This document shows, piece by piece, positions 1 through 64,000 of a stretch of DNA of 64,000 nt. The stretch is from Oceanospirillaceae bacterium (GTDB taxonomy: Bacteria > Pseudomonadota > Gammaproteobacteria > Pseudomonadales > Balneatricaceae). Positions within the stretch are counted from its first letter, which is position 1. Every line of letters begins with the position of its first letter. The DNA is taken from contig JABXIM010000114.1 in the NCBI GenBank assembly GCA_013373085.1, positions 1-64,000 on the forward strand, given 5' to 3'. The position numbers and the translations under genes were made by a program. The notes under the pieces are model-generated. The model had not been told where the DNA came from. It saw only the letters and a program-made list of their open reading frames with translations, and made no database searches.

Positions 1-969
<969 letters not shown>

Positions 970-1396
970 CCCACAGCACCTCGTATTCTTTTTGGCATGG
1001 CCGGACGCACCTCGGCACTCTCCGGACTGTACTGTTCGTTGGTGACAACTTGAGTGTGCTACAGCGCTATATATTTATTAAGTTTATTTTTATGATTTAT
1101 TTATTTTCTTTTTAAATCAAAAAAGCGGCAAATACCCCGTCCACACCGGGCGTCATGCGTAATCACACGGGGGTTAATATTTGGAACAGGGATGCTTCGC
1201 TATGGGTCGCAGGCCAATACGCCCCCACGAAAATGAACAAGTCTGCGCAGGTGCGTCGGTTTTTGACGGGGACGGGTAAATAGGCAAGGAACTTAAGCTG
1301 TTGATCTTAAAACAGATAGAATTTGGTCGGGTTGTATGGGGGGAACGCTTGGGGTATAGAGTGTAACGAACCGGTCAAAACCCGAGGGAGTAAGCG

Positions 1397-1987
1397 ATGG
1401 CGGAACCTGACGCGCTTTTTTCAGCGCCGCTGCTGGCACTCTCCTACCTGCTCGGCTGCATCCCGAGTGCGGTACTGGTGTGCCGCGCCCTCGGCGTCGC
1501 CGACCCGCGCCAGCATGGCTCGCGCAACCCCGGCGCCACCAATGTGCTGCGCCTCGGTGGCCCCATCCCCGCATTGCTGACGCTGCTCGGCGACCTCGCC
1601 AAGGGCATGTCTGCGGTGCTGCTGGCGTACTGGGCGGAGCTGACCCAGTTCATGGCCGGACTCTGCGGCGTCGCCGCCATACTCGGTCACCTGTTTCCGG
1701 CGTTCGGACAGCGCCACGGCGGCAAGGGCGTGGCAACCACCCTTGGCGTACTGCTGGCGCTGAGCCCGCTGCTTGGCCTGGCGGCGCTGGCGAGCTGGAC
1801 ACTGATCGCCCTGCTGAGCAAGACCGCTTCACTCGCCTCGGTCGGCACCGCCCTGATCACCCCGCTGGCGACCTGGCTGCTGATGCCCGGTCTGCTGGGC
1901 ACCGTGCTGCTGATCTCGGCGCTGTTGATCCTGCGCCATCGCGGCAACATCCAGCGCATAATCGCCGGCGAAGAACGACGGCTTTGA
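1397..1987 (+). CDS. plsY: Glycerol-3-phosphate acyltransferase PlsY
   Basis: 196 aa membrane protein with GSRNPGATNVLR and FGQRHGGKGVATTLG motifs; convergent with tsaD. Confidence 0.95.
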   Translation: MAEPDALFSAPLLALSYLLGCIPSAVLVCRALGVADPRQHGSRNPGATNVLRLGGPIPALLTLLGDLAKGMSAVLLAYWAELTQFMAGLCGVAAILGHLFPAFGQRHGGKGVATTLGVLLALSPLLGLAALASWTLIALLSKTASLASVGTALITPLATWLLMPGLLGTVLLISALLILRHRGNIQRIIAGEERRL

Positions 1988-2012
1988 GAGCAGGATGACG
2001 CGCTACCGGTGA

Positions 2013-2046
2013 CGGGAGCTTCGCCGCGGGGCGCGGCTCCCACGAT
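2013..2046. repeat. REP-like extragenic palindrome between plsY and tsaD
   Basis: gggagcttcgccgcggggcgcggctcccacgat; reverse strand reads GTGGGAGCCGCGCCCCGCGGCGAAGCTC, similar to elements at 33224-33325 and 47001-47025. Confidence 0.5.
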
Positions 2047-2123
2047 TGGCACCGAGCGTCCTTTTTTCATAGGAGCGGCCTACCCAAAGGGCACTTCCCT
2101 GCTGCGAACAACGCCCCTGCATC

Positions 2124-3152
2124 TCACAATGCCGGCAGCGTATCCATCGGCCAGCGCGGACGCACGCGAATGGCGAGGTCGCTGTGCTGGCCCGCCAGCA
2201 GGCGTTGGCAACCGGCATAGGCGATCATGGCGCCGTTGTCGGTGCAGAACTGGGGCCGGGCATAGAACAGCCGCGCCCGCTCCTTGCGCACCATTTCGTC
2301 GAGTTTTTCCCGCAGCCGCCGGTTGGCGCTGACACCGCCGGCGATGATCAGTTGTCGCATCCCGGTCTGCTGCAGCGCCCGACGACACTTGATCGCCAGC
2401 GTATCGACGACCGCGGACTCGAAGGCGGCGGCGATATCGGCCTTGCTCTGCTCGTCGAGGTTACCGTCGGCATCGCGCAGGCTGTTGGCGGTATTAAGGG
2501 TGAAGGTCTTGAGCCCCGAAAAGCTGAAGTCCAGACCCGGACGATCGGTCATCGGGCGCGGAAAACGAAAGCGCGAGACATCGCCCAGCTGCGCAAGGCG
2601 CGCCACTTCGGGCCCGCCCGGGTAATCCAGCCCGATCATCTTGGCGGCCTTGTCGAAGGCCTCGCCGGCGGCGTCGTCGAGGGATTCGCCGAGCAGCTCG
2701 TACTCGCCGATACCATCCACCCGCACCAGCTGGGTGTGGCCGCCGGACACCAGCAGCGCGACGAACGGAAACGCCGGCGGGTTCTGCTCGAGCATCGGCG
2801 CCAGCAGGTGGCCTTCCATGTGGTGCACGCCGATCGCCGGAATGCCGAGGCCGAAGGCCATCGAGCGCGCTGTCGAGGCGCCCACCATCAGGGCGCCGAT
2901 CAGGCCCGGCCCCGATGTGTAGGCGATGGCATCGAGCTGCGACTTGTCGAGTCCGGCCTGTGCCAGCACTTCACGCACCAGCGGCAGCAGCTTGCGCACA
3001 TGATCGCGCGACGCCAGCTCCGGCACCACGCCGCCGTATTCGGCATGCATGTCGATCTGGCTGTAGAGCGCATCCCCGAGCAGCCCCTGTTCGCTGTCGT
3101 AGACCGCCACACCGGTTTCGTCGCAGGACGTTTCGATTCCCAGTACTCGCAT
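2124..3152 (-). CDS. tsaD: tRNA N6-adenosine threonylcarbamoyltransferase TsaD
   Basis: [19 protein letters not shown]... with metal-binding HHMEGH; the start is the internal Met of the 3236 ORF. Confidence 0.97.
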
Positions 3153-3325
3153 CTGTCGTTTTCTTCGCCCAATGCCAAGGTGTATAGAGGAAGGACGTCT
3201 GCATAACGCCCGCCAAGGTCGCGCATTATCGCGCAAATGGCGGGTTAATGCACTTTACAGTCAAGCCCCCCGGCGCTAGAATTTTGCCCCTCGCTCAGAG
3301 TCGGGTAGCTGCATACCCGCGCGGC

Positions 3326-3331
3326 TATACT
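3326..3331 (+). promoter_or_regulatory. Possible -10 element (TATACT) upstream of rpsU
   Basis: ggcTATACTttt just upstream of the inverted repeat at 3333-3361; no good -35 seen. Confidence 0.3.
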
Positions 3332-3332
3332 T

Positions 3333-3361
3333 TTACATGTACATGTTAGATGTACATGTAA
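3333..3361. repeat. Perfect 12-bp inverted repeat with 5-bp spacer upstream of rpsU
   Basis: TTACATGTACAT-GTTAG-ATGTACATGTAA read directly. Confidence 0.9.
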
Positions 3362-3420
3362 GTAGAGATGCCTGGGTGGGAAACCCGAATCGATAAACCA
3401 ACAGCAAGGTCTTTAGATAC

Positions 3421-3636
3421 ATGCCTAGCGTAAAAGTTAAAGAAAACGAGCCGTTTGACGTTGCTCTGCGTCGCTTCAAGCGTTCCTGCGAAAAAGCCGG
3501 TGTTCTGGCTGAAGTTCGTCGTCGTGAGTTCTACGAGAAGCCGACTTCCGTTCGCAAGCGCAAAGCTGCCGCTGCCGTCAAGCGTCACATGAAGAAGGTT
3601 TCGCGCGAAAACTCTCGCCGCGTACGCCTGTACTGA
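3421..3636 (+). CDS. rpsU: 30S ribosomal protein S21
   Basis: 71 aa [42 protein letters not shown]. Confidence 0.98.
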
Positions 3637-3706
3637 TCGATCGGGATTGAACGCACGTCCCTGACACGATCGCTTTGTTGAACGACCCAGCCGCGAGGCA
3701 GTAACG

Positions 3707-4156
3707 ATGTCCGAACTCAAGCAGCGAATCAACGCCGAGATGAAAACCGCCATGCGCGCCAAAGACAAGGCACGCCTGGGCACCATCCGCATGATTCAGG
3801 CTGAGATCAAGCGCATCGAGGTCGACGAGCGCATCGAACTGGACGATACGCGTGTAATGGCGGTGCTGGACAAAATGCAGAAACAGCGCCGCGATTCAAT
3901 CTCGCAGTTTGACGAAGCGGGTCGCCAGGATCTGGCTGACCAGGAGCGACAGGAGCTGGAGGTGATTAAAACTTTCCTGCCGCAACCGCTTACCGAGGAA
4001 GAAGTGGCCGGTCTCGTCGACCAGGCCATCAGCACGTCCGGTGCCCAGTCGATGCAGGACATGGGCAAGGTGATGGGCGTGCTCAAGCCCCAGATTCAGG
4101 GACGTGCCGACATGGGCATCGTCTCCAAGCTCGTAAAAGACAAGCTGGCAGGCTAA
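3707..4156 (+). CDS. yqeY: GatB/YqeY domain protein
   Basis: 149 aa MSELKQRINAEMKTAMRAKDKARLGTIRMIQAEIKRIEVDER...; located between rpsU and dnaG. Confidence 0.92.
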   Translation: MSELKQRINAEMKTAMRAKDKARLGTIRMIQAEIKRIEVDERIELDDTRVMAVLDKMQKQRRDSISQFDEAGRQDLADQERQELEVIKTFLPQPLTEEEVAGLVDQAISTSGAQSMQDMGKVMGVLKPQIQGRADMGIVSKLVKDKLAG

Positions 4157-4189
4157 ACTCCGCGCTGAATCCCCCTCAGCAGGTCCGCC

Positions 4190-6037
4190 ATGGCTGGACG
4201 TATTCCGCAGTATTTCATTGACGATCTTCTGGCCCGCGTCAACATCATAGACGTGGTCGACGGACGGGTCGACAAGCTCAAGCGCGCCGGCAAGAACTAC
4301 TCCGGCCTGTGCCCTTTCCACAAGGAAAAATCCCCGTCATTCAGCGTCAGCCCCGACAAGCAGTTCTATTACTGTTTCGGCTGCGGCGCCGGCGGCAACG
4401 CCATCGGCTTCCTGATGGAGTACGACCGTCTCGACTTTCCCACTGCGGTCGAGGAACTGGCACGGCTGGTCGGTCTCGAGGTCCCGCGCGAAAACAGCAC
4501 GCCGCAGCAGGCGCAGCGGGAGAAGCACCTCAAGGACCTCTATGGCATCCTCGACGAAGCCGCGCGCTTCTACGAGGAGCAGCTGCTCAGACACCCGCAG
4601 CGCCAGCGCGCCATCGATTATCTCAAGAACCGGGGCCTGACCGGCCAGGTGGCGAAAGCCTTCGGCATCGGCTTCGCGCCGCCGGGGTGGGACAACCTGA
4701 TGCAGGCCCTCGGTGGCGACAGTCAGCGCCTCGAAGGCCTGGAGCAGGCCGGGATGCTGATTCACAACGAGGAACGGCACAGCCACTACGACCGCTTTCG
4801 CGAACGCATCATGTTCCCGATTCGCGATATGCGCGGCCGGGTCATCGCCTTTGGCGGCCGCGTCCTCAACGACGAAAAGCCCAAGTACCTGAACTCGCCG
4901 GAAACCGAGACCTTCCACAAGAGCCGCGAGCTCTACGGCCTCTACGAAGCCCGGCAGGCGAACTCGCAGCTCAAGCGGCTGCTGATCGTGGAAGGCTATA
5001 TGGACGTCGTCGGCCTGGCCCAGTACGGCATTCGTTACGCCGTCGCGACCCTCGGCACCGCCACCACCGCCCAGCACCTGGAGCGGCTGTTCAAGCTGGT
5101 ACCCGAAGTGGTGTTCTGCTTCGACGGCGATGCCGCCGGCCGCAAGGCGGCAACCCGCGCGCTGGAAACCACCCTGCCGGTGATCCGCGACGGCCAGGAG
5201 GCCCGCTTTCTGTTCCTGCCCGAGGGTGAGGATCCGGACAGTCTGGTGCGCCGGGAAGGCAGCGACGCCTTCAGCGCCCGCCTCGACGAAGCGCTGCCGC
5301 TGTCGGAATTCTTCTTCCGCTCGCTGACCGAAGACGCCGACCTCAACAGCCTGGCCGGCAAGGCCAGCGTCGCCAACGACGCCCTGGCCCTGGTCCGCTC
5401 GATGCAGCCGGGGCTGCTGCAGCAGATGATGCTGGAGCGCATCAGCGAACTCACCGGCCTGTCGCAGTCGCAGATCAACAGCGTCAACAACCTGCAGGAA
5501 ATCACCCAGCCCGCCGCCCCGAGCCGGGAATCAGCACCGCCGCCGCCGGCCCCGCCGCGCGCCTTCCGCGATACGCCCGACGCCGCACCGGCGCCCGCCA
5601 AGAGCAAAAAGCGCAAGCGCAACCTGAACCTGTACGAAATCGCCATTTCGGGCATACTGCACTTCCCGCGGGACGCGGCCAGCCTGCCCCGCGCCGATGA
5701 ATTCGAGGGCCTGCCGGATCAGCACCAGAGCCGGCTGCTGGCGCGACTGGTGCGCTACTTCCAGGAAACCCCGGACTCCTCCCTCGGTACCCTGGTCGTG
5801 GACTGGCTCGATGACGTGCAGCTGCAGGAACTGTTCCTGGTCCTAAACGAAATCGCCTACGAGAGCGACCTGGAAAGCCCCGAGGAACTGCGCAAGAACT
5901 TCCACGGCGCCATTCAGCGCTTGCTGCACGAACACCGCCCGGAGCACGAACTGAAATCGCTGCGATCCAAAAGTCTGCAAACCATGACCGCGGACGAAAA
6001 GCAGCGACTGATCGAACTGAGCCGCTACCGGCACTAG
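4190..6037 (+). CDS. dnaG: DNA primase
   Basis: 615 aa, zinc finger CPFHKEKSPSFSVSPDKQFYYCFGC, toprim VEGYMDVVGL. Confidence 0.98.
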   Translation: MAGRIPQYFIDDLLARVNIIDVVDGRVDKLKRAGKNYSGLCPFHKEKSPSFSVSPDKQFYYCFGCGAGGNAIGFLMEYDRLDFPTAVEELARLVGLEVPRENSTPQQAQREKHLKDLYGILDEAARFYEEQLLRHPQRQRAIDYLKNRGLTGQVAKAFGIGFAPPGWDNLMQALGGDSQRLEGLEQAGMLIHNEERHSHYDRFRERIMFPIRDMRGRVIAFGGRVLNDEKPKYLNSPETETFHKSRELYGLYEARQANSQLKRLLIVEGYMDVVGLAQYGIRYAVATLGTATTAQHLERLFKLVPEVVFCFDGDAAGRKAATRALETTLPVIRDGQEARFLFLPEGEDPDSLVRREGSDAFSARLDEALPLSEFFFRSLTEDADLNSLAGKASVANDALALVRSMQPGLLQQMMLERISELTGLSQSQINSVNNLQEITQPAAPSRESAPPPPAPPRAFRDTPDAAPAPAKSKKRKRNLNLYEIAISGILHFPRDAASLPRADEFEGLPDQHQSRLLARLVRYFQETPDSSLGTLVVDWLDDVQLQELFLVLNEIAYESDLESPEELRKNFHGAIQRLLHEHRPEHELKSLRSKSLQTMTADEKQRLIELSRYRH

Positions 6038-6157
6038 CATTCTTCGCCGCCGGCGCCTTGACGCCATCGCCGGGCGCCCGCGGCGGCACACAGCCCTCAA
6101 GACCTTCCAATCTGGTCTACTTTTAAACAGGAACAGTCGCGAAAAATGGCTGTCAAC

Positions 6158-6186
6158 TGGATTTAAATGGCGCCGAAATGTATAAT
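6158..6186 (+). promoter_or_regulatory. Candidate sigma70 promoter upstream of rpoD
   Basis: TGGATT-17 bp-TATAAT (-10 at 6181-6186), about 50 bp before the rpoD start. Confidence 0.5.
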
Positions 6187-6236
6187 ACCGCGCTCTCTTT
6201 TAGGCTACCCATCTTTCATCGTCTCGTAGGGCCTCT

Positions 6237-8081
<1,845 letters not shown>

Positions 8082-8104
8082 TTAGGAGGGGTACAACCCT
8101 GTAC

Positions 8105-8135
8105 AAAAAACGCAGCCAACTGGCTGCGTTTTTTT
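8105..8135 (+). terminator. Rho-independent terminator after rpoD
   Basis: aaaaaaCGCAGCCaactGGCTGCGttttttt perfect 7-bp stem with T run. Confidence 0.92.
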
Positions 8136-8281
8136 GTATCCGCAATAAACTCCGGCGCAGCCGACGCAGACCAGATACCGGTATCCCGCCGTTTAATCGC
8201 CAGCAAAACACCAATTGTTCCAACAAATTCAAAGAGCTATTGGCGCGGCCCGACGCAATCGCTATAATTTGCGCTCCTTTC

Positions 8282-8358
8282 GGGCCTATAGCTCAGTTGG
8301 TTAGAGCAGTGGACTCATAATCCATTGGTCGCAGGTTCGAGTCCTGCTGGGCCCACCA
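8282..8358 (+). tRNA. tRNA with CAT anticodon; probably tRNA-Ile2 (lysidine-modified) rather than tRNA-Met
   Basis: GGGCCTATAGCTCAGTTGGTTAGAGCAGTGGACTCATAATCCATTGGTCGCAGGTTCGAGTCCTGCTGGGCCCACCA; complete cloverleaf and encoded CCA. Confidence 0.95.
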
Positions 8359-8359
8359 C
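8316..8359 (+). repeat. Direct repeat copy 1 (tRNA 3' half; attL-like)
   Basis: cataatccattggtcgcaggttcgagtcctgctgggcccaccac identical to 9421-9464. Confidence 0.95.
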
Positions 8360-8567
8360 TTCAAGTCTTAAAAATCGTTACGAATCATGGCGTTACGATT
8401 CATTCGTTTTTAAGCGCCCTTCCTGTGTTCCCATTGGATTGTGTGACGAGCTCGAAATCATCGAACAGGGATTAAGGGAACGGCGACTGACAGGTAAGGT
8501 TGCAGCCTGAACGAAGCTCGGTCATATTGCCCGGTATAAGGCAACCAGTTCGAACATAGAGAACGTA

Positions 8568-8861
8568 ATGAGACCGTCAGAAGCGCTTAGCCTACATCGG
8601 CAGGAAATCCGGGAGATTGTCGAGCGTCACAACGCACGCAACCCTCGCGTCTTTGGTTCCGTCGTGCACGGCGATGACACCGAAGACAGCGATCTCGACC
8701 TGCTCGTCGATCCGATCGATGGAAAGACCTCCCTGATCAGTCTGGTCAGAATCAAGCGCGATCTCGAAGTCGTGCTGGGAGTCCGGACAGATGTGCTCAC
8801 ACCGATGTCGCTGCATGAACGGTACCGCCAGGACGTGCTGCAGGAAGCCGCGCCTGTATGA
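8568..8861 (+). CDS. MNT-type nucleotidyltransferase (antitoxin of an MNT/HEPN pair)
   Basis: 97 aa with GSX10DXD motif (FGSVVHGDDTEDSDLDLLVD); 4-nt overlap with the next ORF. Confidence 0.88.
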   Translation: MRPSEALSLHRQEIREIVERHNARNPRVFGSVVHGDDTEDSDLDLLVDPIDGKTSLISLVRIKRDLEVVLGVRTDVLTPMSLHERYRQDVLQEAAPV

Positions 8862-9232
8862 GTCGAAAGCCCCGCAGGGTACCCGAGCGGATCCAGGACA
8901 TGCTCGAGGCCATCGGCCATATCGAGTCAGACCTCGGCGATTTGAGCAGAGACGAGTTTCTGACCGACGGCAAGACACAGCGTGCCGTTATCGAAAGCCT
9001 GATCGTCATCGGCGAAGCAGGCAACAAAATTACGCAGTTGGACCCGACGCTCAAGGATTCAGCGCCGGAGCTTTGGCAGCAGTTCCGCGATGCCTACGAC
9101 ATGCGGATCATCCTGACCCATGAGTATTTCCGAGTCGATGCCGGCGTGGTCTGGACGACCATCCAGGACAACCTGCCGCTGCTGAAGGCACAGCTGACAG
9201 GATTTCTATCTCAATACTCTCCAGCGGATTAG
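8858..9232 (+). CDS. HEPN (DUF86) domain RNase-type toxin
   Basis: 124 aa with RX4HXY motif (RIILTHEY); ATGA overlap with the MNT gene. Confidence 0.88.
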   Translation: MSRKPRRVPERIQDMLEAIGHIESDLGDLSRDEFLTDGKTQRAVIESLIVIGEAGNKITQLDPTLKDSAPELWQQFRDAYDMRIILTHEYFRVDAGVVWTTIQDNLPLLKAQLTGFLSQYSPAD

Positions 9233-9420
9233 TGCCCTGCTCAGGTCGCCAACTACAACCAGGTCAACCTGAAGAGCTCCGAGGCTGTGATCACGTACCC
9301 GGCAACCTCTGGCGCTATTCTGCAGAACTTTCGCCTCTACAGCTCCCGGCAGCACGTGCACCCACTCTGACCCTGGAGCACGACACCGAGGGGTAACAAT
9401 GCGTGCCGTTAGAAGGGACC

Positions 9421-9464
9421 CATAATCCATTGGTCGCAGGTTCGAGTCCTGCTGGGCCCACCAC
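9421..9464 (+). repeat. Direct repeat copy 2 (partial tRNA 3' half; attR-like)
   Basis: 44-bp exact copy of 8316-8359; GGAC also shared just upstream with one intervening mismatch. Confidence 0.95.
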
Positions 9465-9668
9465 CTCCCCTCCCCCAACTTCCATGACGAAAACTGGCGC
9501 GCCTTAACGGTTGCTCCCGCTCTACATCCACAAGTACGATTTGTCTGTTGGCGATACTTTAGATTTGGCAGTTTTGTAGTAAGGTGGTGACTTGTAGCCG
9601 CTGCGGATAACCCCGTGGCTTCTGGCAGACCGACCACCGGGACCTCGGATACATGGCAGGGATAGACA

Positions 9669-10505
9669 GTGACTGATCAGCCCAACCTCCTCCCCTTCGC
9701 TTCGCGTCGTTTCAAGCGCTTGAGCACTGCGCTTGGCCTGAGCCTGATCCTGGGGGCGCCTGTCGCGTTCGGGGCCAGCCTGCTGACCGGGTTCGATGCC
9801 TACGAGAAGGGCGAGTTCAGCGTCGCGCTGCAGCAGTTCCTGACCCTTGCCGAGCAGGGCGAGTCGGAGGCCCAGTACAACCTGGCGCTCATGTACCAGC
9901 AGGGGCTGGGCACCGCCGCCGATCCGGCGGAGGCCGCCCGCTGGTTCACGGCAGCAGCCCGCCAGGGCAGTGCCAATGCCCAGTACCGCCTGGCGATGCT
10001 GTACGACAGCGGCGAAGGCGTTCCCCAGAACAACCACGAAGCCGCCCGCTGGCTTCGGCAAGCCGCCGACCAGGGCCATCGCACCGCCCAGTTCACCCTT
10101 GGGGGCCGCTATTACAGTGGCAAAGGGCTGGACCAGGACTACGGCCGTGCTATCGCCTGGTATACCAAGGCGGCTGAGCAGGGCCATGCCAGCGCGCAGT
10201 TCAGTCTCGGCGTGCTGTACGAAAGCGGCAGGGGCACAGCCAAGGACCTTGAACGTGCGCGCTATTGGTACCAGATGGCCGCCGAGCAGGGCCATCCCGG
10301 CGCGCAGAACAACCTGGGGGCAATCTATCTGATCGGCAAAGGCATCGAACCCGATCCCGTGCAGGCCTACAAGTGGTTCAGTATCGCCTCCAGGCGCGGC
10401 GAAGGCGCCGCCGGTCTGGCGCTCGCGACCGAGGAGCTGACGCTGGACCAGATCGAGCAGGCCAAGGCTCTGGCGCAGCAGTGGATGGAAAAGCGCAATT
10501 ATTGA
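9669..10505 (+). CDS. Sel1-repeat (SLR/TPR-like) protein with N-terminal signal/hydrophobic segment
   Basis: 278 aa; repeated units such as AQYNLALMYQQGLGTAADPAEAARWFTAAARQG. Confidence 0.9.
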   Translation: MTDQPNLLPFASRRFKRLSTALGLSLILGAPVAFGASLLTGFDAYEKGEFSVALQQFLTLAEQGESEAQYNLALMYQQGLGTAADPAEAARWFTAAARQGSANAQYRLAMLYDSGEGVPQNNHEAARWLRQAADQGHRTAQFTLGGRYYSGKGLDQDYGRAIAWYTKAAEQGHASAQFSLGVLYESGRGTAKDLERARYWYQMAAEQGHPGAQNNLGAIYLIGKGIEPDPVQAYKWFSIASRRGEGAAGLALATEELTLDQIEQAKALAQQWMEKRNY

Positions 10506-10667
10506 TGCGCCGGTCCCACACCAGACCCGGCTAATCGTCGGGTCTCGCCAAAAGCCTTCTATGCTTAAACCCTAAACCCCGCTTATTCACCCGGGTGTGG
10601 TACATCGCCCAGGCCAGAATCCAGACGCGGGCGCTCTCACAGCCACCAGCAACACCAGGACCCTCTT

Positions 10668-12887
10668 GTGATCGTCACCCTTTTGCCACTCTTCTCGCTC
10701 TTGCTGAGCTGCTTCATCATGATGCTGGGTTTCGGCCTGACCGGCCTTCTGCTGCCGGTTCGCATGGGGCTCGAAGGCATGAACACCGACACCATCGGCA
10801 TGGTGCTGTCGATGTACGCCGTCGGCATGCTACTCGGGGGACTCTATGCCCGCCTGCTGATTATCCGCGCCGGCCATATCCGCATGTTCGCCGCGGTGGC
10901 CGCACTCTGCGCCATCAGCGTGCTCGCCTGCAGCCTGTCCACCAATCCCTGGCTGTGGGGGCTGATGCGCATGCTGATGGGATTCTGCATGGCCTGCGCG
11001 CTGGCCGCGATCGACAGCTGGCTCAGCGAAAACGCCACCCAGGAAACCCGCGGTCGCATCCTCGCCGCCAACCAGATCGTGATCATGGGCGCCTTCTTCA
11101 TCGGCCAGTTCATGATCAACCTCGCCAGCCCGAGCGACACCACCCTGTTCATCATCGCCGGTATGCTGCTGTCGCTGGCGCTGATCCCGATCGTCATGAG
11201 CCGCAAGTCCGGACCTTCGGTAACCGAGGTCCGCTCGATGTCGATGGTGGCGATTTTCCGCCTCTCGCCGCTTGGCGTCGTCAGTTGCTTTTTCTGCGGC
11301 ATTCTTTACAGCGGCATACTGAACATGCTGCCGATTTTCGCCGGCAATTACGGCATCGAAGGCTTCCAGCTGTCGCTGTTCATGGGTGCTGCGGTGTTCG
11401 GGGCCTTTATCCTGCAGTTCCCGGTCGGCTACCTCTCCGACCACTTCGACCGCCGGACGGTACTCTTCGGCCTGCTGATCGTAACTATCGCCGCCAGTAT
11501 CGCTGCACCCTTTCTCGTCGGCCTCGACAGCCGTCTGCCGATCATGATCATGGTCGCCCTGATCACCGGCGTGTTCGCCTGCATGTACCCGATGAGCATC
11601 TCGGAAACCTTCGACAAGGTACTGCAGAGCGACATGGTCGCGGCCATGGGCGGGCTGATCGCCGTCTACGCCCTGGGCAGCATCATCGGTCCCTATGCGG
11701 CATCGCTGTCGATGCGGCTATTCGGCAGTGACGCCCTGTTTAGCTTTCTCGCCGTACTCGAAGCTCTGCTGCTGCTGTTCGTGATTTACCGCATGCGCGT
11801 CCGCGATGCCCTGCCGATCGAAGATCAGGAGAAATTCGTGATTCACGGCGCCGGCGCCGCCAGCTCGCTGGAAATAGACCCCCGTTTCGAGTACGAGGAG
11901 CCGGAAATACCGCTCAGCGCCGAGTCCGAAACGGTGGTTCGGGTGGCACAGAGCAACCCCGGGGCGGCGGTCAAGATGGCCATCGCGCTGGCGGAGTACT
12001 CGCCTGAACAGGCCGCTCAGCTGGCTGCCGCCCTGACGCGCGTCGAACAGGTCGATATCTCGCGCCTCTACGCGGCCATTACCGAAGCGGCGCCGGAACT
12101 CAGCCTGTACATCGCCGAGGCGCTGGCAGCCGCATCACCGGAACAGTCGGACGAACTGGTGTCCTGGATCGCCAAGGAACAGCCGGAACAGCTTTCCGAG
12201 ATTATCGTCGCGATCGCTGAGGCGGTGCCGGAACACAGTCTGGATATCCTCGGCAACGTCGCCGAAACCGTGGCGGAGCAGACGCCGGAGGTGCTATTCG
12301 ATATGGCGGAAACCTATGCCAGCCATCTGCACGAGCACCTGGACGAGATGCGCCCGGTCGACCGCGCCGCGGCCCATGCCGGGCATCAGGCGGCCGACCT
12401 TTACACCCGATTGGCCGAGTTCATTCCGGAGCGTGCCGCCGATCTTGCGTACACGCTTGCCGAGGCGATGCCTGAAGCGGCCACGGAGATCACCGAGGCC
12501 TACGTCAACAGCCTCATCGAAGAGCCGGAGACGAAGACAGAGCCGGACAAAACCACAGCCGATACCGACGCTGAAATGATCGGCTGCCCCGCCGAAGAGC
12601 CCACCGGGAAAGCGGCGCCAACGCCGGAAGAGCAAGCCCGAATCGCCAGCGCGCTAACCGCGTTTATCACCCACATGACCGAAACGATGCCGGACCAGGC
12701 GGTCGAGATCGCCGCCGTACTCGTCGACTCCTGCCCGATTCTGGCTTCGGAACTGATCGAGCGCCTGCAGGCGGTGGAACAGCTCGACAGTACCCTGTCC
12801 TCGAGCGTCGACGACAAACCGGCCCCGGACATCTTCGCCGATTATCCCTATGACGAGAGCGCGAAGACGGAGAAGGGAGAGGCGTAA
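10668..12887 (+). CDS. MFS transporter (YcaD-like) fused to a long C-terminal helical-repeat domain
   Basis: 739 aa; about 390 aa MFS with 12-TM-like hydrophobic pattern, then about 340 aa soluble region with 15-residue xPExxx..IAEA repeats. Confidence 0.87.
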   Translation: MIVTLLPLFSLLLSCFIMMLGFGLTGLLLPVRMGLEGMNTDTIGMVLSMYAVGMLLGGLYARLLIIRAGHIRMFAAVAALCAISVLACSLSTNPWLWGLMRMLMGFCMACALAAIDSWLSENATQETRGRILAANQIVIMGAFFIGQFMINLASPSDTTLFIIAGMLLSLALIPIVMSRKSGPSVTEVRSMSMVAIFRLSPLGVVSCFFCGILYSGILNMLPIFAGNYGIEGFQLSLFMGAAVFGAFILQFPVGYLSDHFDRRTVLFGLLIVTIAASIAAPFLVGLDSRLPIMIMVALITGVFACMYPMSISETFDKVLQSDMVAAMGGLIAVYALGSIIGPYAASLSMRLFGSDALFSFLAVLEALLLLFVIYRMRVRDALPIEDQEKFVIHGAGAASSLEIDPRFEYEEPEIPLSAESETVVRVAQSNPGAAVKMAIALAEYSPEQAAQLAAALTRVEQVDISRLYAAITEAAPELSLYIAEALAAASPEQSDELVSWIAKEQPEQLSEIIVAIAEAVPEHSLDILGNVAETVAEQTPEVLFDMAETYASHLHEHLDEMRPVDRAAAHAGHQAADLYTRLAEFIPERAADLAYTLAEAMPEAATEITEAYVNSLIEEPETKTEPDKTTADTDAEMIGCPAEEPTGKAAPTPEEQARIASALTAFITHMTETMPDQAVEIAAVLVDSCPILASELIERLQAVEQLDSTLSSSVDDKPAPDIFADYPYDESAKTEKGEA

Positions 12888-12914
12888 GGCGTTAGGCGTC
12901 ACTCCACCCCTTCG

Positions 12915-13763
12915 TCAATCTGACCGCACTCTCAAAAAACGCGCGAAGCGGGGCAAACCGTTTACCGTCAGGCCGTTAAAGCGGTAGGTGACGCGAGCCC
13001 CCAACGGCGGCGGCGATGCCCGCTCGGCATCGCTGAGCCCGCTCCCGAGCCGGAAACGGCGCCCGTTGTCGTCCTCCACCAGGAGCGCGCCGACCAGGCC
13101 GCTGTACTTGCCCTCCCCCGGTGAGTAGCCGATCACGACGGCCTCCGCATCCTGGTGAGGCTTGTACTTGAGCAGGTCGGTGCTGCGTCCGGCCTGATAC
13201 AGCGCGGTATCGTGATGCAGCATCAGCCCTTCGCCACCGCCCCCGACTACCCGGTCAAGCAGCCGATCGAGGTCGAGGCGGTTGGCGATGCGACGTTGCT
13301 CGACCGCCTGCAACCAGAGACTGGCAGTGTCCGCAAGCAGGCGCCGCAGTTCCGCCTGGCGGATACCGAAAGCCGCAGCACTGCCCGGCAGGTCGAACAC
13401 CATGAAGCGCATACCGAGCCAGGCACCCTCATCCGTTTCATAGCGCCGAATCAGCGCCGATAGCTCCGTGAAACGGCCGCGACCGAGCCAGAGTTCGCCG
13501 TCGAGGGGATCGTCCGGCCAGCCGCGGGTAAACCACTCGGGCGCCTCGACGGGATAGCCGCCGCGTGTCAGTAAGCGCTGACCATCCCAGCGGGCACGCA
13601 CGCCGTCGAGTTTCTCGCTGACCCAGAAATCGCCGACATCGACGTCACTGCGATAATCCTCCGCCAGCATCATCGGCACCGGAGCCGCCGCCAGCTGCTC
13701 GCACGGAACCAGCGGCGCCGTTGCGCCGAGCAAGAGATATAAAATATTTCGGGAACAGGTCAT
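12915..13763 (-). CDS. ATP-dependent DNA ligase, LigE-type, with putative signal peptide
   Basis: KXDG motif SEKLDGVRARWDG; GEGLMLHHD; KYKPHQDAEAVVIGY; N-terminus MTCSRNILYLLLGATAPLVPCEQLAAAP. Confidence 0.88.
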   Translation of the reverse strand: MTCSRNILYLLLGATAPLVPCEQLAAAPVPMMLAEDYRSDVDVGDFWVSEKLDGVRARWDGQRLLTRGGYPVEAPEWFTRGWPDDPLDGELWLGRGRFTELSALIRRYETDEGAWLGMRFMVFDLPGSAAAFGIRQAELRRLLADTASLWLQAVEQRRIANRLDLDRLLDRVVGGGGEGLMLHHDTALYQAGRSTDLLKYKPHQDAEAVVIGYSPGEGKYSGLVGALLVEDDNGRRFRLGSGLSDAERASPPPLGARVTYRFNGLTVNGLPRFARFLRVRSD

Positions 13764-13912
13764 GGACACTTCCTCCCTGAAGTATTGAAAGCGCGCCGAA
13801 TCCTTGGCGCTCACAAGGTAGGATAGATGGACAGGATAGTTACGGCCAGGCATGGGCCAAACCAGAGTTACGGGGAAACCAGGAGAAAAGTGTCAGCGAC
13901 CGTCACGCCGCA

Positions 13913-14218
13913 TCAATACGTTCGCCCCCAGTTGACCAGGTCGGAGGCTATACGCCGTTTAAACGACTCGGAGATTCGCGCCTGATCCAGCAAGTCCACC
14001 GAGAACGGCAGGTCCGATTCGGCAAGCTGCTCACTGGCCTCGGCCAGTTGCGAAAAATCAATCGGGCCAGCCGCACACAAAAGTATATCGAGATCCGAAG
14101 ATTTACGTGCGTTGCCTCTGGCTCGAGAGCCGAATACGAAGACGTCAACACCCGGGCCAAGAGCACCGGACAACAGCTCCATAACCAGTCTTCGTATGCT
14201 GGCGTTGCCGTCAATCGA
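13913..14218 (-). CDS. MNT-type nucleotidyltransferase (HI0073-like)
   Basis: GSX10DXD motif FGSRARGNARKSSDLDILL; overlaps the upstream HEPN-type ORF. Confidence 0.87.
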   Translation of the reverse strand, partial: SIDGNASIRRLVMELLSGALGPGVDVFVFGSRARGNARKSSDLDILLCAAGPIDFSQLAEASEQLAESDLPFSVDLLDQARISESFKRRIASDLVNWGRTY

Positions 14219-14600
14219 CATTACGCTGTTCCAGTATCGATAAAAGCGCCTGTGCATCGGGCAGAAACTCCGTAGCTACCCGAAACACCTCTTCGGCTTT
14301 CTTCTCATCGTACAGATGGGAGGTTTCATTACGTGCACGATGGTACGTAATCCATCTCTGGGTATCGGCAATAAAGCCGTACTCCGCCGCCATGCGAAAC
14401 AGCTCTCGCCTGGACAGCATCACCACATGCGCCTCGCCCTGGTCTTCGATAAGCTTTCGGCGCAGCATCTTCCAGCATAACTCGTAAGTGTATTCGAATC
14501 GCTGGATCACTGCGTCACGAATAAACTCGTTCTTGGGCTGCTGTAACGCCAGCTCCAGGGAGGCAACGGCCTTTTCCAGCGGTGTCAGTATCAACGACAT
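14211..14600 (-). CDS. HEPN-like nucleotidyltransferase substrate-binding protein (HI0074 family)
   Basis: MSLILTPLEKAVASLELALQQPKNEFIRDAVIQRFEYTYELCWKMLRRKL...; RX4HXY motif RNETSHLY. Confidence 0.87.
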   Translation of the reverse strand: MSLILTPLEKAVASLELALQQPKNEFIRDAVIQRFEYTYELCWKMLRRKLIEDQGEAHVVMLSRRELFRMAAEYGFIADTQRWITYHRARNETSHLYDEKKAEEVFRVATEFLPDAQALLSILEQRNVD

Positions 14601-14823
14601 GTACGAACGATCCTGTATATTACGATAGTGACGGGTACGTATTGGCCAACACCTGTAGGTCAGGTGCGGTGCCGGTGGCTCATAGAGCAACAGCTGAGCC
14701 GAACGTAACCAATCGACCTGTGAAGCGGTGGATATGACGCGTTCCGCGATGCCCAATATCACGGTAAACGAACGTCTTTACCGGCGGGGGTACATCGATC
14801 CAACCGTACGCCTTACGCGTATT

Positions 14824-16734
14824 CTAATGCACCCTCGGCGGTCGGTGCAGCGGGTCCCGAATTGCATGCTGTGGCTGATAACCGCTTACCAACTCGAGCA
14901 GTAGGGCGCGCAGGCCATCGCAATCGTAGGATTCGCAGCAGGCCTCGATACGCTGGAGCATGGGCCTGAGCTGCGAAAAGCTGAGGCTCTCCTCGTTGGC
15001 TTTCATGATCATCGGGTGAGAGGTGCCGGTCACGTTGTCACCGATCAGCAGCTCCTCGTATAGCTTCTCACCGTCGCGCAGACCGGTGAACTCGATACCG
15101 ATATCGCCGTCCGGGTGCTGTTCGTCACGCACCGAAAAACCGGCCAGCCGGATCATCTGCTCGGCCATCTCGCGGATCCGTACCGGCTGCCCCATATCGA
15201 GTACGAAGACGTTGCCGGATTCGGCCATGGCCCCCGCCTGAATCACCAGCGCGGCGGCTTCCGGGATGGTCATGAAATAGCGGGTCATTTCCGGATGGGT
15301 CACGGTCACCGGTCCGCCCTCGACGATCTGCTGACGGAACAGTGGAATCACCGAGCCGGACGACCCCAGCACATTGCCGAAACGCACGATGGCAAAACGC
15401 GTGCAGTGACCGGGAACCTCCGCCAGCGCCTGCAGCACCAGTTCGGCGCAACGCTTGGTCGCCCCCATCACGTTGGTGGGACGCACGGCCTTGTCTGACG
15501 AGATCAGCACGAAATTTTTTACCTCCGCCGCCAGCGCTGACTGCGCCGTCGCCAGGGTGCCGAGCAGATTGTTGCGCACGCCGACCACCATATTGCGTTC
15601 GACGATCGGCACATGCTTGTAGGCCGCCGCGTGGTAGAGCGTATCGATACGATAATGGCTCAGCGTACGTTCGAGCAGCGAAGTATCCGTGACCGAGCCG
15701 AGTACCGCGACGAGTTCGATACCGCCCTGCATGCACAGCGGCCTCAGCTCCTGATCGATCTGGTAAAGGGCGTATTCGGAACGCTCGAAGAACACCAGCC
15801 GCTCCGGCTGCTGGGCAATGATCTGTCGACACAGCTCGGAACCGATCGAACCGCCTGCGCCGGTCACCAGCACATGCTGACCCCTGATGTTCGCCGCCAT
15901 CAGTTGAGAATCAGGCGCCACTTCTTCGCGCCCCAGCACGTCGGCAATTTCGATCTCGCGAATATCGCTGATATTGACGCGGCCGCTGGCGATATCGGAT
16001 AGCCCCGGCAGTGTCAGCACCTTGACCGGCAAGGGTTCGAGCAATGCCAACAACTCACGCCGACGTGTCCGGCTCGCCGACGGCATCGCCAGCAGCACCT
16101 CGGAGACATCGAAATGCTCGATCAGCCATTCCAGCTTTTCGGGAGGATAAATACGCAGCCCATGCACTTCGAGACCGGCCAGCGCCGGGTCATCATCTAC
16201 AAAGACCACGGCACTCAGGTCGCTGGCGCTCTCCAGCGCCGTCGCCAGCTGCCGCCCGGCGGAGCCGGCGCCATAAATGATGACCCGGTCAGTCGACGCC
16301 AGTCGATACAGTCCGCCGGGAAACTGCTGCAATAGCAGCCAACGCGCCAGCAGCCGGCTGCCCCCGATCACCACCAGGGCAATGAACCAGTAGATCGGAA
16401 TAACCGAACGCGGAATCCGCTGCTCGAAGCCGATGAAGTAAGTCAGCATCGCCCAGATCAGCACGAACAGCGTTACCGCCTTGAGCACCGTCCAGAGCGC
16501 GTGCGGACCGATATAGCGCGTGATTGCCCGATACAGACCGAGCTTCACGAACACCGGTACCGCCACCACCGGCGCGATGAGATAAGCCGGCCAGTGCACA
16601 AAACCCTCTGCGTCCCACTCGCCGTAGCGCAACGCAAAGCTCATCCAGCAGGTAAGCGTCAGCGCCAGCACATCGAAAGCCAGAAACACTGTGCGTTTCT
16701 GATTGCGGGAGAGTGCCAGTACGGCATTCAGCAT
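14824..16734 (-). CDS. Membrane-bound UDP-N-acetylhexosamine 4,6-dehydratase/epimerase (WbpM/PglF/CapD-like)
   Basis: 636 aa; N-terminal TM region, second Rossmann VLVTGAGGSIGSELCRQII, SSDKAVRPTNVMGATKR. Confidence 0.92.
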   Translation of the reverse strand: MLNAVLALSRNQKRTVFLAFDVLALTLTCWMSFALRYGEWDAEGFVHWPAYLIAPVVAVPVFVKLGLYRAITRYIGPHALWTVLKAVTLFVLIWAMLTYFIGFEQRIPRSVIPIYWFIALVVIGGSRLLARWLLLQQFPGGLYRLASTDRVIIYGAGSAGRQLATALESASDLSAVVFVDDDPALAGLEVHGLRIYPPEKLEWLIEHFDVSEVLLAMPSASRTRRRELLALLEPLPVKVLTLPGLSDIASGRVNISDIREIEIADVLGREEVAPDSQLMAANIRGQHVLVTGAGGSIGSELCRQIIAQQPERLVFFERSEYALYQIDQELRPLCMQGGIELVAVLGSVTDTSLLERTLSHYRIDTLYHAAAYKHVPIVERNMVVGVRNNLLGTLATAQSALAAEVKNFVLISSDKAVRPTNVMGATKRCAELVLQALAEVPGHCTRFAIVRFGNVLGSSGSVIPLFRQQIVEGGPVTVTHPEMTRYFMTIPEAAALVIQAGAMAESGNVFVLDMGQPVRIREMAEQMIRLAGFSVRDEQHPDGDIGIEFTGLRDGEKLYEELLIGDNVTGTSHPMIMKANEESLSFSQLRPMLQRIEACCESYDCDGLRALLLELVSGYQPQHAIRDPLHRPPRVH

Positions 16735-16878
16735 TGATCAGTCCTTCGTCTGGTAGCAGGTGACGGTGTGTGAAACGTTCTGCTGCCAAAATACAAACAA
16801 GAGGTAGGGGGCTGCCGGTGAACGCGGCGAACCGCATCGTGGAAACCCATCCAGTCGACCATATCCCGCATCGGAATC

Positions 16879-18054
16879 CTAACTAGCGGCCTCACCCATA
16901 ACCTCCACAAGCACCCGGCATGTCTTTCGAATCTCATCCGGGGTCAGTGTAGGATGCACCAGAAACATCAAACTGGTATCTCCCAGCTCACGGGCTACGG
17001 GTAGTGGTATCGCAGGACGCCACCCAGTGGCGTCGAATGCCTTTTCCCTGTAAACCTCGGAGCAGGACCCGGTATAACAGGGCACTCCCCTTTCGTTGAT
17101 CTCGGAGACGATGCGGTCCCGCGACCAGGAAGCTTTGAGCTTATCGGGTTCCACGAATAAGTAGCATTTGTACCAAGCATGACGAACATGGTCCGGTGGC
17201 TCTGGAACCCTCAGGCCAGGTAATTGCTTCGCGACTTCCAGAATCGCGCTCGCGTTGCGGCTTCTGGCGTCATTCCAAGCTTCAAGCTTTTGCAGCTGTA
17301 AGCGACCGATCGCAGCCTGTATTTCCGTCATGCGCGCATTGGTACCAAAAGACTCATGGAGCCACCTGAACCCGGGAGGATGATCGGACCGATGTACCGC
17401 ATCCCAGGACTTTCCGTGGTCTTTCAAAGCCCAGAGGCGCTTCCAAAGCGCTTCGTCGTCGGTCGTGATCATACCGCCCTCGCCGCCGGTCGTCATGATC
17501 TTGTCCTGGCAGAATGACCAGGCGCCTACATCGCCCAAAGTGCCAACACTTCGGCCCCTGTAGCGAGCGCCATGCGCCTGGGCGCAGTCTTCGATTACCA
17601 AAAGATCGTGCTTACGCGCCAGATCAATTAGCGGATCCATATCGCACGGCCAGCCAGCCAAATGAACACAGATAATGGCGCGAGTTCTGGCACTGAGCAC
17701 GGCCTCAACGGTTGAGGCGGTAATGTTCTGCGAATCGCGATCGACATCGGCGAAGACGGGCACAGCGCCCACTGCCACGATCGCCGAAACAGAAGCGATA
17801 AAGGTACGGCTCGTGACGACCACCTCGTCACCGGGTGCCAACCCCAAGGCGCGCAACGCCAGCTCGAGCGCTACGGTACCGTTGGCAACCGCAACGGCAT
17901 AGGCACAGCCGAACTTATCGGCAAACTCGGCCTCGAACGCTTTGCCCTCGTCGCCGGTCCAGTAATTGACGCGATTCGAGAGCAGCACTTGCCTTACGGC
18001 TTCAGCCTCCTCTTCGGTGAAGTAAGGCCAGGGGGGAAAAGCTGTATTGATCAT
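16879..18054 (-). CDS. DegT/DnrJ/EryC1/StrS family PLP aminotransferase (sugar aminotransferase)
   Basis: MINTAFPPWPYFTEEEAEAVRQVL..., WSFCQDKIMTTGGEGGMI PLP-lysine motif. Confidence 0.92.
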   Translation of the reverse strand: MINTAFPPWPYFTEEEAEAVRQVLLSNRVNYWTGDEGKAFEAEFADKFGCAYAVAVANGTVALELALRALGLAPGDEVVVTSRTFIASVSAIVAVGAVPVFADVDRDSQNITASTVEAVLSARTRAIICVHLAGWPCDMDPLIDLARKHDLLVIEDCAQAHGARYRGRSVGTLGDVGAWSFCQDKIMTTGGEGGMITTDDEALWKRLWALKDHGKSWDAVHRSDHPPGFRWLHESFGTNARMTEIQAAIGRLQLQKLEAWNDARSRNASAILEVAKQLPGLRVPEPPDHVRHAWYKCYLFVEPDKLKASWSRDRIVSEINERGVPCYTGSCSEVYREKAFDATGWRPAIPLPVARELGDTSLMFLVHPTLTPDEIRKTCRVLVEVMGEAAS

Positions 18055-18065
18055 CTGTCTATCGG

Positions 18066-18707
18066 CTACCGTCTCGTACTGCCACAGAGTGTCCACCAGA
18101 TATATTTCACATCATCCCGCAACCGCCAGTTGCGGATGTACTCGAGATTTATCCTGACCTTATCCGGGAATATTACCTCGCGATTGTAGGCTTCAGGGTC
18201 CGGTTGGGCCGCCAGGATCTCCTCTTCGTCACGATACTTCAACGTTGCAGGTCCCGTAATTCCAGGCCGCACGGAAAGGATAAGCAGGGCTTCTCCTTGC
18301 AGCCGGTCAGCGAAGCCGGGAACATCGGGCCTGGGGCCGACAAAACTCATATCGCCTGTCAGCACATTCCACAACTGCGGCAGCTCATCGAGCTTGGTAC
18401 GCCGGAAGAAGCTTCCCAGCCGAGTAATCCTTGGGTCGTCCGCTTTAGTCACAGTTGTTGTAATATCTGCCCTCGGGCGCATAGTTTTTATCTTATACAC
18501 CTTGAACGTCTTGCCTCGCCTACCGACACGCTTCTGCGCGAATATCCCACAGCTTCCAGTACTAAAGGTGGCCAACAAGGCCGCAAGCCCGATCAACCAG
18601 AATGTCATCGATAGCAGCAAAAACGCGCCGCAGAGGTCAATAACTCTCTTAAGAGACGCCTGTTGCGGGTTGAGTCCCTGTTGGAAGTCGAGGGAACTAG
18701 TCTCCAT
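18066..18707 (-). CDS. Polyprenyl-phosphate sugar-1-phosphate transferase (PglC/WcaJ-type)
   Basis: [86 protein letters not shown]. Confidence 0.94.
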
Positions 18708-19689
18708 TTGACACCACTGAATATCGAGCCACCGAAAGCTTACCAAAACGCTTCTCCAACCGCCCGAGAGCTTCTGCTAATCGACTGATATCACTGCCAT
18801 CTTCCTTTTGGACGAGACGGCACTGAAACCTGTCCGGCAAAGGCCGCCGCACCTCCACACTCATACCTTTCTGATTCAGGAACGCGACAATACGTTCAAT
18901 TTCTGTCCCAGGATCCTGGCACAAGGACTCATAAGCAACGTGAACAGTATGCGGGTCCTCTGCTATCCTATCCAACCTGCGATTGAGCCAGTATACCTGG
19001 GACGCAATCTGTTCGTAGATATCGCTGTTTAAGTATTCATTGCATTCTTTCGGAAATACTGAAAACCAGCTTTTCGAATTTAATTTTCGAATATTTAAAA
19101 TTGAACTGGCTGTACTCAGAGGATCTCTTCTCAGACAAACAAAAACAGCATTCGGAAACCGGGACCGTAGTTCCTCCAGTTTTAGAGTGTGTCCGATATA
19201 GCCAGTAACGATTGGACGTTCAGGACGACTCAGTACTCCGAACACCTTCCTGATATAGTTGATTCTATTGTGAAGCTTATGTACAGAAATTTTTGGCGGG
19301 TTCCGATCATCGATCCCATTTCCGAGCCAATACGACCAGAACTGTAGTCCTTCTGCCGGACCACAAGCGCCCCCGACAAAGCCTTGATCCGATTTGAAGT
19401 TGGAACGGTATTCTTTACAGATCCTTCCAGACAGCACTGCTCCGAAAAACGGAATCGCATAAAGTAAATTCCAAAGATTGCTCAGATACAACGCCCCGGT
19501 AGTATGCACCAGCGCTTGATAGGTTAACGTCGAACCGCTTCTGGGCAAGGCAACCAGAATTACCAAATTTTCGTCATCGGAAGATCGATTTAATAGCGCT
19601 ACAACTGGTGACTCGACGACTCTCATGAAAGACAAAGGCAACGTTTGGATTAGCCTCGCTATTTTTACAACAATCGAACTCCTTTTCAT
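18697..19689 (-). CDS. Sulfotransferase family protein
   Basis: 5'-PSB-like loop [46 protein letters not shown]. Confidence 0.8.
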
Positions 19690-19691
19690 GA

Positions 19692-20552
19692 TCAGCCTTT
19701 ATCTAACTTCAAACACTCTCGACGAATTCTTTCCTGCTCCAACAAAACCGAAATTTTTTCAATGAATCCAAACGAAGAATCCGGAAGATGACCTCTAAAA
19801 GGATATAGAATCGATATAAACAAATAAAAACCAGGGAAATATACAACTCTAAGTTTAGAATAGGCCTTTCTAAACAGAAACTTCTGCTCTAAGAAATCAT
19901 GTATATTCGTTTTATGCCTAACACTTCGCGCCCCATCCGAAACGTATCGCAACTTCTTTACGTTAAGATAATATTTATTCATTTCATGAATCAATAAATA
20001 TCCGCAGTACTTCCTCAACGATTCAGGTTCAAACCATAATGAGACATAAAAACAACTATCATCCAAGACCAAATTTTCACTAAAGGAGACCAAGCGTCCA
20101 GCTTCTTTTTCGAAAACACCCCAGAATTCCGTTTCCTTTGGCAAGGACTCAATCGAATCTCTAAACTGTCTCAAAGACAATGGCTTCTCAAAGCCTTCAT
20201 AACGCCCAAAAGATGAGAGATAAACTGAATATCCATTATCCAGTATATATTGCCGAGAACATTTAGCAGCATAAAACACTTTCCCGCCTCTGCGAATCTT
20301 ACTTCGCGTATTTCCACTCAGACGTTGAATGTCCTCCTCTTCGTCCTTAACCACATGCCACCATTCACTGTTCAATAGTGAATCAAACCCTTCCTCCCAC
20401 CGAATCAGAAGCGATCTTTTTACAAACAACAGATAAATAGCATCAATAAACCTCAAATAGAGGCCTCGACAAGGTAGTGATAATGGCATAATTACATTTT
20501 GATATCTTTTCCACTGCACCCCCTTATAATCAAAAAACGTATAGCCTATCAT
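19692..20552 (-). CDS. GNAT/FemAB-like acyltransferase-fold protein in glycan cluster
   Basis: SKIRRGGKVFYAAKCSRQYILDNGYSVYLSSFGRYEGFEKPLSLRQFRDSIESLP...; CGYLLIHEMNKYYLN; fold assignment tentative. Confidence 0.55.
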   Translation of the reverse strand: MIGYTFFDYKGVQWKRYQNVIMPLSLPCRGLYLRFIDAIYLLFVKRSLLIRWEEGFDSLLNSEWWHVVKDEEEDIQRLSGNTRSKIRRGGKVFYAAKCSRQYILDNGYSVYLSSFGRYEGFEKPLSLRQFRDSIESLPKETEFWGVFEKEAGRLVSFSENLVLDDSCFYVSLWFEPESLRKYCGYLLIHEMNKYYLNVKKLRYVSDGARSVRHKTNIHDFLEQKFLFRKAYSKLRVVYFPGFYLFISILYPFRGHLPDSSFGFIEKISVLLEQERIRRECLKLDKG

Positions 20553-20582
20553 TTATAGAAAAATCCTGAAAATCGATAGCAA

Positions 20583-21791
20583 TCAAGAAACTGCATCAAT
20601 AAGAACCCTTTCCAATTTTTTAGCCAAGACATTTCGGTCAAAACTTTCAATCGCTAGTTGTCTTGCCGCCCTTCCAGCGTCAGTCAAGCGCACTTTATCA
20701 CTTATAAACTTTACTAACTCTTGCGAAGCTTGTTCTGGGGAGTCCGGTGGTAACACGATACCAGCGCTAGTTTCTTCGAGTAAATCACACTGCCACCCCC
20801 TGTAATTAATCGCTACAGGCGTTCCGGATGCAATGGCATCAAAGAACTTATTAGCAGAATTAGCCCACATTTCAGGAAGATCAATAAAAAGAGATAGTGC
20901 GACATCCGCCGCAGCCAGGACATTTTTCATTTCTTCTTTAGGTACAGGTTGCAGAATATGGAAATTCTCTCCCAAAACGCCATTTTGTATGGCCTCTCGC
21001 CGAATAAGTTCTTCTTCTATTCCTTTGCCTATCGCAACAAAATTAAGGTTTGAACCAGCCTTTAATGCAACAGAGGCCATTCTTACCATATAGGAGAGAC
21101 CATTAATCTTGCCGAAGGCTCCACTGTATAAAACAATAGGGCCATCTGAAATATCTGGATGCTGCCTTCTAAAATACTGAGCATCTGAAGCTACAGGGTC
21201 AAATAGTTCAATATCACAACTATTGGGAATAACGGTTACCTTATCAGATGGATATCCTGCCTCTACGATTCCTTGCGCCATGCCCGGCGAAAGAGCAACA
21301 ATCCTGGTCGAATTATGATAAGCAAAACCTTCAAGCCAACGAGCCACCTTAATAGCAACGGGGTTCTTTAAAGCCCCAATAGCAACAGGAAGCTCTGGCC
21401 ATAAATCCCGTACTTCGAACACCATGGGTATTTTATGGCGTCTCGAGGCAAATAAGGCTGGCAACGCAATAGTCAGGGGCGTGCTCGTTGCAAAAACCAC
21501 ATCGGCGGATATCTCCGTAGCTTTGTACGCCGCCTTCCAGGCGAATGAAACAAATGCACGAATTCTATCTTTATACTTCAATCTATTGGAGTACGGTACC
21601 GGAAACCAATATACATTGATACCTTTTTCATTGGTTATAAACCAGTCTTTTTTATCTGTTTTATCTCGCCACGAAGTTATCATATGCACTTCATGGCCGT
21701 TCTCAACCAAGCGTCGTGCCATTTCATAGGAACGGGTTCCACCTGTCATAGACGGTGTATTGAAGTACTGATGTAAATATATAATCTTCAA
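20583..21791 (-). CDS. Glycosyltransferase family 4 (WbuB-like)
   Basis: MKIIYLHQYFNTPSMTGGTRSYEMARRLVENGHEVHMITSWRDK. Confidence 0.92.
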   Translation of the reverse strand: MKIIYLHQYFNTPSMTGGTRSYEMARRLVENGHEVHMITSWRDKTDKKDWFITNEKGINVYWFPVPYSNRLKYKDRIRAFVSFAWKAAYKATEISADVVFATSTPLTIALPALFASRRHKIPMVFEVRDLWPELPVAIGALKNPVAIKVARWLEGFAYHNSTRIVALSPGMAQGIVEAGYPSDKVTVIPNSCDIELFDPVASDAQYFRRQHPDISDGPIVLYSGAFGKINGLSYMVRMASVALKAGSNLNFVAIGKGIEEELIRREAIQNGVLGENFHILQPVPKEEMKNVLAAADVALSLFIDLPEMWANSANKFFDAIASGTPVAINYRGWQCDLLEETSAGIVLPPDSPEQASQELVKFISDKVRLTDAGRAARQLAIESFDRNVLAKKLERVLIDAVS

Positions 21792-21898
21792 AAACTCATC
21801 CTATAACAAGCATTATTTGGCCAGTTTATTAAAAACGCCCTATATTTGAAATAACTTCTTATGAACAGTAATAAAAATCCAATCAAAACAGAAAGTAA

Positions 21899-23023
21899 TT
21901 AAGACAACTTACCATATAAGTCCATAAGCTTCTTTGACTCACCGTCCCAATTATTATTTAGAACAAATGTATAACCTCTGTCACCCATAAGCTCTCGTTC
22001 TTTCTTATCGACTGCAGCCATTTTTAAAACAGCTTTTGCGAGTAATTCCGCAGAACCTGGCTTAACAAAACTACCGGCCTTAAGACAAGCATATTTCATC
22101 CTCCATTTTTCAAAATCACTTGCTATAAAAGGCTTTGAGAATGCCATATACTCATATACTTTGTTAGGGTCAGATTTCGAATGATCACCAACATCTCTTA
22201 TATAAATAAGCCCCACATCAGACTGTAAAACAAAACCAAAAGCCTTTTCTTGTTTCATCTTTTCATGATAATCAACATATTCCCATCCATTAATACGTTT
22301 TGCTTTTTCTAAATCAGCCGAATCTGCCGGCCCGATAAGCCACAATCTACAATTTATATGTTCATTTATATATGATAGAGAAGAGACCATTTCAAACAAT
22401 CCACGAGACTCACTTAATGCACCGATATAGATCAATCTAAACTCAGAAACTGTTACCTCAATACGCTCTGCATATCTCTTAGCCTCATATTGCACATCAT
22501 TACTAACTCTTGGCAGATTTAGAATCATTACAGCGTTCTTACCAAGCCGCTTCATTACATTTTCTTGGGTTACAATTGTAAAATCCACGACTCTTGAAGT
22601 AATAAACTCTAACCAACCAACAATAAAAGCAAGAAACCTTCTTGATGGAGATGGCAACCATTTCCTCTGCAGCAATCTTTTTGTAAAATCTTCATGAGTA
22701 TCATAGATTACTTTTCTTGAAAATAACTTCAATAACCAAGCTACCGGTATCGTATCTGGATTATGTAAGTGATAAATATCAGCATTTAGCTTGAAAGCTA
22801 TTAAAAATATACGCCAACCCATAAATAGTCTGACAAACCGTCTATAGCGGCTAAAAGGAGCTGGGATTACTTTGATACCATCTATCATCTTTTCAGAATC
22901 AGACTGAGCAATTAAGGTGACATCGTACCCAAACTCAGCCGCCGATCTTGCCTGTTTCTTAAAGACTCGAACATCATCCCAATCATGAACAGGTGCAAGA
23001 ATGCATAATTTGTTAGCTTTCAT
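21899..23023 (-). CDS. Glycosyltransferase (GT4-like)
   Basis: MKANKLCILAPVHDWDDVRVFKKQARSAAEFGYDVTLIAQ...; HNPDTIPVAWLLKL; DPNKVYEYMAFSKPFIASD. Confidence 0.88.
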   Translation of the reverse strand: MKANKLCILAPVHDWDDVRVFKKQARSAAEFGYDVTLIAQSDSEKMIDGIKVIPAPFSRYRRFVRLFMGWRIFLIAFKLNADIYHLHNPDTIPVAWLLKLFSRKVIYDTHEDFTKRLLQRKWLPSPSRRFLAFIVGWLEFITSRVVDFTIVTQENVMKRLGKNAVMILNLPRVSNDVQYEAKRYAERIEVTVSEFRLIYIGALSESRGLFEMVSSLSYINEHINCRLWLIGPADSADLEKAKRINGWEYVDYHEKMKQEKAFGFVLQSDVGLIYIRDVGDHSKSDPNKVYEYMAFSKPFIASDFEKWRMKYACLKAGSFVKPGSAELLAKAVLKMAAVDKKERELMGDRGYTFVLNNNWDGESKKLMDLYGKLS

Positions 23024-23223
23024 TTGTTATCAAATTAGCGAAAGAATATATATTAATATAATGTTACAAAAACTTATTGGGGTGTGGTCAATAGAACATA
23101 TCTGAATGATATTTCAAAAAGGAGATAATTATACGCAACAAAAATCATATAAAGCGAAACACGTATAAAACAACCAGGAATTTAAAAATATTTGGAAACT
23201 ATGATTAAAAACAAAAACACTGA

Positions 23224-24195
23224 CTAGAATTTAAAGGAGTACAGCTTGATCCATCTTTTAAAAATAATTATTTTGTATCCTATATAGTGTACTGGCTTTA
23301 TAATAAAATAAGGAAACAAAGACAGAAAAATAAAAAATCCACAACGTATAGGCTGCACTCCAAAATAGACATTATCAATTAAATTTATATTATACGCACA
23401 GTTCAAATGTACATTTTGATTCCATGCGTAAATTAATACATTGTTATACCTTTTCTTCAACTTATTGTGAACAGGGCCCTCTGAAGATTCTATCATATCG
23501 ATTAAAGAGGTATTTTTTACCTCCTCCTCTGAATAGCAGTTACTCTTTGTAACCATATTAGACGAATCAACATGATAAATAGCACCATAATGTTCACTCA
23601 TAACAAAACCGCCAGCATTTTTTATTGCTCGCAACCAAGTATCAACATCGCCTCCTCTTTTCATTTTACCTTCTGGGAACATGCCACATCCTATCAAAAG
23701 CTCTCTTTTAATGCATACAGTATTGGTATTGAATGGAGCAAAAGACAGATACTCAAAAAAACTAATACGACGAGGCAGTATAAATTTATTGCACACAACA
23801 TAATCACGAACTTCCCGCCCAGCCTTCGACTTTATAAACCTTGCAGCAAAAAAACTTTCATGTGGGAATTTTTTTATAAGATGATACATTTTTTCGAGAT
23901 GATCATCATACCATTCATCGTCCGCATCAAGGAAAACACACCAATTAGTAGTTGATTCCAAAATACCAAGATTCCTAGCCGCATAACCACCTGGACCAGC
24001 CTCTCGCCTTTTTAGTATTTTAAGTCGGCTATCATTTATCTTTAAAACTTGTTCCAAACCGTCATCCGTAGAAGCATCATCTACAACAATAACCTCAAAT
24101 AATTTAAATGTTTGTCTAGTAATAGAATTAAGAGCACGCAGCACGTGAGGTGCTTTATTGTATAAAGGCACAATAACAGTAAAATATGGACTCAT
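23224..24195 (-). CDS. Glycosyltransferase family 2
   Basis: MSPYFTVIVPLYNKAPHVLRALNSITRQTFKLFEVIVVDDASTDDG; FLDADDEWY. Confidence 0.93.
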   Translation of the reverse strand: MSPYFTVIVPLYNKAPHVLRALNSITRQTFKLFEVIVVDDASTDDGLEQVLKINDSRLKILKRREAGPGGYAARNLGILESTTNWCVFLDADDEWYDDHLEKMYHLIKKFPHESFFAARFIKSKAGREVRDYVVCNKFILPRRISFFEYLSFAPFNTNTVCIKRELLIGCGMFPEGKMKRGGDVDTWLRAIKNAGGFVMSEHYGAIYHVDSSNMVTKSNCYSEEEVKNTSLIDMIESSEGPVHNKLKKRYNNVLIYAWNQNVHLNCAYNINLIDNVYFGVQPIRCGFFIFLSLFPYFIIKPVHYIGYKIIIFKRWIKLYSFKF

Positions 24196-25016
24196 TGAAT
24201 CTTCCAACAAAACAACAATTACTAATATTTAACAAAACAACATATAATATAATTAAAAAATTCTCTTATCAATACAAATATAAAATAGATTTATAATACT
24301 TCAGCGCAATCTCCGCTGATTATTTTTTATTTTTCACTTCGGCTAGATGCACAAATCATCGATGAACGGGAACCCCAGCAAGTTGACTCAACGATCCAAG
24401 TCAAAATACACGGCCCAGATAGCCCTTCACCTTCAGTCTGAAACCGGCGTTGATTGTCTAGTTTAGTAGCCATTCACAACGCTGTTCCGCCAGTCACTGC
24501 TGGCTATTTCACCAAGTTGTTCGGGACACAAGGCAGGTCGTGTTTGACGAATGTTTCACATAAAAAGTACTGGTCATAAGGTAACTCCAGTCACTGGACC
24601 CGACTCGGCTTCATCGGAAAAGTTGACAACTATTACAGATAGATTATTCTTGCCATCAGCCAAGTGGCGATGCGGATGCCATAATTTTAGCGAAATTTTC
24701 ATTTATCTAGGCATTGAGCCGACAACAGACGAAAATAGCGTTCATGCGCAACAGTGCGTAGGCCAGATTTACGATATCCTCTAGCCACGGTTTACAGATA
24801 TCGCTCTTGAGTTATCTGCTCTTTTACTTGGGTTTCATAACTCGACTATGCTAAAAATTTTGGGACTGTCAGGCGTGAAAACCAAAGACTATTTCTTTCG
24901 AAATATAGTATAGCCCATTAAAAAATACGGGTTGCTAGTTATTCTGGCTCGACTATCTAAATCCCCATCCACTTAACAACATGAATCTTAACCACTAACA
25001 AATAATATACTTTGTG

Positions 25017-25994
25017 TCACCCAAGTATATCTCGCATCACACTCTTTATACCAGAGTATTCTTCGTACCCACCTCTTATCCAGTACTTGATTACAGCAGG
25101 GACCCGAAAGAGCAAACTTCTATCTCGAATTGAAATTCGCTCACGATGACTTTCTACTTTATTTCTGTATGTTTTCAAGAGATCTTTCAGATTCTCTAAA
25201 TAAAAGCCTTCATTTCTCTCTATAGCTCGCTCTAGACCATAAACAAAGATCTCGAGCTGTTCCAGTTTCTGTTTTGAAAGCTCTACTTTATGTGATGTGA
25301 AGGTAGACGCTACTCGTTGCTGATAAAAGGAAAATCGATTTATTTTAATTGTACTATTTGCAATAAAGCTCGACTCATTGCCTCCATGCCTTCTATAATA
25401 CTGAAGAACTTGGTAGATAATCATTTTACACTTAAGGCCATCTGCAAATTGAACTATCCAATTATCATGGGCTTCGAACTCTGTTGGTATAGGCATACAT
25501 ATATTTAACAATTCACGCCTTACTGCGACACAACACCCCATAACAAATGTAGAATCGTTTAATCCCGCAGAACGGATTTGTCCTAGCTTTGTCAAACCCA
25601 CTGGTTTTAAATTAGCATCAGTTAGAGCTGCGTCATTCATAAACAAAAGTTTATCTTTATAGCGTTTTGCCAAATCTACGACAACCGATATCTTATCTTT
25701 AAACCAAACATCGTCTTGATCACACAAAAACACCAAATCTCCTTTAGTTTTAGATATAGCCAGATTAAAATTACCAGCATAACCTAGTCTTTTTTTGTTC
25801 TTATAAAAACGAACTTGAAACGGAGCACTTTTTGAAAATTCTGCAACCACATCTAATGTATTATCGGTAGAGCCATCATCTGTAATTATCAACTCATTTG
25901 GAATAAATGTCTGATTGGCTATACTTTCAAGCTGATCTCTAATATAGGCACTTCCATTATAGGTAGCCATAGCAATAGATATATTCATTACCAA
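25017..25994 (-). CDS. Glycosyltransferase family 2 (rhamnosyltransferase-like)
   Basis: MNISIAMATYNGSAYIRDQLESIANQTFIPNELIITDDGSTDNT; FLCDQDDVWFKDKI. Confidence 0.93.
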   Translation of the reverse strand: MVMNISIAMATYNGSAYIRDQLESIANQTFIPNELIITDDGSTDNTLDVVAEFSKSAPFQVRFYKNKKRLGYAGNFNLAISKTKGDLVFLCDQDDVWFKDKISVVVDLAKRYKDKLLFMNDAALTDANLKPVGLTKLGQIRSAGLNDSTFVMGCCVAVRRELLNICMPIPTEFEAHDNWIVQFADGLKCKMIIYQVLQYYRRHGGNESSFIANSTIKINRFSFYQQRVASTFTSHKVELSKQKLEQLEIFVYGLERAIERNEGFYLENLKDLLKTYRNKVESHRERISIRDRSLLFRVPAVIKYWIRGGYEEYSGIKSVMRDILG

Positions 25995-26333
25995 ACCATA
26001 ACTTATTTGGAATCAAAAATTAGTTAAATAGCGTACTCGATAGCATCAAGTTATCTAAATCACTAGACAATAAATTCGTATACAGAATAGCCCTGAGTTT
26101 TTTTAAAGGAATGTCGCATGTAATTACGACAAAAAATTTAATTTCCCTTAAAAAAGGATAACATCGACTTATTATCAACGCTTCTTAAGACACCTTCTAT
26201 CATAGTCTGTGAAATGTTACCCCCTAGCCAGCCAAGTCGAGATAGGTTAATATCGGCTCGTTGTTCATTATAATTATTTAATTACATTAATATCCAAGCT
26301 CTCAAATTTTATACGTAATAGAAGAGAATATTT

Positions 26334-27095
26334 ATGAAGCGAGTAATGAATAAAATCAGTAGCCTTACCAAACAAATTATACCAATAAAACAATATATTA
26401 ATGTTTCTGGGAGTATTATACCTTCACCAGACAGAAGGTGGTGCGGACCTGAATTTAAAGATGATAATTTTTATTTAATGTCTGCCGAAAATGAAGCAAA
26501 ACGTTTAATAGAAAACTTTCATTGTACGCCGAAAAGTCGGGTACTAGATTTAGGCTGCGGCCAAGGCCGCCTACCAATTGGAATCATTAGACTACTTGGG
26601 CACATCAATTATACAGGGATAGATATTGATAGAAATTCAGTAAATTGGTGTAAAAAACACATCGAAAAAGCACATCCATCCTTCCACTTTAAATATTTAG
26701 ACCTTTACAATGAGCGGTATAATAGAAAAGGGATCAAAATAGATGAAAACTTTCGATTCGATATCGAATCGAAAAGCATTGATATTATATATCTTTTTTC
26801 TGTTTTTTCTCACACCACGGAAAATGACATGAGGTCATATCTTAAAGAGTTCTTACGAATTCTTGATAACGAAGGAAAAGTATTTTTTACAACATTTGTT
26901 GAAGATGACGTTCCTAATATTTCGATTAATCCAGAAAACTACAAGCTACAATGCACAGGTCCACTACATATAGTTAGATACCAGAAAGAATATTTATTTT
27001 CCATCCTAGATGAGTATGGGTATTCCATTCAGGGCTTCACGCATGGAACGGAAGCCGATGGTCAGAGTGGCATTTATTTAAGCATAAAAACTTAA
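26334..27095 (+). CDS. Class I SAM-dependent methyltransferase, opposite strand to the rest of the cluster
   Basis: VLDLGCGQGRLPIGIIRLLGHINYTGIDID. Confidence 0.85.
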   Translation: MKRVMNKISSLTKQIIPIKQYINVSGSIIPSPDRRWCGPEFKDDNFYLMSAENEAKRLIENFHCTPKSRVLDLGCGQGRLPIGIIRLLGHINYTGIDIDRNSVNWCKKHIEKAHPSFHFKYLDLYNERYNRKGIKIDENFRFDIESKSIDIIYLFSVFSHTTENDMRSYLKEFLRILDNEGKVFFTTFVEDDVPNISINPENYKLQCTGPLHIVRYQKEYLFSILDEYGYSIQGFTHGTEADGQSGIYLSIKT

Positions 27096-27259
27096 TATCA
27101 AAACCTGTTATTAAAAACCTCACTATACTAAAACAATTAAAATAAAAAGTCATTCTAAGAACGTTATAACAGGTCTTCGCTTCCTCTGTAGCTCTCGATC
27201 ACTGTAACTGAAATACGATTTCCAAAATTCAATTTCGGTTTGAACCGTCTGCATTGCTT

Positions 27260-27905
27260 TTCAGGCTATGCAGACGGTCCAGCCTCGTGCTCACAACATT
27301 TGATCCACACCCAAGAGTCTTGCCGTTATATTTATTCAGACCACTGTAACGAGCTTTCACGAAGCAGAGCAGGCACTTCATCATCCAGAGCGTGTGCTGA
27401 ACCTTGGCACAAGGACTTGCCCTGAGGTACTCGGCGCCGATCCTAAACTTGTTGATCCGTGATACGCTTTTTAGAGCCTTTAATTGTCCGGATCGCTCGG
27501 CAATGTGACCGTACGCGTCCACATCTTTCAGTTAATCACGCTTCTCAGCCCCCAGTACCCCCATCAGCAAAAATTAATGCATCATCACTGTGGAGCAGGT
27601 ATCTAACCTCGTTCAGGTCCTGTTCATTGGCTACCGTGATCGACCTTAGTCTAGCGCGCCAGGCGGTATTGCTCCTGCAGGTGACGGAACTTGAGACTCA
27701 TGGTGTGAGTCCTGCTCAGCAACAGGACTGCAGACAGGCGCATGAAAGCAATTTCGTACAATGCATGATCGTCGCCCAAAGTGCCCTATGGGTATTACCG
27801 GCATTGGGATAATGCGGCTTCGATTCCAACGTTACCCAAGGGATTAGCCTGTCCATGTGACCAAGCAACGTTTCCTTTCGTGTCTGACGGTATTTGTTGC
27901 AGAAC
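27260..27905 (-). pseudogene. Degenerate IS5-family transposase remnant
   Basis: Reverse-strand fragments in several frames: NKYRQTRKETLLGHMDRLIPWVTLESKPHYPNAGNT / MSLKFRHLQEQYRLAR / VANEQDLNEVRYLLHSDDALIFADGGTGGAEKRD / KALKSVSRINKFRIGAEYLRASPCAKVQHTLWMMKCLLCFVKARYSGLNK, interrupted by stops and frameshifts. Confidence 0.8.
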
Positions 27906-28118
27906 CCACTGCCGCAAATGTGAGCTGCTAATCCGTCCCGGTTTCCTAGATGCAGTTAATGTTCGCTATTGCCCCATGAGCTGGAAGTAATCAGAACTTA
28001 TTTAGTTTCCTCAACACGTAAATCAGACATATTCAATTATCATTTATTACCAAAACAAAATCAGCCATTAAAAATGTAATTCTAAAAGCAACTTTTAACT
28101 AAACTTTAGAAACTAAAG

Positions 28119-29003
28119 CTATTTTTTAAAAAAACCCCAAGGATCTCCTTTTACACCTATATAATTATATATATTTTTTACTTCATCCTCCAAAAGAGTA
28201 TAGACCAGAGCCTCCTGTTCTTTTGAAAAATCAGCAGAAAGCTCTGCTTTAGAATAATAATTCGAGGTAAAATACCGAGCCATTTTTTTAAAAAAATCAG
28301 GAATATATTTAACAACATAGGAAGGTAATATTTCCCTTAATCGCCATTCAAAAGAATTAAACATCACTTTATCTTTTCCTGAATTTTTTACTAGGTCATT
28401 GTACTCAGGACAAAAGTTATTATCAACATTTAAAAAAAACAAAATCTCCTTAACCGTTGAGGTTGTATCATGAACCAAATCTTCAAACATGATCACTTTT
28501 ATATTATCATCGGGAAACCATTTTCTATAATGGCAGATATTACTCCAGTACCTGGTCGACTCAACAAAAGGAGGATATGTAAATAGTGCAGAACCAAAGT
28601 CAAGCGGCATTTTTAAGCCATACCTCTCGTATCTTTTACTGTCGATCCAATGCCCAGAAGATAATGTTTGCCTATAAACAGATCTTAAGCGAGAAAATGG
28701 CTCCCTTACAATATATAATATCTTAGCATTTTGATTATAACCATAAATTCTAGATGCTATTTTTGGAAATTGTCCAGTTTCTGAGTATATAGGGCTTGAT
28801 TCTCCGTAGATTATACAGCGACGACTGTTATCAAATAAATCAGAAGCATCTACAAGCCTACTCAAATAGTCATCGTAGAAAAATGTATATGGCTCTTTTG
28901 GATTGCTCATACAAATATCTGGATGAGAGTTTAAAACCTCATGTAAAAAAGTTGTACCGCACTTTGAAGCACCTATAACAAACAAATTAATTTTTTCAAA
29001 CAT
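28119..29003 (-). CDS. Sulfotransferase domain protein
   Basis: INLFVIGASKCGTTFLHEVLNSHPDICMSNPKEPYTFF; ILYIVREPFSRLRSVYRQ. Confidence 0.9.
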   Translation of the reverse strand: MFEKINLFVIGASKCGTTFLHEVLNSHPDICMSNPKEPYTFFYDDYLSRLVDASDLFDNSRRCIIYGESSPIYSETGQFPKIASRIYGYNQNAKILYIVREPFSRLRSVYRQTLSSGHWIDSKRYERYGLKMPLDFGSALFTYPPFVESTRYWSNICHYRKWFPDDNIKVIMFEDLVHDTTSTVKEILFFLNVDNNFCPEYNDLVKNSGKDKVMFNSFEWRLREILPSYVVKYIPDFFKKMARYFTSNYYSKAELSADFSKEQEALVYTLLEDEVKNIYNYIGVKGDPWGFFKK

Positions 29004-29171
29004 AAGGATATGCAATTATATTGACGCACCGTTCGATTCCGATTTGAAAATTCATATCAAGATTAATCTAACTTTACAATTTTTCCAAAAAGTCCGGAAT
29101 GACAAAACCATACTACTAAACTATTTTAGTCGCAGGATGCATTTAGAACTATAGGCGGCAAAGATATTAAC

Positions 29172-30974
29172 TTACAGAAAATACGCCATTCGCTTAAATG
29201 TTTCGTTTCGACTAACCAAATCCTCATACTTACCCTTATCTATAACTTTTCCAAGCGATATCATAAAAATAATATCGCATCTTTTAACTGTTGTTATACG
29301 GTGCGCAATCATGATGATCGTTTTCTTTCCTGAAAATCCGTGAATGGCTTCCATTATCATCTTTTCGGTAACACCGTCTAGCGCACTGGTCGCTTCATCC
29401 AATATAAGGACGTCGGCGTCGTTGTAGAGCGCTCTCGCTATGCCAATGCGCTGCCGCTGACCTCCCGAAAGCTGGATTCCGCGCTCCCCGACGCGAGTAT
29501 CCAATCCATCGGGCAAGCTGGCGACTAGCTCATCCAGATGAGCGATAGACACAGCTCGCCGGACAAGGACATCATTGATCATATCGGAGGGCAATCCAAA
29601 GGCGATATTCTCGCGAATGGTGCTATCTGCTAAAAATATCGACTGTGGTACGAAACCTATTGTACTTTGCCATGAACGCAGATTCGATTTCGTTACCGGT
29701 TCACCATCGATCAACAACTGGCCTTGTTCCGGCACGATTAATCCCAACAGCAGGTCAATCGCCGTAGACTTGCCCGAACCGGATGCGCCTACAAGTCCAA
29801 TTGTCTGATTGACAGGAATATCAACGTTCAGGCCCTGGAGGACCGGTTCCAACTTGCCCGGATAAGTAAAACTCACATCCTTCAATTGAATCGAGCGTTT
29901 CGGTACTAAGTGTTTTTCGCCATCATTCGGTTCTGAAATGGTTGAGACCGCATGTACACTCTGTCTCAATTCATCCCTAACCGCCTCAAAGGCAGCAAGG
30001 TTGCCTCGTATCTGAGAAACACCGGAATAGACCTGTTGCAATGCCGGTAACATCTTGAATCCCGCCAAAGCGTAAATGGAGAGCACTGGCAAGATAGCCC
30101 CCAAGTTACCCTCATAAACTGAAAGGAGATAGAGTACCAGCAGAATAACGCCGGCAAAGGCCACCAGTTCCATCGCATAACGCGGTACCTGCCCCATAGC
30201 CTGGGTCGTGCCCTGGGCACGGGCGAAGCGCTGGCTGGCGTTTTCGAAGCGTTCGGTGAATATATCCTGACGCCCAAGCAGCAACACATCCTTGATACCG
30301 CCGAACCCCTCGCTCATCAGTTTCAGGCGTTCGCGCTGCGCGGCCGTTACAGCTTTGCCGTTCGCCATCAAACGTCTGCGGACTGTCCGGTAGAGGAGCA
30401 GGTAGGCACTTACGAAGATAGCCAGCCCCACAAATGCCACCAGCGGGTTGTAGATAAAGATCGTCACGGCCATAAACAACGCCATCACCAGCTTGGCGTT
30501 CATCTGCATCAGCGGTATGAGGATCGTATTGGTGATCCTCACGCATTCCTGAGCGATCTGGTTGGTCAACTGACTGCTGGTGTTTGTGGTATGGAACAGC
30601 CAAGGCTGAAGCATATAGTGACGGTAAAGCCGGCTGCTCAGCTCGGCACCCACTTGGGTCCCGTACAGCGACAGCCGCCAGATGGTAAACATCGAAATCA
30701 GCGCGGCGACTGTCAAAACGGCCAGTACGCCAAGTCCCACCCAAAACAGGAAGTCCCTCGGCTCGCTCAGCCCTGTGGCACGAAATAAATCCGCGACCAG
30801 CCCTCCCCCCTTTAACTGATCGATATCGCCGACCAAGGCCATAAAGGGACCTATCGATACCACCCCTGTAATCTCGGCGAAGGACATCAGGATAACCAGC
30901 AGCTGGAGACGTAGCAGTCTTTTGCGTTGTTCTTCCGTCAGCAGGGAATAGAGTTCTTTAAGGTCTGCGAACAT
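29172..30974 (-). CDS. ABC transporter, fused permease/ATPase (MsbA/PglK-type glycolipid flippase)
   Basis: 600 aa; Walker A GLVGASGSGKSTAIDLLLGL, signature LSGGQRQRIGIARAL, Walker B VLILDEATSALD. Confidence 0.92.
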   Translation of the reverse strand: MFADLKELYSLLTEEQRKRLLRLQLLVILMSFAEITGVVSIGPFMALVGDIDQLKGGGLVADLFRATGLSEPRDFLFWVGLGVLAVLTVAALISMFTIWRLSLYGTQVGAELSSRLYRHYMLQPWLFHTTNTSSQLTNQIAQECVRITNTILIPLMQMNAKLVMALFMAVTIFIYNPLVAFVGLAIFVSAYLLLYRTVRRRLMANGKAVTAAQRERLKLMSEGFGGIKDVLLLGRQDIFTERFENASQRFARAQGTTQAMGQVPRYAMELVAFAGVILLVLYLLSVYEGNLGAILPVLSIYALAGFKMLPALQQVYSGVSQIRGNLAAFEAVRDELRQSVHAVSTISEPNDGEKHLVPKRSIQLKDVSFTYPGKLEPVLQGLNVDIPVNQTIGLVGASGSGKSTAIDLLLGLIVPEQGQLLIDGEPVTKSNLRSWQSTIGFVPQSIFLADSTIRENIAFGLPSDMINDVLVRRAVSIAHLDELVASLPDGLDTRVGERGIQLSGGQRQRIGIARALYNDADVLILDEATSALDGVTEKMIMEAIHGFSGKKTIIMIAHRITTVKRCDIIFMISLGKVIDKGKYEDLVSRNETFKRMAYFL

Positions 30975-31123
30975 TCGGTCGTGATTCTTTTACATTTCAA
31001 CGTAATTGAAGAAGCTGTTTTAATAGGAGAAATTTGCCTCTCCAAGGATCGAGATAAGGCAATTTCGAAGGGGGCGTAACCACGTTCTACAGCCAGATGA
31101 AACGTGCGCGCACCTCTTTAACC

Positions 31124-31134
31124 ACGCTACCGCT
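31124..31134 (-). promoter_or_regulatory. ops-like RfaH recruitment element in leader of the glycan cluster
   Basis: Reverse strand AGCGGTAGCGT(G) versus ops GGCGGTAGCGT(G); lies between rfaH stop and the ABC transporter start. Confidence 0.75.
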
Positions 31135-31199
31135 CCAGGATTGACCGTCAGTTTCCTGAGGACGCGGCCAAGTCCGGGCAACTATCTTCGAAGATAGGT

Positions 31200-31694
31200 T
31201 CAGGCTCGGCGAATATTGTTCAACGGCATGCTCAGCCGCTGGGTCCGGTGCAGCAGGTTCAGCAGCAGCACCACCCGTTCGGTTCCGTCGTAGCACTCGA
31301 ATATTGCATCCAGATCCGCAAAAGCCCCCTGGCAGATATGCACTGTATCGCCGGTTTTGAGCTCGCTCTCCGGCTCCTGCCCGGCCACGCGCTGGCGCAG
31401 TTCCTCGATAATATTGCTGTCGATGGGCAGGGGCATATCATTGAAGGTCACGAGGCGGCTGACGCCGCGGGTGGAGCGGATCGGGCGCCAGTTGTCGGCG
31501 ACCTGGTCGAGATAGATGAAGAGGTAGCCGGGGAACATCGGCTCGACCACGGTCTGGCGCTTGCCGCGGCGAATGCGCTCGGCGCTCAGCTTCGGCGCAA
31601 AACAGTCGTAGCCCTGGTTTTCGAGGTTCTCCCGGGCACGTTCTTCCTGTCTTGGCTTGGTCTGCAGCAGGTACCAGGCGCGCTGTACAGCCAT
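31200..31694 (-). CDS. rfaH: RfaH-type NusG paralog / transcription antiterminator
   Basis: MAVQRAWYLLQTKPRQEERARENLENQGYDCFAPKLSAERIRRGKRQTVVEPMFPGYLFIYLD; adjacent to surface polysaccharide genes. Confidence 0.88.
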   Translation of the reverse strand: MAVQRAWYLLQTKPRQEERARENLENQGYDCFAPKLSAERIRRGKRQTVVEPMFPGYLFIYLDQVADNWRPIRSTRGVSRLVTFNDMPLPIDSNIIEELRQRVAGQEPESELKTGDTVHICQGAFADLDAIFECYDGTERVVLLLNLLHRTQRLSMPLNNIRRA

Positions 31695-31825
31695 GGCGCT
31701 CTCCGTTTTATCCACCTGGCTATCGAGACCCGGTTCAGCCCCGACGCCTGCAATGCCATTGTTTCTCTAAAATACCACTGACCAAGCGTCTTACGCCTGC
31801 TCATAAGCTGTTGCCAGCTATACAA

Positions 31826-33109
31826 TTATAGCCGTTTGTCGACCTGGTCGAGCGGCAGCATAGCTTTCACGTCAAACAATACACTGTGCTCGGGGTCTCT
31901 GCACAGCCCCCGGATCCGTGCGGCGCCCATCTCCCGGAAATCGTCGTGGGCCACCGCCAGTATCACCGCATCGAACAGTCCAGGCTCAACCTTTTCCAGC
32001 AGCTCCAGCCCGTACTCGCGGCGCGCCTCCTCGGTGGAGACCCAGGGGTCGTATACATCGACCCGGCCGCAGTAACCCTCGAGCCTGCGTATCATATCGA
32101 TGACCTTGGTATTGCGGATGTCGGGACAGTTTTCCTTGAAGGACAGCCCGAGGACCAGCACCCGGGCGTCGGCGATCTGGATGCGCTTTTTGATCATCAG
32201 CTTGATGACTTCTTCGGCGACGTACTGGCCCATGCCGTCGTTGATGCGCCGTCCGGCCAGGATCACGTCGGGGAAATACCCTGCCGCCTGGGCCTTGTGC
32301 GTGAGGTAGTAGGGATCGACGCCGATGCAGTGACCGCCGACCAGTCCCGGGCGGAACGGCAGAAAATTCCACTTGGTACCGGCGGCCTCGAGCACTTCGG
32401 TGGTGTCGATGCCGAGTTTGCCAAAGATAATCGCCAGCTCGTTGATCAGCGCAATATTGAGGTCACGCTGGGTGTTCTCGATGACCTTGGCCGCTTCCGC
32501 CACCCGGATGCTGCTGGCGCGATGCGTTCCGGCCGTGATGATGCTGGCGTAGAGACTATCGACGAAGTCAGCCACCTCCGGTGTCGATCCGGCAGTGACC
32601 TTGACGATGCGGGTCAGGCGGTTGTGCTGGTCGCCCGGGTTGATGCGCTCCGGACTGTAACCGATGAAGAATTCACGATTGAATTCGAGGCCCGACACCG
32701 CTTCCAGCTCAGGTACGCAGACCTCTTCGGTCGCGCCCGGGTAGACGGTGGACTCGTAGATGACGATATCGTTTTGCTTCAGCACTGAGCCGAGCGCCTG
32801 GCTCGCACTACGCAGAGGCGAAAGGTCGGGCCGCTTGTGGGCATCGACCGGCGTCGGGACCGTCACGATATAGACGTTGCAGTCTGCGACGTCCTCCAGC
32901 CGATCGCTGAAGGCGAGCCTGGGCGCGTCCGCCAACTCTTCCGGCTCCAGCTCCAGGGTGCTGTCCGTGCCGCCCTGCAGTTCTGCGATACGCTGCGGGT
33001 TGATATCATAGCCGACGGTATCGAACCTGCGGCCGAACTCGACCGCCAGCGGCAGGCCGACGTATCCCAGCCCCAGTACGCAAATCCTGACTCGATCCAG
33101 GTCAAACAT
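31826..33109 (-). CDS. UDP-N-acetylhexosamine 6-dehydrogenase (TviB/WbpA family nucleotide sugar dehydrogenase)
   Basis: [52 protein letters not shown]. Confidence 0.93.
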
Positions 33110-33223
33110 GCGTGGCGTCCTTGTGCTCGCGGTTGTGCAAAGACGGTATCATAGCGCCCGGGGCGACAGCGGGGCAAAGGCAAATCTCGTAGGCGTTCGT
33201 TCCTCCGAGCAAATCCAATAGGT

Positions 33224-33250
33224 CAATCGCCCACGGAGTGGGCTCCTACA
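33224..33250 (-). repeat. REP-like element (copy 1 of an inverted pair)
   Basis: Reverse strand TGTAGGAGCCCACTCCGTGGGCGATTG. Confidence 0.7.
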
Positions 33251-33295
33251 ACGCAATCCCGGCCCGGCAGCGGGTCGCAGGCAAAACCTTTTGTT

Positions 33296-33325
33296 TGTAG
33301 GAGCTCGCTCTGCGAGCGATCGGGC
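33296..33325 (+). repeat. REP-like element (copy 2 of an inverted pair)
   Basis: TGTAGGAGCTCGCTCTGCGAGCGATCGGGC. Confidence 0.75.
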
Positions 33326-33347
33326 GGCCAGTGATGAGTGGTGAATA

Positions 33348-35324
33348 GTGAGCGGCGACAAGCAAAACCGAAGCAGAATCGAACCTGCTCAGCTGCGTTG
33401 GGACGCGGATACACCCGTCTCCGGCCAGTTCGACGATATCTATTTCAACAAGGACGGCGGACACGCCGAGACGGAACACGTCTTTCTCGACGGCAACCGG
33501 CTGCGTGAGCGCTTCGCGTCGCTCGAGGCGCCCATTTTCAGCATTGCCGAAACGGGCTTCGGTACCGGGCTCAACTTCCTCTGTGCCCGCGCCCTGTGGC
33601 TAAAGCTGGCGCCAGCGGATGCCTGCCTGCATTTCGTCTCGGTCGAGAAGTATCCACTGCGCCCCGGGGATCTGGCCCGCGCCCTCGCCCACTGGCCCGA
33701 GTTCAGCAACGGCAGCGAACAGCTGCTGGCGCAGTACCCGCCCCGGGCGGCGGGCTTTCACCGTCTGGAGCTCGACGACGGCCGGGTCCGACTGACGCTG
33801 ATGTTCGGCGACGCCATCGACAGCTACTCGCAGCTGGAGGCCCGGGTCGACGCCTGGTTCCTGGACGGTTTCGCGCCGGCCAAGAACCCGGACATGTGGC
33901 AGCCGGAACTCTTCTCCCAGATCGCCCGCCTGAGCCGACCCGGCACCACGCTCGCAACCTTTACCGCCGCGGGCTTCGTGCGGCGGGGCCTGCAGGCGGT
34001 CGGCTTCAGGATGGAAAAAGCCCCCGGCTTCGGTCGCAAGCGGGAGATGCTGCGCGGCGCCTTTGGCGAAAGTGAACGCCTACTTTCGCTCAAGCCCTGG
34101 TTCGATCTTCCCGAATCCGCCTCCCGCCCTGCCAGCGTGCTGGTGATCGGCGGCGGGCTGGCCGGCTGCAGCGCCGCCCACTCGCTGGCCCGTCGCGGCA
34201 TCCGCGTGCAGCTCATCGAACAGGCCGACGTGCTCGCCAGTGGCGGCTCGGGCAACCGCCAGGGCGCCCTGTATGCAAAACTGCCGGTCAAACCGACGCA
34301 TCAGGGCAAGTTCCACGGTAGCGGGCTGCACTACAGCCATCACCTGGCGAAGCGGCTGCTGGGCGACGATGACTGGGCCGCCTGCGGCTTGCTTCAGCTG
34401 GCCCTGAACGAAAAAGAGCTCAACCGGCAGCAGCAGCTGATCGATGAAGCCTATTACCCAGCGGAGCTGGTGCACGCGGTCTCGGCTGCAGAAGCGGGAA
34501 CGCTCGCGGGACTGCCGATCGAGCAATCGGGGCTGTTCTTCGAGCTGGGCGGCTGGATATCGCCGCCGGCGCTGTGCCGGGCGCTCGTCGACCATCCGCT
34601 GATCGAGGTTCATACCGATACCCGCATCGGGCAGCTGCAGCGGAAGACTTCCGAAGGTTGGATTGCACTGGGTACCGACGGCACGCAATTGGCTGCCGAT
34701 GCGGTGGTGATCGCCAACGCGAGCGCAGCCCAGACCTTCGAGCAAAGCCGCCATTTGCCGCTCAAGCCCATTCGCGGCCAGGTCACCCACGCGCCTGCGC
34801 CGGATTCGCTGCCGGACCTGAAGACCGTGGTCTGCGGCGACGGTTATATCGCGCCGTCCACCGGCGGCACTTACGCCTTTGGCGCCACCTTCGACCTGCG
34901 CGATGACAGCAGCGACATTCGCAACCAGGATCACCAGCGCAATCTCGACACCCTGTCCGGGACTTTGCCAGCCCTGGCCCGAGCACTGGCGACAGAGCCT
35001 CTGGAAGGGCGTGTCGGCTTTCGCTGTTCGACACCCGATTACCTGCCTATCATCGGCCCCCTGCCCGTCCGGGACCGTTTTCTAGAGGATTACGCCCGGC
35101 TGCGCAACGACCGCAAGTGGCGCTTCGATACTGCACCCACGCATCATCCCGGACTCTATATCAGTGTCGGCCACGGCTCCAAGGGGCTGCTGACCTGCCC
35201 GCTCGGAGGCGAACTGCTTGCCGCGGTGATCTGCGCAGAACCCCTGCCGTTGCCACGGGATATCGTCGATGCGTTGAACCCGGCCCGATTTATCATCAAG
35301 AATCTGATTCGCGGGTCGATATAA
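33348..35324 (+). CDS. mnmC: Bifunctional tRNA mnm5s2U biosynthesis protein MnmC
   Basis: N-terminal methyltransferase (IAETGFGTGLNFL, WFLDGFAPAKNPDMW) plus FAD domain (VLVIGGGLAGCSAAHSLARRG). Confidence 0.96.
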   Translation: MSGDKQNRSRIEPAQLRWDADTPVSGQFDDIYFNKDGGHAETEHVFLDGNRLRERFASLEAPIFSIAETGFGTGLNFLCARALWLKLAPADACLHFVSVEKYPLRPGDLARALAHWPEFSNGSEQLLAQYPPRAAGFHRLELDDGRVRLTLMFGDAIDSYSQLEARVDAWFLDGFAPAKNPDMWQPELFSQIARLSRPGTTLATFTAAGFVRRGLQAVGFRMEKAPGFGRKREMLRGAFGESERLLSLKPWFDLPESASRPASVLVIGGGLAGCSAAHSLARRGIRVQLIEQADVLASGGSGNRQGALYAKLPVKPTHQGKFHGSGLHYSHHLAKRLLGDDDWAACGLLQLALNEKELNRQQQLIDEAYYPAELVHAVSAAEAGTLAGLPIEQSGLFFELGGWISPPALCRALVDHPLIEVHTDTRIGQLQRKTSEGWIALGTDGTQLAADAVVIANASAAQTFEQSRHLPLKPIRGQVTHAPAPDSLPDLKTVVCGDGYIAPSTGGTYAFGATFDLRDDSSDIRNQDHQRNLDTLSGTLPALARALATEPLEGRVGFRCSTPDYLPIIGPLPVRDRFLEDYARLRNDRKWRFDTAPTHHPGLYISVGHGSKGLLTCPLGGELLAAVICAEPLPLPRDIVDALNPARFIIKNLIRGSI

Positions 35325-35421
35325 CGGAAAAGGCGGAAAATCATTTAGCGGTAATTGGATGGCAGGCGGCCCAGGGCCACAGGGGCCACCTGCGCCAACT
35401 TGCCTTCCTGGAGGCCTCGTT

Positions 35422-36072
35422 ATGGCACTGGTGATTTACGATCAGGGCTACCGGATCCAGACGCCGGTGCGCGCCCTGTTCAAGCCGGGTGGCGTCGAGT
35501 CGGTCGAGGAGATCAAGGCGGCCCACACAACGGCCAGCGAAGAACAGCGAGTCCATGCCGAAGGCGAGCAGTACCGCATCAAGGGATACCAGGAGCAACT
35601 GCGCCGTTCACCACCCCGCTCCAAACCTCCGCTTCGCGGCTACGAGCGCCCGCTTGAACAGCAACCCAGGCCCGGCGCTCCGAGCCTGCCGGCAACCCTC
35701 TACATGAGTGCGCCGGTGCAATGGATCACGCGCAATGCCAGCATCGCCGATGCCCGTGACCGTATGCGCAACCTCAGGATCGAGCACCTGGTGGTGATGT
35801 CGCCCCAGGAACGCCCGTTGGGCATCGTGTCCTACTCTCAGCTCGAGCGCAGCGGCCAGCACCCTATGGTCAGCGTCGCCAGCATCTATTCCCGTCACCT
35901 GATCGCCGCCTCGCCCGACACCGAAGCCTCGCAGCTGGCCGCGACCTTCGTCGAGTACGAAGTCGGCGCCATTCCCATCGTCGACAGTCGCGACCGCCTG
36001 GTCGGTATCGTCACGCGCACGGATCTGCTGCGCCTGCTGATCAGCGGCGCCAGGATCGAGAGCTGGGCGTAG
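35422..36072 (+). CDS. CBS domain protein
   Basis: YMSAPVQWITRNASIADARDRMRNLRIEHLVVMSPQERPLGIVSYSQLE... and second CBS EVGAIPIVDSRDRLVGIVTRTDLLRLL. Confidence 0.88.
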   Translation: MALVIYDQGYRIQTPVRALFKPGGVESVEEIKAAHTTASEEQRVHAEGEQYRIKGYQEQLRRSPPRSKPPLRGYERPLEQQPRPGAPSLPATLYMSAPVQWITRNASIADARDRMRNLRIEHLVVMSPQERPLGIVSYSQLERSGQHPMVSVASIYSRHLIAASPDTEASQLAATFVEYEVGAIPIVDSRDRLVGIVTRTDLLRLLISGARIESWA

Positions 36073-36142
36073 GATGCCGGTATACGGAGCGCACCGCACC
36101 AGTTGTACCGGTGCGCTTCGCTCCGTTCAGCAGCACCCTACG
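36068..36142. repeat. Inverted pair of dispersed intergenic repeat (GTAGGRTGCCGGT...GCGAACCGCACC family)
   Basis: CGTAGGATGCCGGTATACGGAGCGCACCGCACC and GGTGCGCTTCGCTCCGTTCAGCAGCACCCTACG facing each other. Confidence 0.6.
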
Positions 36143-36158
36143 AACGCCGTTGAGCTCA

Positions 36159-36833
36159 TCACCGAGGATGTTTGGAATCGTTTGGCAACGCCTGGCTGCC
36201 GGTGGGTATCTCGATTGGCTCGCCCTTATCGCCGCCAAACAGTCTTGCAAGGAAACGAAACACCCGCTTGACGCCACGCCAGACCTTCGGCAGCAGCCAG
36301 ATCATCAGCAGGATGAAGACCACCAGGCCGGCGAGGAACAGCCAGGGGTTGTAGAGCGCAGTCCAGAGTCCGGCGATGACCACCACGTCCTCGCCGATCG
36401 AGGCCACCCAGTTACTGAAAGGCTCCGGCGACGTATTGATCAGCACCCGGCTGCCGGCCTTGGTCGCGTGCGTGCCGGCGGCGATAGTGCCCCCGACGAT
36501 AGCGGCCGCCAACCCCACCGGCGCACTGATATCCCCGACCGCCCCGGCCGCCAGCGCGGCGCCCGCAGGTATGCGGATAAAGGTGTGCAACGTATCCCAG
36601 CCGGTATCGACGCCGGGCACCTTGTCGGCGAAGAATTCGACGCAATACATGAAGCCCGCCGCCATGATCACCAGCGGGTCGCCGACCACTTCGAGGCCCG
36701 GCGGCAGCGTGATGTGGCCCATGTTCGACAAAACGCCGAGCATCAGCAGGGTGGCGTAGAGATTGATGCCGCTGGCCCAGGCCAGGCCCATGGACAGGGC
36801 GATCATCTGACTGATCTGGTCTAGCTGATCCAT
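36159..36833 (-). CDS. DUF4126-like membrane protein
   Basis: MDQLDQISQMIALSMGLAWASGINLYATLLMLGVLSNMGHITLPPGLEVV. Confidence 0.8.
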   Translation of the reverse strand: MDQLDQISQMIALSMGLAWASGINLYATLLMLGVLSNMGHITLPPGLEVVGDPLVIMAAGFMYCVEFFADKVPGVDTGWDTLHTFIRIPAGAALAAGAVGDISAPVGLAAAIVGGTIAAGTHATKAGSRVLINTSPEPFSNWVASIGEDVVVIAGLWTALYNPWLFLAGLVVFILLMIWLLPKVWRGVKRVFRFLARLFGGDKGEPIEIPTGSQALPNDSKHPR

Positions 36834-36950
36834 GGTGACCTCCGGGGGGTTGGGGATGGGCCATATGCTAAAGCTTAGACATAACCGGCAGGCGTATGGG
36901 ACCAGGCTTCAAAACCGGTACAGGGTCACGGTCTGCCATCATCCGCAGGT

Positions 36951-36988
36951 GTTGGGTTGCGCGGCTTCGCCGCTCCACCCAACCTACG
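36951..36988. repeat. Hairpin-forming intergenic repeat
   Basis: GTTGGGTTGCGCGGCTTCGCCGCTCCACCCAACCTACG. Confidence 0.5.
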
Positions 36989-37040
36989 AACGAACTGAGC
37001 CTGAAGCCGAGCTTGCCATGTGCCCGGCCCAGGCTTTCGT

Positions 37041-37252
37041 TTATTTGAGACTATCTTTCGTTACTATATTGCACTGCCCTGTACTTTCGCTGAACAGGAT
37101 CACCGCCCGGCCGCTGTCGAGCTGCTGGCGCACCTGGGCGATACGGCGGGCCAGTGGCGTTTCGACCTCGCCGTAGTCGGTGCCGTCCCGGGTGACGAAT
37201 TCGCTGATCAGGTTATCCAGGGTTTCCGGGGTAAGGTCGCGATGGGGAATGA

Positions 37253-37280
<28 letters not shown>
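37041..37280 (-). CDS. YheU family protein (UPF0270)
   Basis: IIPHRDLTPETLDNLISEFVTRDGTDYGEVETPLARRIAQVRQQLDSGRAVILFSEST; exact start uncertain. Confidence 0.8.
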
Positions 37281-40223
<2,943 letters not shown>

Positions 40224-40250
40224 TTACGCTCAGGCCGCCGGGGTAGATCG

Positions 40251-40289
40251 TCGGTGCGGTGCGTTACACTCACCGGCAGCCTACACGGA
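40251..40289 (+). repeat. Dispersed intergenic repeat, single copy between ligA and zipA
   Basis: CGGTGCGGTGCGTTACACTCACCGGCAGCCTACACGG, same family as 50755-50788. Confidence 0.5.
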
Positions 40290-40357
40290 TGGAACTCATG
40301 CAGGCTACCGGTAAAAGCGGGCATCGCACCGGTCATGCAATGCAACAGGCATCACGA

Positions 40358-41881
40358 TCAGGCGCGGGAGACGCTGCGCCGGCTGCGGTTGTGCATTTCG
40401 AAATCGCGGATGCGCTGGCGATAGTGCTCCTTGGTCTGGGGTCTCAGCACCGAGCGGTTCTCGTCGAGCAGATCGCCGTTCAGGTGCCGCGCCAGCGTCT
40501 CAGCAGTCGCCAGCATGCACTCGAAGGCGTTCATCACATCCCGCGGCTGCGCCATCGACATGAAGAAGGTAACCCCCGGCGTATGCACGGTCTCGATCGT
40601 CGCGGGATCGAAGGTGCCGGGATCGACAGCGTTCGCCATGCTGAACTGCACCGGCCCGCTGGCGCTGCCGTCTTCATGGCGGTGGAAGAGGTTCATGCTG
40701 CCCAGGTGCAGGTCGCAGGCTTCGAGAATCCGCTTCATCGTGGCACCCGGAAAGCCCTCTGCATTAGTCGCCACGACGGTAATCAGCAGCATGTGCTCGG
40801 GATCCGGCAACTCGAAGTGATCGTCCGCGGCCTTTGGCGGGTCTTTCTTCTCCGGCTCGCCGAACAGGGAATCCTGCTGCGGCGTTTCCCCTGCAACGGG
40901 GCGAGTAGCCCGGACCGGACGGGACCGTGGCTGAGGCTCCTGCTCCATCTCCGGCACCGGGCCCAACGGCATTTCCGACTGTTCCACCGGGGACTGCTCT
41001 TCAGGTGTGGTTTCGCGCGGTTTGCGCGCGCGCTCCATCAGCATCGGCACCGGTTTTTCCAGGTCGAAGGGCGCGGCTTCGGCAGCGCTATCATGCCGAG
41101 GGACCCCGGCTTCGGGTTGTGCCGTCTCAGGTGTGTGCGGCTGTTGCGCCTCAGACGGGTGTGGCGGATATTCTTCCGGAATTTCATCGAACAGCGGATC
41201 GACTTCATCCAGCGGTTTGCGGGCGAAAGGGCCACGCGGCGCCTCGCTCTGGGACTGGAGCCTCAGGTCCTGTTCCGGCAGCGACTCCTCTGCAGTCATG
41301 CGAGTTTCAGCGGTACGGGGCACCGGTTCGGGTTCGGGTTCGGCGGTGCTTTGCGTCGTCAAGCCCGTCGCAGCCTGGGGGGCAGCCACAGGGGCTACGG
41401 CTGCAGGCGCCGCAGCGATACGGGGCTTGCCGAGATCGTCGTCGATGTCATCATCGAAATCATCGAGATAGTCGCGCGAGTCGAAACGACCCGGCGACAG
41501 CGATCCAACCTCGGGATCAGCGCCGGCGGTTTCGGCCGGGCCGAATGAAAATGTCGCAGCAGCATTATCCGACTCGCCGGCGAAGGTGGGCTCGATACGC
41601 TCGGCCTCGGGCGCAGGTGCTTTCCTGGCACTGGCGGCAGTTGCGGTATGACGGGGTTTCGCCTCCGCTTCAGCCCCGGCGCGGCGGGCACCACCGTAAG
41701 GGAGTTCCGGATTGGACTGCTGCTCGTTCTCTGCCTCGTCGGGCAGATCCCGGGCACGCCGGTCTATATCCATGCGCAGGCTGTTGCGGCCCCCCCTGAC
41801 ACGCCGCCATCCGTCAAAGATAATCAGCGCAATCACCACTACGCCGCCGATAACAAGCCACTCTCTGAGGCTGATCTCCAT
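40358..41881 (-). CDS. zipA: Cell division protein ZipA
   Basis: MEISLREWLVIGGVVVIALIIFDGWRRVRGGRNSLRMDID; C-terminal ZipA fold FHRHEDGSASGPVQFSMANAVDPGTFD; next to ligA. Confidence 0.95.
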   Translation of the reverse strand: MEISLREWLVIGGVVVIALIIFDGWRRVRGGRNSLRMDIDRRARDLPDEAENEQQSNPELPYGGARRAGAEAEAKPRHTATAASARKAPAPEAERIEPTFAGESDNAAATFSFGPAETAGADPEVGSLSPGRFDSRDYLDDFDDDIDDDLGKPRIAAAPAAVAPVAAPQAATGLTTQSTAEPEPEPVPRTAETRMTAEESLPEQDLRLQSQSEAPRGPFARKPLDEVDPLFDEIPEEYPPHPSEAQQPHTPETAQPEAGVPRHDSAAEAAPFDLEKPVPMLMERARKPRETTPEEQSPVEQSEMPLGPVPEMEQEPQPRSRPVRATRPVAGETPQQDSLFGEPEKKDPPKAADDHFELPDPEHMLLITVVATNAEGFPGATMKRILEACDLHLGSMNLFHRHEDGSASGPVQFSMANAVDPGTFDPATIETVHTPGVTFFMSMAQPRDVMNAFECMLATAETLARHLNGDLLDENRSVLRPQTKEHYRQRIRDFEMHNRSRRSVSRA

Positions 41882-42055
41882 AATCCCGCTGCTATCCCAC
41901 GATTGACTAACTGACGCCCCTGAGCCGGCGCCGACTGCACCGGCCGCAAACTCTGGTAACTATAGACCGAGCGGCAACCGCTCCACAACCTGGTTAATCA
42001 GGCAGGAGTGGCCCGCCACCGCGAACAACCAGGCAAAACGACCGCTGCGCCCAAC

Positions 42056-43309
42056 CTACTCCACGACCTGGTCGATCACCAGCTCCAGCACTTTGGCATT
42101 GCCCTGCACGGCTACAGGGCTCAAGGTGCCGTAAAGGTCGCCGGTTTGCGCCGCCGGCGTGCCGCCGAGGGAGATACGTGCGCTGACCTCGACCTCGTCG
42201 ACGCTGGAAAGCCGCGCCTCCGGCGTCATTGCCAGGCTGTCGTCCAGCACCACTTCACGGGGCAGGTCCGAGACCTTGAGCTTGAGCGCGGCCAAAGGCA
42301 TGCGGCCGCCGACCGGCCGGGCAAAGACGAACACCGTCTGGTCCGGCGCCAGGTTCCCGCCGACACCTTCGCCAAGACGTACCGCCAGGCGGATTTCCGC
42401 CGGCGCCAGGCCAGACACTTCGGGTACCGGCTCGCCCCGGGCGCGGAGCTCCTGCTGAGCCCGCTCGATACCGGCCCGCAACGAGTTGCGGGCACCGGGG
42501 TCGGCGAACTTGAACGCCTGCCCCCAGTAATCGATAGCCTCGGCATAGCGCTGCCCCTCAAAGGCGTCGATACCGAGCAGCCCCAGCGACGTGACTTCCT
42601 GAGGATTGATTGCCAGCGCCCGCTCGACCTGGCGCCGCACCCGATCGTCCATCTTGCCGTCGTTGGCGAAGTACAGTGACTGGGCGTATTGTCCCACCAC
42701 ACCGGCGTACTGGGGCGCATCCTGCGGCAGCAGTTCCAGCACCCGGGCAAAGGCCGATACGCTGTCGCTGTAACGCTGCTGTCCCATGTAGGTGGTACCC
42801 AGCAGATACCAGCCTTCGGGATTCTCGGGGTTCAGCTCCAGCTCGTGCTCGAGTTGCGCCACCGCCTCCTCCAGCGTCGGCGTGCGACCATTGAACGGAT
42901 CGGGGCTGGCCTGGCGCTCCAGCGCCAGCTGCAACTGCGGCGCACTGCCGAGCTGCCAGTAAATGCCCAGTGCCGCTATCGGCAGCAGTACCGCCATCAC
43001 CAGGGCCGCCGCCCAGGAACCGCGGCCGACCCGGTCGCGGTTCTTTGCTTTAGCGGGCTCGCCTACGTCCTGCAGCAGGTTGCGCTCCAGCTCGACCTTG
43101 AGGTCGATGAAATCCGCCTCGGCCAGGTTGCCGAGGGCGCGCTCCTGCTCCAGCTCGTTCAGCCGCTCGCGAAAGATGTGAATATTCTGGTGATCACGAT
43201 CCTCGGCCTCTTCGTCCAGCGCCAGGCGCCGTGCCCTGAGCAGCGGCAGCAGTAAAAAGGCGACCGCCAGCACGGTCAACAGGGCTATTCCGGTCCAGAG
43301 ACCCGCCAT
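42056..43309 (-). CDS. ccmI: Cytochrome c biogenesis protein CcmI
   Basis: TM plus TPR region; end of ccm operon; ATG/TGA junction with ccmH. Confidence 0.92.
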   Translation of the reverse strand: MAGLWTGIALLTVLAVAFLLLPLLRARRLALDEEAEDRDHQNIHIFRERLNELEQERALGNLAEADFIDLKVELERNLLQDVGEPAKAKNRDRVGRGSWAAALVMAVLLPIAALGIYWQLGSAPQLQLALERQASPDPFNGRTPTLEEAVAQLEHELELNPENPEGWYLLGTTYMGQQRYSDSVSAFARVLELLPQDAPQYAGVVGQYAQSLYFANDGKMDDRVRRQVERALAINPQEVTSLGLLGIDAFEGQRYAEAIDYWGQAFKFADPGARNSLRAGIERAQQELRARGEPVPEVSGLAPAEIRLAVRLGEGVGGNLAPDQTVFVFARPVGGRMPLAALKLKVSDLPREVVLDDSLAMTPEARLSSVDEVEVSARISLGGTPAAQTGDLYGTLSPVAVQGNAKVLELVIDQVVE

Positions 43310-43803
43310 TACTTCTCATCCTGTTTCAGCAGTTCGTCGAGGCGCCGTTTTTCGGCCGCGGAGAGGTGGTGCTCGGGGTGTTCGTCGGCGGCAACGGCAC
43401 GGCGACGCTTGCGTGTAAGCACCAGCACCACGACAGCACCGATCAGCAGCAGGCCGAAGGGGCCGTACCACAGCAGCAGTGTCTCGTTGTTCAGGCGTGG
43501 CCGATAGAGTACGAAGTCACCGTAACGGGCCACCATGAAATCGACGATATCGTCATCGGAAGCGCCCTCCTGCAGCATCCGGTGGATCTCGTGGCGCAGG
43601 TCGGAGGCGATCGGGGAGTTCGAGTCGGCGATATTCTGGTTCTGACACTTGGGGCAGCGCAGCTCGGCGGTCAGGTGCTGAAAGCGTTCACGCGTCGCCT
43701 CGTCCTTGAACTCGAAGGCGTCGATCGCCGCCTGGGCCGCCAAAGGTAGCCACAACGCCAGCGCGAGCAGCAGGCGTCCCAAGCCCGACAGGCTGCTACT
43801 CAT
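43309..43803 (-). CDS. ccmH: Cytochrome c biogenesis protein CcmH (CycL)
   Basis: LRCPKCQNQNIADSNSPIASDLRHEIHRML. Confidence 0.97.
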   Translation of the reverse strand: MSSSLSGLGRLLLALALWLPLAAQAAIDAFEFKDEATRERFQHLTAELRCPKCQNQNIADSNSPIASDLRHEIHRMLQEGASDDDIVDFMVARYGDFVLYRPRLNNETLLLWYGPFGLLLIGAVVVLVLTRKRRRAVAADEHPEHHLSAAEKRRLDELLKQDEK

Positions 43804-44339
43804 GAGGCGCCTCCGTCGAGTTTCTGCATCACATCACGCAGCTGCCGCCAGACCTTCTCGTTGACCTCGCCGACATGGCGATAGCGGATGATACCGTCCT
43901 TGTCGAGCACATAGGTTTCCGGCGCGCCGTATACGCCGAGATCGAGCCCCAGCGTGCCGTTGGGGTCGAAGATATTCAGCACATAGGGATCCTGATAACG
44001 CTGCAGCCAGTCGTTGGCTTTGGCGCGGTCGTCCTTGTAGTTGATCCCGTATATGGTCACGCCCTCTTCCCGGGCAATCTTGTTGAGCTGAGCGTGTTCC
44101 TGCTTACAGGTCGGGCACCAGGTAGCCCAGACATTGACCAGCGCCGGCTTGCCCTGCAGGTCACGCTCGGTCAGGGTACGGCTCTCGTCATATAGCGAAC
44201 TGAGCTGGAACGCCGGCATCGGCTTGCCGATCAGGGCCGACGGCAGCTCGGTCGGATCGAGCTGCAGGCCGCGCCAGAGGAAGATGCCCATCGCGAAAAA
44301 GATGAGCAGCGGGATAAAGAGGATCAATCGTCGCATCAT
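43800..44339 (-). CDS. ccmG: Thiol:disulfide interchange protein CcmG/DsbE
   Basis: VNVWATWCPTCKQEH thioredoxin-like motif. Confidence 0.96.
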   Translation of the reverse strand: MMRRLILFIPLLIFFAMGIFLWRGLQLDPTELPSALIGKPMPAFQLSSLYDESRTLTERDLQGKPALVNVWATWCPTCKQEHAQLNKIAREEGVTIYGINYKDDRAKANDWLQRYQDPYVLNIFDPNGTLGLDLGVYGAPETYVLDKDGIIRYRHVGEVNEKVWRQLRDVMQKLDGGAS

Positions 44340-46342
44340 GCCGTACTTTCCTGTGTCTGGGCCTGTGCCTTCATTCCACCCTGCGCCTGCGCGCGCCGGG
44401 CTTCACGCCGCGCCTGCTTGCGGTAGCGGGGATCGCTGGCCGCCAGCAGTCCGCCCACCGTCATCAGCAGGCCGCCGAGCCAGATCCAGCGCACGTACGG
44501 CTTGTACTGCACGCGGATCGCCCAGGCCCCGTCGCCCAGCGACTCGCCCATGGCGACATAGAGGTCGCGGGTGAAACCGGGATCGATGGCGGCTTCCGTC
44601 ATGACATTGCCGCGGGCGTTGTAGAAACGCTTCTCGGGATACATTTCGGTGTACATTGCATCGTTTCGCAGCACCCGGATGCGGGCCTTGTCGGAGACGA
44701 AGTTGGGGCCCTTGTGCTCGCGCACACCGTCGTAGACGAAGGTATAAGGGCCGAACTGTATGCTGTCGCCCGGCGCCATGCGCAGATCGCGCGCATCGCT
44801 GTACACCGAGACCATGGTGATACCGACGATGGTTACGGCCACGCCGATATGGGCCAGCTGCATCGCCCAGTAGCTGCGCGCCAGGCTGCGCAGCCCCTCG
44901 ATCGGATTGGACTTGTTGCGCACCTTGCTGAGCAGGTCACGCAGCTGGCTGAAGAACACCCAGGCCGCCAGCATGATCGCCAGCGCGACGCGAATATCAT
45001 AGGCCTCGCCCGCCAGCACCGGCACCGCCAGGCCGGTCAACACCGACAGTACTGCCGGTAACCAGAGCTTTGCCACCAGCTGGCTGACCCGGGTCTGCTT
45101 CCAGCGCGCCACGGTGCCGAGACCGAGGAAGATGATCATCACCGACATCAGCGGGATGAACAGGCTGTTGAAATACGGCGGCCCCACCGAAATCTTGCCG
45201 AGATTCAGCGCATCCATCAGCAGCGGGTAGAGCGTGCCGAGCAGCACCATCAGACACACCACCACCAGTACGATGTTGTTGATCAGCAACATGGTCTCAC
45301 GCGACAGCAGCGAGAAGCTCGACTCGCTTTTCACATGACCGGCCCGCAGCGCATAGAGCAGCAGCGAACCGCCGATACTGATACCGAGCAGCGCCAGTAC
45401 GAAATAGCCGCGCGCCGGGTCGGTGGCGAAGGCGTGCACCGAGGTCAACACGCCGGAACGCACCAGGAAGGTTCCGAGCAGGCTCAGCGAGAAGGCGAAG
45501 ATCGCCAGCAGGACCGTCCAGCTTTTGAACACGCCGCGCTTTTCGGTGACGATCAGACTGTGTACCAGCGCAGTGCCGATGAGCCAGGGCATGAAGGAGG
45601 CGTTCTCCACCGGATCCCAGAACCACCAGCCGCCCCAGCCAAGCTCGTAATAGGCCCACCAGCTGCCCAGCGCAATGCCCAGCGTCAGGAAGGCCCAGGC
45701 GACCACCGTCCAGGGGCGCGACCAGCGCGCCCAGGCCGCATCGAGGCGACCGCTCAGCAGTGCCGCGATGGCGAAGGCGAAGGCGACGGAGAAACCGACA
45801 TAGCCCATGTACAGCATCGGTGGGTGCACGATCAGGCCGAAGTCCTGCAGCAGCGGGTTGAGGTCGCCGCCCTCGGCCGGCGAGTTCGGCAGCAGGCGCT
45901 CGAACGGGCTCGACGTCAGCAGCGTGAAGAGGATGAAGCCAACGGCGATCATGCCCATCACGCTCAGCACCCGGGCGACGATATCCAGCGGCAGGTCCTC
46001 GCTCTTGGCCGCGACCGCCCAGGTCCAGCCGCCGAGGATCAGCACCCACAGCAGCAGCGAGCCTTCATGGCCACCCCAGACGGCACTGAACTTGTAGTAA
46101 TACGGCAGCGCGGTATTGGAGTTGCCGGCGACGTAGGCCACCGAGAAGTCGTCGGTCAGGAACGACTGCACCAGGCAGGCCATGCTGACCGCCAGAAACA
46201 GGAATTTTGCCCGCGCCAACGGCCGTGCGTAGCTCATCCACAGGCGGTTGCCGGTCGTGGCGCCGGCCAGCGGCACCACCGCCAGCAGCGCGGCCAGGCA
46301 GAGCGCCAGGATAAGCGAGTACTCGCCAAGTTCCGGGATCAT
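44336..46342 (-). CDS. ccmF: Heme lyase CcmF
   Basis: [41 protein letters not shown]. Confidence 0.98.
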
Positions 46343-46800
46343 TTGTTGAATACCTCCGCTTCCGGCGTCGGCATCTTGCCCGAGGCCTGCAGCGCTTCGG
46401 CCACTTCCGGCGGCATGTAGTTCTCGTCATGCTTGGCCAGCACCTCGACGGCCTGGAACACGCCGTTGCCGTCAAGCGATCCCTGGGCGACGATGCCCTG
46501 ACCTTCACGGAACAGGTCCGGCAGGATACCGGTGTATTCGACCGGCACCGTCTCACCGTAATCGGTCAGTTCGAAGCGCACCTGGAGGGAATCCGTGGAA
46601 CGCTCGACACTGCCCTCTACCACCATGCCGCCAGCACGAATCCGGGTATCGGTCGGGGCCTCGCCCTGGGCGATCTGCGTCGGCGAGTAGAAGAGGTTGA
46701 TGTTCTGGCTGAGCGCGAAAAGGGTCAGGCCAACGGCAACCGACACACCAACCAGGATGGCCAGCACGATCACCAGGCGTTGCTTGCGTTTGGGGGTCAT
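46339..46800 (-). CDS. ccmE: Heme chaperone CcmE
   Basis: [30 protein letters not shown]...; [13 protein letters not shown]. Confidence 0.97.
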
Positions 46801-46982
46801 GACAACTTCTTCTCCCGTCGCAGGCGGCGCGACTGTTCAGTGAAAAACTGCCGGGTCATGCGCAACGGCTGCAGCACATTGAGCACCAGGATCACCAGCG
46901 CGATACCATAGGCCAGCCAGACATAGAGCCCGTGACCTCCCATCGCCAGAAAATCGGCCAGACTTTCGAACTTCACCTTCAC
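46797..46982 (-). CDS. ccmD: Heme exporter protein CcmD
   Basis: [40 protein letters not shown] start probable. Confidence 0.9.
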
Positions 46983-47000
46983 CTCGGCTCCAGAAAAAAA

Positions 47001-47025
47001 ATCGCGGCGGGGCGCCGCTCCCACA
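47001..47025 (-). repeat. REP-like element between ccmC and ccmD
   Basis: Reverse strand TGTGGGAGCGGCGCCCCGCCGCGAT. Confidence 0.75.
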
Positions 47026-47051
47026 GGGGGGCTCCCACCGGTACCAAACCT

Positions 47052-47807
47052 CTATCGCTGCTCGACCAGCTCCCGCACCCAGCCGCTGCGGCGTTCGCGC
47101 CCCAGGATCTCGTGGCGCAGGCGCAGCATCAGCGTGACGGCGAAAAAGCAGTAGAAGCCGAGCACCATCACCAGCAATGGCACCCACATTTCCGCCGGCA
47201 TCGCCGGGCGCTCGGTCAGTTTGAACGTCGCCGGCTGGTGCAGGGTGTTCCACCACTCCACCGAATACTTGATGATCGGGATATTCACCAGCCCCACCAG
47301 CGCCAGAACCGCGGTGGACTGGGCCGCAGTAGTGGCATCTTCGATCGCCGCATGCAGCGCCATGATGCCGAAATAGAGGAACAGCAGGATCAGCATCGAC
47401 GTCAGCCGCGCGTCCCAGACCCACCAGGACCCCCAGGTCGGCTTGCCCCAGATGGCACCGGTCGCCAGCGCCAGCAACGCCATCGACGCGCCGATCGGGG
47501 CGCAGGACTTGGCCACCATATCGGCGACCTTCATTTTCCAGATCAGCCCGATGGCCCCGGCGATCGCCATCAGCATGTAGCAGGACTGCGCCAGGATCGC
47601 CGACGGTACATGGATATAGATGATGCGGAAGCTGTTGCCCTGCTGGTAGTCAGCCGGCGCGAACAGCAGCGCCCAGACGGTTCCACCCAGCAACAGCGCC
47701 AGCGCAAGCGGCGCGAATATCGGCAGCAACTTGCCGGTGATGCCGTAACACCAGCGCGGCGAGGCCAGCTGGTAGAACCAGCGCGGCATCCATTTCTTTT
47801 CAGCCAT
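47052..47807 (-). CDS. ccmC: Heme ABC transporter permease CcmC
   Basis: KPTWGSWWVWDARLTSMLILLFLYFG WWD motif. Confidence 0.97.
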   Translation of the reverse strand: MAEKKWMPRWFYQLASPRWCYGITGKLLPIFAPLALALLLGGTVWALLFAPADYQQGNSFRIIYIHVPSAILAQSCYMLMAIAGAIGLIWKMKVADMVAKSCAPIGASMALLALATGAIWGKPTWGSWWVWDARLTSMLILLFLYFGIMALHAAIEDATTAAQSTAVLALVGLVNIPIIKYSVEWWNTLHQPATFKLTERPAMPAEMWVPLLVMVLGFYCFFAVTLMLRLRHEILGRERRSGWVRELVEQR

Positions 47808-47835
47808 AACGATCCGCCTTCAACAAATATGCGGG

Positions 47836-48552
47836 TTAACCACTCACAGAAATTCTCAGTGCCGCTGCAATCGCCAGCGGCGCCAGCACCAGTCCCAGCG
47901 CCAGCATGGCGCCCAGCAGCGCCAGGTATCCCGCCAGCGGCAGGCCGGTCACCGCCGCCTGCACCGCGCCCGAACCGAAGATCAGCACCGGTATGTAAAG
48001 CGGCAGCACCAGCAGCGAAATCAGCATGCCGCCCTTGCGCAGCCCGACGGTGAGCGCCGCGCCGATGGCGCCGATCAGGCTCAGCGTCGGCGTGCCGAGC
48101 AACAGGCTCAGCATCAGCCCCGGCATGCCCTCGGACGGCAGGAACAGCATCAAACCGAGCAATGGCGCCATCAGCGTCAGCGGCAACCCGGTCATCACCC
48201 AGTGCGCCGTCACCCGCGCCAGCACCACCAGTATCAGCGGCTGCGGACTCAGCAATGCCTGCTCCAGAGTGCCGTCCTCGTAGTCGGCGCGAAACAGGCT
48301 GTCCATCGACAGCAGCGTCGCCAGCAGGGCGGCCACCCACACCAGTCCCGGCGCCAGTTCGGCCAGGAATGTCGGTTCCGGACTCACGCCGAGGGGAAAC
48401 AGCGTCGCCACCATCAGGAAAAACACCAGCGGATTGACCAGATCCCGGCGGTTGCGAAACGCCAGCAGCAGATCCCGTTTCAGCGCAGCGCGAAAGGTAC
48501 CCGGACGCCGACGATCCTGGGTGGCCGGCTTGTTAGTCGCCATCTCGCTCAT
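47836..48552 (-). CDS. ccmB: Heme exporter protein CcmB
   Basis: FRAALKRDLLLAFRNRRDLVNPLVFFLMVATLFPLGVSPE; overlaps ccmA. Confidence 0.96.
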   Translation of the reverse strand: MSEMATNKPATQDRRRPGTFRAALKRDLLLAFRNRRDLVNPLVFFLMVATLFPLGVSPEPTFLAELAPGLVWVAALLATLLSMDSLFRADYEDGTLEQALLSPQPLILVVLARVTAHWVMTGLPLTLMAPLLGLMLFLPSEGMPGLMLSLLLGTPTLSLIGAIGAALTVGLRKGGMLISLLVLPLYIPVLIFGSGAVQAAVTGLPLAGYLALLGAMLALGLVLAPLAIAAALRISVSG

Positions 48553-49184
48553 GAAGTTCCGGCCCTGTCGTCGAGATTGATGCGCCGCAGCCCCGCCAGC
48601 GTCAGCTCATGATGCGTGGTCAGGACCACGGCGCCGCCCCGGGCGGCGTGGTTCAGGATCAGTTGCTCCTTTTCCGCCACCCCTTTCTTGTCGATCGCGG
48701 TGAACGGCTCGTCGAGAATCCACAGCGGCGCCCTGCTGAGGTACAGCCGCGCCAGGCTGACACGGCGATGCTGCCCGGCCGAAAGATTGTGGCAGGGAAC
48801 GTCCTCGTAGCCGGCAAGTCCGACCCGCGACAGGGCGTCGGCAATGCCGTCGACGTCGATATCCGGATGCAGTGCGGCGTACCAGTTCAGGTTTTCCTCC
48901 GGCGTCAGCGTCGCCTTGACCCCCGGCTGATGGCCGAAATACAGCAGCGATGCGCGGAAATCCTGCATCGCCTCGTCCAGCGGCTCGCCGCGCCAGGCGA
49001 TGTCGCCCTCGAAATTGCGTGACAGGCCGCTGAGTATCCGCAACAGCGTGGTTTTGCCGCTGCCGTTCTGGCCTTCGATCTGCAAAACTTCGCCCGCATG
49101 CACCTCGAAGGAAAGGCCGTCGAACAGGATACGGTCGTCCCGCTCGCAGAACAGCTTTTCGACTTTCAACAATGCTTCGGCCAA
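48549..49184 (-). CDS. ccmA: Heme exporter ATPase CcmA
   Basis: IEGQNGSGKTTLLRILSGL; LSAGQHRRVSLARL; LWILDEPFTAID. Confidence 0.97.
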   Translation of the reverse strand: MAEALLKVEKLFCERDDRILFDGLSFEVHAGEVLQIEGQNGSGKTTLLRILSGLSRNFEGDIAWRGEPLDEAMQDFRASLLYFGHQPGVKATLTPEENLNWYAALHPDIDVDGIADALSRVGLAGYEDVPCHNLSAGQHRRVSLARLYLSRAPLWILDEPFTAIDKKGVAEKEQLILNHAARGGAVVLTTHHELTLAGLRRINLDDRAGTS

Positions 49185-49307
49185 CCCGGAACCCTCAATT
49201 GCCTAGCTGCCGGGTTATACTCAGGAGAACCCGTGCACAAAGCTCGCCATTATAGAGGAACCTGCGAGCAGGTCCCAATGGTTCTCTGCGGGTCCTGAAG
49301 CGATACT

Positions 49308-50459
49308 TTGGAGCTGTTCTTGATCCCCACTTTCGTACCACAACTGACGGCACAGGCTACGCCCGAGGGCCGACAGCCGCTTCAGCAGTTGCTGCCCGCC
49401 GGACAGATGATGCTCGGCCGCGTGATGCAACTGGGCCAGGCGACCGCGGGGAACCAGGGCTTTCGTATCCAGGTGCTCGTGGGCACCCGCGCGCTGACGC
49501 TCGACATTCCCCGCCCCATTGCACCCGGCACCGAGATCCAGATACGGCGCGAGCCCGGCGGGCAGATCAGCATCGGCCTGCCGGCCGCGACGACTGCCAA
49601 AACCGGAGTCTCAGCGCCGCCAGCCGCGGCCGTCGCTGTCGGGAGCACTGCCTCTGCCCCGCTCGACAATGCGCTGCGCGCCAGCCTGCCGAATCAGCAG
49701 TCCTCTGGCGAGGTACTGAAGCGGCTCTCCGCCATGCCCCTGCCAACCACGACCGCCGGGCAGCAGGTCGGCCAGCTGATTCAGTCGCTGCTGCAGCACC
49801 TGTTGATCCGGCCCGGCCAGCGCGATGCCGCCGCGGTTCGTCGCAACGTGGAACTGGGCGGTTTTTTCAGCGAGGCACGACTTGCCGAGGCGCTGAAAGA
49901 GGGCCTGCCCCCGGCGCCGGATCTCAAATCACGACTCGGTCAGCTGCAGCGGCTCAGCGAGCAACTGCCGCCCGAAGCCCGGGAGCAGATGCAGAAACTG
50001 ACCGAGGCGCTGCTGGCCCGGGTGACGACGCAGCAACTGAGCAGCGCGCAGCACAAGCCGGAGCTCGCCGATGGCGGCAGTGAGCGGCAGTTCCGGCTGG
50101 ATCTGCCGGTACTTGTCGACGGGCGCTACGAGACGGTCGGCCTGGATGTCAGACGCAGGCGTCCTGCACCGGATTCGGACCCGCTGCAGGGTTGCTGGAC
50201 TGTCCGGCTGCATTTCGACCTGGACGACGGTCTGGGGTCTCTCGATGCCGACATTCGCCTCGGTGACGACGGCCGGCTGAGTGCACAATTCTGGGCTGCG
50301 GAGCGCGAAGCCGCGCGCCAGGTCGAGGCCGGGCTCGGAGCCCTCACCACAACCCTCGAACGCCAGGGGATCAGTGTCGACCGCCTTCACTGCCGGCATG
50401 GGGTGCCCGCTGCAGCTGACAGCGGTATCCGGCGACGACTCATCGATCTGCGTACATGA
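49308..50459 (+). CDS. Flagellar hook-length control protein FliK-like
   Basis: 383 aa, TTG start, C-terminal FliK-like region, directly followed by FlhB C-terminal-like ORF and flagellar/chemotaxis genes. Confidence 0.75.
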   Translation: MELFLIPTFVPQLTAQATPEGRQPLQQLLPAGQMMLGRVMQLGQATAGNQGFRIQVLVGTRALTLDIPRPIAPGTEIQIRREPGGQISIGLPAATTAKTGVSAPPAAAVAVGSTASAPLDNALRASLPNQQSSGEVLKRLSAMPLPTTTAGQQVGQLIQSLLQHLLIRPGQRDAAAVRRNVELGGFFSEARLAEALKEGLPPAPDLKSRLGQLQRLSEQLPPEAREQMQKLTEALLARVTTQQLSSAQHKPELADGGSERQFRLDLPVLVDGRYETVGLDVRRRRPAPDSDPLQGCWTVRLHFDLDDGLGSLDADIRLGDDGRLSAQFWAAEREAARQVEAGLGALTTTLERQGISVDRLHCRHGVPAAADSGIRRRLIDLRT

Positions 50460-50725
50460 ACGACAACGACCCGAACAAAAGCGCCATCGCGCTTGGCTAC
50501 GCGGCGGACAGGCACAATGCACCGACATTGGTTGCGAAAGGCCGCGGCCTGATCGCAGAGCAGATCATCGCCCTGGCGAACGAGCACGAGGTCCATATTC
50601 ACCAGAGCCCCGAGCTGGTCGATGTCCTGATACGCCTGGAACTGGGCGAGGAGATTCCCGAAGCGCTTTACGTCGCCATCGCCGAGGTGATCGCCTTCGC
50701 CTATGGATTGAAGGCAACGGACTGA
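50456..50725 (+). CDS. FlhB C-terminal-domain-like protein (FhlB / EscU-YscU type)
   Basis: SAIALGYAADRHNAPTLVAKGRGLIAEQIIALANEHEVHIHQSPELVDVLIRLELGEEIPEALYVAIAEVIAFAY. Confidence 0.85.
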   Translation: MNDNDPNKSAIALGYAADRHNAPTLVAKGRGLIAEQIIALANEHEVHIHQSPELVDVLIRLELGEEIPEALYVAIAEVIAFAYGLKATD

Positions 50726-50754
50726 AGGCAAGCAAGTTTTAGGGGGGCTGTGTG

Positions 50755-50837
50755 ACGGTGCGGTGCGCTTCGCTTACCAGCACCCTACACAGGTTTCGGC
50801 CACGTAGGGTGCCGGTGAGTGCAACGAACCGCACCGT
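50755..50837. repeat. Large imperfect inverted repeat built from two copies of a dispersed intergenic element
   Basis: ACGGTGCGGTGCGCTTCGCTTACCAGCACCCTAC (50755-50788) and GTAGGGTGCCGGTGAGTGCAACGAACCGCACCGT (50804-50837). Confidence 0.75.
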
Positions 50838-50843
50838 CCATAA

Positions 50844-51257
50844 TTATTGCTTGGAATGGTGGCCGAGGGTCTCGGTGGCCTGCAGCTCGCGATGCAGCAG
50901 CGCCATCAGTTCGGCTTCGGGGCGACCGATGCCACAGCTCCTGACCAGGTCGTCGACGTCGGCGCCCATCTCCATCAGGCGGGTGGCCTGGTTGTAGGCG
51001 AGCACGCCCGGATCCCGGTTTTCCAGTTCCTGCTGCTTTTCGGCGGTGAGATTGAGCTTTTGCTCGATCTCAACCATGCGGCGACCCACGCCGATCGAAC
51101 CGCTGGTCATCGAACGGATTTCGTTGCGCAGTACGTTCACCATAGCCTGCTGCTGGCGTTCGTACTGTCGCATGCGCCGATACAGCAACGCGCAGGCAGC
51201 GACAGTGGTCAGCGCCAGCAACAGACAGATAATAAGCAGCAGGGTTGTTTCAGACAC
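50844..51257 (-). CDS. DUF2802 family protein
   Basis: VSETTLLLIICLLLALTTVAACALLYRRMRQYERQQQAMVNVLRNEIRSM...; downstream of CheW-like gene; GTG start. Confidence 0.75.
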   Translation of the reverse strand: MSETTLLLIICLLLALTTVAACALLYRRMRQYERQQQAMVNVLRNEIRSMTSGSIGVGRRMVEIEQKLNLTAEKQQELENRDPGVLAYNQATRLMEMGADVDDLVRSCGIGRPEAELMALLHRELQATETLGHHSKQ

Positions 51258-51280
51258 CTTAACGTTCCAGAACCGAAAGG

Positions 51281-51910
51281 CTAGAGAATACCACGGGGAT
51301 CGGCCGAGACCGAGAAGGCATCGTCCAACTGCAACAGCAGCGCCGGGATGTCGATGAGGAAACACCGCTCGGCGCTGCAGGTCCCGAGCAGCCAGGGACG
51401 AGCGGCACGATCACCATTCCAGCTGATCTGGTCGGCTTTCAGGTTCAGCGACTGCAGCAACTCGTCGCAGGCCAGCGCCCAATGGCGACCCGGCAGCACC
51501 AGCGCTTCCTCGTAGCGCGCCAGCGCCGGATTGTAGCGCTCCGGAATCAGCCGCAGCGCCGTATCGACGATCCGGACGGGACCGGTGCGCGACTGGTATC
51601 GCCCCAGCATCCAGTCGTGCTCCCGGTCCAACTCCAGCGAAAGCCCCTTCAGATGCTGGACACCTTCCACCTGGTTGAAAGGCACCGCCAGCCGCAGCCC
51701 ATGCATCCGCACCAGCACCGTGTTGACCTCATCGCCCAGCCAGGCCGGCCGGTACACCAGCGTCGGGTTGTCGACCGGCGTGGCGGCGGGAGCCGCGACA
51801 GCCGGGGCTTCCGCCGCTTTGACCGGTTCCGCTTCGGGATCGCACAGCAGCGTATCCAGATAGTCCTGCACCAGCTGTTGCGGGTGCTTATCGGTCTTGT
51901 TCTGGCTCAT
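51281..51910 (-). CDS. CheW-domain protein, ParP-like (extended N-terminus)
   Basis: 209 aa; VLVRMHGLRLAVPFNQVEGVQHLKGLSLE...; adjacent to ParA-like gene. Confidence 0.85.
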   Translation of the reverse strand: MSQNKTDKHPQQLVQDYLDTLLCDPEAEPVKAAEAPAVAAPAATPVDNPTLVYRPAWLGDEVNTVLVRMHGLRLAVPFNQVEGVQHLKGLSLELDREHDWMLGRYQSRTGPVRIVDTALRLIPERYNPALARYEEALVLPGRHWALACDELLQSLNLKADQISWNGDRAARPWLLGTCSAERCFLIDIPALLLQLDDAFSVSADPRGIL

Positions 51911-51913
51911 CGC

Positions 51914-52690
51914 TCAATCCTGCATCTGCCGCGCCAACAACGATCGCAGCAGCTTGGCGTAGGCGGCAACGCCGCGACTGCCCGCATCCAGTCTTGAGGG
52001 CACCAGGCCCTGGACACTGGCATTGCGAAACTTGGTATCGACCGGCACCACGGCGTCGGCGATCTGCGCCGGGTACTCCCGGTGCAGTTCGCGCAGACAG
52101 TTGACCGATGCCTGGGTACGGCGGTCATAGAAGGTCGGTATCAGACTGTACTCGAGTTTGCGTTTGCGCGCCCGGTTGACCATGGCAATGCTGCGAACCA
52201 TCCGCTCCAGCCCCTTCAGCGCCAGGTACTCAGTCTGTACCGGCACCAGCAGATGCTGACAGGCCGCCAGCGCATTGACCATCAGCACCCCGAGCACCGG
52301 CGGGCTGTCGATCAGCACATAATCGAACTCGCCCTCCAGCCGGCGCAGCGCCCGCGCCACCTGCAACCCCATACCCTCCTTGCCGACGGCCCGGCGCTCA
52401 AGCGTCGCCAGCGCCGTGGACGAGGGCAACAGGGCAATCCGCTCATGGCCGGTCGGCAGCAGCAGCGCCTGCAGCCGGTCCCGGTCGGGTGCATCGCCGG
52501 AAAAAAGGTCGAAGGCACTACGTTCCAGCTCATCGGGATCATGACGGAAATAACTGGTCAGCGATCCATGCGGATCCAGGTCGACCGCCAGTACCCGATG
52601 TCCGGCACCGGCCAGCAATCCCGCCAGTGTCACCACTGTCGTGGTTTTACCTACGCCGCCCTTCTGATTGGCGACCGACCACACCCTCAT
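51914..52690 (-). CDS. ParA family ATPase (ParC-like chemotaxis positioning)
   Basis: MRVWSVANQKGGVGKTTTVVTLAGLLA; LIDSPPVLGVLMVNAL. Confidence 0.92.
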   Translation of the reverse strand: MRVWSVANQKGGVGKTTTVVTLAGLLAGAGHRVLAVDLDPHGSLTSYFRHDPDELERSAFDLFSGDAPDRDRLQALLLPTGHERIALLPSSTALATLERRAVGKEGMGLQVARALRRLEGEFDYVLIDSPPVLGVLMVNALAACQHLLVPVQTEYLALKGLERMVRSIAMVNRARKRKLEYSLIPTFYDRRTQASVNCLRELHREYPAQIADAVVPVDTKFRNASVQGLVPSRLDAGSRGVAAYAKLLRSLLARQMQD

Positions 52691-52726
52691 CCGCTCACGA
52701 CCCCCGTGCCAATACCCGTCCCGACA

Positions 52727-53638
52727 TTACTCGGCCTGATCGTCTTCCCGTTCGGCCCGCCGGAACAGAGTGCCGCCCGATTCGGTTTCCACCTGCTCGA
52801 GCGCCGGCTCCGGCGCTTCAGGCTCAGGCTGCAGCAGCTCGCTCACCGTATCGGTGCTGATCTGCTGGCTGCCGAAGGCTTCGACCGCCCGCCGCACCCG
52901 CTGGTCCCGCGAAATCACGATCACCACCCGTCGATTACGGCTGCGACCATCCGCCGAGCGGTTGCTGTAGGCCGGCTGATATTCGCCGTAACCCACAGCC
53001 GCCATGCGCTCGGGCGCCATGCCGTTGAGCGCCAGAATCCGCACCACTGCAGCGGCCCGCGCCGCCGACAGCTCCCAGTTGGACGGGAACTGGTCCGTCT
53101 CGATCGGCTGGTTGTCGGTAAAACCTTCAACGTGAATGGGGTTGTCGAGCCCGATGAGCAGCTTGGCGATATCGCCGAGCAACGCATCGGCTTCTATCTC
53201 GGGCAGGGCGCTGCCGCTGGGAAACAGCTGCGCGGCCCGCAGCTCGATCGATATCCAGAGGTCGTTGCCGTCGATCTTCATCTGTCCGGAATCGATCAGC
53301 GGCGAAAAACGCGTCCGCAGCTGGTCCAGCAAAGCACGCAACTGCGCGGTGTTCTCCGCGTCCGGGGCATCGATCCGGATCGGCGGCGCTTCCGGCACCC
53401 GGTGCGCCCCGACCGGCAGATCCTCCTCGGCCCGCCGCCCGCTATCGCCGGGTGCGCTGCCAGCGCCGTCGAAAACATCGCTCAGGGCTTCCGCCAAGGC
53501 CCGGTACTTCTCCTCGTTCAGGGACGAAATCGCGTACATCACGACGAAGAACGCCAGCAACAGGGTGATGAAATCGGCATAGGAGATCACCCAGCGGTCC
53601 TGGCGGGTGTCATCGGCGGGCGGACGACGGCGCGGCAC
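52727..53638 (-). CDS. motD: Flagellar motor protein MotD (MotB family)
   Basis: WVISYADFITLLLAFFVVMYAISSLNEEKYR; OmpA-like C-terminus. Confidence 0.93.
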   Translation of the reverse strand: MPRRRPPADDTRQDRWVISYADFITLLLAFFVVMYAISSLNEEKYRALAEALSDVFDGAGSAPGDSGRRAEEDLPVGAHRVPEAPPIRIDAPDAENTAQLRALLDQLRTRFSPLIDSGQMKIDGNDLWISIELRAAQLFPSGSALPEIEADALLGDIAKLLIGLDNPIHVEGFTDNQPIETDQFPSNWELSAARAAAVVRILALNGMAPERMAAVGYGEYQPAYSNRSADGRSRNRRVVIVISRDQRVRRAVEAFGSQQISTDTVSELLQPEPEAPEPALEQVETESGGTLFRRAEREDDQAE

Positions 53639-53644
53639 CGGATC

Positions 53645-54385
53645 CTACCCGATGTAGCCCAGCAGTCGCTGGCGTATCAGTTGCGGGCTCTGGCCGTCGG
53701 CGATGGACAGCAGGCCCTCGAGCATCATTTCCTGGTAGCGATAGCGCTCCAGAACCAGATTCTTGATCTTGTTGGCCAGCGGAATCAGCAACAGGTTGGC
53801 GAAACCGACGCCGTAAACGGTGGCGACGAAAGCCGTGGCAATGCCGCTGCCCAGCCCTTCCGGGTCCGCCAGGCTGCTCATCACCTGAATCAGGCCAATC
53901 ACGGCCCCGAGTATGCCGAGCGTCGGCGCGTAACCGCCCATGCTTTCGATCACACGAGCGCCCTGCAGATCCCGCTGCTCCTGGGACACCAGTTGCACTT
54001 CCATCATGGCGCGAATCACCTCGGAGCGCCGGCCGTCGACCAGCAGCTGCAACCCACCCTTAACCACGGGATCCTGTATTCGCGCCACCTCCTTTTCCAG
54101 CGCCAGTAACCCGTTTTTGCGTGCCTGGGCGCACCAGTTGACGACACTCCCGATACCGTCCTCGAAATCATAGCGGGGGCTGCGCACCAGCCAGCGCAGC
54201 AGCTGCAATGCACGACGGAAGTCGTCGGCCGGGGACTGGATCGCCGCCGCGGCCAGGGTACCGCCCAGGACAATCAGCAACGCCGCCGGATTGAACAGCT
54301 GCTGCAGCTGCCCGCCCTCGAGATAGTGTCCGCCGACGACGGCCGCGGCCGCCAGCAACAGCCCCAACAGGCTGAGTCTGTCCAT
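53645..54385 (-). CDS. motC: Flagellar motor stator protein MotC (MotA family)
   Basis: GGYAPTLGILGAVIGLIQVMSSLADPEGLGSGIATAFVATVYGVGFANLL. Confidence 0.93.
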   Translation of the reverse strand: MDRLSLLGLLLAAAAVVGGHYLEGGQLQQLFNPAALLIVLGGTLAAAAIQSPADDFRRALQLLRWLVRSPRYDFEDGIGSVVNWCAQARKNGLLALEKEVARIQDPVVKGGLQLLVDGRRSEVIRAMMEVQLVSQEQRDLQGARVIESMGGYAPTLGILGAVIGLIQVMSSLADPEGLGSGIATAFVATVYGVGFANLLLIPLANKIKNLVLERYRYQEMMLEGLLSIADGQSPQLIRQRLLGYIG

Positions 54386-55488
54386 CAGCGCCCCCCTCCA
54401 GCCAGCAGCGGGCCGAATTCCGCAAGGTCCAGCACCGCGTCGGCAAGCCCCGCTTTCACCACGGCCTGCGGCATACCATAGATGGTGCAGCTCTCCTGGT
54501 TCTGCGCCCAGACGGTGGCGCCGGCCTTTTTCAGCAGCTTAGCGCCCTCGCAGCCATCGGCCCCCATGCCGGTAAGAATCAGCGCCAGCGTCCGGCGGCC
54601 ATAACCGCGCGCCGCCGAACCATAGGTCACGTCGACGCTGGGCTTGTATGTCAGCCGCTCGTCACCCGGCAGAATTCGCACCTGGTCGGCGCGGCTGCCA
54701 TCGATGATCATCTGCTGCCCGCCCGGTGCGAGCAGCGCCAGGCCCGGTTCCAGCCGGTCGCCATCCACTGCCTGGCGAACGCGGATCTGGCACTGCTGGT
54801 CGAGCCGCTCGGCGAACACCGGGGTGAAGGTGCCGGGCATATGCTGGACCAGCAGGATCGGGTACGGGAAGGAGGCCGGCAGTTGAGTCAGGATCTGCTG
54901 CAATGCCGAGGGGCCTCCCGTAGACGAACCGATCACCACCAGCCGGCAATCCGGCATTTGCACCCGGGCAGCCGCACGTGGTGGCGGCGAAGGCGGTGAC
55001 GCTTCGCGGGCATTCGGCCGATAAACCAGGGAGCCGGAGGTGCGGCCCGCCGAGGCGCTGTCGGACGCGAAGCGGCTGCGGCGAAAGCGGGGCGAACGCG
55101 CCAGCATCACCAGGCGGTCGATCAGCTGGCTGCTGACCTGGCCGGACTTGTCGATCCAGGCACGAATATCCTTGGGCAGATAATCCACCGCGCCGGCCTC
55201 CAGCGCCTGCAATGTGGTCTGGGCCCCCTCGTGGGTCAGGGAAGACAGCATCAGAATCGACGTCGGCGCCTCTCGCATGATCCGCCGCACCGCTTCGATT
55301 CCATTCATCTGCGGCATCTCGACATCCATGGTAATGACATCGGGCCTGAGTTTGCGCGCCTTTTCGACCCCCTCGACGCCGTTCACCGCGGTACCGACGA
55401 CCTTCAGGCGTGGGTCGCGGGACAGTACGTCGCTGATGCGGTGCCGGAAGAAGCTGGAGTCGTCGACTATGAGTACGCTTAGCGCCAT
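54385..55488 (-). CDS. cheB: Chemotaxis protein-glutamate methylesterase CheB
   Basis: Receiver MALSVLIVDDSSFFRHRISDVL; methylesterase VIGSSTGGPSALQQIL; LTGMGADGCEGAKLLKKAG. Confidence 0.95.
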   Translation of the reverse strand: MALSVLIVDDSSFFRHRISDVLSRDPRLKVVGTAVNGVEGVEKARKLRPDVITMDVEMPQMNGIEAVRRIMREAPTSILMLSSLTHEGAQTTLQALEAGAVDYLPKDIRAWIDKSGQVSSQLIDRLVMLARSPRFRRSRFASDSASAGRTSGSLVYRPNAREASPPSPPPRAAARVQMPDCRLVVIGSSTGGPSALQQILTQLPASFPYPILLVQHMPGTFTPVFAERLDQQCQIRVRQAVDGDRLEPGLALLAPGGQQMIIDGSRADQVRILPGDERLTYKPSVDVTYGSAARGYGRRTLALILTGMGADGCEGAKLLKKAGATVWAQNQESCTIYGMPQAVVKAGLADAVLDLAEFGPLLAGGGR

Positions 55489-55513
55489 GAAATCCTTCTC
55501 GTCAGCGACCGGG

Positions 55514-57505
55514 TCAGGCCGCATAGCGTTTCAAGAGGTTGGGGATATCGATAATCAGCGCAATGCGACCATCGCCGGTTATGGTGGCGCCGGACAATCC
55601 CGGCGTGCCGTGCAGGATGCTGCCGAGCGGCTTGATCACGACTTCTTCCTGTCCCACCAGCTGATCGACGACGAAGCCGACGCGCGTGGTGCCGACGGTG
55701 ACGATCACCACGTGCCCCTGCTTCGGAAGCGGCGCATTCCGGGCACCGTCCACCAGCCAGCGCTTGAGATGGAACAGCGGCAACGCCTGGTCGCGCACGA
55801 CGATGACGCGCTGGCCGTCAACGACATTGGTCCTGGTCAGGTCCAGGTTGAAAATCTCGTTGACGTTGACCAGCGGCAGCGCGAACGCCTGCTGTTCGAG
55901 GGTAACCATCAGCGTCGGCATGATCGCCAGTGTCAGCGGCACCTGGATGGCGATGCGGGTGCCCTGCCCCAGCACCGAGTCGATGTTCAGGGTGCCGTTC
56001 AGCTGGGTGATCCTGGTCTTGACCACATCCATGCCGACACCGCGACCGGAAACGTCGGAGATTTCGGTCTTGGTCGAGAATCCCGGCGCGAAAATCAGGT
56101 TGAAGCATTCCTGGTCGCTCAGGCGCGACGCCGCTTCGGTATCGAGCATGCCGCGCTCGACCGCCAGCCGCCGCAACTTGGCCGGATCCATGCCGCCGCC
56201 GTCATCCTGGATCACCAGCAGGATATGATCGCCCTCCTGCTCCGCCGAGAGCAGCACGCGCCCTTCTCTTGGCTTGCCGAGCTGCTCTCGCCTGGCCGGC
56301 GCTTCGATACCGTGGTCAACGGCATTGCGCACCAGGTGGATAAGCGGATCGGCCAGCGCCTCGACCAGGTTCTTGTCGAGGTCGGTTTCCTCGCCCCGGA
56401 GCTCCAGGCGGACCTCCTTCCTGAGGCTGCGCGACAGGTCGCGGATCAGCCGCGGAAAACGCCCGAACACCTTTTTTACCGGCTGCATGCGGGTTTTCAT
56501 CACCGACATCTGCAGATCCGCGGTAACCATGTCGAGGGTGCCGAGGGCCTTCGCCATGTCTTCGTCCTCCTGGGCGCCGCCCAGCCGCACCAGGCGGTTG
56601 CGCACCAGCACCAGCTCGCCCACCATGTTCATAATGGTGTCGAGCAGGCGGGTATCGACGCGCACACTGGACTCCTGACCGCCGCGGGCGGCATGGGAGG
56701 CCACAGCCCGCTCCTGCTGACGTGCCGCCGGCGCGCGGGGCTTGTCGGCAGACGGAGGCACCGCGAAAGCGCCTTTACCCTCGGCCTGAAGCTTGTCCAG
56801 CAGCGCCTCGAACTCGTCGTCGGTGATCAGGTCCTGGCCTGGAGCAGGGTTCGCGGCCGGCTGTGTCACCGGCGCCTCGGCCAACGGCAGTTCATCCAGC
56901 ATCGCATCGAGTTCCCGCGCCGCCCTATCAGCTGCCCTGGCCTGCGACGACCTGCCAGGCGCACCACCGGCACCGTGCAGCTCGTCCAGCAGCGACTCGA
57001 ACTCGTCCTCGCTGATCAGGTCGTCACCGTCGTTTGGCCCCTCGCCCAGCGCTTCGCGCAGATCCAGCTCCACGTTCGAAGCCTGAGCCGGCCTCGCGGC
57101 GGACGGCACGGCGGTCAACTGTCCACTGGCGGCTTCCGCCAGGCTTTGCAACAGGCAGGGCGGCGCCGGTTCCGGGTTGTCTCCGGTCCGCACCTGGCCG
57201 AACATGCGATTGATCGCATCCAGCGCCTGCAGCACCAGGTCCATCAACGGCGCTGTAACCTTCAGCTCGCCGGTGCGCAGCAGATCGAACAGGTTTTCTG
57301 CCTGATGGCAGCATTCGACCATCGCGTCGATCTGCAGAAAGCCTGCGCCACCCTTGACGGTATGAAAACCACGGAAAATAGCGTTCAACAGCTCACGGTC
57401 GTCGGGGCGCTGCTCGAGATCCACCAGCTGCTCCGACAGCTGCTCCAGGATCTCGCCGGCTTCAATCAGAAAGTCTTCAAGGATCTCCTGATCCACATCC
57501 AAACC
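55514..57505 (-). CDS. cheA: Chemotaxis histidine kinase CheA
   Basis: HPt FHTVKGGAGFLQ; HATPase VRNAVDHGIE, DDGGGMDPAKL; CheW-like C-terminus. Confidence 0.97.
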   Translation of the reverse strand, partial: GLDVDQEILEDFLIEAGEILEQLSEQLVDLEQRPDDRELLNAIFRGFHTVKGGAGFLQIDAMVECCHQAENLFDLLRTGELKVTAPLMDLVLQALDAINRMFGQVRTGDNPEPAPPCLLQSLAEAASGQLTAVPSAARPAQASNVELDLREALGEGPNDGDDLISEDEFESLLDELHGAGGAPGRSSQARAADRAARELDAMLDELPLAEAPVTQPAANPAPGQDLITDDEFEALLDKLQAEGKGAFAVPPSADKPRAPAARQQERAVASHAARGGQESSVRVDTRLLDTIMNMVGELVLVRNRLVRLGGAQEDEDMAKALGTLDMVTADLQMSVMKTRMQPVKKVFGRFPRLIRDLSRSLRKEVRLELRGEETDLDKNLVEALADPLIHLVRNAVDHGIEAPARREQLGKPREGRVLLSAEQEGDHILLVIQDDGGGMDPAKLRRLAVERGMLDTEAASRLSDQECFNLIFAPGFSTKTEISDVSGRGVGMDVVKTRITQLNGTLNIDSVLGQGTRIAIQVPLTLAIMPTLMVTLEQQAFALPLVNVNEIFNLDLTRTNVVDGQRVIVVRDQALPLFHLKRWLVDGARNAPLPKQGHVVIVTVGTTRVGFVVDQLVGQEEVVIKPLGSILHGTPGLSGATITGDGRIALIIDIPNLLKRYAA

Positions 57506-57534
57506 CATGGGGCGCTCCTTCAAAAAGCCAGGGC

Positions 57535-58242
57535 TCAAAAACCCAGACTGGACAGCAAGTCGTCCACGTCGTCCTGGTTACGGGCCACCGCGGCACCGTC
57601 CGCCGGCCGCACCTGAGGCCCTTCAGCCCGCTCCGGATCCGGCGCCGACGCCACGCTGCATACTTCCTCGAGCTGCACGCTGTTGAGCCGGTCGACCTTG
57701 GCCGCCATCTCCATCAGATTCACCAACTGGTTCTCGACCTGTGTCAGCAACTGCATGACACGACGAATCAACTGTCCGGTTATATCCTGAAAGCCCTGAC
57801 CGACGAGGATCTCGGTCAGCTCGCCGCGCACCTGCTTCAGCTTGGGGGGCGCTTCGGCGGGCAGATCCTGCCGGGCGGCGAGCTGGTCGAGCAGCGCCAG
57901 GCTGCGGTCGACGCGATCTAGGGTGTCGTGAGCCGCCTGCTCGGTCAGCTGGATAACGTAGTCGAGGCGCTCGGACGCATCGTTCATCGCCGGTAACTGA
58001 CAGCGCTGTGCTTCCGGCACCCCGATATCGGCGGAAAACGACTTGATCGCTTCGTGCAATCCGCGGGTAAGGTAACCCACCTCGCGATAGAAGGCGGCAT
58101 GGCGCGCCTCCTGTAGCTCGCTGATCAGCGCCATCGCGGTCGAGAGATCACCCTGCTCGAGCACCTTGACCAGCGCTTGCGCCTTGCCCTGCAGCAATGC
58201 TTCCAGCGACTCCGTTGGTTGACCTGTCTTGAGACCCGGCAT
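57535..58242 (-). CDS. cheZ: Protein phosphatase CheZ
   Basis: 235 aa; VGQGFQDITGQLIRRVMQLL; C-terminal CheY-binding-like peptide DDVDDLLSSLGF. Confidence 0.94.
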   Translation of the reverse strand: MPGLKTGQPTESLEALLQGKAQALVKVLEQGDLSTAMALISELQEARHAAFYREVGYLTRGLHEAIKSFSADIGVPEAQRCQLPAMNDASERLDYVIQLTEQAAHDTLDRVDRSLALLDQLAARQDLPAEAPPKLKQVRGELTEILVGQGFQDITGQLIRRVMQLLTQVENQLVNLMEMAAKVDRLNSVQLEEVCSVASAPDPERAEGPQVRPADGAAVARNQDDVDDLLSSLGF

Positions 58243-58254
58243 GGCGGAGGCTCC

Positions 58255-58641
58255 TCAGCCTTCGAGGCGCTCGAAGATCTTGTCGATCTTTTCCTTGAGC
58301 ACCGCGGCGGTAAACGGTTTGACGATGTAGCCGTTGACCCCGGCCTGGGCGGCGACAATGATCTGCTCGCGCTTGGCTTCCGCGGTAACCATCAGTACCG
58401 GGATCGCGGCGAGGTTGGGGTCCTTGCGGACCTCCTTCAACAGATCGATGCCGGTCATGCCGGGCATGTTCCAGTCGGTAACCAGGAAATCCACGCTTCC
58501 CTGTTTCAGGATCGGCAATGCCGTCTTGCCGTCGTCGGCTTCGATCACGTTACTGAATCCCAGGTCACGCAGCAGGTTCTTGATGATGCGCCTCATGGTG
58601 GAGAAATCGTCCACCACCAGGATTCTTATGTCCTTTCTCAA
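58255..58641 (-). CDS. cheY: Chemotaxis response regulator CheY
   Basis: (TTG start) [50 protein letters not shown]. Confidence 0.96.
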
Positions 58642-58846
58642 GACAGGTTCTCCCAAACAATATCGACCCGACGAACAGACTCGCCGCGTCACGAATCTCC
58701 CCGGGGCTGACAACCTGCAGCGCAGGAGCCGGCAAAGCGGCTGGATACCCGGAGCATCCGGACTTTCCGGCTACCCCGAGGCGATTAAGCCCCGGTTCAC
58801 CGAGAAACCCTTTATATATGCGTGCGGCAACCCGACGGCCATGCCT

Positions 58847-58873
58847 GTATCGGCCAGAACGGGCGTTTCTGCA
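58847..58873 (-). promoter_or_regulatory. Weak candidate sigma28 promoter upstream of cheY
   Basis: Reverse strand GCCGATAC (-10 like GCCGATAA) at 58847-58854; -35 poorly conserved. Confidence 0.3.
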
Positions 58874-58891
58874 GTGCAGTCGTCGAAAAAA

Positions 58892-59602
58892 TCATCGCCA
58901 GTCGCGCAGCCGTGCCCGAAGCCGGTGCGCAGCCTGACTGTGTATCTGGCTGACCCTGGATTCGCTGACGCCGAGCACCTGTCCGATTTCCTTGAGATTG
59001 AGCTGCTCGTCATAGTACAGCGACAGCACCAGCCGCTCGCGCTCGGGCAGCCCTTCGATGGCACGGGCCAGGGCCTGGGTGAAGGCGCTGTCTGCGACCA
59101 GGCTGCCGGGTTCCGGATCCAGCGATGCGAACTGCTCGCCGGCATTGTCATCGTCGGGATTGGCCAGCTCCTCGAAACTGAACAGCCGGCTTTCCATCGA
59201 GTCCTGCAGCAGCGCGTGATAGTCGCCTACACTGATGCCCATTTCCGCCGCCACTTCGGCATCACTGGCATCGCGCCCCAACCGGGCCTCAAGTTGATGA
59301 ATGGCATCGGAAACCCGGCGACTGTTGCGATGCACCGAGCGCGGCGTCCAGTCGCCCCGGCGCACTTCGTCGATGATGGCGCCGCGGATGCGGATACCGG
59401 CGTAGGTCTCGAAACTGGCCCCCTTGCCGGGATTATATTTGCGCGCGGCTTCGAGCAGGCCGATCATACCGGCCTGAATGAGGTCCTCGAGCACCACACT
59501 GGAAGGCAGGCGCGCGAGCAGGTGGTAGGCAATACGCTTAACCAGCGGAGCGTATTGTTCTATCAGATCCTGACTGGAGGTGTATTCCAGCTGGTTATAC
59601 AT
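58892..59602 (-). CDS. fliA: RNA polymerase sigma28 factor FliA
   Basis: 236 aa; LIEQYAPLVKRIAYHLLARLPSSVVLEDLIQAGMIGLLEAARKY; GVSESRVSQIHSQAAHRLRARL. Confidence 0.97.
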   Translation of the reverse strand: MYNQLEYTSSQDLIEQYAPLVKRIAYHLLARLPSSVVLEDLIQAGMIGLLEAARKYNPGKGASFETYAGIRIRGAIIDEVRRGDWTPRSVHRNSRRVSDAIHQLEARLGRDASDAEVAAEMGISVGDYHALLQDSMESRLFSFEELANPDDDNAGEQFASLDPEPGSLVADSAFTQALARAIEGLPERERLVLSLYYDEQLNLKEIGQVLGVSESRVSQIHSQAAHRLRARLRDWR

Positions 59603-59724
59603 GGCGTCCTTTTGGCAAGCTTTCTGGGTCCATCCTGTCTCAGAAGGCAGTATTCACTGATTATAGAAGACCAGTCGCGGCAAAGCCGACATCCCGCCCT
59701 CCGCATCGCAGCGAAGACCCTTTT

Positions 59725-60543
59725 TTATATTCTTTGAACCAGCTGCTCGACGAAAAACTCGAGATGCCCCCGCGGCGTGGTCATTACCGGCCAGCTGTCG
59801 ACCCTATTGGCCAGCTGACGATAGGCCAATGCCGCCTTGCTGCTTGAAAACGCTTTTAATACAGCAGTTTGGCGCTGAACGGCCTTTCTGACCGACTCAT
59901 CATAAGGGATCGAACCCACGTATTGAAGGGTTACATCCAGGAAACGATCGGTCACGGTCAGCAACTTGTTGAACATGTTTCGCCCCTCCCCCTCGCTGCG
60001 CACCATATTGGCCAGCACGCGGAAGCGGTTGACGCGATAATCCCGGTTCAGCAGCTTGATCAAAGCGTAGGCATCGGTAATTGACGTCGGCTCGTCACAG
60101 ACCACCACCAGCACTTCCTGCGCCGCCCGCAAAAAGCTGACCACCGATTCGGAGATTCCCGCCGCGGTGTCGATCACCAGCACGTCGATCTCGTCGGCGA
60201 TATCACTGAAGGCATGGATCAGCTCGGCATGCTCGTGTACGCCGAGCGCGGTCATTTCCTGGGTGCCGGAGGATGCCGGCACGATACGCACGTTCTCGCC
60301 CGCCTCGAGCATCACATCGGCCAGGCCACAGTCGCCGGCGAGTACGTCGGCAATCGTCTGACGCGGCCTCAGGCCAAGCAGGACATCGACATTGGCGAGC
60401 CCCAGGTCGGCATCCAGCAGCACTACGCGCCGCCCCATCTGCCCGAGCGCAAGCGACAGGTTGACCGAAACGTTGGTTTTGCCGACGCCGCCCTTGCCGC
60501 CGGTCACCGCTACCACCTTGACTGGATGCATGCTCTGTCTCAT
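59725..60543 (-). CDS. flhG: Flagellar number regulator FlhG (FleN)
   Basis: KVVAVTGGKGGVGKTNVSVNLSLALGQMGRRVVLLDADLGLANVDVLLGL. Confidence 0.96.
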   Translation of the reverse strand: MRQSMHPVKVVAVTGGKGGVGKTNVSVNLSLALGQMGRRVVLLDADLGLANVDVLLGLRPRQTIADVLAGDCGLADVMLEAGENVRIVPASSGTQEMTALGVHEHAELIHAFSDIADEIDVLVIDTAAGISESVVSFLRAAQEVLVVVCDEPTSITDAYALIKLLNRDYRVNRFRVLANMVRSEGEGRNMFNKLLTVTDRFLDVTLQYVGSIPYDESVRKAVQRQTAVLKAFSSSKAALAYRQLANRVDSWPVMTTPRGHLEFFVEQLVQRI

Positions 60544-60550
60544 CCCTGGA

Positions 60551-61981
60551 TCAGCCCGTCCGGCCAATGAAGGCCAGGTCCGGGTCGTCTCCCGACTGCT
60601 GTTCCCTTTCCAGCGCTTTCTGCGCCGTTACCACGGCCCGGCTGACCAGGTCATGCCGGCGCGCCACACCGATATCGTCCGGTATCTTCTGCCCGTCCGT
60701 GACATAAGCTATCGGCAGCTGCTTCTCGATCGCCAGCGTCAGGGCCTCGCCGAGACTGCCGGACTCGTCCAGCTTGCTCAGCACGCAGCCGCTCAGACCC
60801 AGCGCACGGTAAGTGTCGTAGGCGCTCTCCAGCACCCGCCGCTGACTGGAGCAGGACAGCACAAGCAGCTTTTTCATCCGCAGCGACACCCCCTTGAGCA
60901 ACTCGATCTGCTCGCCGGTATGAGGTTCACTGGCACTCATGCCGGCGGTGTCAATCAACACCAGCCGCTTGCCCTTGAGCGACTGCAGCACCTCTTCCAG
61001 GGAGTGGTTCTCATCCGCCACACGCACCGGAACATCGAGAATTCGCCCAAAGGTACGCAACTGCTCGTGCGCCGCGATGCGATAGGAATCGGTCGTGACC
61101 AGCGCCAGGCTGGAGCTGCCGTACCGGAGCACGTAGCGCGCCGCCAGCTTGCCAATGGTGGTGGTCTTGCCGACGCCGGTCGGTCCAACGAAGGCGACCA
61201 TGCCACCACGTTCGATGAACTCTTCGCCTACCACCGGAATGGCATCGGACAGGCGTGCCAGACTGCCGCGCCAGGCCTTGTCTAGCTCGATATCCTGCTC
61301 GATGTCGGCGACCAGGTGCCGAACCACGCGCCCACCGATGCCGAGGCTGTCCAGCCGGCGCGTCAGTTTGGCCTGAGTGGCGGGCGGCTGCTGCGCGCGC
61401 GCTGGAGCCGCTGCGGGCGGCGGCGACTTCAGCTGGGTCTCCAGCATCGCCCGCAACTGCTTGATTTCGTGCTGCATGGTCAGGATCATGCGATGATCGC
61501 CAGCCTCGGACGCGGCCGACGCAGGGGCCGGGCGCTCCGGCTCCGGGTCAAACGCCGGCACCGCCATGCGTGCCTGCTGCCGCGCCTTGAGGGTTTCGAG
61601 GATGCTGCGCATCTCGTCGTCCTCTTCGCTCTCGATCTGCCGATTGCGCACAACGTCGAGCCCGGGTTCGGCGGGCTGTGCCGCCTGCTGCTGCGCCGCT
61701 GCGATCCTGGCCCTGACCTTGCGCATCTCGTCGTCGAGCCCCGCGCCCTGTCGTCCGGCACTTTCCTGGCGCCGCATCAGCTCCTCGCGCCGGCGGCGCT
61801 CCTGGCCCTGACGCCTGAACTCGGCCTGGGCCGCCTCATACTCCTGCTCGTGGGCCGCCACCACCTCGACGCCACCCGCCACCCGGTGATTGGAGACAAT
61901 GACCGCATCGGGACCGATTTCTTCCCGAACCCGCCGCATCGCCTGGCGCATGTCAGGGGCAAAAATGCGTTTTACCTTCAT
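60551..61981 (-). CDS. flhF: Flagellar SRP-type GTPase FlhF
   Basis: MKVKRIFAPDMRQAMRRVREEIGPDAVIVSN; VGPTGVGKTTTIGKLAARY; GTPase motif VLIDTAGM. Confidence 0.97.
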   Translation of the reverse strand: MKVKRIFAPDMRQAMRRVREEIGPDAVIVSNHRVAGGVEVVAAHEQEYEAAQAEFRRQGQERRRREELMRRQESAGRQGAGLDDEMRKVRARIAAAQQQAAQPAEPGLDVVRNRQIESEEDDEMRSILETLKARQQARMAVPAFDPEPERPAPASAASEAGDHRMILTMQHEIKQLRAMLETQLKSPPPAAAPARAQQPPATQAKLTRRLDSLGIGGRVVRHLVADIEQDIELDKAWRGSLARLSDAIPVVGEEFIERGGMVAFVGPTGVGKTTTIGKLAARYVLRYGSSSLALVTTDSYRIAAHEQLRTFGRILDVPVRVADENHSLEEVLQSLKGKRLVLIDTAGMSASEPHTGEQIELLKGVSLRMKKLLVLSCSSQRRVLESAYDTYRALGLSGCVLSKLDESGSLGEALTLAIEKQLPIAYVTDGQKIPDDIGVARRHDLVSRAVVTAQKALEREQQSGDDPDLAFIGRTG

Positions 61982-62033
61982 AGTCATCCTCAGGCATCAC
62001 AGCTTTGAGCTAGAAGCGTGCGGCTTGCAACTT

Positions 62034-64000
62034 TCATGAGCCACCCACGGTGGCGACGATCGTCACCTTTTTGCTTTCCGGTATTTCCTGATAGGAGAGC
62101 ACGTGTATCTGGTGCTGCCCGTAACGCACGAACTTCGCCATCAGCGGCCGCACCGGCGCTGCCACCAGCAGGATAGAGGGCTTGCCGGCCATCTCCTGAT
62201 TCTGCGCTGCTGTCGACAGCGAATTCTGCAGCCGTTCCGCCATACCCGGCTCCAGCGCCAGGCCGTCGCCGCCGGATTGGCTCTGCACCGAGTTGAGCAG
62301 CAGTTGCTCGAGTTTCGGGTCCAGCGTGATAACCGGAATATCGTCTCCGGCGCCATTGATCTCCTGCACAATCAGCCGCGCCAGCGACACCCGAACCGCC
62401 GCCGTCAGCGCCACCGGATCCTGGGTCCGCCCAACCGCTTCGGCGAGCGCTTCGGCAATGCTGCGGAAGTCCTTCAGTGGCACCTGTTCCATCAGCAGGT
62501 TCTGCAGCACCTTGAGCAGCGCACTGACCGACAGCTTGCCCGGTATCAGTTCTTCGACCAGTTTCGGCGAGTGCTTGGACAACATATCCAGCAACTGCTG
62601 CACCTCCTCGTGACCCAGCAACTCGTGGGCGTGGGTCTGCAACAACTGGTTCAGGTGTGTTGCCACAACGGTACTGGAATCGACCACCGTATAACCGAGC
62701 GACTGCGCCTGCTCTTTCTGTCCGCTCTCAATCCAGACCGCATCGAGCCCGAACGCGGGGTCTTTCACCGCAACCCCCTTCAGGGTTCCGAATACCTGGC
62801 CCGGATTGATCGCCAGCTCGCGGTCCGGATAGACCTCCGCCTCGCCGACGATCACCCCCATCAGCAGAATCCTGTAGCCTCCGGGCAGCAGGTCAAGGTT
62901 ATCCCGTATGTGCACCGAAGGCACCAGAAAGCCGAGATCCTGCGACAGCTTGCGCCGCACGCCCTTGATCCGCCCGAGCAACTGGCCGCCCTGCATCTTG
63001 TCGACCATCGGGATCAGCCGGTAACCCACCTCCAGGCCGATCATGTCCACCGGCATCACATCGTCCCAGTCGAGCTCCTTCTGCTCGTCAGGGCCAGCCA
63101 TCGGCTCGGTGCGCGCCAGCTCCTGCCGGTCGGCCGCTTCCGCCCGGGACCTTTCGCGCTGTACTTTCAGTATCCACCAGGCTATCCCGCCAGCGGCAGC
63201 GGCAAGCGTCAAAAAAGCGACGTGCGGCATTCCGGGCACCAGCCCTATCACTGTCAGCACCCCGGCGGCGACGATCAGCGCCCGCGGCGCCGAGAACATC
63301 TGATGCAGCACCTGGTGACTCATATCTTGGGATGCGTTCTGCCGCGTCACGGTAATCGCCGCGGCGGTCGACAGCAGCAGCGACGGGATCTGCGCCACGA
63401 GGCCGTCACCGATGGTCAGCAGCGAGTAGTAGCGGGCAGCGAGGTCGAAACTCAGGCCGTGCTGCAGCATACCGATCGACAGTCCGCCGATCAGGTTGAT
63501 GGCAAGAATCAGGATGCCGGCAACCGCATCGCCGCGCACGAACTTGGACGCACCGTCCATGGCGCCGTAGAAATCCGCTTCACGGGTCACTTCCTGGCGC
63601 CGCTGCTTGGCCTCCTCCTGACTGATCAGCCCGGCATTGAGGTCAGCATCGACGGCCATCTGCTTGCCGGGCATGGCGTCGAGCGTAAAGCGAGCGCTTA
63701 CTTCGGAAATACGGCCGGCGCCTTTGGTCACAACCACGAAGTTGATAATGACCAGTATCAGGAATACCACGATACCGACCACATAGTTGCCACCGATCAC
63801 CACCGAACCGAAGGCCTCGATCACCTTGCCTGCTGCGTCGCCGCCCTCATGGCCGTACAGCAGCACAACGCGGGTCGAGGCGACATTCAGCGCCAGCCGC
63901 AACAGCGTCGCCACCAGCAAAATAGTCGGGAACACGGTGAACTCGAGCGGCCGCAGTGCATAGACGCAGACCAGCAGCACCACCAGCGACAGCGCAATGT
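62034..64000 (-). CDS. flhA: Flagellar biosynthesis protein FlhA, N-terminus beyond window
   Basis: VFPTILLVATLLRLALNVASTRVVLLYGHEGGDAAGKVIEAFGSVVIGGNYVVGIVVFLIL...; frame open to window end. Confidence 0.97.
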   Translation of the reverse strand, partial: IALSLVVLLVCVYALRPLEFTVFPTILLVATLLRLALNVASTRVVLLYGHEGGDAAGKVIEAFGSVVIGGNYVVGIVVFLILVIINFVVVTKGAGRISEVSARFTLDAMPGKQMAVDADLNAGLISQEEAKQRRQEVTREADFYGAMDGASKFVRGDAVAGILILAINLIGGLSIGMLQHGLSFDLAARYYSLLTIGDGLVAQIPSLLLSTAAAITVTRQNASQDMSHQVLHQMFSAPRALIVAAGVLTVIGLVPGMPHVAFLTLAAAAGGIAWWILKVQRERSRAEAADRQELARTEPMAGPDEQKELDWDDVMPVDMIGLEVGYRLIPMVDKMQGGQLLGRIKGVRRKLSQDLGFLVPSVHIRDNLDLLPGGYRILLMGVIVGEAEVYPDRELAINPGQVFGTLKGVAVKDPAFGLDAVWIESGQKEQAQSLGYTVVDSSTVVATHLNQLLQTHAHELLGHEEVQQLLDMLSKHSPKLVEELIPGKLSVSALLKVLQNLLMEQVPLKDFRSIAEALAEAVGRTQDPVALTAAVRVSLARLIVQEINGAGDDIPVITLDPKLEQLLLNSVQSQSGGDGLALEPGMAERLQNSLSTAAQNQEMAGKPSILLVAAPVRPLMAKFVRYGQHQIHVLSYQEIPESKKVTIVATVGGS

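Follow-up and report, generated by a model that had tools for sequence, protein, structure and literature searches.

How a unit of 1.1 kb, flanked by two copies of a tRNA 3' half and apparently lacking an integrase, came to lie behind rpoD with a toxin–antitoxin (TA) pair inside it is the question raised by this locus, which belongs to a stretch of 64,000 nucleotides from an Oceanospirillaceae bacterium (hereafter, the window). A first-pass annotation, made from the sequence alone, had taken it for a mini-island that was either a minimal remnant or a satellite mobilised in trans. The former fits our results, and we can now add the parent element, which that reading had missed: the unit is very probably a collapsed Pf-like filamentous prophage (Inoviridae) that has retained its cargo TA module. 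As no Zot gene was found in its own genome, it is filed as the remnant of such a prophage and not as a prophage; it represents a familiar kind of element at a new location.

The site itself is a single tRNA gene, detected by ARAGORN at 8282-8358 on the forward strand with the anticodon CAT, which is located downstream of rpoD (6237-8081), is intact, represents the attB gene and is 100% identical in the sister species G002. The program labels it Met, but its CATAATC context suggests a tRNA-Ile2 instead. A repeat finder placed the left attachment repeat at 8311-8362, within the 3' half of the tRNA, and the right one, a displaced copy of that half, at 9416-9467, both on the forward strand, with 96% identity over 52 nt and a start-to-start distance of 1105 bp. 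Their exact core is of 44 nt (8316-8359 and 9421-9464), preceded in both copies by GGAC plus one T/C difference, and the right copy bears one substitution. That a tRNA 3' half should recur exactly over 44 nt at a distance of 1.1 kb lies well outside what chance would give. The extent given here to the repeats is that of the att copies of two genomes of a sister genus, and their span (tRNA position ~30-77) agrees with the tRNA 3' copies of that genus, which measure 46 nt in G081 and 49 and 46 nt in G089. The duplicated tRNA end, its location behind rpoD, site-specific integration as its origin and the lack of an integrase (we found no recombinase within 8359-9415) were thus all correctly described by the first-pass annotation. 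A second copy of the 1.1-kb unit was not found elsewhere in the genome, there are no TGTCC[AG] boxes in the window's island, and a hairpin downstream of the tRNA lacks statistical significance (z -1.45). When the tRNA was compared with phage records by blastn, the matches listed included only tRNA genes of large phages. An open reading frame on the minus strand (9206-9637, WAQQDSNLRP) is an artefact, the antisense translation of the tRNA 3' copy.

Two genes that overlap by ATGA fill the centre of the unit, both on the forward strand. The first (8568-8861) encodes a predicted MNT antitoxin, an MntA-like nucleotidyltransferase matched by the Pfam family NTP_transf_2 (PF01909, 37 bits) and by PDB entry 1wot (E=8e-17), in which the GSX10DXD motif can be read as G30, S31, D42, and D44. 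The second (8858-9232) encodes a predicted HEPN toxin, a HepT-like RNase (PF01934, 60.5 bits), whose RX4HXY motif (R83, H88, and Y90) is invariant in 13 homologues. Searched by sequence, the HEPN protein had no match among solved structures. Its AlphaFold model (pLDDT 90.5) is closest to the HepT structures 7ae2, 7bxo, and 5yep, and the best 17 matches in the PDB were all HEPN/HepT chains, with a TM score (query) of 0.60-0.74 and a probability of 1.00, at E-values of only 0.005-0.07. The published definition of class I HEPN/MNT systems (adjacent PF01909 and PF01934 with GSX10DXD and RX4HXY; PMC7641770) describes this pair, which on its domains and motifs would be of that kind (type VII, HepT/MntA); the first-pass assignment as an MNT/HEPN TA pair is supported. 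In having PF01934 beside PF01909, both motifs and, in its model, a HepT-like fold, it resembles Shewanella SO_3166/SO_3165 (PMC7641770) and the Legionella HEPN-MNT (PMC11586414), from which it differs in sharing about 20% identity with the solved HepT proteins, in placing the MNT gene first and in scoring below the NCBIfam equivalog cut-offs for MntA and HepT (28.5 and 28.1 bits against 60); to judge from these scores it appears related to the named HepT/MntA, but as a different equivalog.

Relatives of the HEPN protein with 55-68% identity are paired likewise, again with the MNT gene first, in other Gamma- and Betaproteobacteria, and none of these has a rep gene nearby, which indicates that the pair also moves about in other contexts. 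Within the pair, the first two codon positions show conservation relative to the third, and the divergence of the window's copy is no greater than that of other pairs; the pair is therefore without sign of decay, unlike the rep gene described below.

The spacers on either side of the pair are not empty. According to the first-pass annotation the unit contained only the two TA genes, and this has to be corrected, since both spacers are pieces of one gene, which in filamentous phages of the Pf type (Inoviridae) encodes the replication initiator, Rep. Short scraps common to the window and the sister species led us to an intact 437-codon open reading frame in the genus mate G006, whose product is 34-40% identical to the replication initiators of Pf1, Pf4, and related Inoviridae (the Pf1 ORF430/Pf4 PA0727 family). 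This frame adjoins a tyrosine integrase, and, from open reading frames read by eye, is surrounded by ssDNA-binding, coat-like, adsorption-like, and Zot-like genes, so that it looks like part of a full filamentous prophage. The upstream spacer holds, at 8445-8510 on the forward strand, a remnant of the Rep C-terminus (residues 399-420 plus the stop codon), with 77% identity over 22 amino acids by tblastn (8445-8507) and, as DNA, 83% over 59 nt to G002 and 80% to the intact G006 rep. Downstream, 9241-9390 on the same strand is a frameshifted and stopped remnant of the middle of Rep (residues 277 to ~327), recognised by both protein and DNA comparison: 9242-9367 match Rep 277-319 with 60% identity over 43 amino acids (tblastn, E=2.7e-6 per genome), and the DNA is 78% identical to the intact G006 rep over 157 columns (E=2e-27). 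The scores of the C-terminal and middle scraps, 32.7 and 45.4 bits, exceed the maxima of 22.7 and 22.3 bits obtained in 500 dinucleotide shuffles of their respective spacers. Homology to the middle of Rep begins 9 nt past the HEPN stop codon, and the order of the scraps is reversed, with the C-terminus before the TA pair and the middle after it. Rep matches PHROG 1159, a PHROG without assigned function; no Pfam model was found for the G006-type Rep, and a Rep search of the viral_contigs collection gave no match.

Insertion at this tRNA is borne out by the relatives, among which the first-pass annotation had proposed to look for empty sites and larger islands. The rpoD-tRNA pair is present in all six genus mates, and the insert is absent in four of them (G001, G004, G005, and G006), where an MFS gene, the same that starts at 10668 in the window, comes within 0.5-0.8 kb of the tRNA, without a TA pair or rep. 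The site is unoccupied in these four, yet it is not a bare attB, as the gap is taken up by short tandem repeats that include the tRNA end: between tRNA and MFS gene there are one or two extra tRNA 3' end copies with GGGCCCACCA-type boxes (L036, L039, L040, and L041, respectively), in units of 124 bp (G001 and G004), 136 bp (G006), and ~242 bp (G005). We take these repeats to resemble the rtT repeats behind tyrT of E. coli; in an Rfam search of them only tRNA scored above a gathering threshold. G003 carries an unrelated insert of about 9 kb at the site. At about 3128-3283 of its locus (L038) there is a broken stretch resembling a tRNA, behind which comes an intact, divergent tRNA(CAT) (84%), and the insert itself (3436-11900) contains, by eye, nitrilase/isochorismatase-like and ABC transporter genes; its host tRNA may have been replaced.

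The closest relative, G002, whose RpoD protein is 96% identical and whose tRNA is the same, has behind this tRNA a different wreck of 1.5 kb, consisting of an antisense integrase C-terminus, rep pieces in normal order, and an intact VapB/VapC-type pair (assigned by MazE-like and PIN domains). This wreck lacks a right tRNA copy and has TGTCC[AG] boxes near both its ends. Such boxes, often 11 bp apart, were seen at 2543, 2571, 2599, 3973, and 3984 of the reverse complement of L037, at 8348 and 8359 of L119, and at 2879 and 2890 of L117; lying near both ends of elements at the tRNA(CAT), they are possibly candidate arm sites of the integrase. Between the island and the MFS gene the window also has a Sel1-repeat gene (9669-10505), shared with G002 and not there in G001 and G003-G006.

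Large islands with the same att repeats occur at the site in the sister genus. In G081 an integrase island of 10.8 kb at the same tRNA is closed by the 46-nt copy. G089 has the same rpoD-tRNA(CAT) arrangement, followed near the contig end by a reversed Pf-type integrase (46%) and an ssDNA-binding gene; its second contig carries, in this order, an intact rep (59%), a cargo open reading frame of 436 amino acids, the 49-nt tRNA 3' copy, a second integrase island, and the further 46-nt copy, and we infer that the two contigs (C8 and C22) are adjacent. G089 has its only Zot match on a third contig. In other members of the family the cargo behind rep consists of AbiEi/AbiEii (G081) or of Fic together with a YhfG-like partner (G165), and in the Pf phage PfAC03 a Phd/ParE pair stands behind rep-int.

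The window thus presents two marks of a Pf-like element, a Rep of the Pf1 ORF430/PA0727 family, in two fragments, and an att direct repeat derived from a tRNA 3' end; no integrase or structural gene was found in the window. We propose that a Pf-like phage with a tyrosine integrase inserted at the 3' end of the tRNA(CAT) gene downstream of rpoD, where the phage's own 3' half would have rebuilt the tRNA and the original half would have been pushed to the far end, at 9416-9467. As to the order of events, we infer that later deletions removed the integrase, coat, Zot, and most of rep, which would leave the att repeat at either end, the two scraps of rep, and the cargo module, whose place in phages of this group is behind rep. 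Mobility of the unit has probably been lost. HEPN, as a predicted RNase, would be silenced by MNT through AMP transfer to the tyrosine of RX4HXY, and the module may have persisted through addiction or a benefit in defence.

A single simple prophage would give rep followed by the TA pair, which does not explain the layout of the window, and the reversed scraps need either tandem prophages or a rearrangement. Two tandem prophages collapsed into each other would yield the observed order, and tandem elements at this very tRNA are suggested by G089. Another origin of the same order would be a still-mobile satellite or miniphage, a circle of 1.1 kb composed of att, part of rep, and the TA pair and moved by an integrase in trans, as the first-pass annotation had allowed. 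Defective filamentous miniphages exist, both att repeats are present, and Rep 399-420/TA/Rep 277-327 is a circular permutation of Rep 277-327/att/Rep 399-420/TA, as expected if att lay inside rep on such a circle. However, searches of this genome yielded neither a Pf-type integrase nor Zot, rep is broken, there is the substitution in the right att copy, the unit is single-copy, and TGTCC[AG] boxes are not left in it; in addition, neither a relative of the HEPN protein nor an intact inovirus with this MNT/HEPN pair was found in the phage and viral collections. We therefore regard a mobile satellite as improbable, and the collapse of tandem prophages is more economical than one small circle on which att interrupts rep, because rep is broken and the genome has no Pf-type integrase. 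Nor does the unit qualify as an integrating phage satellite, as neither an integrase of its own nor an intact replication gene is present.

It is very improbable that the unit descends from another kind of tRNA-targeting island, of the integrase-first type of G081 and G089, with the rep scraps as secondary passengers. In the sister genus, islands of this type do occupy the same tRNA with the same 46-nt repeat, and one directly abuts the rep-bearing element, but nothing in the window matches them, and apart from the TA pair the only gene recognisable as foreign is rep, which flanks the pair on either side. That no mobile element was involved, the repeat being a local duplication of the tRNA end and the TA pair having arrived separately, is scarcely credible: the tandem tRNA 3' end copies behind the same gene in the genus mates give it a precedent, but in those copies each gene-free unit of 124-242 bp includes no more than about 15 nt of tRNA, whereas the window has 44-52 nt repeated at 1105 bp around foreign genes and a phage rep, with the att limits of real elements.

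The collapsed prophage that we favour can be set beside known systems. Many inoviruses carry TA pairs (PMC6813254), and among Pf prophages TA morons are common, tRNA-Met with a 46-bp att is one of the sites used, and att copies are sometimes duplicated (PMC7549136). The unit resembles the Pseudomonas Pf (Pf1/Pf4-like) prophages (PMC7549136) in its site at a tRNA 3' end, its att of ~46 bp, its PA0727/ORF430 Rep family, and its TA cargo near one end. Unlike them, it keeps only rep scraps, without integrase or structural genes, the Rep of its intact relative is only ~35% identical to that of Pf1, its host tRNA is perhaps Ile2 where Pf targets tRNA-Met, and its cargo is MNT/HEPN, not ParDE. We do not claim the same target as the Pseudomonas Pf 'tRNA-Met', since the tRNA(CAT) near rep in the one locus examined (L173) is a different tRNA from the window's, and it lacks the 3' repeat. 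With tycheposons (PMC10872708) the unit shares cargo beside a tRNA(CAT) gene, but those are elements of 4-200 kb with a tyrosine recombinase, and the window's 1.1 kb, devoid of such an enzyme in 8359-9415 and of inovirus ancestry, was not assigned to them.

A parent has thus been identified for an apparently integrase-less mini-island. At the same tRNA, wrecks of one kind of filamentous prophage hold a different intact TA module in each of two sister species, MNT/HEPN and VapBC, and this parallel with G002 offers a modest natural experiment on whether a cargo TA survives its phage. The position behind rep, moreover, stands out in this bacterial family as a site where TA and defence cargo are exchanged. 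Apart from the unit, a second scrap of an inovirus rep C-terminus, with 51-55% identity, was observed in the window's own genome (G000:C208:18486-18584; L066 about 9472-9588).
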